In this document: piece after piece, positions 1-64,000 of the stretch
Layout: the number at the start of each line of letters is the position of its first letter
Position numbering within the stretch: position 1 is the stretch's first letter
Assembly: GCA_021904315.1 (NCBI GenBank)
Contig: CM038923.1
Span: forward strand, 14,018,038 to 14,082,037
Source: Sphagnum magellanicum
Lineage: Eukaryota > Streptophyta > Sphagnopsida > Sphagnales > Sphagnaceae
DNA length: 64,000 nt
Reading direction: 5' to 3'
Notes under the pieces: model-generated
Databases searched by the model: none
The model's input: the letters and a program-made list of their open reading frames with translations, nothing else
Told to the model about the DNA's origin: nothing
Made by a program: the position numbers and the translations under genes

Positions 1-94
1 CCAATCACATGGACCATGAAAAAATGCTGGTCCTGCTGTTTCTCTTTGGAAAAAAATTCTCGTTCTCCAGGTGATGCCCTTCTTCCACTGCAAT

Positions 95-340
95 CAAACC
101 AGTGTTGTGTGGGTCTTTGAAATTTGAAAGAATCATCAATTCCAATTCTTTAATTATTTCAAAATCGAAGTGCGGTCGATTATGATTATTGCAAAATCCT
201 TAAAGATTAGACAATTTTCATCAAAGGACCAGGAAGGAGCCTCATCCTTCAAGAACCTGCGCCTAAATGAGAATATACCCGGTCAATAACCGGAGGGTAT
301 CTTTCGCCTCATTCCCAAGAACCGCCCAACACTGATCAAA
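95..340. repeat. Dispersed repeat copy, 5' flank of first gene
   Basis: This stretch shares its order of motifs with 11,045-11,465. Both begin with ACCAGTGTTGTGTGG, continue through TTTGAAA/AAAGAAT-rich sequence and finish with a near-palindromic ATACCCGGT...ATAACCGG block (here about 272-302). Looser relatives of the AAAGAACC/ACCCGG motifs occur near 3,540-3,800 and 43,060-43,620. The copies are old and indel-rich, so the edges are approximate. No coding capacity is seen, and no transposon class can be assigned. Confidence 0.5.
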
Positions 341-611
341 ACCCTAAATTCCAAAAGATTCTCTACTTCCATCCCTGAATCCCAAATGTTTCTCTATTTT
401 TCACAAGCAGATGTAATTTGCTACGTTACAATGTGAAACGCTAAAATCATCTCCTACATACTGGCTAACATTGCTGCTGCACAGTTACCTGCCATCTTGG
501 TCCCTCAACCATCTCTCAGATCGAAGGCATTGATGATCAAACAAATAGCTGGTAGCTGACAGTCTCTTGGTGCCTTCCTTGTTGCAGTTGCTACGACACA
601 AAATATTTATC

Positions 612-2247
612 ATGGCGCAAGCAGTTGCAGAAGATGAAGTGAGTACTTCATGACTGGCAAAAACTAACTTGTTTAGCATTTTGAAGAACCATGTAGAAAG
701 CTCCATGTTAAACCCTTGGACTCTTTTTGGGGGGGGGGTTTTGGCAACACACACAGGCAATGATGAAAGCTGAGTTTGAGGAATGGGGGACTAAAACCAC
801 TATTGGGGTTTTAGCTGGAATGCTCTACGGTGGGCTCCGTGAGGCACTTGGCTCTGCGGTAAGAAAGAAACTGCACCTTTCTTTTCTCTTCTCTTTGGTG
901 CACAGAGATAGTTACTTATTTTGCTTTGGGTTCCATTTTCCATGACCCCATGTTTAGGGTTTCGAGTTTTAGGGTTTCCATTTTCCCTGACGCCATTTTT
1001 GTTGTGCATTCTTTCTTACTTGGCTTAATTGCTGTGGAAATTTAGCATTCAAGTGATAAATTGCTAATTCCCACACTTAAGATTTCAGTGATTTGATGCA
1101 GAAAGAAATGCTTCTGTAGTAGACTTGTCTGTGTCAAAAGTGCTTTGTGTCAGTATTCTTTGTTGAATTCCACATTCTTTAAGGGAATCATATGAACTGA
1201 TCGATTCAACAGGAAAAGGAGAAAGTGTTGCTGCATTCTGCTCATGACACCAAGCAGGACTTTCGGCATCGCCATAATTCCATGAGACAGATGGCAGAGC
1301 ACAGAGTTTTACGGATTGCACGTGGAACTGTGCTTGGAGGTGCAAAGCTTGGGGCCTTCACTGCTGTCTTTTGTGGTGTGCAACATGGGCTTGCTGTGAA
1401 GCGTGGTTGTCATGACACCTACAATGTTGTGGTTGCTGGTGGAGTGACTGGTGCCGCATTTGGCCTGACAGGTACTATGCATGTATTTTGTCTGTCATTA
1501 TTGCATAAATCCCTGTTTACCACCCTTCCCACTTACTCCGATGTGAGCTCTTCAAGTGGGATGAGGCATTCCACTAGCTAAGCTTCTTCCACCCCTCTTT
1601 TCAGCTTTCTGGAATGGTAAACAATGTGACTTGTATTTGACATTAGCAACAGTATGTTTAGGTCAGCACAAGGACATAGCAAGAGGTGGTTGAGTTTCTT
1701 GGTGTAAATTTGTTGGTTTTATGCATTGGCAGTGCCAGGGTCATTATGGTCACGACTGCGTTTTGGAGCTATTGGTTCCATTCTAGGGACTGCAGTGTGC
1801 TTTCCTCTTGGTATACTTTCTACCTGACACTTCTCAAGATTCAGTATTGTTAAGGAGACTTCACATGTGCAAAAAAAGAGGCAAGGAGGGAAGTTGTGCA
1901 TGCATCAAACAAAAGATATAGTGTTTCACTGTGATGGTTCCATGCCAAGAGAGTTGGTTCCAAGACTTCAAGGAAATACGATTCGTAGCAAACTGTGTTA
2001 ATTGGGTTGGAGAGCCAGCAATAAAGGAATCTTTGGCTTGCTAATTAATCAGCTTTTTGCACTGATGGGCTTTGATGGCCTTTTGGCAGGACTAGCATAT
2101 ACCACCCTCCAAAGTCAACTACAGCAACAACAACAACAACAACAGGAGGAGGAATCTCAGCAGGTATCTTTGGAAGCCAATGAAGGTGACAAAGGTGGAA
2201 TTGGTGCGGTGATTAAACGTCTTGAAAACAGTGCCTCTGTCAGGTAG
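612..2247 (+). CDS. Tim17/Tim22/Tim23-family membrane protein, TIMMDC1-like
   Basis: Five exons, all GT-AG with matching phases: 612-638, 757-858, 1213-1471, 1733-1810 and 2090-2247, giving about 207 residues. The start is the ATG at 612 (MAQAVAEDE). Glycine-rich hydrophobic segments follow: TTIGVLAGMLYGGLREA, then RGTVLGGAKLGAFTAVF, then NVVVAGGVTGAAFGL and FGAIGSILGTAVCFPLG. This is the four-helix pattern of the Tim17/22/23 (PRAT) family. The spacing, the RIARG.LGGAKLGAF block and the VVAGGVTGAAFGL block match my memory of TIMMDC1, an inner-membrane assembly factor of respiratory complex I. The role in complex I is therefore inferred from family likeness. The last exon adds a glutamine run and an acidic, probably matrix- or intermembrane-facing tail. 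Alternatives are an import-channel PRAT protein or an OEP16-type protein. Confidence 0.75.
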
Positions 2248-3217
2248 GACAAATTGGAGTGTGTAGATATTATGTCTTCATTGCCAAACGATCATTTCTG
2301 TTTTGAAGGCATTTGACCTCTTGGTGGAAGGATTCTTATGAGAAGAAACTTCTTCCACAAGGATTTTGCACCAAGTATCAATCCTCTCCAAAATAGTGAT
2401 ATATGGGGCACAAAGAGTTGGACCATTTGATGTTAGGCAACTTGCCAGTGCAACAAGTTGTGCCAGCCTGCCAGTGAGAGTCATGAACTGGGATGTGGCT
2501 TGTTGCTTTGTAGATAGCAAGGTTTGAGGAAGAAAAAACATTTTGTCATGAAATGCACCTGGGTTTCCTAATCTGTTCTAATAAGCTACTAATCTGTTCA
2601 TCTGGTTGCTGGCTAGTGTTCTAAATGATTATCAATAGATGCAAGTGTCTTACTGAACTGAATGATGATGTGGCATCTGTAACCCATAGATCACGGCTGT
2701 GAACATGGATAATGTTCATCATAGATGTACATCAAGTCCTCCAAACCCATGCATTGTTTCTTATGCAGGTTGTCGATATAACCCATTGAGTGTCTCTCCT
2801 TTTTACATGCTTATTAGCGACCTTCTGGTCCAAATTTGGCAGCACTTAGTGTACCACTGGGAGGGGTAGATGCGTCCAATGAAGCCACCAAAAGTGTATT
2901 TTGGAGACTTGCTCTTGACATGTAGCAACTCCATGAGCAAGACAGGTTGGTGTGAAATTCTCCAGTGGTGACCATAGTTTATGGTTGCCACGATGTTGGA
3001 ACTAGAAATTGTTGTCAAGATGTCATGGTGGTCTCTAAACAGTACTTTAGTGAATAGAGAATCAATGGCAGGGAACTCCAATTATGCTTTGGAACAGGCG
3101 CTGGTCTAAGAACCAGGTACCACCTGATTTTGTGAGCAGATTCCACCAGGTTTTAAGCATCTTAGATTGCAGAATTCAGGAACAGCCCATTTGTAAGTCA
3201 GAGCTCTTTGTACTAGT

Positions 3218-3311
3218 GAGCCAGCACTGGGTGCCAGTTATGGCTCCAAGTGAGCCAAAAGGCAAGCCATTTGGTTAACTGGGAGCCATAACTGGCACCC
3301 AATGCTGGCTC
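3218..3311. repeat. Stem-loop with 30-bp inverted arms
   Basis: Arms 3,218-3,247 and 3,282-3,311 are reverse complements over 30 bp with a single mismatch (AGCACTGGG against AGCATTGGG). They are separated by a 34-bp loop. No target-site duplication is evident at the edges. It could be the core of a small fold-back or MITE-like element, or an inverted duplication. Confidence 0.75.
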
Positions 3312-3752
3312 CCTGGCATAAAGGACTAAATGTGCTGCTTAGGTAGGTCTTAAAGTAGCTAGGTAGGTCTTAACATAGTCCAGGAAGGTAGGAGAAGGCA
3401 GAATTTGCTGCTGTGGTAGGTTACAGAAAAATAGCAATGCCTGAAAATGTGCAGAATCGGCAGGTTTAGTCCTTTATGTGGGGCATAAATGATTTTGAGG
3501 GCAGGTTCTGCCAATTTGTAAAGCATGTAAAAGAGAAGGAAGTGTTGAATTTAATCTTGGTATTTGTTAAAAAAATAAGATTCAAAGAACCACTGGGGGT
3601 TTCATGAAAGAATTGGCAAATACCCGGAGGTTTTAAGTGGATATTGATTTTTTTTTTCCATTTATTTGGCAACCATGGTTATATGTAATAGCCAGGTAAT
3701 ATTTGATTTTTGAAAAACTGTGGTTGTATGTCAAGACCGGATATTTGATTTC

Positions 3753-3774
3753 TTTGATAGCCACGGCTATCAAA
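3753..3774. repeat. 22-bp palindrome
   Basis: TTTGATAGCC-AC-GGCTATCAAA: ten-base perfect arms around two bases. It lies in ACCCGG-type repeat sequence. No function is assigned. Confidence 0.7.
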
Positions 3775-3901
3775 TCTTGTACCCGGATTGATACCCGGAT
3801 GTGTTTGGTGCTGATTTCTAATACCCGCCCCCATTCTGGTCCCTAGCCAGAGAACTAGGGATGGAAAGAGGCGGGTGGGGTTGGGCGAGGTTGGGGAAGG
3901 T

Positions 3902-3927
3902 GAGAGAGAGAGAGAGAGAGAGAGAGA
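3902..3927. repeat. (GA)13 microsatellite
   Basis: An uninterrupted GA dinucleotide run about 400 bp upstream of the proposed start of the nucleotidase-like gene. GA/CT runs are common in plant 5' regions; a regulatory role here is only possible, not shown. Confidence 0.9.
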
Positions 3928-4050
3928 TTTGAAAGAGAATGTTTGGAGCGAATTACTTCGAGGTCAAGGAGTTGCGCAATATAGGAGTGTGGCTTCTTCT
4001 TCTGTCAAAAAATGTTTGCCTCCTTATCAACTGGGTCATAGTTTTTGGTC

Positions 4051-4143
4051 ATGAAAATGGCGGACGAAAACCATGTTGAACGGTTTTTCCTCGCCGTGAT
4101 CAAGCGTGGATGGTCCTTGCGGAAGAGAAGAGCAGGCAAGTAA
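4051..4143 (+). other. 30-codon upstream ORF or alternative first exon
   Basis: The frame starts MKMADENHVERFF and continues with a basic stretch (K, R, W, R, K, R, R) up to TAA at 4,141-4,143. Its composition (hydrophobic plus arginine/lysine-rich end) suits an organelle presequence. The sequence AGCAG/GCAAGT near its end would fit a GC-AG type splice donor. It may be a true first exon of the downstream nucleotidase gene, an upstream ORF in its 5' leader, or chance. Confidence 0.3.
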
Positions 4144-4334
4144 TTTGGTGGCTGTATGATGATGATGATCTATGTATCAACAATTTAGACCGTGAACGAA
4201 CGAAGTTGGAAATTTTACTTATTGTCCAAAACTTCCAGGCAAATTGTTTTCATGGGAGATGATGTTTTCAGACTCTTAAAAATACGAGTCAGTCAGGGTA
4301 CTAAAGACAGGGTTCTTCATCATCATCATCATCA

Positions 4335-7300
4335 ATGGCGAAATTTTGGCATCAGTTACAACAAAATTGGAGAGCTCTTCTGTGCACTCCGAAACTCACG
4401 AGCGAGCCAGATTGTCATACACCCGCTCATGTTAGTGATTCTCCCTCTTCTGACCTCTAGCCAAATTTGGCTAAGTCCTCTTGTGCATGATGGCCAACCC
4501 ACCTACTTCACAAATTTGAAAAATTTTAATTGTTTTTTTGGTCTGGGGAGACAGAGAAGTCAGTATATTCAAACAGACCAGAAAGTTCTGAATGTCACAG
4601 CCATAATAGCCACAACAACAATGGATGATGCTCAGAAAGTAGTGCCACCACAGAAACAAGGCAGCGAAGGAAACGAATTTAGTGAAGTTGCATCTACTTC
4701 AGGGCCAAGTTCAAAAATACCAACATGTCAGCAAGTTAGTGATGAAAGGAGAGCATTCTCAATCAGTTTGACAACTGAAGACAGATTGAGAATTGCCTTG
4801 TCTGCTGATGAATTGCAACTCAAGACTGAATTTGACACTATAAAGAAGCGATTCGATTCACTTCCTCAAGTTCTTCAAGAGATTCCACATATGAACCCTT
4901 GCGGTATTAAGTGTCTCCAAACTAACCCTCACTTGGAAATCAGAATTCTCTACCTTCTAATGTGATTTTTTTGTGGTTTGCTCTGATAATAGGTCTCAGG
5001 AAAGAACCACAAAAATTTCTATGATGATGATGATGATGGATAGACACTCCCTTTGTAGACTTACTCCAGCAGTTTTGTCATCATTTTTTGAATCCAAGAA
5101 CATCCTCAGGACTACTATCTGAAATCAATGCATCTCAGAGTTACAATTGTAAATTGGAAGAAAAAATTATTCAAGAAAGAAAGTGCTTGGCAGGTGTATA
5201 TGCAAACCACAACTTGAGATTAGCCCGGATACATGTGTATGGATTTGATTACGATTACACACTGGCACATTACACTAATCATTTGCAATTTCTCATCTAC
5301 AACCTTGTGAAAGCTCAATTAGTCACAGAGGTGAGACTTTCAACATGAGCGATTGTTGAAAATGACCGACTGTCTGATAAATTTACGCAAAGTTTGCTTC
5401 CTAAGAAAAACTTGTTAATATATACTAAAACTTGTTATGATGGTATTGAGTTTTTTTATGAAAATAAAGTCAATTCATCTTCTAAAATGACCAACAATCA
5501 AGGGTTGAGAATTAAAACGACAATGCACAGGTCACTTGTGAAGTAAAGTGGGAATTTATAACAAGGGCAGAAAAGTCTTAAAGATGATGTATGCACACTA
5601 AACTGTAAAGGACTAAAAGTCTTGTTTACTCAAGAAGCAAAGGAATAATGGGGTCCAGGTAAGAGTGTATCCAATCCCAAAAGGAGTAGTACGTGAAGCC
5701 TCTTTGCATCAAAAAAAGCGAGGGGAATGGGGTGGTGCGGTAAACAGCACAGGTACCCAGACAGCTGCTTGGACTTTGAATATGATGTGAGCTTTCCTAT
5801 CCGAGGTCTGTACTATGACAAACAGAAGGGGTATCTATTGAAGCTTGATTTTTTTCACTCTGTTCAGCCAACCAGCTGCTATTTTGGTCGCCGCAAGGTA
5901 CTGCAAATTTCCTTCACCGAATAATGGCAACATTTTTGAACCTTTAGTTTCTTGAGTTGACAGTGGAATAATTTCTTTTGGGCAATTTATGTAGGGGATC
6001 TGTGCATGTGATGATCTTTGCAAGCTTATCTTAGTGATGTCTGGAATTTTGCAGTTGAGTGTAGATGAGTTGGAGTTGGCTTATCCAGGAAGAAAAGTAA
6101 GCCCTGAGCATATGTGCAACCTTGTCGCCCTTTTTGACCTTTTCTGCCTAAGTGAGGTACAATGAATTTCCATGGCTAATCTCACCATTACAAACAAATC
6201 AGTTTAAGCCACACTATATTATCAACCCTAATTTGGCCCTCTCAAACTCACTAGGTTTGTGAGCAGAGTTTAGTACCCTCTAAATTCTCACCTCATAGTA
6301 GTGTTTACGTGTATGAAGGATGCATCTATTGAATTGCTTATATTGAAAGCTTCTTTTTGCACCATACAAAAAGATTTTTTAATCATGAGCCTCCCACAAT
6401 TGCTCATGGATGTGGCCTGTTTTTTCTTTTCAGGTGTGCCTCCTGGCAGATGTAATTCAACATTTTGTTGACCAGAAATTGGACTTTGATTGTGGATATG
6501 TATATGAAGACATACAAAGCTGTATTACGCATGTACATATGAGTGGCTCCTTACATAAAGCCATTCTTAACGAACCTGCCAAATTCTTGCAAAAGAATGT
6601 ATGCATGGTGTTTCTATCTTGCAATACACACACAAATGTTGAATTGTCCTTCTGTTCTCTTTCTCATATCTCCTAAGCTGACCTCCTTATATTGTGCCAT
6701 GTACTATGCACTGTTTTCTCTTGGCAAGGCTCATGGGTAGTGGACTCTCATGGAAATATACCAGTACAATGTTTCACATACAGAATTTCTTTGTTCTGTT
6801 TATAGCTGACTTCAGAGAATCAAATTATGAATTCAAATTCTTTTGATGATTGTGGCTAGACTTGATGATGGTCCATTTAGTTCTTTAAGGCTTTAATGTT
6901 TAGAAATACAAAAATATGTGGGTGGATTGTAGAATGATGTGGTGAAGCTGCTGAAGATGCTGAAACAGAGAGGCAAGAAGCTTTTTGTCCTGACTAACTC
7001 ACCATTTCCATTTGTGGATGGTGGTATGTGCTATCTCTTCCAGGTATTATTCAATACTGTGAAAGAATTGTTCTGAATGATGTGGTTACTGACCTCTGTG
7101 AGACTTCACATCACACTGACTTGCGCTGATTGTGGCTTGGATTCTATTATGCCTTTTGCTGATGGTATCAGCCAGGACAGATATGTGGAAGTTAGTCAAA
7201 CTATCATGTTAGCATCATACACACATGGAAAAGCATTGCTGTGTTACATAGGGGATAGATTTTTGATACACATGCAGACAAGATCCAGCTGCATATATAA

Positions 7301-9830
7301 TAATATCCGAAAATTGTGGTGATATACAGGACTTCAAAGGAGAGAACTGGAAAGATCTTTTTGATGTTGTGGTTGCCCTTGCAGCAAAACCCAATTTTTA
7401 CACCTCTCAACGACCATTCCGGTTAGATATTATCCATAACTCTAGTTTCGAAGAAGAATTTACATTGAATGCTACGTTTGGCAGTGTCTTGATACAATAT
7501 GGATGTTATCAAGAAGGTACATGACAGTAGTGGTGACTCAGAATAAGTCTAATATGAGGTTGCTGAAAATCAGCTTGGTAATTGATTGATTGCAAGGCTG
7601 CTGATGATTTTGCAGCAGATAGAACTGGGAAAAATAGATTCTTAAGTACATTATGACACATAAAATGTTCCCTGTTTGGATGGTGTTAGACCAAACTCTG
7701 GAAGTTGAATGCTTAGTGAGTGTAACTTTGATCCTAAATTTTCCTCTTGAGAGAAGCAGGGCTTACAATATGGAAAAGGATGTGCTCATGTTTACAAAAG
7801 TGGCAGAATTTGCACCACACAGTGTCTATTACCATGGCTGCCTCAAAGATTTTGTGGAAATCACACAATGGAATGGTGCTGAGGTTCATTTTCACCAATA
7901 CTATATACATGATCTCTCGCTGAATTCAATGCTTACAGTTACGATGAATTGCCAAACTGGGGTCGGAGATCTACAAAATCCAATGTTCTCAGCACTAATT
8001 AGAAAATCTAGCTATTTCATCTCTCGTGCAGATTAGTGTAAGTCAAAAATCTATGGCAAGGAATGAGTCTGAATGGGAGAGTTTTTGCCAGGGGAGTGAT
8101 GGGTCTTGGCTCTAAGATGTGGAACAAACACATTCATGCCTCCAGTTAGTTGTTCAAATCTCGTTCTTATACTGGTACCAAGTGGAAGAAAATGGTCCAC
8201 AAGAATTGGACATGTTATCGTGCTCTTTTGACATTAGAGTGAATTACAGGTGCTGTATTTTGGAGACCATTTGTACAGTGACTTAAGGGGTCCAGCAAAA
8301 GCAGGATGGCGAACTGCAGCCGTCATTCGGGAGCTTGAAGTACTTCCTTATCACCTTTAGCAATACACTTAAAACTGTTGTGCTGTTCGGAAATTTTCTT
8401 GTTGTTCCATTCTTGGACACAACAACTCTTACTTTGATGGAATTGTGGGATTCTAAACTGGGTGCACAAGGCAAGGTGGTTATAGTATGTCACAATGTGC
8501 ACCAAGGTGCTAAAAACAACTGTAAGCTCTAAGTTGCTATTCTAAGTTTGAGGCACAATCTTATGAGACCTCAGATCTTGCAACAAGATTGACTAAGGGA
8601 TTCTCTATATGAGTATGCTCTGAAACCTGTGTTGGAGTAAATCTCCTCAATGGGATATCCATAGTGATACCAGACTTGGTGGCATCAAAGACTTCAAATG
8701 TCTGTGAATCATTTTGTATGAGAAATGGGGGAAACATGGGTTCTTGTGGGTGTGATCTTGGCAGAGGGAGATCACCATACAGAACCAGCTTGAATATCGA
8801 ATCCAACAAGTAACAAATTTTCCTCTCCTCACTATGTTGTGCTGCTGATTGTGATGTCATATGTACTCCACCAAGGATAAACCACAAGAGAATGTGGTTT
8901 TTCTCACACAAAAAGCTGCGGCTCATGACATGTGTGGTGTTTCATCCATTACAATGTACAATATGTGGTATTTATTGTGGCATACATCACATTAGGTGAA
9001 TTGGCAATTTGACATCACATAATGACCTCACACATGTGTCGTGAGCTGCAGCTTTTCATGTGAGAAAAAAACACATTCTCTTGTAGTGACTAGGAGTGCA
9101 AATCTATAAGAAGTCACTTAGACTTCAACCAACTGAAAGTGCTTGCATGATTCTTAATGTGTATTACATGCTAATGATTTAAGATGCATCGGTGGACATA
9201 TATAAAACTCTGAAAAAAGTCTGTAAAAAGGAAGAATTGCTAACAATTGTGACTTCTCTCTGTAGGCAAGATATAATATGGTAAAAGAAGTTCTTGGAAG
9301 GTTTCATGCCTCCAATTTGGTAACATGTGATGAAGACATGAAGCTGATGAACACCCTCAGGGAAATGCGACAGAATTCAAGACTTTGTATGAAAGCCTTG
9401 TTCAATGAGAGTTTTGGCTCTACTTTCCTGACAGATACTGGAAAGGAATCAGCCTTTGCCTATAATGTGCAACGATACGCCGATGTGTACACTAGCCGCC
9501 TTGAGAACTTCATGTTGTTTTCCTCTGATGCTTGGCTTTATACTCCCTTTGACGTAAAAATCCTTCCTCACCATGTCAAGGTGCTCTTCTGATCCACTAC
9601 TTTTGCATTCTAATCTAGCCTTTCCTATTTTCACCTTACTACGTACTCAAATGTCCATTCCTAATTCTGAAATTTCTTTTGCTGATCATGTGTTCTCTTA
9701 CCATGAACAGTTATGGATCATTCTGATTATCTCATCTGATTGGTCACCCACTTGATCTGAATTACTGCAGGTTGTCCCATCCATGTTGATGATCAAGCAA
9801 GATGAGATCACCCAAAGGTACCCGTTGTGA
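4335..9830 (+). CDS. HAD-superfamily 5'-nucleotidase domain protein (NT5DC-like)
   Basis: Thirteen proposed exons: 4335-4430, 4555-4903, 5110-5330, 5748-5897, 6055-6156, 6434-6598, 6933-7043, 7330-7421, 7760-7883, 8250-8339, 8783-8809, 9266-9580 and 9771-9830. All phases agree, giving about 633 residues. The HAD nucleophile motif is FDYDYT (D195 and D197). Motif II is LTNSPFPF, and the metal-binding part is FGDHLYSDLRGPAKAGWR. SFPIRGLYYDKQKG, KDLFDVVVALAAKPNF and TDTGKESAFAYNVQRYADVYTS are hallmarks of the purine 5'-nucleotidase/NT5DC family. Family members dephosphorylate nucleoside monophosphates or have unknown substrates. The first exon (MAKFWHQLQQNWRALL) looks like a possible mitochondrial presequence. 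An alternative is to start at ATG 4621 (about 579 residues). The catalytic core is secure; the first two exons are the weakest part. Confidence 0.85.
8783..8809 (+). other. 27-nt microexon of the nucleotidase-like gene
   Basis: Reads NQLEYRIQQ between a CAG acceptor (CCATACAG) and a GTAACA donor. Its phase is 0 on both sides, so it joins VIRELE to ARYNMVKEV. The family has a YRFEQAKF-like helix at this place, and the microexon restores the matching YRIQQARY. Without it the protein is still in frame but lacks part of that helix. Confidence 0.65.
8880..9088. mobile_element. CACTA-type MITE in nucleotidase intron
   Basis: The right end, read on the minus strand, begins CACTACAAGAGAATGTG. The left end begins AACCACAAGAGAATGTGG. 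The inverted arms run about 55-60 bp through TTCTCACA..AAAAGCTGC.GCTCA.GACA. The left terminus has lost the exact CACTA, and no target duplication is visible, so this is a decayed non-autonomous copy. It lies 70 bp downstream of the microexon. Confidence 0.75.
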
Positions 9831-9976
9831 CAAGAATTCCTATTTTGACAGTCTCTCTTTGGGTTCTGAAGTTTCTGTTTTTGTTGATCAATGTTTGTTC
9901 TCAGTCTGCACAGTTAGGGATTATGATTAAAGCTTATGTGAATGGTCACACCCTCTTTATCTTCAAATTGATGCAG

Positions 9977-10090
9977 GTCATCCCATCCTGGTTAAAATGA
10001 TCATCAAGCAAGACGAGATCACCCCAAAGGTAGGGTTGTGGTAAAATTGTCCTATTTTGACAGTGTCTCTTTGGCTTCTGAAGTTTCTCT
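9977..10090 (+). pseudogene. Duplicate of the nucleotidase terminal exon and 3' UTR
   Basis: This is a diverged direct copy of 9,771-9,880. Shared stretches include ATCAAGCAAGA.GAGATCACC, CCTATTTTGACAGT and CTTTGG.TTCTGAAGTTTCT. It keeps a TGCAG acceptor. Read from there in phase 0 it would give a different, shorter C-terminus, VIPSWLK followed by TGA (9,998-10,000). It may be an alternative last exon or a dead copy. Confidence 0.75.
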
Positions 10091-10259
10091 AACTAATTTG
10101 GGCTTACATTAGTTTGAGGTTGGTACCAAGCTCTCTCTCTCTCTATTGTTGTGTTCAAAAGAGATTTTAAAAAATGGGTACCTTTGCAATATGTGCCCAA
10201 AGGTTTTTACTCATATAAAATTAGATAAATAGGCCATATTGAAATAAAATAAATTTGTG

Positions 10260-10520
10260 CCCGTGCTGTTAGCCCAGGCCAAAAATGGTGACAAACAGTT
10301 TGTTGGAAATAGAAGAAATTTTTGTGCAGCCAATCAGAAGGCTCGGCATGCACTCATGAGGGTCCAGTTTTTTTTTTCTTGGGCAGGGGGGAGGGTGGGG
10401 AAAGGATATGCTTAGGGTTTAGGGTTTAGGGTTTATCTGCTCCAATGTGTTCCCATCCATCATGGGGTTCCCCAAGTTGTTGCCCAAGATGCTCCCAATA
10501 GCACCTCAGATTTATCTCAT
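10260..10520. repeat. Dispersed repeat copy with telomere-like tract
   Basis: Shares a run of motifs with 46,417-46,640: TTAGCC.AGGCCAAAAATGG, then a T-run followed by a G-rich block (GGGGGAGGGTGGGG), then GTTCCCA, and a purine/pyrimidine tail ending in ATCTCATATGC-like sequence. The two copies are strongly diverged. This copy alone contains three tandem TTTAGGG units at 10,411-10,434. Confidence 0.55.
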
Positions 10521-11044
10521 ATGCTTTGCCCCAAAGTTGAAAAGGTGGGTCACAATGGAGCACATTTTGTTTCTATTGAAAGTTTAGAGTTTCTAATTTC
10601 AGGTAGTCCTCAAAATTGCAAGTTTTTGGAGACTGAGATCAAGATGCTGAGCCTCATTTTCCATTAAAAAAATTTAGTGGGTGGATAAAAGACATGCATA
10701 TGGAGTCATGTGCAAAAAAAAAGAGTTGAAATGATTAAGGTAAAATGTTTTTATTGAGGTTAAGCTTTACCTCAGTAAAATTTCTGCTCAATAGAAGATA
10801 GCCTCTTTCACAAAAGGTTTTTTTTTGTTTTTTTCATAGGAATCATTCACATAAGGTGCCTCTCAAATGAATCATAGCCATCCCATATACAAAAGAAATT
10901 TTTTCAAATGGTTCTTTACATGAGGTAAGGAACTTGAACAAGCCAGTTCTAGGTGCTTGGGTCCTACACTTGGCTCCCCTACCTAGCTTGCAAGGACTCT
11001 CATTCCCAAAACAACCCCATTCTCTCAATCCTTAGTGATCCTTT

Positions 11045-11465
11045 TTACCAGTGTTGTGTGGTTATTTGATTTTTAGAATACTCAATGGTTTCTGTTCTTT
11101 AAAAAATTTCATAAATCAAAGAATTTTTTAGTTCCAATTTCTTTTGGGGGGAAAAAATCAGAATCAAAGAACCACGGGTTCCAGTTATTTCAGAAACACC
11201 AAAGAAGAAGAATAGATAGTTTTCATGAAAAAAGGGGCAAAGAATTTACTACAGTTTTCATGAAAGAATGGGCAAAGAACCGGCAGTTATAAAGGCTGTA
11301 TTGTGAAACTCTCCAAAAAAAATTTATTGAGAACTACAGCCATATACCCAATTTACAGCTTTTGGGGAAGGTTTTTGAGGGCTCAAAATTTTCCAACAGC
11401 AAAAAATTCTAGTGACGGGCCAGCAGGGGAACATACCCGGTATGATAACCGGCGGGCATCTGTAG
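11045..11465. repeat. Dispersed repeat copy
   Basis: Second member of the pair described at 95-340: ACCAGTGTTGTGTGG, AAAGAAT/AAAGAACC motifs, two direct repeats of TTTTCATGAAA..A..GGGCAAAGAA (about 11,219-11,280), and the ATACCCGGT..GATAACCGG block at about 11,433-11,455. Between this repeat and the next gene (11,466-12,197) the DNA has higher GC. A minus-strand frame there has no recognised similarity. Confidence 0.5.
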
Positions 11466-12197
11466 CAAACATTTCCTAAGAGCATCATCAAAATCTGGAG
11501 GAAATGGAGAGCTGGCAACGTGGGGAAGCAAGACGACAAAGCGGGGGAGTGCAACCTGGACTGCCAGCACGCCTGCACAAAGCTCCCACTTGTCATGCTC
11601 CTTGGGAATCCCCTGAATTCGAAAACCACCTCTGCAAACTGGAGACAACCCAATGACCCCACGTGGACGGCCCAAGAGATTTGAGCTCGGTACCCATTTG
11701 GATCTAAGCTGTAGAATTGCCACAAGGCGTTGTGCATGATGGTCCTGGCACACCACCAGCTGCTCATGGGCCGGTCCATGCTGATCATCATCATCCCTCA
11801 ACTCAACTGCTGGTCATTCCTCGTTGGAAGCCTTGGCAGGCCTAGACCACTGTGGACGCAAGCTCTACTAGGTTAATAGTTTACAGATTAATTATCTCCA
11901 AGTAGGGCTATGTTTGCATGCATGTTCGGCATCAATCCAACCTCTGGAATTTTGCGAAAAAAACCATCTGGGGGATACTAGAATTTCATCCCCAAGTGAC
12001 CCAATAGGTTTAGAGGCAATTTTGTTTCCGTTCCTGAGTCGTTGATCCGCTAGAAACTGAAGAAGCTTCACCAAGACCGTTTAGCTGCTAAACTCAATTT
12101 CTGTTGTTACAAATTTGCTCAACAGAAGCAAGGCGATTGAGAACAACAACTCAGGAGGTAGTGTGCTAGACTATAGTACTAAGTTGTCATTGCCAAG

Positions 12198-13934
12198 ATG
12201 GTGAAGCTAGCGTCAGTGCGTGAGACACGAATGTACGGGCCGCTGAGGATTAGAGACCAGTGCGAAGATGCGAATGCGGGGCTGTATTTGGTTGCCACAC
12301 TACTGTTGTTAGTAGGCAGTGTGCTGCTTCTACCCGGCTACCATTTGGTCACGGTGGGGCTGTATCTAGTTCTGGTGGCCTTGATCCTCATCGTGGTTGT
12401 GAACTTGCATGATCTGTATGCGCAGCTTGCGGGCTTCGACTTTCGACTGCCTTTAGTCACTTTGGATCCTCAGCTGGCGCTGATTGAGATTGCCGCTCCT
12501 CTAGTCCAGGCTCTGGGTGGAATCCTCTACTTCATCGGGACCCTCTTGCTTCTAAGGGTACTAAGCCTGCTGCACATGTTATCCTCATCTTGTCAATCAC
12601 ACAGGTCTAGATGATGTACACACAATATTATATTAAGCTCCTCAGAAAGCTGAACATCACAGATTTTAACTCCATCTTCTTCTGGGTGTTTATGTTATGT
12701 TCTGGGTAGAGTCATCAAAATCCACAAACCCAATGCTCAAAGGATGCATGTTATGGGGTTGAATTGATTAATTTTATTTTTTGAAAAAACACACTTTGAG
12801 AAATCATAAGCCCCTAGGCATCAGTAATATTTGGGTATTCTGAAGAAAGTATGAATTATATTCAATTTTTGAATTGACACTATATAACCTTGGATTAGTC
12901 CAGAGCTTTTTATTTTCCCGGCTTCGCCATGGGGTTCTAGTATGTGGTTCTGGTATGTTATGATGTTGTGGGCTGAATTCATGATTTGATTTGTGATCTG
13001 TGCTGCTGCTGCTGCTGTGGCAGGTGGGACGAGGTGCATTCGATTCAGATGATGTCAAGACGGTGACCAACCATGCCTACAGACTGCTTATTGCAGGCCC
13101 TCTGTTATGGCTACTGGGTTCCATCCACAACGCTTTCCAAGTATATGAGAAAGTGGACACTAAGGTTCAGTTACTGCAGAAGACGGTGGCCATTCCCTTC
13201 TTGATTGCCAGTACCCTTTTTGTGATCAGTGGAATTCTCGCTGCAGAGAACTGGCCATCCCCAGCTGCTGCCATCAAAATCCAGGTATGGCAGATTAAGA
13301 ACAACCAATCCATACTAGTTATAGTAGTATTCAGAAATCAGCAGTTTCCTTAATAATGTAGTTGCAGCCTGGAAGGAAATTTTTTTCCCACTAGAACAAT
13401 TTGGATGCACAATTCAGCCAAAAACAATTGAAATTCCTTCAAACACCAATTTGAGGCAAAAACATTGTTACCATGTATTTGTTTGTTGAATCATCTAGTG
13501 AAACAAAACATTACGCTACATTACATAACCCTACTACTTTGGTAGCTTGGACACTAATTACACTATTTTCAAAAAATTCAGAAAATTTTAAACTAAATAT
13601 ACATGTGAGCACTCTCTAACTCTTTTTTCATTTGGATTTTTATAACATGTGATCACAGAGGACTGCTGCTGCATTGGCGATTGCAGCAAGCACTTTACTG
13701 GTGGTGGGTGCAATCATGAATGCCATTCGCATCGCTGGAATGCAAGAAATTGACAGAAGGGGTGGGAGCTTAGAGCCTCTCAGGGGTGGTGCACAAGAGA
13801 AGCTGGATCATGAGCGTGAACAGAAGGAGACATTGTTGGACAAACAGAAATATGCTGCACCCGTGGACATTGAAGAAGGCTCCTCTTACAAATCCGCAGT
13901 TGTCACAGCTGAAGGCCCGAATGAAGAATCCTAA
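12198..13934 (+). CDS. Six-span membrane protein, unknown function
   Basis: Three exons, 12198-12557, 13024-13284 and 13659-13934, all phase 0 with GT-AG borders, about 298 residues. The start MVKLASVRETRMYGP lies on the first ATG. Hydrophobic segments at about 28-46, 50-70, 97-118, 142-160, 180-200 and 212-232 predict six membrane spans. Between them are short polar loops and conserved-looking blocks such as VNLHDLYAQLAGFDFRLP and AGPLLWLLGSIHNAFQVYE. The last 60 residues are hydrophilic and charged (EKLDHEREQKETLL, IEEGSS), probably cytosolic. I recall a plant-specific transmembrane family with this ...R.YGP..(N)AGLY.. and AGP.LW.LGSIHN pattern, but it has no assigned function, so none is given. 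Dinucleotide and codon use match the other housekeeping-like genes in the window. Confidence 0.8.
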
Positions 13935-16190
13935 ATTAATAAAAAAATAATTAGCACTAAAAATTAATATCACTTCTATAACAATGCAAGTAGGTGATTA
14001 TTGTGAAATCCAGTGGGATTAGTGATGATATGAGTCCAAGGTAAATATGTGGTTGTCCTCAACATAAATCACCAAAATTATGTGTGTTTGGTGCAGTCGT
14101 GGCTGCTCCATTTGAATTTTTTGTAATGAGAACTATTCTTATAATTTGTGGATCTTTTCATAATGGGTAGTAGGCATTAGGAAATTTCTTGCTTGTGGGT
14201 TTTTCAGATTGAAAAGAAAAGAAAAATTAACAACCAATAGTTTTTTTCCTTTTCTTTGATTCTATTCCTATTTCAGGGCTGGCTACTCTCAAAATGATTT
14301 GTCTTCTGCTCTTGAGGTCTTGGTTTGTTGTGATCTTTATCCCTGCTTAAAGAAACTTGCCGCATAGGAGCGCTCAACTTAAGTTGGTGGTGACTCAAGT
14401 TTGATTCCAATCTGAACCATGGGCAGCTTGCCTAATTTTATTGCCAAATTGAATAGCTTGTTGGGTCACCTCCAAAACCATAATGTGGACAAAACTTGGG
14501 TAGCGAAGGATAGAGGGATTGTGTTTTGTGAACCAATCCATGTATACCAAGGCTAAGAAACAAAAATTGTCCGAACAATTCCAAATTTTGTACAAGCAAA
14601 GTGCTTTTGCATACGATGTGGTGCTTCAGATAGGCAAATGGCAGGGTGATGAAGTGACCAGCGAGAATGTTCACTGTTCACTTCAAGTTCCATCTAAACA
14701 TCCAGAATTGTACTACCAAAATAAGGAACAACCATCGTACCAAGCATTAAGTTTGGGAGAAGGTTCGTAATCTGTCACTTTTCAATAGGATCAAGGATGT
14801 TCTAATCTCCATGAGTTGTCACCATGAATGGGAGGGTTCACAAGGCATATGACTGGGAGTGTTCTTATACCTACTCTTCAATATTGGGAGGGTTCTCACA
14901 TCTACAAGTAGGCATAATTTCCCTCCAAGAGGGAAATTGATGGATATAAGGTGCCCTTCACATACATTACAAAATTTCTCCAATGGGAAAAAGAAATGGG
15001 AATTCAAAATTCTCTTTTGTCATATCCATTTGTCTTGACTTGGCAATTGCCATTACATTTCATATTGAAAAAATTCAAACCTAGGGTTGCTTTGGTGAAA
15101 GAGATGTCTTGGACATTCATGAATAGTCATGATTTTAAAGTTCTGTATTTGAATAACAAGAAGGTTCATTTTGATCAAGTGGATAAGGTTGGTAAATCAA
15201 GTTTTATGTTTTGCACCATGTACCAAGGTTTGCTATTGTTTGATTGATGGTTGTGAACAATGATAGGCGGTGTTGACATGGTAGCTCATGACAAGATTTC
15301 TATTTACGCTTTTATATAAATTCAATTTGGTGTATGATTTTTATGTGAAATATTTTATAGGGACTCAATATATAACATGTCAAAGCAAAAGGTGTAGCCA
15401 AAAGAAGAGGGTCCTATGAAAACAGACAACGCATACACCATCTGATGTGAACCCTGACGTAGATCGATCTCACATCAGATGACAGCTCAACACTTCCAAG
15501 ACTCAAACTGGCGTCCTGCTCTCCCTGATCCCTTAACGATTCAAAGACTGACCGACACAACGACACAGCAATTCAACAACACACACTTCCAGTCATGCAT
15601 CTCTACATTGATACAATTCCAAGGATTTTCTTCATTCCTATTCACAAAATATGTACATCCTCGAGAGCTCAAGCAATTCTGGTCATTAGAAGTTCACACC
15701 AAAAAGAAGAGGGTCCTGATGGTGCCTCAACATATTGTTTTCATTCTCCTTGATTCCTCTCATTCAGTTCAGCAACAAGAGCTCTACTACACATCAGACG
15801 CAACAGAAAAATCTACAACATAGCTAAGCTCTTCTCTCCTGTATCACCACTATCAGCTGCCTAATTCCCTAGATTGTCCCCACTAAAAACAACCTTTCTC
15901 CTCCTTTTCTTCAGCCTTATGTTGGCTTCTTCCAGAAGCCTCTCAAAATCTCCAGTGTCGCCTCCCTCACGCGTCAAACCGCCATTCTCCATAATTGCAT
16001 TGCCGACCTCAGTCATAATTTGGAGCCGCCATTCAAGCTCCATACCCATTCAGTGCAGCCATCATGCAAATTCCTCAGTACAACTCCTCTCCCCAATCCA
16101 GCAAAGCTCCCCATGCAAAAGCAGCCGTCATAGAAACCAACGGCTTAATTAACAAACGACCTAACTTCCCTGATCAGTGATGTCCAGGAG
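13935..16190. other. Intergenic, no recognised gene
   Basis: The first part (to about 15,400) is AT-rich 3' flank and decayed sequence. From about 15,420 to 16,190 GC content rises clearly. This island starts at a hairpin (15,439-15,481), holds two AAGAAGAGGGTCCT copies (one at its left edge near 15,403 and one near 15,706) and carries frames with no family I recognise. It could be a solo LTR or another retroelement fragment, but terminal repeats, a primer-binding site and a target duplication were not found. Confidence 0.5.
15439..15481. repeat. Hairpin, 12-bp perfect arms
   Basis: CATCTGATGTGA (15,439-15,450) pairs with TCACATCAGATG (15,470-15,481) across a 19-bp loop. It sits at the left edge of a GC-richer island. 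Confidence 0.85.
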
Positions 16191-18953
16191 TCTGACGTAA
16201 CTTAATTTCGGGTTACAAAGGAACATAGATGTTACAAAAAATGATAATATCAATTATACTTTTACAATTATCTCTTATGCTTTTGGTCAAAAATATTGGT
16301 AGACAACCTTATAAATATCAATCAACATATGATTGGTTAAAATTTCATGTGAAAATTTGAAATTTTCAATGTGAAATGGATGATAAATGATTAAATTTCT
16401 TAAAAATCATAGCATATTAAAAAAAATTAAATCAGAATTTCTTGTATTGGGAAATTTTTAATACATTTTATTTTTAAATTCCTTATTTACTAGTGGTTTA
16501 TTTTGTTTTTTATACTATTATGACATTTTTTTGAGTTCACATTTTTATACTATATGCATATGTGACAAACAAAGGGTCATCATTTCAAAAGTTCATTTAT
16601 ATGTCCAACTTTTTTTTACAATTTATTCTTATTTCTGAATATGCTTCCCATTAAAATCTATTACAACATAAATAATTAAGAATTTGACAATGTTGATGTT
16701 GAATATGAATCTTCACTTTGAATTCATCAACAATCCAAATAGTTTTCTTAATTACATTTTATTGACTTTATTAGTTCATTAACCACCATGTAATCCTTCA
16801 TTAAAACAATGATAACATAATAAATTATCATTTTAACATTATCATACATGGGTGTAATCATAATAACACATACTACAACTAATGTAACTAATGTTTGATT
16901 TTTATGTTTTTGGTGACAAATATTTTACAAACATATTACAAGTTTAAAATATGTTTCCATGATGGCCTTTCTATTATATTTTTATGGAAACATGTGGAAT
17001 AATTTGAATTGAATATAATGAACATAAAGTATTCAAAAAATGCATAATGCACTATAATGGATGATTTTGTTGTTTTTTCATTTTTTTTAAAAATTTGAAA
17101 TGCTTGCAAAATGATACAATCATTTATAATAATTATTTTTAAAGTTACATAATATTATAATATATCATGAAAAATTGAGCATTTTTGAACATCATAAAAA
17201 TTGTGGATTTTAAACCCATCACTTCATGTAACCAATTGATGTCTACCACATCATATTGGCAAACATAAGATTATTATTTTTTTAACTATTGAAATTAGTC
17301 CATCATAGTAAGGTCACATAAACAAAGTCACCTTATGTTATCTCATTTGCAATGTGCATTCATATCGACTTGTATGGACTGTTTTATTTGTCAAAAATGA
17401 ATCACCCTAACTTGCACTTACGCCCCTTTGAAAACCTTATCAAATGTAGAAGCAACTCTTTCAATTTTTTGGTCCCAAAATTGAGTTTTAAGTGAATGAA
17501 TACAATAATTACAATGTGATCCTTTTGTTAAAATAAAATTTTCATGAAAAATGAAACTTTTGGATGAAAGCATACTAAGGTGAACCAAAATGGGTAATTG
17601 AAAAGGGTGCAATCACACTAACTCACACACACAATTGTAACCAATGTTTGGTTTTTCGTATTTAACATTTTTTTTAAAAAAAATCAAATTGAATTTCTTT
17701 TACATAATGTTATTTTCAATGTATTGGTATATGTACTTTAAAATTTTGAAATCATTTTAATGAATGAAAAAATACCCAAAAACACTTTGGAAACATTGTA
17801 ACCAATGTTATTAAATAATAAAAAGATTTGTAAATGGACTTGATTTTTTGAAGTGACATATTTTTAGCAATTTTTTGATGTAAACCATAACATGATAGTG
17901 TGATGAAAAATTTCAAGATTTTTCAAGATTTTTTTTAAAAAATTAGCTAAACATATTCCAAAAATATTTTAGAATAGACACCCAATGAATAGTCACCCAA
18001 GCCTCAAGGGGTGGTAATGGCTCATGATATTCCATTTGCACCCAAAGTCCATTTTTAAAGTCCAAAGCTAATGATTTTTCAATAAAAACATATAAATGAT
18101 GTTGAAATTCACATTTTTTTTCCATGTTCAAGTTCATATCACCCTAATTAAAACCTTTCCAAACACCTTTAAAAATATGAGCCTTCAAAACATCAATTTA
18201 GATATTTAAATGAACTTTATGATTCTCAAGTCTTCATTTTGAATCTTAAAAAAATTGAAAGACCTTTTCTTGCTTGATTTTTTCATCTTAAATGTTATGA
18301 TATTTTAATGTGTGGTGGTAAAAAATTGTGGACATGTTCTACATCTCCACAACAAAAAGTCCATAACCATAATATATAGTTGGACTATGACATTGGATGT
18401 ACCCTACATTACAAAGTTCACCTTTGATTGAATATTAATGTTTTGTAATTTTTTCAAATTTGGGAGGTGAAATTTAAGTTTCAATTCCTCATCTATTTTT
18501 GTTAAATTTTTCAAATGCATTTGAATTTTATACAAAAAGGCTTGATTAACCTTAAAAAATTAAAACTATTATTTCCAAAAAAGTCCATCATAGTGTGCTT
18601 TCACCCTTTTAATGAAATGTTTTGCAACTTGCTATCAAATATGTTGGGCATTGGCTCAATACATCATGTGATAACTAATATTGAATTTATTTTTGTTTTC
18701 AAAAATGTGCATGTGTCCCAATTTCATTTGGAAAATGATCAAAATTTGAAATAATATTGATATGTTCATTACTTCATGGTTCATTTTTCTTTTAATTTTA
18801 AACTACAATTATTTCAAGTACATCATTTACATAACACCCCATTAGAATTCATACATAATGCAAATCAAACAATTTTTTTAAAAATTCAAATTAAACAAAT
18901 TAATTTTTTTTATTGTAAGGTGTAATCATAATCAAACGAAAATATAAAATTAT

Positions 18954-19060
18954 TGGGTTGCCCAGAGCTCAAACCCGGAACTCGTCGGATGAAAGTAGGT
19001 TCATTTCTTTGTTTTTGATAAAGAAAGGCACCTCTTCCAAAACGAGAGTTGAACAATGAA
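18954..19060 (-). pseudogene. trnK-UUU: Plastid trnK-UUU 3' exon plus intron end (NUPT relic)
   Basis: On the plus strand TGGGTTGCCC is followed by a degraded T-arm and then CCGGAACTCGTCGGATG and AAAGTAGG. This is the reverse complement of the chloroplast trnK-UUU 3' exon end (…CATCCGAC.AGTTCCGGGTTCGA…GGGCAACCCA) and the site of the widely used trnK-2R primer. The next bases (AAAGGCACCTCTTCCAAAACG at 19,024-19,044) resemble the group II intron end upstream of that exon. C-to-T type changes in the T-arm show it is decayed. It is most likely an old nuclear insertion of plastid DNA; the outer limits are unclear. Confidence 0.7.
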
Positions 19061-21274
19061 AAAAAATAAATCAAAATTAAATAAATATTTATGTTTTACC
19101 ATTTAAAACCATGGAAATTGTAGCAAGTTATTCATTTTTCATTCATATGAATATTAATGAATTCATCCAAAAATCCATTTGATAAAAAAACTTAAATTTA
19201 AGTTTCGATATAGGACTTTTGAAAGTGAACACCTATTACATCAAAAGGAATTAATTTTAAAAGGGATTATCAAAAGGACTCATATAATAAAACAAAATTG
19301 ATGAGAAAAAAATTAAAAAGATAAATATGTATTAACCACATTCAAAAAGCATTCATACCTTAAAATATGTGGAATTCTAAAACTTTAAAAATTCCAAGAA
19401 CTTTGCAAAATTGATCTAAAATTTTAGAACTTCAAAAGTCCTTTACCACACATAAATGGGGTACAATGCACATGATATGTTAAGAAAAGTTGTAACTTAT
19501 TATACAAGAAAACATAAAAAATTTAAAAATCAATTTTTGGTTATGATTTGAAATTGTTATCATGTTTAAAGACAAAACATTAAATTTACAAGGAATCAAC
19601 TTCCGAGAATTCATATTATTCAAAAATTATAAACAAAAAAATATGTCACGTACTTGGACAATTATAAGCATTTATTATAAAAATTTGCAAAAAAAAATTT
19701 CAAAAATTCAATTGAATAAAAAATTTATTTTGGGACAAAAGGACACGCAATCATTTTTTAAAGTAACGCCATTGGCTCATTTGATCTCATTTGCACCCTA
19801 CATTGTGAATCTGACATGTAGTTTCCTATCACTAATTATTTTTTAAAAATCATCAATAAGTTTTTATTTAAAGAAATTAAGAGGCCCTTTGAAATGGACA
19901 TTATTTGAGGTAATAATAACATAATTTTTTAGAATTCCATAAAACTAAAGTCAAAACTTTAAATTAGATTTAAGTTTTTTAAATTTGAAGTTTTCAAAAC
20001 TCATGTTAATCATTTAGCACAACTTGGCATGATTTCCATGGTTTTCAAATCACAATACATAAGCTTATTTACAATTTTTTATTTTTTCCTCTAAGACTTG
20101 ACACCATTTTTGGCTCCTATGATTATGATCACACCCATTTGACAAAAATTTGAAAAAAATCACCTCAAGCAAAATGGGCTTCCTTAGACCAAGTTCATTT
20201 AGTTTTTAATCGAAGCTCACATTGAGGGTCTTTCGAAAAACTAAAAACAAATTCCTTACAAAGGTCAAAATTTAATGATGTTTGAATAACCTTAAAGAGT
20301 TATAGTGATGTAGACCTTCATGCATGTGGCCAAACAAGTCCAAGAAGAAATCTAAATTGAGCACATTATGTTTCACAAAAAGGTAAAAACACAATAAAAG
20401 GAGTCACCCAAGTGAATGGACACTTTTTAAAACTACATTTTTGTATGTTTGAAAAATCACAAAGGAAACATAATAGTTTGGATTGTCATAATTTTTTTTG
20501 GAATATTTTTCATTAATTGCAAAGTTTACATTCTCAAAGCTTGACACTAATAAAAAATGTTTTTGCATGTTCAAAGCACTTAAACCTTGAAACATCTTTT
20601 TTTTCTACCAAATGTGCACCATTCCATCTGAAAATTGGAGAGGGTTTTAACATTGATGATTAGAAGGGCAATAAAACTTGAACTAATGAAAATTATTTTT
20701 ATAACTAATTTGAACACATTGGATTCAAAAGTGTTTTTGACCTTAAAAATTATGGATATTGAAAATGTGCTTTTAACAAAAGTTGTTCATATTTATATGA
20801 TAAAGGGCATGAATGAATAATATTCATGATATGAAATAAAATTTTAATCAAAATGTATTTATATTTAAAATTTAATGTTAAAGGGGGTGCTCAAAATATA
20901 AATTTTAAAATTATAAACCAACATAAAAATGACACATCTCATGTGTAGTCCTTCGAAAAGGACTTTTACCTTTGCACCCCTAGTTCCTTTAACCGTGTTT
21001 TCACCCAAAAGTTATATCATTAATGAAGGCATTCACCTTTTATTCTACTAAGGGCAATGTCATTTGTAACCAAATTTAGCGTAAGCTAAGACTTGGATTG
21101 AAGGTAAGCTAAAGGCTTGGTGAAGGACATGAAAACAAGGAAACACACTTAAATGATGTCCAAAAAAATGTGTGAAATGGAGCCATTCTTAAAACTCCCA
21201 AACCACATTCCCTATTTTAAGTCTTAGAATTGCTTAAAAGAGATGGTGTCCCATTTGACTACATTTTATGCCAT

Positions 21275-21428
21275 CACTACAACAAAATGTGTCCCTATAC
21301 GCCAAGCGATTTCATTGGATTTTGTGTGAATTCACTAGTTGTAATGGACAAGAACCAGTGAAAAAGTAGTGAATTCACTGGTTTAGTGAACGGGGACTAG
21401 TGAACTGCACCCACATTTTGTAGTAGTG
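21275..21428. mobile_element. CACTA-type MITE, 154 bp, TSD CAT
   Basis: Begins CACTACAACAAAATGTG and ends CACATTTTGTAGTAGTG, giving terminal inverted repeats of about 17 bp. The flanks are CAT (21,272-21,274) and CAT (21,429-21,431), the 3-bp target duplication expected of CACTA elements. The inside has further inverted pairs around AATTCACT. No coding capacity, so it depended on a transposase elsewhere. Confidence 0.9.
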
Positions 21429-22420
21429 CATTGAATTTTTTTGAAAGAAGGTTACAACACATATTGAACTTCCATGTTTCCAAGAAATGTAATTTAGATT
21501 TGTTTTACTCCTTTGAAGTTTCAAGACATCTTGTAAGGAATCTAGAGCATTCATTTAATGATTTAGATTGATTGGATTTCTTTTTGTTAATTAATCAAAA
21601 TAATTAGTTCAATATCAACCCATTAGGTTAATCTATAATTATGTTTTAGTTTCAAAACATTAAGTGTTCCAAATTGAAAAAACAAATCAAGGTATTTTGC
21701 TTGAATTTTGGGAAATTTCCATTGAAATACAATTCCCATGTCTTGGAAACCTACAAAACATTTGTTATATAACATGTCAGTGCCTCCTACATACATTTGA
21801 TCTTTGATAAATATTTGTTAAAATTAGGTTCAAACCACTATTGTGCATATATATTGTTTTTGATATATCCAAGGGTAAGAATATGTAAAAATGTTCAATT
21901 TATTTACATGTAGGGTAAAGATATATTAGCATTTTTTTTTTCCATTAGGTTAGGGTTTGGGTATATACAATTTTTGATTTTTGGTAGATGGGTAATCTAT
22001 GAATTCCCTTTATCATATACCCATCGTTGGGGTAAAAAATGGGTATGTATCCTTTTATTTATTTAATTAAAAAAATTGCCTATGTTAAAATAATTTTCAA
22101 AGGCCCAAATTCAATGGGATGTAATGCATAAATCCTTTTGTCAAAATGCAAGGATCAATTTTTAAAATGAACTCAATTGTTTAATGCTAAGCATACACAC
22201 AAAATGAAAATATTATGAAGCCTTTTTGGATAAGATATATATTTTATGTTCAAGATATAATCACCATGTTCATAATATGTTGACTTCACATCTTCCACTT
22301 TGAAATTCTAGCAACACAATGCACCACTCCCTTCTTGCATACATATAATCAAAATGCACTAACCACCTTCAATCCCCATATGGATACACATAATGCCCAA
22401 GGCATCCAATTTAAGAGTCA

Positions 22421-23215
22421 TGTGGGCCCATAAGGGAAAAAAACATATGCATATAAAATCCAAATGTTAGATGACATATAGTTGATTTGACAAAAATGGT
22501 GAAGAGAACTATGGGTCCATAAAAAGGCCAAAAAAAACCACAAGGAATAGCAAGATTGACATCAATAAGAATATGATTCAATTGACATATGAAATATGGT
22601 AAGATTGATGTCATGTTACTTCCTTTGTATGGGATTTCATTGTTGTAAAGGATCCAGAGTTTTTGTTTCTGACTTGTAAGGATATCAAAAAAAAAAATCC
22701 TTTCAAAATAATGTAATATCACATAAAAGCCCATGTGCACTAAAAGAAAAACTTGTCATTTACAACTAAAACTATTGTTTGTAACCATAATAGGCACAAA
22801 AAATCGTCATTTTGACTATATTATGTTGTTTGCACTATTACAGTCACAAACAACTAGTTACAAATGATAGTTTTTCTTCTAATAGTGGGTAGTAAACACA
22901 ACACAAAATTACATTCTTGCTTTCATGCTACATAAAGCCATTCAATAAATAAATAAATGATGAATTTATTTTCCCCATTGGCTCTAGATGGAAGCAATAT
23001 ATGTAAAACAAAAGGACAAAAGTTATGTGGGCCCATAAAGGAAAGAAAAACATGTAGTTGATTTGATAAAAATGGTGAAAAAAATAGTGAGTCCACAAAG
23101 AAGCCAAAAAAATAAGAAAGGAAAAGAACTTTTGCATTGTACCATATTTACTCCAATGGTGAATAAGAGCAGTCAGTCCACAAAGAGGCTAAAAAAATGA
23201 AAAAAGACAAAAATC
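22421..23215. repeat. Cluster of three related ~100-bp segments
   Basis: Three diverged direct copies (about 22,421-22,560, 23,026-23,120 and 23,153-23,215) share ATGTGGGCCCATAA, TAGTTGATTTGA.AAAAATGGTGAA, GTCCA.AAA..GCCAAAAAAA. A weaker relative lies near 35,520-35,580. The second MITE of this region sits between the first two copies. They look like fragments of one dispersed element. Confidence 0.6.
22738..22887. mobile_element. CACTA-type MITE, 150 bp
   Basis: The left end is CACTAAAAGAAAAACTTGTC; the right end on the minus strand is CACTATTAGAAGAAAAACTA. The inverted arms continue through TCATTT. Flanking trinucleotides GTG and GGT do not match, so the target duplication has decayed or the edge is off by a base. 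Non-coding. Confidence 0.8.
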
Positions 23216-25284
23216 TTGTTCTTTTATTGCACAAACTTTTCTTTTGACGCGGAAGAAACTTTTTTTGCACAAGTCTCTTCTTTTGGGCTCTAATAAACAC
23301 AATGTGCAACAAATATCCTTGGAAACGAAATAAATTCAATAAACAAATCGTAAGAAGAAAACATTATATAACCATAAAGAAAAAAAACACAATAAAACTT
23401 TCCACAAGGAAAGGTGATTGTTTAGTGTTGTTGAAACCTAATAACTCCAAATAAATAAGTCTGAACCTTTAACATGAGACAATTATTCAAGTGTTTTTCT
23501 GGCCCTTTCCTTAGTCTTGGACAACAATGGAAGACTTTTTTGGCCTCTTGTTCATGGATATTTGCATTATCAAATGAAGGTCTTTATTAATCTATGCAAG
23601 CTTCAAAAGAACATCAACAACAAAAGTTGGGGAAAAAAATGCCAGTGTGAAACAATAGTGATGCAATTAGCAACACACAATAGTGGTAGTCCATATGGCA
23701 ACATAATTAGGTTTAATATTTTTTATCCATAATATTTTTACCTAGATGCCAAGACATATCTAGTTTTGAGTAAGGGTATTTTAAAAATATATTTGAGGTT
23801 CTAAATAGGTTATAAATTTTCAGATTTACATATCCTAGGATATGCACCTCATTAGGATATATTTATTGTAAAAAATCAAGTTGGGATATATAGTATACCC
23901 TATCCATACTCGGTGGGTATATCTAAGTAAAGTTACACCTGCACAACATTGGTTCAAATTAGACTCGATCCCCTTTCAATTTAGTTTGTACAAATGAAAT
24001 GGTCAAATCATTATGAATGAAACAATGTATCAAATCAATGTGTTTTGGAGCTTTTACAAATTTGATTCAATTGTGATGAAATAATGATCAATTACCGGGT
24101 TTTTAAAGTTTCTTTTGAAACTAGGAGAAAATGATTGTTGCTTAAATTAAATGTTGATTTTGGGAATGTATCAATCCTTACCTAAACTTTCCTTTATTGC
24201 TATTGACTTAAAGTGAGACCAAGATAGTCCAAATAAAAGAGTTTAAAAATTTATATATTAAATCTTATAAAACATTACTATGTCAAAATAATTACAAATT
24301 TTCTTAAAGATGCAAAATGAAAATTTAAACAATAGATTAGTGAAAGTTATAAATTCAATAAGAAACTTGGAAATTTTATAGAGTTCAAAGAATATCAAAG
24401 TTATTCATAAAGTGCATTGGAGTGGGAACTAGAATGCCTAGTTTGGTTTGAAATGAAAAACAAGGTACAAGATTTCTAGAAATTAAATAACTAGGACTGA
24501 AATCAGTTTTGTAACAATTTTGGTGCAAAAATGAGTTTGGTCCTTAATCTTTTGTCTCATTCATGCTTGTCGATGCCCATGCAAAGAATTAGGCTTTCTT
24601 GTTTGTGCCCACACAAAGAATGAAGTTTTTTTAATTTTTAAAGTTTTTTTTTATTTTCCTTACTTGGCACATCACCATTGTCACGATCAACAACCTTCAA
24701 GTATGACCAACAACCTTTAGTTTCTTTTCCTTACTTGGCACATTGCCATTGCTACGACCTATAGTTTGCAATTGCAAGATGCAAGGGTGCATTCATGATT
24801 GGGGTACCACAATAGGAACGATTACACCCTTTTGTCTTGTGTCCTGAATCTTGAAGCAAAATGAATGTTATCAAATGCTAAACAATGAAAACGTGATATG
24901 TATGTTTAAGCTTTCAACCAATAAGTGTTATAATGAATGATTCAAATCAATTGAACACATTTTGAGTGTCCTATTCAAGTATAAACCAGAAAGGAATACA
25001 AGACTAAATGAATGCATGTTATGGTGTAGATAAAAAAATTGTCACAATTTGATAGTTTTCAATACTTGTGGAATTTTGATATATCATTATGGATGTTTGG
25101 AAACATTTTGTAACAATTTTAAAATATTAATGGTGGTTTACATCCCAATATATCATTGTATTATGAAATTGGAATAAATATGAACACATTAATTATTAAT
25201 CGGATTACATTTTCACTTTGCAACAACCTTGTCATAATGCTACAATTATAAAAAAGGAAGTTGTGTAGTTAATTAAACTTTTGT

Positions 25285-26560
25285 TTTTATTCCATTAAGT
25301 TTTGGTTCACCCAATTGAACTTTTTTTTGCTCCCATTAGGTCCAAATTCTTTAAGGTGTGCCACTAAGGACAAAAAAGACCTAGTCCTTGATGGAGTATT
25401 TTTTGTATTATATTTTGATTCACATAAATATTAATGAATCAAAATGTATCAATTTTTTTATAAATACCATAGTTTAAACCATTACAATTCTAGATTCCAT
25501 CAATTTCATCCATTTTGTGTTTTTACATGGTCAAATAAGACTATGGAAAATAGTATAAAAAAGGTTTTACTATGACAATATTTTGGTATTTTTAACAAAA
25601 TTTAGACCCCATTACATCATGGTTCAACAAAGTTGAGATTATCTTTTGTTCCTATTATGTTTTGGTTTAATTAATTCAACTTGTTTTTTTCTTTCACTAC
25701 ATTTTAGTATAAGGTAAAAATTTTCTTCTAATTCCATTACGTTCTGGTTCAACCAATTAAATTTTTCTTTTGGTTTAGGCTTCCAATTTTAACAAAAAGC
25801 CTTTGTTTCATTGGAAAAAAATTGTTTTCAAATTTTGGTTCATCTAGGTTTTGGTTCTATTATGGTGGAATTAAGAATCATGAACCCAATTATGTTCTCA
25901 TTCCATTAAGGCTTGGTTATGACATAAGGCTTTTGTTTTGGGCCAATTAAACTTACTTCTAGCTTTCAAATGTTGGCTTGGCCAATTAGGCCATGCCCAT
26001 GTGATTATGATTTGCTTTAATGGAATTAGGTTATTTTAGCCACTTAAGTTTTAGTTCAACCATTTAAGGCTTTGTTTCACTATAATTAAACATTTTTTAG
26101 CACAATTAGTTTCTACCTATGTGATTCATAATTTGCTTTAATGGATTTTGGTTCTATTTTAACCACTTTGGCTTTGATCCAATCAATTAAAACTATATTT
26201 CACTAAAATTAAACATTATTTATCATAATGAAGCTATGCCCATGTGATTCATGCTATATTGTTTTGGAATTAGGTTTTGTTTCATCCACTTAAAATTTTG
26301 TTCATCAGAATTAAACATTGTTCATTCAAGCTTTGCCCATGTGATTAATGGTTTACTACTTTGGAATTGGGCTATGTTTCACCCATTTAGACTTTAGTTT
26401 AGCCACTTAAGACTTTGTTTCATTAAAATTAAAAATTACTTGACACACTCAAGCTTTACCCATGTGATCGATGGTCTCCTATTCTATAATTAGTTTGTAT
26501 TTCATTGGAATTAAACATCGTTTGGGCCATTTAGGATTTGGGTTAGTCAAGTAAGATTGG
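25285..26560. repeat. Decayed tandem array, ~75-125-bp period
   Basis: From about 25,985 five units are spaced 97-123 bp. Each carries a CCATGTGATT.ATG core (at 25,998, 26,118, 26,241, 26,338 and 26,461), followed by TGGAATTAGGTT, CCACTTAAG.TTT.GTT and AATTAAACATT. Upstream to about 25,285 related TTCCATTA.GTT.TGGTTCA..CAATT units recur at 25,290, 25,658 and 25,735. The array is old; units differ by many substitutions and indels. Confidence 0.65.
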
Positions 26561-29500
26561 GTTGATCAAATTAAGTTTGTTTTTTTTTAAGAGGTTTGTG
26601 TGATCTATATTTTTACAAACATGGCAAGTGAGCATGAAGACCAAACACACCCATTAGCTCATGATTTGGATCTTGGTGATGTTTTATCTAACTAAGCAAA
26701 AGCAAAGGCAATTAGGAACGAGAAATAACCATGACAAATTGTGGAATCCCTCAATTTGAACACCATGGCTACAAGCTACTATCAACAATTTGCAATGTAT
26801 TCCAAAGACAATAAACAAGGCTAGGTATCAATATAAGGATGTTTATCCACACTCGATGTTCCGAGGGGTCCATCCATATGCTTGGGGTTCCTAAAAGGAA
26901 TGTTTATCAAAATGAAGAGTCAAAAGGAAATTTTTGAGCTTTCATTTTGTTGATTATATTATAATTATGGTATGTTGCTTTTGTTTTTATAAGTAGAACA
27001 TTGAAATATCTTGCAAACAAGGGTATCCAATGTCAAATTAGATATGGTGAAATAATCATTTTAAGTCCTTTTACCCGTTTGGGTTTAGGTGTTTAGATTA
27101 CAAGATTTTACAAAAGGAAATTGGAATGAAAAGGAATGTAAAAACCCATTGAATCAATTCCAATTTTTTTGTATAATATAAACATGTTTCCTTTTATGAT
27201 TGTACATATTCATTAGGTGGAGTCGATGAATTAAAAAGATCATATGGGAATTTCAAGGTGACCAAAAACACATTTTGGGGCTAGAAAGGAAAGGATTATT
27301 TTTAAAAATCTTTTCACTAGTTTTTCATATTCATGAGGCTCATATTTTCAAGCTTTAGACTTGGACCACATGTGCAAGACATTTTAGTAAAAAATGTGAA
27401 TAAAAGTGGGCATTGTATGCCATTTTTATTTCTTGTAGCACATATCAAAAAAGTCTTTATTGTCCCACCCATTTGTTTAACAGACCCATGTGTCTTGCCT
27501 AATTTATTTATTTACCAAATGTGTAAGTTTTGAAAAATATGCAATCAATAAAGCATCCAAGTCATTCTACCTTAGGAAGACATTAAATGAAAGTTTTTTC
27601 AACCATTGATTATAATTTGTTGATCATGAACATCAATTTATTTCGTCTTTCGTTTGACAACAAATTTTCCATCTTTGCAACTTTCATGGCTATGGAGTTT
27701 GACTTAGGTAGATGTTGTTCCAGATTATTTATGTATTAAGGTTTTTGGTGAATCAATTGTTTTCTACGTCTAGAAATGATTCCAATGCTCATGTGTGTTT
27801 TTTGTCTACCTTTCTCTCTTTTTGCTAGCAAACTCAACAAAAAATGCTAGTAGAAGCCAAGTGCTACCTAATAATTTGCCCTTTTTGCCCTGCATGTTTT
27901 ACTTTTTGACCCATCTTGAATGTAATGTTATGTTGCAATGAAAAATTAACTATAGTGGAGGATGGGCACCTTAGGTCTAGGCAATTGAGTGATGAATGTT
28001 GGAGGTTATGGGTAGATTGTTATAGTTGAATATGAAAAGTCATGGGTAGGGTAGAAGTGGGAGCACAAGAGGTAGGCAAATGTTAGCCAAGGGTAGTTAA
28101 GCAAAAAAATTCATTTTTTTGCTTGCTAGGTTTCTTTGGAAGATCATAAGCAAATATGCCTTGCACATAGGTAGTTTTCATGTGCATGTGCTAAAAGTTG
28201 TCTAAACAAACCCTAACCTACCTCCTCCACATGAAAAAATTATGAGGTAAATAAGACAAACACCACAAATTAAAACACCATATGAAGAATCCAAATTAAT
28301 AACAAGAACTCAACTAAAGCAGCAAAGGCAAATTCTCAATCCCTTTCAAAGATGAAGGAGCCTATAAGGGTTCTCATGTGATAAAATAATGAGGTTGGTT
28401 TTCTCATCACAAGTTTAGTGTTCGCAATTTGTTTGGAGGTAGGTTTAGTGAGCTATGATATCACCCTCCCATATTTCCCCTTTTTCCATTTTTTCCCCAT
28501 CTTCATAGATTCCAAATCGCAACTTGCATTTCTCCATGTGCATATGCATAACCTTTGTTTATGCATTCATGGTTGACATCCATTTTCACATAATTGCTAG
28601 AAGTGGTTGTTAAAGGGTTAGGTTTACATGTGATGATGTTATGGTTTATATGGAGCTTGCCTTGTTTATTTGATCGAAGGACAAAGTAGTGTAGTAGTTT
28701 TCAAAGAATTTAACAAACTGAAGGAATTTGATTTTCTTTTTAATTTGGTAGAGATTTTTGTTGATCAATGAATGGCAAGGAAACCACATTTTCTTATGTT
28801 GAAAATGAGTTAAAAACTAAAGTTTTGATGGTGTAAAAAGTTGGAAAAGATGGTTGATGCATTCTTTTAATAAAAAATTTAAGGTAGTGATGGCTAAAAG
28901 CATGCTTGAGGTTACCATATATACTCTCCCAAGAAATAACCAACAATATGGTGTTTTAAACATTATTGTAAGATGCAATGCCTTTGGTTTCTTTGTTATT
29001 TACAAAAATGTTGATTATTAAACTTTTTTTTTTTTGCAACCTTATTTTAATAACAACTAGCTTGTAGCTTGGTGAACATTGTGTCAAAAATTAGAAGTTG
29101 TAGATTTTTTTTACAAACTTAATTCACTAGAAGAGTGTTACTAAACTTCTACAACACCTTGGTGGATGTTGACCTATTTGTATCATGTTGTTGTGGCAAA
29201 GTATTTGAAGGAGGCATGTTGGAGAGGGTTGCAAGGTCATATTTGGAAATAGTTCAAAACAATGCAACTTAAAAGAAGAGCAATGCTTGTAAATTGTTAT
29301 GCATTTATTATTTGTGTTGAAAGCTTGTAGATTTAGAAGAGAGTTAAAAATCACCCAAGAAAAGGTAACCCTATTTACTATGATGTCTACTTTTACATGA
29401 ACTAATTAGCCATTAGATCCATAAGGTGTTGGAGTTTGCTATTAGATGATTTTGAGTGTTACATGAGTGTCATGACCAATCAATACATCACCTTCAAGTG

Positions 29501-32500
29501 TATTCTTCATGCCATAACACAAAGGTTTTATTCAAATGGTTGTGTAACATTGGGTCAATTTAAGATTATGGGTAGATTGTTTTCATGTAGTGATCTTTTT
29601 TTGTCTATTGATGATGATCATGTTGTGGGTGGCATTTGATCATCATAATGTCAAAAAAATAATTCATGTTCACATTTTCACATTATTTGGTTTGATATAT
29701 TCATTTTGATTTTTTTATTGCCTTATTTTATAATTCTTTGGAAGTGATTAGACGGCAAGTTTTTGTTCAAGAGGGAAATTTGTTGTGCACAACCTTCAAT
29801 GTTGGAGTTTCATTTATTTCATGAAGTGAACAAGGATTAATGAAATTGGTTTCAAGGTTATTACCTTTTGAATATGAAAAGAGGAGGAGGAGGAGAGTTT
29901 TGAATATATTTGAGCAAAGGAATTTAGGGGTAAAGGAAAGTTGTTAAGAATTGGTGATTATTAGACATGACAGGTTGTCATTCAAACCTTTTCCCTTGGA
30001 CATATACAATAAGTTCCCCATTATCAAGTCTGTTAATGATTTCAATGGGTTCGATGATGTTGCTAGCATCTCCAAGACCTTAATTTTGGGTTTTTTAGAA
30101 CTTAGAAAATTATTACCTTCAAGGTGTTGTGTGGAATTGTGTGTAATTTTCTAATTTTTTTTTGGTATTTCATTTTCATGTTCCTATCACATCTCAAGGT
30201 TATACAATTTGTTTGGCAATTAATACCTTGGTGTACATTTTAGAATAAGTTAGGCAAACACTTATGATGCATAAGGGTATTCGGTTACCTAATAACTACA
30301 AATTTATTTGATGGTCTTTTGTCTAAAACTTGCCAACTATATAAATAATTTGACAAATTTGAAGATGTGCATGGATTGTATAAAAGAAGTACAAGATTTA
30401 GTACCATTTGAAAAAAAATTGCACAACAAGGCATATATTTAAATCATGTATGATAGTGTGATTGTCTACAATAAAGTCACCTATTTAATTATGACACTTG
30501 GCTTTTGAAATAATAGTTTTGTAAAGTCTACTAGTGTATAGTTGATGTTTAACCACCATCAAAAAGGGTTGAGAGCTAACTTGTTGTAAGATAACCACAA
30601 CGCAAAGTAAATATTAAGCTTTAAGCTTGACACACTTGAATATAAAATTGACAATAGTTTATGGTTATGTATTTGTGCAAGAATCTAGTTAGACTAGATA
30701 TGAACTTAGCTTCAAGTTTCTAACATAATCTTTCAAGCACTATGTAGAATCCACACTACGTGTATTGGTCAAGAGTGTCTATTGATAGCGACAAGTCAAG
30801 TAATGCTTGCAACATGTACATTTGTCTTCATAATTGGCCAACCTTCGGATTCAATGCTTCTAATTTATTGTAGTAGCTTTCTTGGATTCATGATTGTTTA
30901 AATGGAACTTACAATAGTTTGTCCATTTCTAAATAGGAGTAATGCAACTATAAGTATATCAATTTGTTCACTTTTGATCAAGTCACTTCCTCCAAGAATC
31001 CTAGAGGTTCATGTGATGTTATTTTCAAAAATGTCAACCATGTGAATAATCTCAACTTTGATGCAACCTTTTGAAAGAAATTATGCACATGCATGGGATT
31101 GTGTGCACATTGAAAAAAATTGTTTGTTGTTCAAAGAATTGTGTCCATGGATTTGCTTGAAGAATTGGGTACTTGTCATTGTTTGAGGAAATTTTATGTC
31201 TATGGAGGAATTATCATTTCTTTGGTTTCTATTTGTTTTTTCCTTAGTTTTATTGTTAAGGTTTTAGGGTATGTGGATATTCTTTGGGTTTAAAATATTT
31301 TTATGTAATCATTGCATCTTAATTCTTAGGGATTCTTTTTAGGGTAAATATCCAAATACTTTAAGAATTGAGATGCGTCAAATTGTTGAGATCCGCTAAT
31401 ATTGTATTCAACCAATTTTTTTGCCAAAAACTTGTTTGATCTATTGCATTTGTCCTTAGTAATCATCAATCTCTCAATAGCTCATCTTAGTTCATTCTCC
31501 TCATCAATCTTGTTTGCTTGAAACTCTTGACATTATAAAAAATTATGTATGCCAAAATCACACTACCCTACAATTAGAGCTCAAAAAACAACTCATACAA
31601 CTATTGTTCAACTATCCCTTAAGTATGACAAGTACTATACAACTATCCCCTAAGAAATATAGGGAATTAATAAATAAATTGCCATGTCAAAAATTCAATT
31701 AGTTATATTATAATTCTAAGAAAGTTGAAAATGGGGCTTTTATATAATAATTTGTACGCACCATACATACATTCATAGTCGACCATGTTTGATTTTTTGA
31801 GGACTTGCACTATAGTTGCATGTGACAATTATTTCAAAATTGTTGTAAATGTGACACTGATGTAACAACTATGTTACAATTAATGTTTGATGTATATACA
31901 TGCAATCATGCCACATGCTTACATTTCCATAGCCCACTATGGAATGCATTTGCACCTAGTTTTCGAATATGATTCCCATTGATATAATCATAAGGCCATT
32001 AATGTGCCATTATTGAACTATTCATGTTTAAATATGTTGTGATTATAATTTAATAAGGATACAAATTCATCTGTACTATTTTATAAATAATCATTGTTTC
32101 AATAATTTGATTATTAAATATTAACTATGCTTAATACATTATTATGAACTTGTCAATTATATTAGACAATTGACCATTAATCTAAATAAATAACTGTAAT
32201 TCATATAAATAATTTAAAATTAGTTAGTTAAATAATTATGCTAATTATAGTAATAATATGGATGCAAAAAATAATTATTATTCATCAAATAATAAAGGAA
32301 TAAACATTAATTTAAGTTCCAGATACTTAATAATGAATTAAACTGATTGACTAAAATTATTATTATTTCATCAATAATTACTTCTTCATTAATTATCTAA
32401 ATTAACTAAAAAATTAACTATCTAAACACATATAATTAATTTAAATGTGAAACTAAAAAAATGTGTATATTATATTAAAAATTCAGTTTGGGTGTACATA

Positions 32501-33424
32501 TGCATATGTTTATTTATGCTTTGATGTTTTTTACCCAAATTCATATTTAATATTTAATATGTAATTTACTTAATTATTATGAATCATCTAAACTGAATAA
32601 TTAACTATTAATATGAATTATAAATTATTTTGATTAAAATAATGAAATTCTTAATTAATTCAAATATTTAATTGATTTCTAAAATTTCAAATAATAATTA
32701 ATTAATTATATGAATTTAGATATTAATTATCTGAAGTCAAATAATTAATTATTTGAAGTAAGGAATTAACAATTATGCATCAATATTAGTTTATTTCTGT
32801 AATTACTTCAAATAAATTTTTTATTTATTTCATTAAAAATTAATTATCTGATAATAATTATTTCTTTTTATTCACTAATAAATTATTTTAATTAAATTAA
32901 TTAATATAGATAATTAGCTCAGTGGTTAATTAATTCAAATATTTGATCCAAATATTTAATTATGAGATTTTTACTTCAATTTTTTAAAGATAATTATTTC
33001 AGATAAAATTAGATAATTTATTTTGATAATTAATTACCTGTAATTAATTAATTAATTAAAAACGCCATTTGAAATAATTTAATATTAATAATTGATTCAC
33101 ATATATAAGTATCAAATAATTACTAATTTAATTGTATGACTTATAGAATGAAAAACAATCACAAAACATAAAGCATGTGGGAAAATCTTTTTGTAGTTGC
33201 AACTCAAATTGCAACTAAAAAATAACTAAAATATTTAACCCATATGTTTTGTTTTTAAATCCCATGTCATAATTTATATAAAAAGGTGTCTTCTTTTATG
33301 TTCTCAAATTAAAATACTCATGCCATTTTGGGTAAATTCAAAAAAGTTGAACCCTAAAAGCAAAACATAAAATAAAATAAAAATATTTATATGAAGTCTA
33401 TTTTTAATTCATTTAATTTATACT

Positions 33425-33565
33425 TTCCTACTTACTTGCCTACCTAAGTAAGTAAATAAGTCCTATTTTTTTATTTACTTATGTAGGTAGGTAGGTATGT
33501 AGGTATGTAGGTCCTAAGACTTACCAACCTACCTACTTATGGCTATGTATTGACCTACCTATCTG
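33425..33565. repeat. GGTA/CCTA tetranucleotide hairpin region
   Basis: Runs of TAGGTAGGTAGG and GTATGTAGG face ACCAACCTACCTAC and CTTACTTGCCTACC, so the strand can fold on itself at several places. The equivalent in copy 2 (about 51,388-51,525) is shorter by one 8-bp step. Such arrays expand and contract readily. Confidence 0.75.
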
Positions 33566-34237
33566 TACATATATATATATTTTCAAAATTCAATTAATAT
33601 GCCATGTGACAATTTTTTATTGTGCCACATGTCATAATTTCAAACCATCATTAATAATTATAATAGATAATGGAGATCAATATTTTTAAAAGTAAATAAT
33701 TTTTAGATCAAAAAATCTTCATAATGCCACATGTCAAAATTTAATGTATGGATCAGGGATGAAATTTAATATCATTAGCATGATGTTATGGCTGTAGTTG
33801 TAATGGAATTACATAGTAATTGAAAATAAGTTGTTCTGACAAATTTGTAATTGAGTTGCAATTGAATTACAATGAGTTGCACTACGTAAGTTGCACCGTA
33901 TATACAACGAGTTGTAACCCTTGCAACTTATCCGATAACATTCATAGAATAGAAACATGGCGAGTTGTAAATGGTCATTATAATTCAAAACTAAGTTGAA
34001 AGGTTAGTTGCAAAACACTTTTTTTTTTTCATAATGTGAACCTTTTCATCAATGACAAATATTTGAGTTGTTAACTCTGAAATTTGGGAATCAATGGGCT
34101 TGAATTCTTCACTTGCAAACCCAAGATCTACAAAATCTAACCTATTTTGTTAAAGCTTGTCCACATTAGCTTTCAAACTATAAATTGTCTTGAATTATTA
34201 CAACTTTAACAACATTCTTTTCTACTTTAGACTAAGC

Positions 34238-34990
34238 TTATGTAACTAATTTGTCTTGATCTTTTAGTGCCATATGAGCTCTACGAATATTTACATGCAC
34301 CTCTTCAACCTCCTTCTCAAGACCTTTTATTTTCTCTTGAAGAGTTTCACACAATTTTGATTTAAACAACATAATAAACCTAACATTTTCAACCTCATAT
34401 GTTGACCGATTAGGAGCAATGGCTAACCTAAGATGTGATGTTTTCCCTTTTAGCATTTTGTGTCACACAAATTTACATTCAACGACTTTGTTTGTCCACG
34501 CTAAACAACACATTTATGTTTAAATGATGATGGAAATGAATGCTTCAACAGGTGAGAGGGATAAGGGCAAGGAGGAAGTGAACTTTGAGGTGGTGTTAAA
34601 AGGTCTACTCCTAATATTGAAGTGTACTTCTAATTGTCTTCTTGAATAGATACATGTGAGAAATTAATGGATGTGTGTAACAAATGTTACCCAGTTTAAT
34701 TCAATGCCCTTTGGTTCACAAACCATAGCCCTTGCAAATTGTAGAGAGAACTCATGATTAGGAGGTTTGGTTTTTGAAGTAACCTTCCAAAAAAATTCTT
34801 TTACTTGTTGAACAACATATTCATTGAGTTTCTAGTCATATTTCCAACCATTCTTGGAATAATGAAACCCAAAATGTTCCTTGATTTTGTCCATAGTCAC
34901 ATCTATAGAAATGAACTTCAAAATGTTCTTCCATGTATTCCTTAATTCACAATATGTCTTAGACAAAGAAGCATCCACGGCTATAGTTAT
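34238..34990 (-). pseudogene. Unrecognised degenerate coding region, coiled-coil tail
   Basis: Reading the minus strand from about 34,990, a frame gives VDASLSKTYCELRNTWKNI and, after one TAG, NEYVVQQVKEFFWKVTSK and NHEFSLQFARAMVCEPKG, to a stop at 34,664. A second frame (34,456-34,238) gives 72 residues with a heptad-like, acidic/basic pattern (KLCETLQEKIKGLEKEVEE), a likely coiled coil. Codon-like composition and the lack of stops stand out from the AT-rich surroundings. The same pieces, with the same TAG, occur in copy 2. I do not recognise a family; a transposon-encoded protein is the simplest guess. Confidence 0.45.
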
Positions 34991-35494
34991 TCAACTTTTT
35001 CTTTACCATAATCCATGTATTCAAAAATATTATTGAGCTCGAATTGCCACACTTTGATTCCACTATGCCCATTGTTGAAGGCAAGTTGGGGGGAGATTTA
35101 AAGAGGGAAAACTTAAACTTCAAACAACAAGTAATTTAGAAGTGGGAATAAAATGGAGTTCTAGGCACCTTATGCATTGAAGGTTTAGAAGAGAAGCTAT
35201 GTAATGGCAAATGATAGAGAGTGTAAAGACAAGGAGAGTTGGAAGCCTCAAACAACAAGTAGGGTTGGTTTAGGTTGTTTATTGTTCACATTTCAAAAAT
35301 GGCCCGCCCTCCATAACTTTCTTGAATGGGGCTGATTTTGTGCCGATTAGGATGAAAACATGATAATTCCATTATTTAAAAATCTCCCTATAGCCATTAG
35401 GTGGGCCAATTTTGGGCCAATCAAAATACAACCCAACAATTTGACTATCTAACAATTTAAAATAATTCAAACAATGTTGGGAATAGTCCTAATA

Positions 35495-36967
35495 TCCTTT
35501 TTCTTTTTTTTGAACCCTAAATGTGAATGGGCATATAAGTGAAGAGAGACAAGATGTGTCCATAAAAAGAAAAAACTTGATATGTTTTGTTGAATTGAAG
35601 GAAGATGGAATAACTTCAAGGTCCTTGATAGAATGACAATTGCTTGAAAACTCAATGTCTTATTCATTCATCTTTTTAACTTACACAAAATGAAGGTAGC
35701 TTCATCGATTTGATAAAAGATTCATGATATGTTGTTTCAAAATAGTTTAATTAACTGGTTGCATTTTGATATCGATATTACATTTCAAAATGCAAGAAAT
35801 AAATTTATAAAACTAACATTTGTTTATGATTACAAATGCAAAATTCATAAAATAATCTCTTGTGCATATTCAAAAATGTGAAAAATCGCATAAGCACAAC
35901 ATGACCTATTGATATGCAAATAATGTGGGGGTGTAAATCAATTGCTTAGTGTAAAGTTGATTCAACCTTCATTACAACAATAATTAGTTTGCACTATAAG
36001 TGTGTTGGGTATATTATACAATGGAAATAGGAAACACAAACATGATTATAATGTTGCAAAGTATAAAATGTATTAAAGGGTGAAAGCACACTAGGGTGGC
36101 TAAGTTTCGGCAAATTAAAATCACTTTTCAAAATCCTTTTTTAGTGTAGTTGAAAATTGGCTTAAAATATGAATATTTAGATTATATTGAAAGTAACATT
36201 TTTTTCCATTTCCAATTTCAAGTCATGGTGCTATAAGACATACAATTTTTTTTTAAATAATTATTTTTAAATACTTAAAAAGGCTTTTAAAATAATTGCA
36301 ATTTTTAAGATTTTGAAAAGTTCATAACATGATAAATTAATGTCACATTCCATTCATTCAATGGATATGTAGTGTCTTAAACATAATTCATTCAATATCC
36401 CAAAGTTTCAAACACATAAGATTGACACATTGTAAGATAAAAGTCCATATCCATGAGTTTTGCAAGGCGTGATAAAATTTGTCATTAAGATTCAAAAGTC
36501 CATTACTCATTAAATATTTAGGATTTTGATGTGTTTTTTTTGTATTTTTAAAATGCCAACTCTTTTAGCATTATATATGTGAGTCCATTTCTTGATATTT
36601 CAATGAAAATATTAGCATTTTGTATTTATATATTAAGGTCGAAACATTACATTCAACAAGAAACCTACATGTGTAAAGAAAGAATGTAAATGAAAATAGA
36701 AAGTATATGGAATAAAATACATTACCAATGGGAGGATGTATTGATTGCATAACAATTTTTCTTTGGGCAATAGCCATCCACCAAACCATTTCACAATTTA
36801 TTTCAATTGTTTTCTCTTCTATCTTAGCAATTGGTTTTGTAAACCCAAAGTTCTTCAACCATTTTGGATGAAAAACACTTGCACATAGTTCATCCCTATA
36901 ATTATTGGCAACCTCGAACTAAACGACAACACACCAAAGGGAATATAACTACTAATAATTACACACA
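35495..36967. other. Intergenic, no gene seen
   Basis: AT-rich sequence between the right edge of the 6.0-kb block and the target site of the hAT element. A minus-strand frame at 36,571-36,858 has no recognisable motif. Nothing further can be supported. Confidence 0.6.
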
Positions 36968-37030
36968 ATGATGTTCAGACCTCTTTATATACAGAAATCT
37001 ATTAATAGAATCCGTAAGTTTCGTATTTCA

Positions 37031-37156
37031 TTTTCGTAAGGTGCCGTTTTTTAACGGTATCAAAAAAAAACTTTATTTTAGTTTTGAAAGCCATTTTCGT
37101 AGGGTGTCGTTTTTTAACGTTATCAAAAAAAAACTTTATTTCAGTTTTGAAAGTCC
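37031..37156. repeat. 63-bp tandem duplication in hAT left subterminal region
   Basis: Units 37,031-37,093 and 37,094-37,156 share TTTTCGTA.GGTG.CG, TTTTTTAACG.TATC, nine A's and ACTTTATTT.AGTTTTGAAAG with few changes. Subterminal repeats in hAT elements are usual transposase-binding sites; that role is inferred here. Confidence 0.9.
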
Positions 37157-37333
37157 GTGGCACATTTCCGGATCACCAAACAACGTTCCCTTGCCATTTA
37201 CTGCATTCTTGCTCGATCGATGGAGACCTTTGAGCCTGCTCCAAAGCATCCCTGCAAAGCTAGAGCTCGCAAGACTCCCTTCTAGACGAAACATGCCATA
37301 CAATATGGACTTTCCATTACAGCCCGCGACCCG

Positions 37334-39358
37334 ATGTCTTCTGAAGTTGTTGCTGTCCGCTGCCAATTTTGCATATGCTTTAGTCGCGAAGGCTCTTCTA
37401 AAAAATCGTTGATGACTTGGACGTTCAAAGGACCTCCATTTCGAACCGATAATTACATGTAGCACCTTCGCTTGAATCACAAAACTCGATGGGAAGAATA
37501 CCAAGGGCTGACACATCAGGAGAAATCGAAATATTTCGACGTCGTTGTCAAGCATGTTGAAACTATATGCCATTACATCGAGCCCCGATCTGAAGCTATC
37601 ACATTGACCGTCAGCAGTAGCATCGTTGATGTTATGATTGGCGACATGCTCTGGCATCCAACCGACATGGAAAGGCAAACATGTGAAAACGCATTGTCTC
37701 TTCTTAAACGGAAGGAAGACGGTAGCTATCTCATAGAGATCACTAAGTCAAAACAATTCTTGCTAGCGACGCATTATGTTGGACGTGGAATGTCGTTTGC
37801 CATGGCTGCAGATGCAATTCATGATGCAAAAGAGGTTTGCGACATTCCAAAGCTCGGCGCTTGCAGCTATTACTTGGTTGCTTCCTACGCCAAAGTTGCA
37901 TGTGCCCTTTCGATTGAACACATTTCACAAGTTTTATGCAGCAAATGGGCGTTTTCAATGGCATTTGACACGTCAACCGACCTTCAGCAAACCTCTTGGG
38001 TTGATGTTCGCATTTGGTACTATCAAAACTCTACTCTAGAAAACCTTCATCTGATTACTTTCCCATTTGCTGGTCGGCACACTGGCCAAGCCACGTTCGA
38101 GATGTTTGAAAAACTGTTTGACGTTGTCTGTCCTTTATGGAAAGACAAGTTGATTGGTTGCTCTACGGACGGGGCAGCAAATATGACTGGGCGTCTTTCT
38201 AGAGTTGTGACACGGATCCAAAACATTGTGAAGCCAAACTTCATGCGAATGTGGTGTCTGTTACATCAAATAGACATTATTATGCAGAAGGTTTACAAGC
38301 GAGTAGGTTGTAACTTTTACAAGATGTTTACCTCCATTATTTCATTCTTGAAGCGCCAGAAGAACCTCGTTGAGGAAATGCAAGCCATCTGTCCGAACCT
38401 TTCAGCCATTCGATGGGTTTCTATGTCATGTGTTGTTCGATTTATGGTTCAGAAGCGATCGAAAATTGTAACATATTTTGCTGAAATGGAACCATCCGAT
38501 CGTTTTGACCAGCTTCCAACTCCTGCTTTCTGGATCTTGATTTCTGTCATTAGTGAGATCTCAACGCACGTTAGTGAGTGCGTCGAGAGCTTGCAAGGCC
38601 GACAGGTGACTTTACAGCAGCAAACGGTTGTCATTCAATCACTGCTGGATTCTTTATAGCGTTTTGCCTTCGTGGAACTCATTCTCGATGATGACATTTT
38701 ACCGGCCGTGCAGGACGTCGTTGTTATTGGGGAAAGGCAGGTCAGTTACGCTGACCTAAGGGGATTCATTCACGATCAGGGCATCTTCGCCAACCAAATT
38801 TTTGATGCGTTAGAGCCAGAAGAATGCACTGAAGTTCTGGATGTTGTTGGTGAAATCCTTCTATCGATTGTCAACGGATTGAGCTCAGTGAAAGCTTTGC
38901 GCGACGAAGTGAACAATGCTAGTATCGATGGCATGCCTCCTTGCTTGCCGCATGAACTGCTAGCATTGAAACCACGCGACATCATTCAATTAGTCCTAAA
39001 ATTCCACGATCAATTGTCGGTTTCCTTGACTCAGAATTCCATTGATTTGATTGTGGATCAGCACAAGAAGCTTCTGAATGCTGTCAGCAAGGAGCCAAGG
39101 CTCCAAACTGCCTTGGCTCGTCATAGTGAGCAAATAGACTTCAGCAACGCTTGGAAGACCCCATCCATTAAGGACCGACTTCCTAAGCTGATGGAGTTAT
39201 GTGGGGGCTTGGCTTTTCCTTTCCCCAACACGACCATCGTTGAAAGCGATTTCTTAGTTTTGAAATGGGAAAAGGATCTATACCAATCGAATATTACTCC
39301 TTTTTCACTTGAAGGGATTTTACACTACCGTCAGATTCGCTCTTTGCTGAAGAATTAA
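37334..39358 (+). pseudogene. BED-finger hAT transposase, two in-frame TAG codons
   Basis: One continuous frame of about 674 codons runs from ATG 37,334 to TAA 39,356-39,358, broken only by TAG at 37,460 (codon 43) and TAG at 38,657 (codon 442). Near the start C10-x2-C13 and H44-x4-H49 form a BED-type zinc finger, split by the first TAG. Then come RNase H-fold landmarks: FSMAFDTSTD (D212), STDGAANMTG (D279) and the hAT C-x2-H motif WCLLHQID (C308, H311). The C-terminal part has a VESDFLVLKWEK block resembling the hAT dimerisation region. The protein would cut and paste the element by binding its ends. There are no frameshifts, so inactivation is recent, or the stops are read through. Confidence 0.85.
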
Positions 39359-40574
39359 CAATGAAAGCCAATGATAGAAGAAATTTCTAAATAAATTCCG
39401 TATTTTTCGTATTTTATTTCTATAGCATGCCGTATTTTATTGAAAAATAGAACATAGGGATTGTTCCATAAATAGAGAGGCCTAATGATGTTAGACAAAG
39501 GAAATGGGCCATTGCATACCACACACATTGCCACTTGAACATTATTTATGTTATTATCCATAGCGTCCACATAGGACATAAGGTGGGGATGAGTAGATAG
39601 GCCTTTGTTACCCTTCTTGAAATGTAACAATTGTCTTGTCAAAACATGAAATTAAATTTGCAAAAACCTTAAGGGTAAAAATGGGTAAAGAAGAGCTAAC
39701 AACACAACTTCTTAAGTCGATATGATAAGTCCTGAAAAGATGATGTAACAACACAAGATTAGATGAAAAATCTTGGGATAATGCTAAACAATGATGCTTA
39801 AACATTGTATTTACACTATTTCACTATGTTGAAAAGTAGTGATTGGACTTAAAAATATGCTGAAAAGTGTTCTATATTTAATAAATTACATTTTAAACGT
39901 ATTTAAATGCTAGAATAATATACAAGAAAGAGCTTCATATAAATGCAACATATAATTTCAACATTAACTTAGTTTATGAAACTTATGAACATCAAAACCA
40001 AGGACTAGATACGCCAAAATTGGCTTCTATTTGCTTGGGGTTACCATTAATTTCCTTTTTGCCATTTTCAAGCTTTTTTAGTTTTCCTTTTACTAAGCCA
40101 ACAAAGCAACAATGGATTCATCTTGCTTGCTAATTAACCATCCTTCCATAAAAGTCAAGTGTCACCAATTGCCTCTTGCAAGGCCAAGCACTTGAACCGT
40201 TTCAATTTCCAACACATCCTCATGTTGTATGTACATATTCCAACAACCCCAAATCAACAATCAAAATCACATCCACATAGGTCCCAACAAGTGGGATAAA
40301 TATTATTCAAAAATAATAAGGTCAATACCCTAAGCCTTGAACATTAACACCTATTGCAACCAAAGATTTATACCCTTTAGAATAACCCAAAGAGACACAT
40401 AATAAAATATTGCACATCCATTTCCAAGGATTAACAATTAAACTACACTTAACCTTTCACAATGTACAATGAACCCTTGCTAATGTCCTCACTTGACTTG
40501 GGTGTACAATTCAACAACGTTTATGAGAATGTCAATTGGGTGGACAATTTGAGACTTTCATAAGAATGATTGTT

Positions 40575-40670
40575 AGTGGAGGTAGGCCTGAGGCCTCAAA
40601 ACGCAATCTAAATTTTCAGGGCGCCACGTGGCATCAATTTTAACACCTTCAAAGTAAAGATTTTTTTTTT
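40575..40670. repeat. Orphan left end of AGTGGAGG-type TIR element
   Basis: Nearly identical to 46,697-46,796: AGTGGAGGTAGGCCTGAGG, CTCAAAACGCAATCTAAAT, TTTTCAGGGCGCCACGTGG and CCTTCAAAGTAAAGATTTTT. After that the two differ. No matching right end lies nearby, so this copy is truncated, or its right end is the one at 47,338. Confidence 0.75.
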
Positions 40671-43600
40671 GAGTTTCCATAATTCTTCTTTTGCCTTAAG
40701 ATACTTTATAACAGTGTGACACACCCCTTGTTACAATACTATGTCCTGATCTGTGTGACAACAAACTCAATGTAATCCTTTTTATAGAAAGCCGGACAGA
40801 GGCAAGATGAAGTATGGTCAAGCAAGCATGATGCATTTATTCTTATTATAATTTAGATGTTAAAAAATTCCAGAGGAGCACTGAATTTTGAACTGGAAAG
40901 AGTCCACCAAAAGTTTTATGTTTCTGACATCAGTGCAAGCTGGTCAGGCTAGAATGACAGTGTTTTTTTTCACCCCTCATCCAAAACCGGAAAATGCAAA
41001 AATGCAAAAAAAGAGATTTTGGGAGTTTCCCAATTGCCAGAATTCCAAAAAGAAAAAGATCATAAGATTCTTGTATTTGGTTCTATTAAGTAGCCAAAAA
41101 TACAAAAAGATCCTTTAATATCTTCTTACTCATGATGGGTACACATGGCTACTTGGCTACATTACAAAGTTCACCAAAAAAACACTGGTAGGTACATATT
41201 AGTGCACAATATCAAATAGAGACTCAGTTTTGAAAGACAAAGAGTCAAGACAAAAGAGCCTCCAGACTCCAGGTATGCAATAATCTAATGCCTAATCACA
41301 GAAACCTATCAAAGTTAAATTCTAGTTACAGTATGTTGAGTACAGTAGTACTTTGAAGACATGGTCAAAAGTATTTTCGTGTACAAGATCTAACATAATC
41401 AACCCATATCATCTAACTTGTAAGACAAGATGGCCCTTAAGGGAGGGATGGTTTTCATTTTGAAGCACGGTACTGTCAAATGGCCAAGCCCTCACCCATT
41501 GCATGCGTTTGTCTATTGTGTTGGGTACAGCACCAGCCAGCCCAGTTAGGACAAGCTAGGCACCACACCCAACATAATTGGCTAGAACGACGACCCCATT
41601 CCTAAACTTAAATTAAAAAAAAGTTCAAACCAACCCAATGGAGAAGAGTTGGTATAAAGAAGATTCATTCCCATGTGGTTGGTAAGTAGCTTTTCATTTC
41701 TACACACATTCTAATAAAGCTTGCTATCTGGCAATGAAAACTTAACTCAATGTATCTCACTAAAGATGAGACAGTATGTGCTATGTACCATGGTAGGCCA
41801 AGTTGTTTGGATGACTAATTCAATGAATAGAAATGTTCACACTATGAAGTCATAGGTTTTTCATGAACAAATTGTATGATGTGTGACTACCCTCGAGCCA
41901 GGGTGGTGAGCATCACTAGGCAGCCTTCACCGGAACTGGTGACATTATTTCAAGCAACTCTTAAAACTCTAATTAGTACACAAAAATGTGGCAAAACCCC
42001 CACCCCCCCTAAAAAAACAGTTTTCTCTCCCTTTAAATTAAAAAAAAGCAAAAATTACAACAAAATATTCTGTTTTCAGAAAAACTTGTGACCTTTTGAT
42101 GAATTTTCAAAAAGAAAAAGACTGCATGGCTTACAAGAGATGCTGCCTGCCACTACCTGTATAGGGTCCCATTGGAGCAATGTCTTGTATGTACTGCATC
42201 GTGTAGGTGTGCACCTCTATTGGGCCATTCTTCGGTTTTGTTATAATGCTCAGTTTTGTGTTTTTGGAAATTTTCAAAATCAAGGAACACCCAGTACTGG
42301 GCTTTCAAAAAAAAAATCAGAGTAAAATGACCAGTGTTGTCCAGGTATTTGAGTTGTGGTCAAACCCAATTGCATAAAATAGGTATATATCTGGCAGTGC
42401 CCACTTAGGGAAACCCCTGCTCCTGGCTCCAACCCAGTGAGTCCTGAAAACCCAATACTCACTTGGCCCCGCTCTGACCTGATCATTCAAGATTTGAAAG
42501 ATCTGGGCCTGTCTCTGTTTTGCCATTGAAAACAGACGAGGTTCTTTGAACAAAATCTGAATTGCAACGAGTTTGAAAGCTGTTGCACTGCTTCTTTGGA
42601 TGAAACCTAACATGTGCAGCATTTGACTGTCCATCTATTTTATGAAGGAGGTTTAGGGGTTTTTAAAGATTTGTCTGAGCTTTGAGCACAATGGAATGTT
42701 CAAGAGCACAACTGGCAGTTGCAAATTTGTACTCCGATTTGCTCTTGAATGTGACCTTGGAATGGCAAGAGTGAGTGCCATCTATGGTGATGCTTCCCTT
42801 TATGCTTTTACTTTAGTTTTTATTCAAGCATGGCAAGGGCATTAGAGGAAGGTGAGAAAATTTCAAAGTTTTTGTTTTGTGTTTTGTCGTCTCTCACCTC
42901 TTATGCACTATGTGTCTTGTTGTCTAGTCTTTCTTCTTCTTTTCAGCAAGCTCAAGGTAAGACATGCAATTGCAAGTTGCCTTTATGTGCTTCACTTCCG
43001 CTGCCACCACCTGCACATGACCACCATCTTGAATTGGGCTTTGTTTGAGAACTGGGTCATGTAATGGGTTGGGTTTCTCTAAGAAAACCAGTCTAAAGAA
43101 CCATCCTTTAAACTTCAATAACCAATGGACTGCATCTACATCAGGGGCTTTACTGGAGAACTTCTGAGAACATTTCATATAACGGACTGGGTTTCTGTCA
43201 AAAATCCAGCCTAAAGAACCACCAGTTGAAATTTCCAAACCCCCTAAACCCACTAGTTTTATACAAATGAAAAGAAACAGTTCTAAACTAGCCTGGTTTT
43301 AAAAAAATTGAAAAGTCAATTACTTGGAAACACTAGTTCTGTGGAAAATGAAGGAACCACACATCACTGAATATAAACATTGGTTTGAATTTTTTTATAA
43401 ATGCCAAAGAACTGCCAGGCTTCCTCAAAGAACTGATGTTTCAGGGTAGGTTCTTTGAATTGAATTTTGTTTTTTGTTCCAGAGAACCACAATTTGGAGT
43501 CAAAACTAGTTCTTTGTTTTTCTTGAGAACTGCCTGTGAGTGTTCTTTATGGTTGACCCTTCGCCACCAGTTCTTTTTCAGAAAAAGAGAGAACCACCCA

Positions 43601-43618
43601 CCCCCCCCCCCCCCCCCC
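43601..43618. repeat. C18 homopolymer
   Basis: Eighteen C residues; a similar C16 run lies at 47,204-47,219. Length calls in such runs are error-prone. Confidence 0.9.
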
Positions 43619-43734
43619 ACAGTGTTCTGAGCCAAGGGGCTGACAGAGCTCATTTTTGTTGTCATTTTCATCTTTCATAGAGAATATCCAAACAAATATA
43701 TGCAAGTATGTATCCAAATATAAGGACATTAAAT

Positions 43735-45737
43735 TAAAATTCCATGGGGTGATAGGGATGTAATGTTGAGATTTGTCTTGTTAACACTAATTTTCATTCA
43801 TCATTCTAAAAAAGCCAAATGTACTTTTGAACCTATCAGCCCACATTTTGTGACATTGATTCAATTGTGACATGGAATCTTCATGATGGCCAGGCAACAG
43901 AGATTAAGTATCCATTAGACTCATGTGGTCCAGTTACGCACAATATGTTATGATCACAACAACCTAATGGAAAGCCCCTAAAATGGAGCCATGATTCTTG
44001 TTGGAGGGACATGCACTTTCCATCTACAATGAGACAATGCATACATGTTACCACTTGACACCAAGTTGTTGAATAACTAAATTGATGAATAGAAAAGGGT
44101 ACTGTGTTTAATGGTTATCGTAGATGACCTACAAGATGCACAATCATGACATAGACATGCATTCCCCTTAAGCTTGTTGTTAATGACCCCTCGAATAGAA
44201 CACCCACTGAAGCGCTCACTACCTGCCCATATAAGCCTAAAGAAGGAATTGGGTCTAAGTTTGAACTTTTCAAAAAACATGTGAAAGGGGAAGAAAACAA
44301 AGGCTAAAGATATTAAGTGAACCCTCCAATTGAATGTCAAATTTTCATTTTCAACTTGTCACATGAAAGGCGTTTTAGGATATCAGAGTTGCCAACTTGC
44401 CACAGATAATAAATATAAGACTTGTCAAATAATTTTATCGGCTCCATGACCTGGAACCTTTACTTAAATTTGAGACCATCAAAATTCCATGACATGTTTG
44501 AGAAAGTTGAGACACAAGTGCCATAATGAACTACTGGTAGCGTGAAGCACAGTCCCACACAGATCACTAAATCCAATCTGAGTACTGAACCATGTCTCCA
44601 TTGGGTCCCCAGGACCCAGTCCCATCACGTACCTTCAATCAAAAACGCATGCAAGGGGGCAGATTATTTATCCATTTTGCATATAGAACTCATTCTTGAT
44701 AACTATGGCATTGTCATTTCCCAGAGAAAAATCTGCTCAAAGCTAAGCTGCACACAAATCGAAGGGATCAAACTTAGGAGCACCAAGCATGCACAATGTA
44801 AAGTATTTTTGTTCTGCACATGACACTTCTACACAAGAACCTCTTTAAGAAAGGGAAGATCAAATGGACAAGGAAGAGGTCAAATCCAATAAAAATTGTG
44901 ATCTAGGCTATCAATACTAATTTTCAACTGTCATTCATGTTCATTGTATCAAGACAGAATACGCGGTTGAAAGTCCAAATCAAGGGGACATGTTTACTTT
45001 TTTGCATGTGAACCCCACTCTTGTGAGCTGGATAAATCAGTGCTTTTTTATTGGCTAATTTTTGTCAAAACTTGACCAGAAAAGTATGATTTCACACCAG
45101 GGTTTTTCTTCAGGATTTTTAATGGAAAAAAGGGTCCAAATTTGTTAAATTCCAAAGCAAAGAATTCCAAATTACCAGATTTTTATGAGAAGTTCCAGTA
45201 GGTAGCGAAGAATATAGAAAGATTCTGTTTTTTTCTACTTTCATATCTACAATTTAGCCAAATTTGGCTAAATCATTTTCTGGAGGATTGCCACTTCTGC
45301 TACATCACAAAATCCTTAGGGAAAACCCTGGGCTGGATCTCAATTTTCAGGGAAAAAGAAAAAGCAGATCTATATAATAAAATCAAAATGGTGCACTTCA
45401 AAATTTGAAGGATTAGGTTCAGGGGGACCACCCATCATCCATGAACATTGTAAAATATTTATAGCAGAGTCTTTTTGGTGGCTAAAGAGAGAGAAAATGC
45501 AAGTGCTATGATAAAAATACATGTCCTAAATTATTAAGGAAAATAGTTGGGGAAAAAATGAAAATATAGTTAAGATTCCTTTACTTTTCATGTCATGGTA
45601 GTCATTATGCGATAATAATGATAGTCTAGATCTTCACACATTTACTAAAGTCATCCAAATAGATTCACCACTTTGCTCATTTATCATTAGAGGGGCTAAG
45701 GACTTTATCACCATTACATGAATGAAATGTGCATCTA
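43735..45737. repeat. Left arm of ~2.0-kb inverted repeat
   Basis: Reverse complement of 53,448-55,428. By eye the arms are about 98-99% identical; a 93-codon frame at 44,542-44,823 is the same as its partner at 54,341-54,622 except for one residue. That frame and others in the arm have no recognised family. The arm carries one full 235-bp MITE (45,097-45,331). The arms are separated by 7.7 kb that includes copy 2 of the 6.0-kb block. Confidence 0.9.
45097..45331. mobile_element. CCAGGG-ended MITE, left-arm copy
   Basis: 235 bp with terminal inverted repeats CCAGGGTTTTTCTTCAGG and, on the minus strand, CCAGGGTTTTCCCTAAGG, both followed by ATTTT. The core has the palindrome TAGCCAAATTTGGCTA. 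The CAGGG start recalls hAT-type MITEs, but no 8-bp target duplication is seen. Related copies: 53,835-54,069, 46,040-46,345 and a fragment near 4,457-4,514. Confidence 0.75.
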
Positions 45738-45828
45738 ATCCCAGTATCATTGTTGGGATGAACTTGGATTATTTCTTGCTATGTTTGTGATTCACAAAAT
45801 CTTTACTCCTACAAAGGTGATGTGGCAA

Positions 45829-46029
45829 GGTGAACCAGCACGAACATGAGTACCTTCAGGTTTTTACGAGGTCTCTTAATGTCCATATTAAGCCTGAAAA
45901 TGGTTAGATTTTGGACTTAGAGACCCGGATTTAGTCTAAGCATGGGATTTTTGTAATTAATATTTTAAAGCATTTCAACTGAATTTTGGGTCTTTACCAT
46001 GGTACCAATGTGGGTGTTGCTGGTTCACC
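45829..46029. mobile_element. MITE with GGTGAACCAGCA ends, TSD CAA
   Basis: 201 bp, 12-bp perfect terminal inverted repeats (GGTGAACCAGCA...TGCTGGTTCACC), flanked on both sides by CAA. A 3-bp target duplication with GG-starting ends suits a PIF/Harbinger- or CACTA-related MITE. No coding capacity. Confidence 0.8.
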
Positions 46030-46039
46030 CAAGGCCTAG

Positions 46040-46345
46040 GGCCAGGGTTTTTTTAAAGGATTTTGTGATGTAGCCAAGGTGGCAACCATTCAAAAGCTAA
46101 TTTAGCCAATTCTGGTGGCATGCCAGATATGAAAGTAGAAAAAAATCAGGGTACTTCTATATTCTTGATTACCTACTGGAACTTAGTGTAGAAATCTGGC
46201 AATTTGAATTATTTTCTTTTTGAAATTTGACGAATTTGCACCATTTTTCCCATGAAAAATCCTTTGTATTGGTCAAAATCACATTTTTCAGGTCGAATTT
46301 TTCCAAAAATTTGGCATTAAGAAAAACACCGCCTAGGCATGTCCC
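46040..46345. mobile_element. Diverged third copy of the CCAGGG MITE
   Basis: Starts CCAGGGTTTTTTTAAAGGAT, then TTTTGTGATGTAGCC, GATATGAAAGTAGAAAAAAA, TCTATATTCTT..TTACCTACTGGAACTT and AAATCTGGCAATTTG, in the same order and orientation as the right-arm copy at 53,835. The right terminus is decayed. It lies between the arms of the large inverted repeat and is much more diverged than the arm copies. Confidence 0.7.
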
Positions 46346-46416
46346 TTGGAAATGCATTGTAGCCATCTCTTGTACTTCGTTCTTTATGAGAATATACACC
46401 CATAGTTTATGTCCTT

Positions 46417-46640
46417 GTCATTAGCCTAGGCCAAAAATGGCAAACATATGTAGACAAAATAAAAATCTTGTAACCAGTGAGGTGAGGCAAAATGCAGCTA
46501 GGGAGCTACGTTTTTTTTTCTTTTGGGGAGGGGTGGGGGTGTTTGACATCTTTTGTTCCCAAAGTGTTCCTATGGAGTTCTCGTTGCGTTCAAAAGTTCC
46601 AATAGCTCCTCATTTTATCCTATATCATTTGCACTAAGTT
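46417..46640. repeat. Dispersed repeat copy (pair of 10,260-10,520)
   Basis: Shares TTAGCCTAGGCCAAAAATGG, the T-run followed by GGGGAGGGGTGGGGG, GTTCCCAAAGTGTTCC and the CCAATAGC.CCTCA..TTATC tail with the copy near 10.3 kb, but lacks the TTTAGGG tract. Confidence 0.55.
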
Positions 46641-46696
46641 TTATACTTGTAACCTATATAAGCAGCCCGAAGGAGGAGATTATAACATATCTATTT

Positions 46697-47338
46697 AGTG
46701 GAGGTAGGCCTGAGGACTCAAAACGCAATCTAAATTTTCAGGGCGCCACGTGCCACGTGGCATCATTTTTAATACCTTCAAAGTAAAGATTTTTTTTCAC
46801 AGTTTATGGTACATTTAAAAAAAGTTTCTGAACTTCAGCACTGACCCTGTTTGCTTACTCCGCACTGAGAGACACAGCACACATGCACCAGTGGAGTTTC
46901 CTCTGCAATCTCATAGATATAAATGCACCTCACTTGTCTTGGAATTGCAACCTCCATGCCGGTTCTCACTAGCAGCAATATTTATTTTGGGAAAAAAAAA
47001 AGGTGAGCTAGAGTTGCACAAGAAGTCCAAGCTTGATGGACCATATAATTCATAGGGCTCTTGTGAAAATCCCCTCCGATCTCATTTGTATCATTGAATC
47101 CATCAGAGACATGTCTGTGGACATCAGCTGCAGAAAGCGTCCTGGTGCTGGAGAAGACTTATGTATGCCAATGATTTTGCAGCTGCTGCTGGCTTGTTTA
47201 ATGCCCCCCCCCCCCCCCCGCCATGTAGTAGGCTAAGTAGTAGACAACGTTTAGGTTAGTGCTGCACGAGCAGTACTACTCTACTTGAGAGAGAGACAGA
47301 TGTAGTCAATAAAAGAAGGCGTTAGGCCTACCTCCACT
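46697..47338. mobile_element. 642-bp element with AGTGGAGGTAGGCCT inverted ends
   Basis: The left end AGTGGAGGTAGGCCTGA matches the minus-strand right end AGTGGAGGTAGGCCTAA at 16 of 17 bases. An insertion of CACGTGC-type sequence (CCACGTGCCACGTGG) distinguishes it from the orphan left end at 40,575. It contains a C16 run at 47,204-47,219. No target duplication is visible, and no superfamily can be named. Non-coding as far as I can read. Confidence 0.7.
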
Positions 47339-47425
47339 CCAGGTCCCAGAATGGACCAACTAGTTTGAAATCTTTTACATAAAGCTTGACATAATAACAT
47401 AATGAAAATCATTAAAAAAATTGAA

Positions 47426-50400
47426 ACCAGTCAATACATCACCTTCAAGTGTATTCTTCATGCCATAGCACAAAGGTTTTATTCAAATGGTTGTGTAACA
47501 TTGGGTCAATTTAAGATTATGGGTAGATTGTTTTCATGTAGTGATCTTTTTTTGTCTATTGATGATGATCGTGTTGTGGGTGGCATTTGATAATCATAAT
47601 GTCAAAAAAAAAATTCATGTTCACATTTTCACATTATTTGGTTTGATATATTCATTTTGATTTTTTTATTGCCTAATTTTATAATTCTATGGAAGTGATT
47701 AGAATGCAAATTTTTGTTCAAGAGGGAAATTTGTTGTGCACAACCTTCAATGTTGGAGTTTCATTTATTTCATGAAGTGAACAAGGATTAATGAAATTGG
47801 TTTCAAGGTTATTACCTTTTGACTATGAAAAGAGGAGGAGGAGGAGAGTTTTGAACATATTTGAGCAAAGGAATTTAGGGGTAAAGGAAAGTTGTTAAGA
47901 ATTGGTGATTATTAGACATGGCAGGTTGTCATTCAAACCTTTTCCCTTGGACATATACAATAAGTTCCCCATTATCAAGTCTGTTAATGATTTCAATGGG
48001 TTCGATGATGTTGCTAGCATCTCCAAGACCTTGATTTTGGGTTTTTTAGAACTTAGAAAATTATTACCTTCAAGGTGTTGTGCGGAATTGTGTGTAATTT
48101 TCTAATTGTTTTTTGGTATTTCATTTTCATGTTCCTATCACATCTCAAGGTTATACAATTTGTTTGGTAATTAATACCTTGGTGTACTTTTTAGAATAAG
48201 TTAGGCAAACACTTATAATGCATAAGGGTGTTGGGTTACCTAATAACTACAAATTTATTTGATGGTCTTTTGTCTAAAACTTGCCAACTATATAAATAAT
48301 TTGACAAATTTGAAGATGTGCATGGATTGTATAAAAGAAGTACAAGATTTAATACCATTTGAAAAAAATTGCACAACAAGCCATATATTTAAATCATGTA
48401 TGATAGTGTGATTGTCTACAATAAAGTCACCTATTTAATTATGACACTTGGCTTTTGAAATAATAGTTTTGTAAAGTCTACTAGTGTATAGTTGATGTTT
48501 AACCACCATCAAAAAGGGTTGGGAGGTAACTTGTTGGAAGATAACCACAACGCAAAGTAAATATTAAGCTTTAAGCTTGACACACTTGAATATAAAATTG
48601 ACAATAGTTTATGGTTATGTATTTGTGCAAGAATCTAGTTAGACTAGATATGAACTTAGCTTCAAGTTTCTAACATAATCTTTCAAGCACTATGTAGAAT
48701 CCACACTACGTGTATTGGTCAAGAGTGTATATTGATAGCTACAAGTCAAGTAATGCTTGCAACATGTACATTTGTCTTCACAATTGGCCAACCCTCGGAT
48801 TCAATGCTTCTAATTTATTGTAGTAGCTTTCTTGGATTCATGATTGTTTAAATGGAACTTACAATAGTTTGTCCATTTCTAAATAGGAGTAATGCAAATA
48901 TAAGTATATCAATTTGTTCACTTTTGATCAAGTCACTTCATCCAAGAATCCTAGAGGTTCATGTGATGTTATTTTCAAAAATGTCAACCATGTGAATAAT
49001 CTCAACTTTGATGCAACCTTTTGAAAGAAATTATGCACATGCATGGGATTGTGTGCACATTGAAAAAAATTGTTTGTTGTTCAAAGAATTGTGTACATGG
49101 ATTTGCTTGAAGAATTGGGTACTTGTCATTGTTTGAGGAAATTTTATGCCCATGGAGGAATTATCATTTCTTTGGTTTCTATTTGTTTTTTCCTTAGTTT
49201 TATTGTTAAGGTTTTAGGGTATGTGGATATTCTTTGGGTTTAAAATATTTTTATGTAATCATTGCATCTTAATTCTTAGGGATTCTTTTTAGGGTAAATA
49301 TCCAAATACTTTAAGAATTGAGATGCGTCGAATTGTTGAGATCCGCTAATATTGTATTCAACCAATTTTTTTGCCAAAAACTTGTTTGATCTATTGCATT
49401 TGTCCTTAGCAATCATCAGTCTCTCAATAGCTCATCTTAGTTCATTCTCCTCATCAATCTTGTTTGCTTGAAACTCTTGACATTATAAAAAATTATGTAT
49501 GCCAAAATCACACTACCCTACAATTAGAGCTCAAAAAACAACTCATACAACTATTGTTCAACTATCCCTTAAGTATGACAAGTACTATACAACTATCCCC
49601 TAAGAAATATAGGGAATTAATAAATAAATTGCCATGTCAAAAATTCAATTAGTTGTAATATTATTCTAAGAAAGTTGAAAATGGGGCTTCTATATAGTAA
49701 TTTGTACGCACCATACATACATTCATAGTCGACCATGTTTGATTTTTTAAGGACTTGCACCATAGTTGCATGTGACAATTATTGTTGTAAATGTGACACT
49801 AATGTAACAACTATGTTACAATTAATGTTTGATGTATATACATGCGATCATGCCACATGCTTACATTTCCATAGCCCACTACGGAATGCATTTGCACCTA
49901 GTTTTCGAATATGATTCCCATTGATATAATCGTAAGGCCATTAATGTGCCATTATTGAACTATTCATGTTTAAATATGTTGTGATTATAATTTAATAAGG
50001 ATACAAATTCATCTATACTATTTTATAAAGAATCATTGTTTCAATAATTTGATTATTAAATATTAACTATGCTTAATACATTTAATTATTATGAACTTAT
50101 CAATTATATTAGACAATTCACTATTAATCTAAATAAATAACTGTAATTCATATAAATAATTTTAAATTATTTAGTTAACTAATTATGCTAATTATACTGA
50201 TAATATGGATGCAAAAAATAATAATTATTCATCAAATAATAAAGGAATAAACATTTATTTAAGTTCGGAATACTTAATAATGAATTAAACTGATTGATTA
50301 AAATTATTATTATTTCATCAATAAATTACTTGTTCATTAATTATTTAAATTAACTAAAAACTTAACTATCTAGACACATATAATTAATTTAAATGTGAAA

Positions 50401-53400
50401 TTAAAAAGATGTGTATATTATATTAAAAACTCAGCTTGGGTGTACATATGCATATGTTTATTTATGCTTTGATGTTTTCTACCCAAATTCATATTTAATA
50501 TTTAATATGTAATTTACTTAATTAGTATGAATCATCTAAACTGAATAATTAACTATTAATATGAATTATAAATTATTTTGATTAAAATAATGAAATTCTT
50601 AATCAATTCAAATATCTAATTGATTTTTAAATTTTCAAATAATAATTAATTAATTATATGAATTTAGATATTAATTATTTGATAATAAATTATCTGAAAT
50701 CAAATAATTAATTATTTGAAGTAAGGAATTAACAATTATGCATCAATAGTATTTTATTTCAGTAATTACTTCAACTACTTTTTTTATTGAGTTCATTAAA
50801 AATTAATTATCTGATAATAAGTATTTCAATTTATTAACTAATCAATTATTTCAATTAAATTAATTAATATAGATAATTAGCTCAGTGGTTAATTAATTCA
50901 AATATTTGATCCAAATATTTAATTATGAGATTTTTACTTCAATTTTTTTAAGATAATTATTTCAGATAAAATTAGATAATTTATTTTGATAATTAATTAC
51001 CTTTAATTAATTAATTAATTAAAAACGCTATTTGAAATAATTTAATATTAATAATTGATTCACATATATAAGTATCAAATAATTACTAATTTAATTGTAT
51101 GACTTATAGAATGAAAAACAATCACAAAACATAAAGCATGTGGGAAAATCTTTTTATAGTTGCAACTCAAATTGCAACTAAAAAATAACTAAAATATTTA
51201 ACCCATATGTTTTGTTTTTAAATCCCATGTCATAATTTATATAAAAAGGTGTCTTCTTTTATGTTCTCAAATTAAAATACTCATGCCATTTTGGGATAAA
51301 CTCAAAAAAGTTGAACCCTAAAAGCAAAACATAAAATAAAATAAAAATATTTTTATGAAGTGTAGTTTTTAATTCATTTAATTTATACTTTCCTACTTAC
51401 TTGCCTACCTAAGTAAGTATATAAATCCTATTTTTTTATTTACTTATGTAGGTAGGTAGGTATGTAGGTCCTAAGACTTACCAACCTACCTACTTATGGC
51501 TATGTATTGACCTACCTATCTGTATATATATATATTTTTTCAAAATTCAATTAATATGCCATGTGAAATTTTTTTATTGTGCCACATGTCATAATTTCAA
51601 ACCATCATTAATAATTATAATAGATAATGGAGATCAATATTTTTAAAAGTAAATAATTTTTAGATCAAAAAATTTTCATAATGCCACATGTCAAAATTTA
51701 ATGTATGGATCATGGATGAAATTTAATATCATTAGCATGATGTTATGGCTGTAGTTGTAATGGAATTACATAGTAATTGAAAATAAGTTGTTTTGACAAA
51801 TTTGTAATTATGTTGTAATTGAATTACAATGAGTTGCACTACATAAGTTGCACCGTATATACAACGAGTTGCAACCCTTGCAACTTATCCAATAACATTC
51901 ATAGAATAGAAATATGGTGAGTTGTAAATGGTCATTGTAATTCAAAACTAGTTGAAAGGTTAGTTGCAAAACACCCTTTTTTTTTCATAATGTGAACCTT
52001 TTCATCAATGACAAATATTTGAGTTGTTAACTCTGAAATTTGGGAATCAATGGGCTTGAATTCTTCACTTGCAAACCCAAGATCTACAAAATCTAACCTA
52101 TTTTGTTAAAGCTTGTCCACATTAGCTTTCAAACTATAAATTGTCTTGAATTATTACAACTTTAACAACATTCTTTTCTACTTTAGACTAAGCTTATGTA
52201 ACTAATTTGTCTTGATCTTTTAGTGCCATATGAGCTCTATGAATATTTACATGCACCTCTTCAACCTCCTTCTCAAGACCTTTTATTTTCTCTTCAAGAG
52301 TTTCACACAATTTTGATTTAAACAACATAATAAACCTAACATTTTCAACCTCATATGTTGACCGGTTAGGAGCAATGGCTAACCTAAGATGTGATGTTTT
52401 CCCGTTTACATTTTGTGTCACACAAATTTACATTCAACGACTTTGTTTGTCCAAGTTGAACAACACATTTATGTTTAAATGATGATGGAAATGAATGCTT
52501 CAAAAGGTGAGAGGGATAAGGGCAAGGAGGAAGTGAACTTTGAGGTGGTGTTAAAAGGTCTACTCCTAATATTGAAGTGTACTTCTAATTGTCTTCTTGA
52601 ATAGATACATGTGAGAAACTAATGGATGTGTGTAACAAATGTTACCCAGTTTAATTCAATGCCCTTTGCTTCACAAACCATAGCCCTTGCAAATTGTAGA
52701 GAGAACTCATGATTAGGAGGTTTGGTTTTTGAAGTAACCTTCCAAAAAAATTCTTTTACTTGTTGAACAACATATTCATTGAGTTTCTAGTCATATTTCC
52801 AACCCTTCTTGGAATAATGAAACCCAAAATGTTTCTTGATTTTGTCCATAGTCACATCTATAGAAATGAACTTCAAAATGTTCTTCCATGTATTCCTTAA
52901 TTCACAATATGTCTTAGACAAAGAAGCATCCACGGCTATAGTTATTCAACTTTTTCTTTACCATAATCCATGTATTCAAAAATATTATTGAGCTCGAATT
53001 GCCACACTTTGATTCCACTATGCCCATTGTTGAAGGCAAGTTGGGGGGAGATTTAAAGAGGGAAAACTTAAACTTCAAACAACAAGTAATTTAGAAGTGG
53101 GAATAAAATGGAGTTCTAGGCACCTTATGCATTGAAGGTTTAGAAGAGAAGCTATGTAATGGCAAATGATAGAGAGTGTAAAGTCAAGGAGAGTTGGAAG
53201 CCTCAAACAACAAGTAGGGTTGGTTTAGGTTGTTTATTGTTCACATTTCAAAAATGGCCCGCCCTCCATAACTTTCTTGAATGGGGCTGATTTTGTGCCG
53301 ATTAGGATGAAAACATGATAATTCCATTATTTAAAAATCTCCCTATAGCCATTAGGTGGGCCAATTTTGGGCCAATCAAAATACAACCCAACAATTTGAC

Positions 53401-53449
53401 TATCTAACAATTTAAAATAATTCAAACAATGTTGGGAATAGTCCTAATA
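47426..53449. repeat. 6.0-kb duplicated block, copy 2
   Basis: Same orientation as copy 1 (29,475-35,494). Its right edge falls, to within two bases, on the inner edge of the right inverted-repeat arm. Left of it lie 87 unique bases and then the 642-bp TIR element. Differences from copy 1 are scattered single bases and short indels, denser in the AT-rich middle. Confidence 0.85.
52194..52945 (-). pseudogene. Copy-2 version of the unrecognised coiled-coil coding relic
   Basis: Counterpart of 34,238-34,990. The coiled-coil frame (52,421-52,194) differs from copy 1 at its start (MTQNVNGKTS) and by a few residues (ETLEEKIKG, NIHRAH). The upstream frame keeps the same TAG, so the break predates the duplication. 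Function unknown. Confidence 0.45.
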
Positions 53450-55428
53450 GATGCACATTTCATTCATGTAATGGTGATAAAGTCCTTAGCCCCTCTAATG
53501 ATAAATGAGCAAAGTGGTGAATCTATTTGGATGACTTTGGTAAATGTGTGAAGATCTAGACTATCATTATTATCGCATAATGACTACCATGACATGAAAA
53601 GTAAAGGAATCTTAACTATATTTTCATCTTAATAATTTAGGACATGTATTTTTATCATAGCACTTGCATTTTGTCTCTCTTTAGCCACCAAAAAGACTCT
53701 GCTATAAATATTTTACATTGTTCATGGATGATGGGTGGTCCCCCTGAACCTAATCCTTCAAATTTTGAAGTGCACCATTTTGATTTTATTATATAGATCT
53801 GCTTTTTCTTTTTCCCTGAAAATTGAGATCCAGCCCAGGGTTTTCCCTAAGGATTTTGTGATGTAGCAGAAGTGGCAATCCTCCAGAAAATGATTTAGCC
53901 AAATTTGGCTAAATTGTAGATATGAAAGTAGAAAAAAACAGAATCTTTCTATATTCTTCGCTACCTACTGGAACTTCTCATAAAAATCTGGTAATTTGGA
54001 ATTCTTTGCTTTGGAATTTAGCAAATTTGGACCCTTTTTTCCATTAAAAATCCTGAAGAAAAACCCTGGTGTGAAATCATACTTTTCTGGTCAAGTTTTG
54101 ACAAAAATTAGCCAATAAAAAAGCACTGATTTATCCAGCTCACAAGAGTGGGGTTCACATGCAAAAGTAAACATGTCCCCTTGATTTGGACTTTCAACCG
54201 TGTATTCTGTCTTGATACAATGAACATGAATGACAGTTGAAAATTAGTATTGATAGCCTAGATCACAATTTTTATTGGATTTGACCTCTTCCTTGTCCAT
54301 TTGATCTTCCCTTTCTTAAAGAGGTTCTTGTGTAGAAGTGTCATGTGCAGAACAAAAATACTTTACATTGTGCATGCTTGGTGCTCCTAAGTTTGATCCC
54401 TTCGATTTGTGTGCAGCTTAGCTTTGAGCAGATTTTTCTCTGGAAAATGACAATGCCATAGTTATCAAGAATGAGTTCTATATGCAAAATGGATAAATAA
54501 TCTGCCCCCTTGCATGCGTTTTTGATTGAAGGTACGTGATGGGACTGGGTCCTGGGGACCCAATGGAGACATGGTTCAGTACTCAGATTGGATTTAGTGA
54601 TCTGTGTGGGACTGTGCTTCACGCTACCAGTAGTTCATTATGGCACTTGTGTCTCAACTTTCTCAAACATGTCATGGAATTTTGATGGTCTCAAATTTAA
54701 GTAAAGGTTCCAGGTCATGGAGCCGATAAAATTATTTGACAAGTCTTATATTTATTATCTGTGGCAAGTTGGCAACTCTGATATCCTAAAACGCCTTTCA
54801 TGTGACAAGTTGAAAATGAAAATTTGACATTCAATTGGAGGGTTCACTTAATATCTTTAGCCTTTGTTTTCTTCCCCTTTCACATGTTTTTTGAAAAGTT
54901 CAAACTTAGACCCAATTCCTTCTTTAGGCTTATATGGGCAGGTAGTGAGCGCTTCAGTGGGTGTTCTATTCGAGGGGTCATTAACAACAAGCTTAAGGGG
55001 AATGCATGTCTATGTCATGATTGTGCATCTTGTAGGTCATCTACGATAACCATTAAACACAGTACCCTTTTCTATTCATCAATTTAGTTATTCGACAACT
55101 TGGTGTCAAGTGGTAACATGTATGCATTGTCTCATTGTAGATGGAAAGTGCATGTCCCTCCAACAAGAATCATGGCTCCATTTTAGGGGCTTTCCATTAG
55201 GTTGTTGTGATCATAACATATTGTGTGTAACTGGACCACATGAGTTTAATGGATACTTAATCTCTATTGCCTGGCCATCATGAAGATTCCATGTCACAAT
55301 TGAATCAATGTCACAAAATGTGGGCTGATAGGTTCAAAAGTACATTTGGCTTTTTTAGAATGATGAATGAAAATTAGTGTTAACAAGACAAATCTCAACA
55401 TTACATCCCTATCACCCCATGGATTTTA
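53448..55428. repeat. Right arm of ~2.0-kb inverted repeat
   Basis: Reverse complement of 43,735-45,737, including the full MITE at 53,835-54,069. Its outer edge ends at CCCCATGGA (55,415-55,423) plus a few ambiguous bases. No target duplication flanks the pair. Confidence 0.9.
53835..54069. mobile_element. CCAGGG-ended MITE, right-arm copy
   Basis: 235 bp; mirror image of 45,097-45,331, carried along within the inverted repeat arm. It has the same termini and the same TAGCCAAATTTGGCTA core. Confidence 0.75.
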
Positions 55429-56629
55429 GCTAGCTAGAGTGGAACTTGGAAGATGTATAAAAAGTGGCGATCGCTCTACGCAGATTTAGTCAAATCTGGC
55501 TACAAAGTACTAATAAAGCACAAAGCTTTAATGATCCTTCTTTATGTTTGGCTATACAATGAAAACCACATGTATGAATTTGGCAATTTTTTTCACCTTT
55601 TTTCTCTCTCACTTTTGAGGACTGAAAAAATGCACAAACACTTTTTTTCCTTTTCTTTTCTTTTTTTATTATTTCACTTTCTGGCGATGTATCTCCAGTA
55701 AGCAAAGGCTGGTGATATTACTCTAACTAGCTCCGCTTTTCTTTATTGACACACGGTGGAGTGCAACATACTCCAATGCCCACTTGCACCTATTCTCTGA
55801 AGTTGGGCTCTCTTGAGTTGCCCATCAGTCCAGCATACACACAAAATTATGGAGCAGAGTAGTTTTCACTTGTCTTAGATTTTGCAGGCAGGATCTTGGT
55901 GCGATTTTTCTCAAAGTTGGTTCCCTGGGTGTTATTGTTGCCAATCCCCTCCAATGCATTTGAGGGGCTTGCTGATTCAAATCGACAACAAGAGTACTAC
56001 CTGTCATCTCATTGTTACATGTTTCTTTTGAACAAAGAGAGCTCAAAGGTGTCTTGTGATACCAAACCTCGACTTGTGTCCTGGAAAACATCTAGAGTAT
56101 CAAGAATATTGGACATACAGTGAAGTTTGTGTAATGACTGAAATTTGCATAGACGAGCCTACTTTGATTTATTCTAGAGATAAGCTAACTCAGTCCTATT
56201 GTTTGCCAATTTGTTCACATATATTTCATTGGATTGGAGCAACATGACAACACAGATTTTTAATATCATTCCAGTGCCACAACCTTTTTTATGATTTTTT
56301 AGACCTTGCAAGTAAGTGTTTAGCAAACTAACAACTTATCTCATCCCCAACTCCATATGTCTAACAATGTCAAAACTAAGTTTGTGGCTTCAAAACATAT
56401 TTGAATGGGGAGGTGTGGAGTTTGTGTTATCATGACAATTGGTTATTCTAGAATCAAGTTTGAATGTAATAGCAATTCAAAGCATGCAAGCTAGCATCAC
56501 ATCAACTTGTAACAATGTAATCATGTTGTTGTTAAAACATGGTTTTGATGTATTGAACAAGAAGCTTACTAGTGGTGTGGTGTTGCAACATAATATATAA
56601 TGATTGTGATTGTCACCCATTATTAGAAT
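55429..56629. other. Intergenic, upstream flank of the NLR gene
   Basis: No supported coding sequence. A plus-strand frame at 55,896-56,123 has no recognisable motif. The stretch should contain the promoter of the downstream gene, but no element can be named with confidence. Confidence 0.55.
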
Positions 56630-56791
56630 ATGGAACTAGAAGGTCTTTTGGATTTGGATCAAAAGGATACAATGGTTGACAACAACTCAAGGTCTATTGT
56701 GACTAAAGATAGTCAAGGGGAACAAATTTCACCGTAACCTTCTACATCGAAACGGACAATTGAAAAAACCTTTCATCAACTGGTGATTTTG
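56630..56791 (+). pseudogene. Possible N-terminal extension of the NLR, broken by TAA
   Basis: From ATG 56,630 a frame (MELEGLLDLDQKDTMVDNN...) runs in phase with the first NLR exon but is cut by TAA at 56,735-56,737; after it the frame continues open (PSTSKRTIEKTFHQL) into the ATG at 56,792. It may be an ancestral N-terminus now lost, a 35-codon upstream ORF, or 5' leader. Confidence 0.4.
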
Positions 56792-59700
56792 ATGGAACAA
56801 GAATCGAGAGAATGGGAGCCTTCACCCTTTGGCGAACCTAGTTCTATAGAAACACATGTTTCTACATCTCCACCACTTGGGCTAGCTTTGCTTGACCCAA
56901 TACAAGAGGTAATTTTTTTATGATTGTTATTGTATTTTATTGTTTCATCTTATTTCCTCTTTGAACTTGGTTCTTATTTGGTTTTACTTCAATTTATTCT
57001 TGGTCTTATTTGGTTATGTTCTTGGTGTGGGAACTAGTGTTCCAAGATTTAAAGAATATTGTTATTTCAACCAAAACAATAAAAACCACTTCACACCTTA
57101 CATATATAGTTTCATACCACATCTCTTTGCACTACACACATTTAGTAGAAAGAATTATTTGGATGGAAGTTAAGATTCCAAAACAATTTAAATTGGCTAT
57201 TCCATGCCATCAACAACGAAATTGAGGATAAATATGTGGGTTGCCTTTTCCTATTAGTATGTGTTTGAATCTAGAAATTGAATTCACCATGTAAAATGTT
57301 TAACTGGTATGCACCGTCTATCCCAAATTGCCGAAGTTAGTGGGGATGTTATGGTAGTTGCTCATTACCACACATGTTATATGTACATTAAGGTCTAGGG
57401 TGGTAGATTGCATCATTTTTCTAACCCCATGATGTTACATGTAATATTTCAATGATGATCGTACATTTCTAATATTAACCAAAATGCATTCGGTGAACCT
57501 TTTGTTAAATTGTTGAATTTGCCACCCTAAACTTTAATGTTAAGGAATGGTTTTGTTTTTTCGTTGAACGCATCACCTAGCTAGTGCATTGCCCAACATA
57601 ATGGGTAAGGGCTTGACCGTTCCATAATAGCTTATGCAAAGTTGGTCATTGCCATGCACCCATGTTATTAATATAGGTGATTGAACATGTGAAATACCCT
57701 CGCTGTCATTTCTTAGCTTTTATTTCATTTTTTCGTTCAATTTTTTTAGCTATTAGTTTTCACAATCTTCTTTGGAATCTTTTGAATAAGCTTATTAAAT
57801 TAAGTTATGTGTTGTTTTATATTCAAGCTGATTTAAATCACGAGTAATGAAAAGATGTGGATTTCATATTTATATCAGACGATTGAATGTAAAATGTTAT
57901 CATTCATGTGTCAAATTTAAGCAATGGTAAACCTTATGTGTGCTTCAAATTTGAAAATCATTCAATGAAGTTCATTGGCTATGAACTCAATTTTGGGGTT
58001 TTTTTTCTTGGTATGTGTTGCCATATTAATATGAAAATAAAGTTCTAGTTGGATTTAATATGTATAAATTAATTCTCAAAATGTGATGAATTAAATTCAT
58101 TCATCAAATTTTGGCAACTAATTTATATATTTTTAAAAAATTAATTGATTAAAAATATATAATGGAATTTTTAAAAATTAAATAGCTTCTAGAAGTATGA
58201 TGTTATATCTTGAAATAAGACATTTGGATTTTTTTGACAAATTGTATTAATATTGTTTAATTGCCATTTGTAGATCATACCAGTGCACAATGTTTATCCC
58301 AATGATCGCATTTTACAACATCCGAGTTTGGTCATCATTTTTTTTCATGGCATTGTTCCTGGGAATAAAATCGAGCTTGCGTGGAAAGAAACATGGACAT
58401 CAAGCCCCACTAATGGAGAAGAAAATATATTTTGGCCGGAAAGGTGGTTACCTGATGACATCGGAAACAATGTCCAAATCCTTTCTTTGTCATATAATAA
58501 TGTTCATGATGATGTGACAGAAATTGGTAGGAACCTTCTTGAAAGTTTGGTGGTGAATGCAAGGTACAACAATGTCCACCACAACTTTAAGGCTTCATTT
58601 TTTAAGGATTCAAATCAAATCTTATATGAAATATTTGTATACATAGAAAATTGAATATGAAATATATATATTATATAATGTTCATGTTTTTGGAACGTTT
58701 CTAGAAATTTTTGATCTTTCATTTCCATTTATTGACAATTCATGTATGATTTACAAAAGCACATCTATTTTTCTTGGCCCGTATATAATAATGTTTGGGT
58801 TGCACTTCCCATTTGATGACACATTGAAGTATTAATATTTTCAAGTTAATGATAACACATTTTTGTTATATACATGCAGGTATGCAACCCTTTGGATTGC
58901 TCCAATTGTATTGGTTGGTTATAGCTTTGGTGGTCTTGTACTCAAAAGTTTGGTGGTTGATGTGCACAAACACATTTATCAAAAGGTTGCAAATGAATAT
59001 GACATAAGAAGAAGGATGGATTGCAAAAGGTTTTTAGAAAACCTTAAAGGGACAATTTTCTATGGTGTCCCCCACGCAGGTGGTCCAAAAGAATTATTAG
59101 AATATTTTACTTGGCAATCTCAAGAAATGAACTCAATTGACAAGAAATTAATGAAAGCACAATCGAGCCTATTACACAATATTCAATATTTCAATCGTCA
59201 AATGGAACAACTTTCAGTGGATTTTGTTGATGCCATTGAAACAAACATCAACATCTATGCTTTCGCTGAAGGAAAACCTCTTAATCAAAATGGGGTACAT
59301 TCTAAACACTCAATGACCTTGACATTATTCCAACTAATTTGAATATTGCATTGTTTTGAATGCTTGAAAATTGTGTTCCATTTATTCTATTTAATTATGA
59401 TAAAAACCAAGGACTTATCATTAATATGTTTTAGAGTTTTTTGTTGGAATGGTACATGTAGGGAAATGATTCCCATCTTTTTTTCTAGTGCTTTAATCAC
59501 ATGGTATTTCCATGGTTTATTAATATTTGAATAACATTTCAAAATTTTGAATCTCAAGCTGATATCTTGGCCTTTTTAATGGATATTCGCAAAGTTATTA
59601 AATTGAACATCATGAAGAAATAAATACATTGTTGAGATCCTTCATCCCACTAATTAACAAACTTTTTGACACATGCAGGAAATTATAGTGCCATATGCAT

Positions 59701-62700
59701 CAGCTCAACGATTGTCGAAAAATAACAATTACAAAGTTGAAGATGCCACTCATTTGACTATTTGCCAACCATGTACAAAGGACCAAATGAGCTATAGTAA
59801 AATGGTGGAGTGTTTGAAAGCTTGCTTAAAGGTACAAAATAAATAAATAATTTCATGCAAATTGTCATTGTTTCAAAGAAATGATAAAAATAATTTATGA
59901 AGATTAGATTTTTTAAATCTTCGAAAATATTTGAAGTAAAAATATATACATTATCATGCGATTATTTGAATATTTTATCTCTCAACAAAATATAATGGTT
60001 TGTGTTCATGTTTGTGTACAATTCAAAATCGTTTTGTTGACTTCAATGTTGATCCATATACGGATCATGGCAGAAATCAACACGACTTCCAATACTACCA
60101 CGATGTGAAGTGGGGTTGGAAAAAAAAGCAAATGATATCAACAACTTGCTACAAAAGGTCCCTATCGTGAGTTTGGTTGGAATGGGCGGTATTGGAAAAA
60201 CCACTTTGAGCAAGAAGGTCTATCATTTATTCCACGATAAATATGATAAATTTAGCTTCTTGGAGGATGTGAAGTCAAAACCAATTGAAGATGTTCAAAA
60301 ACAACTTTTGGAGGATTTGTGTGGTCGAAAAATGACAAAGGAAGAAGACATCAATGACAATGATCTTGATTCTATAAGAGATTGTATGATCTGTAAGAAT
60401 GTATTAGTGGTTGTAGATGATGTCGATACAACAGAAAACTTGATAGCCTTACAAGTTCTTGCTATTGAAGGTAAACAAAATAAAATGATTTCTAGTAATG
60501 TAATTGTGACTTGTCGCAATTGGCAAATTTTAGAAGGTCATGTAAGTGAAAACGGGAAATTGGATGTGGCACCACTTGACATGGAAGAAGCAAAAGAACT
60601 TTTTTTATTCCAAGCATTTCCCATTACAAAGGTAGTCAAAGAAGGTTTTGAGGTCATTTTTTATGAGATCGTGCAAGCTTGTGATGGGCTTCCTTTAAGC
60701 CTTGAAGTATTGGGCGGGTTTTTGCACACCAAACAACAATTGGAGATTTGGAAAGATGTCTTGCAAAGACTACGTAATGCTGAGGCTTTGGATGGGGGTA
60801 AGGATGATAAGCTTTGGAGGAGCTTGCAAATTTCTTATGATGATTTGCAACCCACTGAATGCAACATGTTTTTGGATATTGCTTGTTATTTTTGTGGTTT
60901 GAATGAACAAATGATTATTCAAATATGGGATGTTCAATCATCCCCTCAACTTGGTTTGCAAAACTTGAAAGACAGATCTCTTGTGAAATTGAGTGAAAAT
61001 GGAAACCTAGTCATGCACGACCAATTACGGGACATGGGTCGAAAAATTGCAAGAAAAAATCGATTATGGGATTCAAAAAAAAAAAGTTTCCAATGTTTGC
61101 AACATAAAGAGGTAATTATCACAATTCCCCATGGTGATAGAATGTTATTTTAATCATGTTTTTGTAATGTAATACCAATTTGGATGCATATTTAAAATAC
61201 AATAAAAGGTTAATCGAAATTTTCTTTGGAAAAATAAAACTTGTGTGTTATTATTATTAATTTGATGATTAACATATTACAATCTTGCATTTTATAGGTG
61301 GCCCAAAAATTGGAAGGAATCTTATTAAATGGTAATGAAGACTTGCCTTTATCACTATTCAAAAATTTGGAACTTCCTAGCCTTAGATTGCTCCAACTGA
61401 TTGAAATAGGGCCACAATTTGTCAAAGTTTATATCCAACAACGAAATGTACAATGTTTACAATGGCTACGTCTTCACATATCCAAAATTAAAAAGTTGCC
61501 AAATGATTTGGGTCATTGTTTCCATCTACATGTCCTTGAATTGTCACGGTGTTCTAAGTTGAAAGAACTACCTACATCTATCGGCCAATTGACGGCTTTA
61601 CAAGAGTTGAATTTGGACGAGTGTTCTGAGTTGAAGGAGCTACCTACATCTATCGGCCAATTGACGGCTTTGCAAAACTTGCATTTGTCACAGTGTTCTA
61701 AGTTGAAGGAGCTACCTACATCTATCGGCCAATTGACGACTTTGCAAAACTTGGAATTGCGGGGGTGTTCTAAGTTGAAGGAGCTACCTACATCTATCGG
61801 CCAATTGATGGCTTTGCAAAACTTGCATTTGTCATGGTGTTCTGAGTTGAAAGAGCTACCTACATCTATCGGCCAATTGACGGCTTTACAAAAGTTGGAT
61901 TTGTACCAATGTTCTGAGTTGAAGAAGCTACCTACATCTATCGGCCAATTGACAACTTTGCGAAAGTTGCGGGGGTGTTCTAAGTTGAAGGAGCTACCTA
62001 CATCTATCGGCCAATTGACGACTTTGCAAAACTTGGATTTGTCACGGTGTTCTGAGTTGAAGGAGCTACCTACATCTATCGGCCAATTGACGGCTTTACA
62101 AGAGTTGAATTTGGACGAGTGTTCTGAGTTGAAGGAGCTACCTACATCTATCGGCCAATTGACGGCTTTGCAAAACTTGCATTTGTCACAGTGTTTTGAG
62201 TTGAAGGAGCTACCTACATCTATCGGCCAATTGACGACTTTGCAAAAGTTGGATTTGTCATGGTGTTCTAAGTTGAAAGAGCTACCTACATCTATCGGCC
62301 AATTGACGGCTTTACAAAAGTTGGATTTGTACCAATGTTTTACGTTGAAGGAGCTACCTACATCTATCGGCCAATTGACAACTTTGCGAAAGTTGCGGGG
62401 GTGTTCTAAGTTGAAGGAGCTACCTACATCTATCGGCCAATTGACGACTTTGCAAAAGTTGGATTTGTCACGGTGTTCTGAGTTGAAGGAGCTACCTACA
62501 TCTATCGGCCAATTGACGGCTTTGCAAAACTTGGAATTGCGGGGGTGTTCTAAGTTGAAGGAGTTACCTGCATCTATCGGCCAATTGACGACTTTGCAAA
62601 ACTTGCATTTGTCATGGTGTTCTGAGTTGAAAGAGCTACCTACATCTATCGGCCAATTGACGACTTTACAAAAGTTGGAATTGTGGGGGTGTTCTGAGTT

Positions 62701-63772
62701 GAAGGAGCTACCTACATCTATCGGCCAATTGACGGCTTTGCAAAACTTGGATTTGTCATGGTGTTCTGAGTTGAAGGAGCTACCTACATCTATCGGCCAA
62801 TTGACGGCTTTGCAAAACTTGCATTTGTCACAGTGTTATGAGTTGAAGGAGCTACCTACATCTATCGGCCAATTGACGGCTTTGCAAAACTTGGATTTGC
62901 GGGGGTGTTCTAAGTTGAAGGAACTACTTACATCTATCGGCCAATTGACGGCTTTGCAAAACTTGCATTTGTCACAGTGCTCTGAGTTGAAGGAGCTACT
63001 TACATCTATCGGCCAATTGACGGCTTTGCAAAACTTGAATTTGTTACGGTTTTCTGAGTTGAAGGAGCTACCTACATCTATCGGCCAATTGACGGCTTTG
63101 CAAAACTTGCATTTGTCACCGTGTTCTGAGTTGAAGGAGCTCCCTACATCTATCGGCCAATTGACGGCTTTGCAAAACTTGGAATTGTGGGGGTGTTCTA
63201 AGTTGAAGGAGCTACCTACATCTATCGGCCAATTGACGGCTTTGCAAAACTTGGATTTGTCACGGTGTTCTGAGTTGAAGGAGCTACCTACATCTATCGG
63301 CCAATTGACGGCTTTGCAAAACTTGGATTTGTCACGGTGTTCTGAGTTGAAGGAGCTACCTACATCTATCGGCCAATTGACGGCTTTGCAAAACTTGGAT
63401 TTGTCACGGTGTTCTGAGTTGAAGGAGCTACCTACATTTATCGGCCAATTGACGGCTTTGGAAAAGTTGGATTTGTCATGGTGTTCTGAGTTGAAGGAGC
63501 TACCTACATCTATCGGCCAATTGACGGCTTTGGAAAAGTTGGATTTGTCATGGTGTTCTGAGTTGAAGGAGCTACCTACATCTATCAGCCAATTGACAGC
63601 TTTGCGAAAGTTGAATTTGTGGGGGTGTTTTAAGTTGAAGGAACTACCTACATCTATCAACCAATTAATGGTTTCAAAAAAGTTAGATTTGATTAGGGAT
63701 TCAAAGTTGAACATGCCACATACATATATTAGACATAAGATATTAAGGAACTTTAGGTGTTTAGGTTTTTAA
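56792..63772 (+). CDS. Hydrolase-NB-ARC-LRR immune receptor (HNL class)
   Basis: Six exons: 56792-56908, 58274-58563, 58880-59294, 59679-59831, 60074-61111 and 61298-63772. All are GT-AG and in phase, about 1,495 residues. Residues ~40-325 form an alpha/beta-hydrolase domain: LVIIFFHG (58-65), nucleophile elbow GYSFGG with S151, and a likely catalytic H299 in EDATHL. NB-ARC follows: P-loop GMGGIGKTT (361-369), kinase-2 LVVVDDVD (D440/D441), VIVTCRN (468-474), GLPL (530-533), DIACYFCG (593-600) and MHD (639-641). The last exon has about 30 LRRs. NLRs of this class act as intracellular pathogen sensors; ATP binding switches them and the N-terminal domain signals. All key motifs are intact, so the gene looks functional. 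The start at 56,792 is chosen because the frame above it has a TAA. Residues 1-39 are the least certain. Confidence 0.9.
61548..63690 (+). repeat. LRR-coding tandem array, ~30 x 72 bp
   Basis: About 30 units encode the consensus L-T-A-L-Q-N-L-x-L-S-x-C-S-E-L-K-E-L-P-T plus SIGQ, 24 residues each. Two units, at about 61,950 and 62,380, are 22 residues (LTTLRKLRGCSKL). Units differ mostly at the two to four residues after LxL (DEC, SQC, RGC, SWC, YQC, SRC, WGC), the exposed face of the LRR sheet. The DNA of neighbouring units is almost identical; three consecutive SRC units near 63,250-63,420 look the same. The reverse strand also stays open for 292 codons because of the period, but that is only a shadow. 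Confidence 0.95.
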
Positions 63773-64000
63773 TTATATGCCAAAAATGAAATAATGCAAT
63801 TCCATGAATGATAAATTTTTTTTGGGTTCATTTGCAATTAGGGTAGTTCACAACTGGAACTAATAATAAGTTTGGAGTCATCAATTCGCTATTCTTTTTC
63901 TTTACCTTATGGTAGTTTATGTAGTCACAACTTTCTCAGTAATAACATTGGAATGTTTGGTTAATATTTACTATATGTGTTATAATGGGCGATCAAGATT
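63773..64000. other. 3' flank of the NLR gene
   Basis: AT-rich 3' flank. AATAAT-type sequences at about 63,791 and 63,862 could serve as polyadenylation signals. The window ends before any further gene. Confidence 0.5.

Follow-up and report, generated by a model that had tools for sequence, protein, structure and literature searches.

An alpha/beta-hydrolase-NB-ARC-LRR gene of Sphagnum magellanicum with a conserved candidate Ser-Glu-His set and a near-identical LRR array

In this study, a gene of Sphagnum magellanicum was analysed in which an alpha/beta-hydrolase precedes an NB-ARC switch and an LRR domain. The question raised by this locus is whether such a hydrolase works as an enzyme or is carried as a decoy, and what kind of sensor the LRR domain forms. 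The DNA analysed, referred to here as the window, was a stretch of 64,000 nucleotides (G000:C17:14018038-14082037), and the gene family was searched in one genome assembly (31 contigs, 438,994,042 bases).

Gene structure and class membership

Six exons on the plus strand (56792-63772), joined at GT..AG sites, gave a single open frame of 1495 aa. The gene encodes the hydrolase, NB-ARC and LRR domains in that order, and the earlier note on this DNA was right in placing a hydrolase elbow, the EDATHL region and all NB-ARC motifs in one spliced frame. Exon 1 (56792..56908) specifies 39 aa from an ATG start and stays open up to a GT donor at 56909; start, frame and donor were the same in all four paralogues checked upstream, with 79-97% protein identity and, in three of the four, a 3-codon in-frame insertion. 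The hydrolase begins in exon 2 (58274..58563), which contains H64-G65 (an oxyanion-type HG) and had a homologous exon in 20/20 fetched paralogues. Its core lies in exon 3 (58880..59294), with S151 (58923-58925) in GYSFGG and the probable acid, E266 (59268-59270), and it ends in exon 4 (59679..59831), with H299 (59751-59753) in EDATHL. Exon 5 (60074..61111) carries the NB-ARC and a Roq1-type winged helix, and its end was set at 61111 because a GT donor is present there and lacking at 61114. Exon 6 (61298..63772) is an 824-aa open frame closed by TAA at 63770-63772; it holds the LRR domain, including an array (61559..63706) of 30 near-identical units (28 of 72 bp and 2 of 66 bp) with variable beta-strand positions. 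Exons 2, 3, 4 and 5 were found in the same order in all 20 paralogues fetched with long flanks, and this recurrence across the genome backs the exon model at the level of sequence. Two antisense ORFs (61513-62835 and 62836-63768) were considered as genes and rejected, being read as a by-product of repeats that are stop-free in that frame.

The switch domain is an NB-ARC that appears to be TNL-like. Pfam matched NB-ARC in exon 5 with E=1.9e-34, and the winged helix scored 1.1e-12 with the Roq1-type profile (WHD_ROQ1) against 0.094 with WH_DRP, in a comparison of Pfam profiles. The motifs GMGGIGKT, LVVVDD, VTCRN, GLPL and MHD were all present. Pfam also identified LRR families in exon 6.

By domain order and intron pattern, the gene belongs to the hydrolase-NLR class (Hyd-NLR or HNL). 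Introns 3, 4 and 5 are in phase 0 and lie inside the hydrolase, between hydrolase and NB-ARC, and behind the NB-ARC. Phase-0 introns at the same three places are given for HNL genes in section 8 of PMC3352924, as compared by description; the window gene differs in having two further introns, one in phase 0 and one in phase 2. The order hydrolase-NB-ARC-LRR is that of the Marchantia and moss HNL proteins. Such genes have been published for liverworts (PMC3352924) and, according to PMC10952240 and PMC11218826, for Sphagnum and Ceratodon mosses; Xue et al. took the class as liverwort-specific, and later work has mosses too.

The hydrolase domain, its paralogues and its bacterial relatives

Standard profiles recognised the hydrolase weakly. 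The sole Pfam match was DUF676 (E=0.0021, below the DUF676 cut-off), and NCBIfam gave just one match, far under its cut-off. The order of motifs is probably the same as in the SERAC1 family. The window hydrolase is presumably SERAC1/sesB-like, a name that follows PMC4986451. Human SERAC1 is cited in PMC4986451 as a phospholipid esterase. A PDB search with the hydrolase domain alone as query returned no useful match; in a PDB profile search, the stretches that aligned surrounded the nucleophile half and came mostly from lipases, esterases and other hydrolases, a few being chance matches, so that the triad was not covered by any solved template. An AlphaFold model of exon 3 alone was all-helix with low confidence (pLDDT 56) and was discarded.

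Relatives were detected on bacterial plasmids. A tblastn search of plasmids with the hydrolase matched nine records, six of which were aligned with the window hydrolase; H2 (an equal-scoring second record from the same species) and H8 and H9 (half-length matches) were left out. No relative was found in the bacterial and archaeal contigs scanned with the hydrolase. The six proteins were 20-26% identical to the window's hydrolase and kept the Ser, Glu and His columns in 6/6. They included two PD-Lambda-4_A anti-phage proteins, two proteins annotated as ABC-three-component (ABC-3C) proteins, a Nostoc protein with a C-terminal AAA_35 domain and an Agrobacterium protein with HTH/PIN-associated domains. 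A profile built from the six matched the window protein with 56 bits (E=1.8e-16), the best of 1000 shuffles reaching 4.8 bits (E=0.73), and hhalign of the window hydrolase with the bacterial profile gave a probability of 98.7. PADLOC was run on four of the homologues, and its model DUF626_VIII matched the plant hydrolase itself (4.3e-8). Five of the six, all but the second Rhizobium protein, were scanned with Pfam, which detected no NB-ARC or LRR in them at E<=0.1. The PD-Lambda-4_A and ABC-3C proteins thus resemble the window protein in a homologous N-terminal hydrolase with the same Ser, Glu and His columns, but differ from it in having no NB-ARC or LRR match (five scanned, E<=0.1). These common columns link a plant immune effector domain with bacterial defence proteins.

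In the seven-sequence alignment (window and six bacterial homologues), H64-G65, S151, E266 and H299 were identical throughout. E266, in FAEG, is the most likely catalytic acid, because it does not vary across this alignment while one of the six homologues has P in place of D296 of EDATHL. Of the catalytic signature claimed in the earlier note, the intact S151 and H299 stand, and the acid most likely lies outside EDATHL.

Within the genome, the exon 3 search gave 333 candidates, of which 150 places, the window included, were scored at E<=0.001; 150 is therefore a lower bound for the family, and 27 of these places hold stops. The triad was counted in 41 loci, namely the window, ranks 2-21 with long flanks and 20 loci in short form taken from ranks 22-136 in steps of six, the other 109 places being outside the sample. 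Ser was kept in 40/41 (one locus carries N), Glu in 41/41 and His in 41/41, the hydrolases being 0.50-0.93 identical to that of the window (median 0.56). As many as 47 of the 188 hydrolase columns are conserved in at least 40 of the 41 loci, and the triad therefore belongs to a wider conserved core; three columns fixed beforehand would all lie in the conserved set with a probability of 0.015. The mean dN/dS of the hydrolase was 0.34 (0.17-0.47; 36 pairs among the nine closest genes, including the window), indicating that the domain is under purifying selection. A confident NB-ARC started within 1.62 kb in 17 of the 20 short-form loci. Among the 20 long-flank paralogues, four had stops in the aligned exons and the P-loop of one was damaged or misaligned; in the twelve that are more distant, MHD ends in E or G.

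At the sequence level, the Ser151-Glu266-His299 set is conserved family-wide, and its order (GxSxGG nucleophile, acid, His) is that expected for a competent hydrolase. An active enzyme, as suggested earlier, fits these patterns better than a decoy does, judging from the counts in the 41 loci, the 6/6 bacterial homologues and the purifying selection; the ester or lipid substrate proposed with it is a guess. According to PMC11218826, two Marchantia hydrolase domains elicited HR-like responses in Nicotiana, with ion leakage. The precise biochemical function of the Hyd-NLR hydrolase is described as little known in a review (PMC10952240), in accordance with the earlier note, and is also left open in a survey (PMC11218826).

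LRR arrays in the window gene and across the genome

Tandem Repeats Finder (TRF) reported a 72-bp unit with 29.7 copies and 88% matches (61541-63666). Of the 30 units delimited, 28 had 24 aa and two had 22 aa; 28 of the 30 were distinct in DNA, and three were identical to one another. The 28 full units had a mean pairwise identity of 88.9% in DNA and 0.795 in amino acids. Copies of units 1-2 are found again at units 8-9 (offset 498; 97-100% over 66 bp), and copies of units 4-7 at units 10-13 (offset 426; 94-100%). From the sequence, this is a duplication of several units in which one unit was added or dropped. In fungi, high internal conservation denotes repeats that share 85% identity or more across 100 aa or more (PMC4986451); the window array falls within this definition, with at least 85% amino-acid identity over >100 aa at 8/8 lags tried.

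Differences among the units are concentrated at few positions. Unit positions 15, 16, 18, 20 and 21 held 62% of the amino-acid entropy, ranking 3rd of 42504 sets. A single-sequence AlphaFold model of exon 6 formed a solenoid (mean pLDDT 83.3, with residues 1-53 and 805-824 below 50), in which a strand covered unit positions 16-18 in 27-28 of the 28 units and extended to position 20 in 10. Among the best 50 of 919 matches of this model in PDB were plant receptor kinases, SHOC2 and other LRR proteins. The x residues of LxxLxLxx point towards the concave side of an LRR protein. In the model, the array units differ mainly at strand positions of LxxLxLxx that are predicted to be exposed and target-facing.

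At the exposed codons, pN was 0.317 and pS, itself raised, was 0.260; a claim of positive selection on these codons was dropped because the pairwise pN/pS was 1.22. The state-count contrast gave a p of only 0.04, with units that are non-independent. Sixty percent of exposed codon pairs differed in amino acid, and exposed pN exceeded scaffold pS (0.093). Among codon pairs for the same amino acid, synonymous differences were rarer at exposed (14/756) than at scaffold codons (461/6460), a contrast partly due to codon degeneracy.

Arrays of 72 bp were found in all 21 family genes studied (the window and 20 paralogues), with 14.4-68.7 TRF copies as counted in one assembly; with a stricter unit pattern, each gene had 8-52 units, whose mean DNA identity ranged from 0.77 to 0.89 and was greatest in the window gene. 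In 18/21, self-identity reached 85% or more over a stretch of 100 aa at some lag between 22 and 200, the others being L020 (0.75), L021 (0.84) and L033 (0.81). The exposed positions ranked within the top 5% of sets by entropy in 21/21 genes and within the top 1% in 16/21. As delimited, 12 of the 21 arrays contain a stop in the main frame. The closest paralogue, L018, is 90.7% identical over 6366 bp, yet has 68.7 TRF copies.

Units tend to resemble others of their own gene. Among 716 units, the nearest neighbour lay in the same gene in 48%, compared with 5% under permuted labels (maximum of 200 permutations, 8.5%); with scaffold codons alone the signal was weak (19% against 12.7%, largest permutation 16.6%). 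Units of the window were 0.889 identical within the gene; against the close clade the value was 0.82-0.85, and against the far clade 0.67-0.72. In the eight other genes of the close clade, identity within a gene (0.80-0.83) was no higher than to the window (0.82-0.85), and homogenisation is therefore evident when clades are compared and in the window gene, but not in every single gene. The data fit concerted evolution and repeated re-amplification alike.

TIR-NLR genes served as a control. A search with TIR (PF01582) gave 32 places in the genome, six of which were examined; five had an NB-ARC, and the remaining one had neither NB-ARC nor LRR. Three of the five carried a 144-bp double-LRR array of other sequence (86-90% matches), in which the exposed positions ranked in the top 1% in 6/6 unit sets, and two carried ordinary diverged LRRs (mean identity 0.42-0.44). 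The idea that such arrays are special to hydrolase-NLRs was therefore dropped: at least two NLR classes of this genome have near-identical arrays, each built from its own kind of unit, and not every LRR is of this type. The near-identical LRR array and the size of the family, neither of which was mentioned in the earlier note, are the more unusual facts about this locus.

Proposed mode of action and comparison with known systems

Taken as a whole, we put at about two in three the probability that the protein is a lipase-like effector NLR with a variable recognition face, whose sensor is renewed by repeat recombination. The variable LRR face would bind a pathogen-derived or altered host molecule, upon which the NB-ARC would switch and the protein assemble; the clustered hydrolase domains may then cleave an ester or thioester, most likely in a lipid, leading to cell death or defence signalling. 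Renewal of the sensor would proceed by unequal exchange or gene conversion among the near-identical units, a mechanism suggested for fungal NLRs of high internal conservation.

Several alternatives bear on parts of this reading. EDS1-family lipase-like proteins signal without need for hydrolysis, and the hydrolase could likewise be a folded non-enzymatic module, either an EDS1-like scaffold or a decoy binding lipid or an effector, with the triad kept for structure or binding. Loss of Ser in 1/41 loci and the sharing of the triad's conservation with other columns (47/188 at 40/41 or more) are in line with this, and lipid binding is left open in the review (PMC10952240). A decoy would, however, be expected to lose at least one triad residue often, whereas Ser, Glu, His and the GxSxGG frame are kept, bar one locus, in loci down to 50% identity and the triad also in bacterial homologues at 20-26% identity; the probability of 0.015 for the three preset columns also speaks against it. 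We regard a non-enzymatic module as unlikely. The conserved Ser-Glu-His set provides defined targets for mutation, by which the choice between enzyme and scaffold becomes directly testable.

That the variable positions reflect relaxed constraint alone, folding holding the scaffold while exposed residues drift with no role in recognition, seems to us rather improbable. An exposed pN/pS near 1 (0.317/0.260 = 1.22) is what such drift would give, but silent differences are rarer at exposed than at scaffold codons (partly an effect of codon degeneracy), amino acids differ in 60% of exposed pairs, and exposed pN stands above scaffold pS. Least probable is a decaying or silent paralogue with a functionless array that was recently amplified or was produced by the assembly: the window frame is fully open with all motifs present, hydrolase dN/dS is 0.34, and neither decay nor misassembly would concentrate variation on the same strand positions in 21/21 genes, although stops are found in many paralogues (27/150 exon-3 places and 12/21 arrays as delimited), three window units are identical in DNA, and PMC12222747 reports that such arrays are misbuilt by short-read assemblies in fungi.

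The lipase-like effector NLR remains our preferred reading. By analogy, this plant genome might hold a fungus-like repertoire generator, in which target-facing LRR codons vary and units or genes recombine while the enzyme stays fixed; we advance this tentatively and with some doubt. If true, recognition surfaces would be rapidly rebuilt in a hydrolase family of at least 150 loci and, separately, in some TIR-NLRs, and the genome would have an LRR-based plant version of the fungal mechanism of high internal conservation, possibly for non-self recognition beyond pathogens.

The Hyd-NLR class is already known, and a near-identical LRR array in such genes was not found in print: a search of titles and abstracts, with subscription journals thinly covered, gave no such arrays in moss NLRs. 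The window gene differs in its 72-bp array from HNL genes as presented in the available text of PMC3352924 and PMC11218826, which make no mention of one.

Expansion of LRRs has precedents in angiosperms, including the Cf proteins, which are receptor-like proteins. In the soybean Rps11 cluster and in tomato Cf-2/Cf-5, LRR number is altered by tandem duplication and recombination (PMC8571336, PMC10515242), a likeness in LRR expansion. As described there, Rps11 belongs to one clade of giant NLR genes, whereas here a 72-bp array was present in each of the 21 genes examined.

A further parallel is with fungal NLRs (sesB-like/NB-ARC/TPR and HNWD), which like the window gene have highly identical repeats (at least 85% over 100 aa). 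The paper on fungal high internal conservation notes a sesB-related hydrolase fold in a bryophyte NLR (PMC4986451), and in fungal repeats the few variable codons, paired around a conserved one, are proposed to face the partner (PMC1805685), as is predicted for the window. In the fungal reports, positive selection and between-strain length variation have been demonstrated, whereas the window gene is known from one genome with a pN/pS of 1.22. The fungal repeats are WD40, ANK or TPR, with LRR-type NLRs reported absent by the authors; the LRR arrays described here are a candidate plant case of this mode of diversification.

Open reading frames and duplications in the window

Two long antisense ORFs of 440 and 310 aa (61513-62835 and 62836-63768, both minus strand) were found within the LRR array of the Hyd-NLR gene and are read as by-products of a repeat without stops. 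On the plus strand, an ORF at 1201-1578 matches the Tim17/Tim22/Tim23 family (Pfam, 4.7e-10), and two long ORFs of 398 and 232 aa lie side by side at 37463-39358. This pair looks like a transposase-derived gene; searching it against Pfam returned nothing at E ≤ 0.01. At 37029-37153 and 25993-26424, short stretches (63, 123, and 97 bp) are duplicated in tandem.

LRR arrays of TIR-NLRs

Elsewhere in the genome, the TIR-NLRs L059, L061, and L063 were found to carry double-LRR arrays with a 144-bp unit (86–90% matches), in which the exposed positions are also variable.

Hydrolase homologues

In the hydrolase paralogue L041, the nucleophilic Ser is replaced by N, with the Glu and His retained; L041 is possibly a natural inactive form. 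In certain bacterial proteins (L001/L007, L002/L008, L005, and L009), a homologous hydrolase is fused to PD-Lambda-4_A, AAA_35 or HTH/PIN-associated domains.
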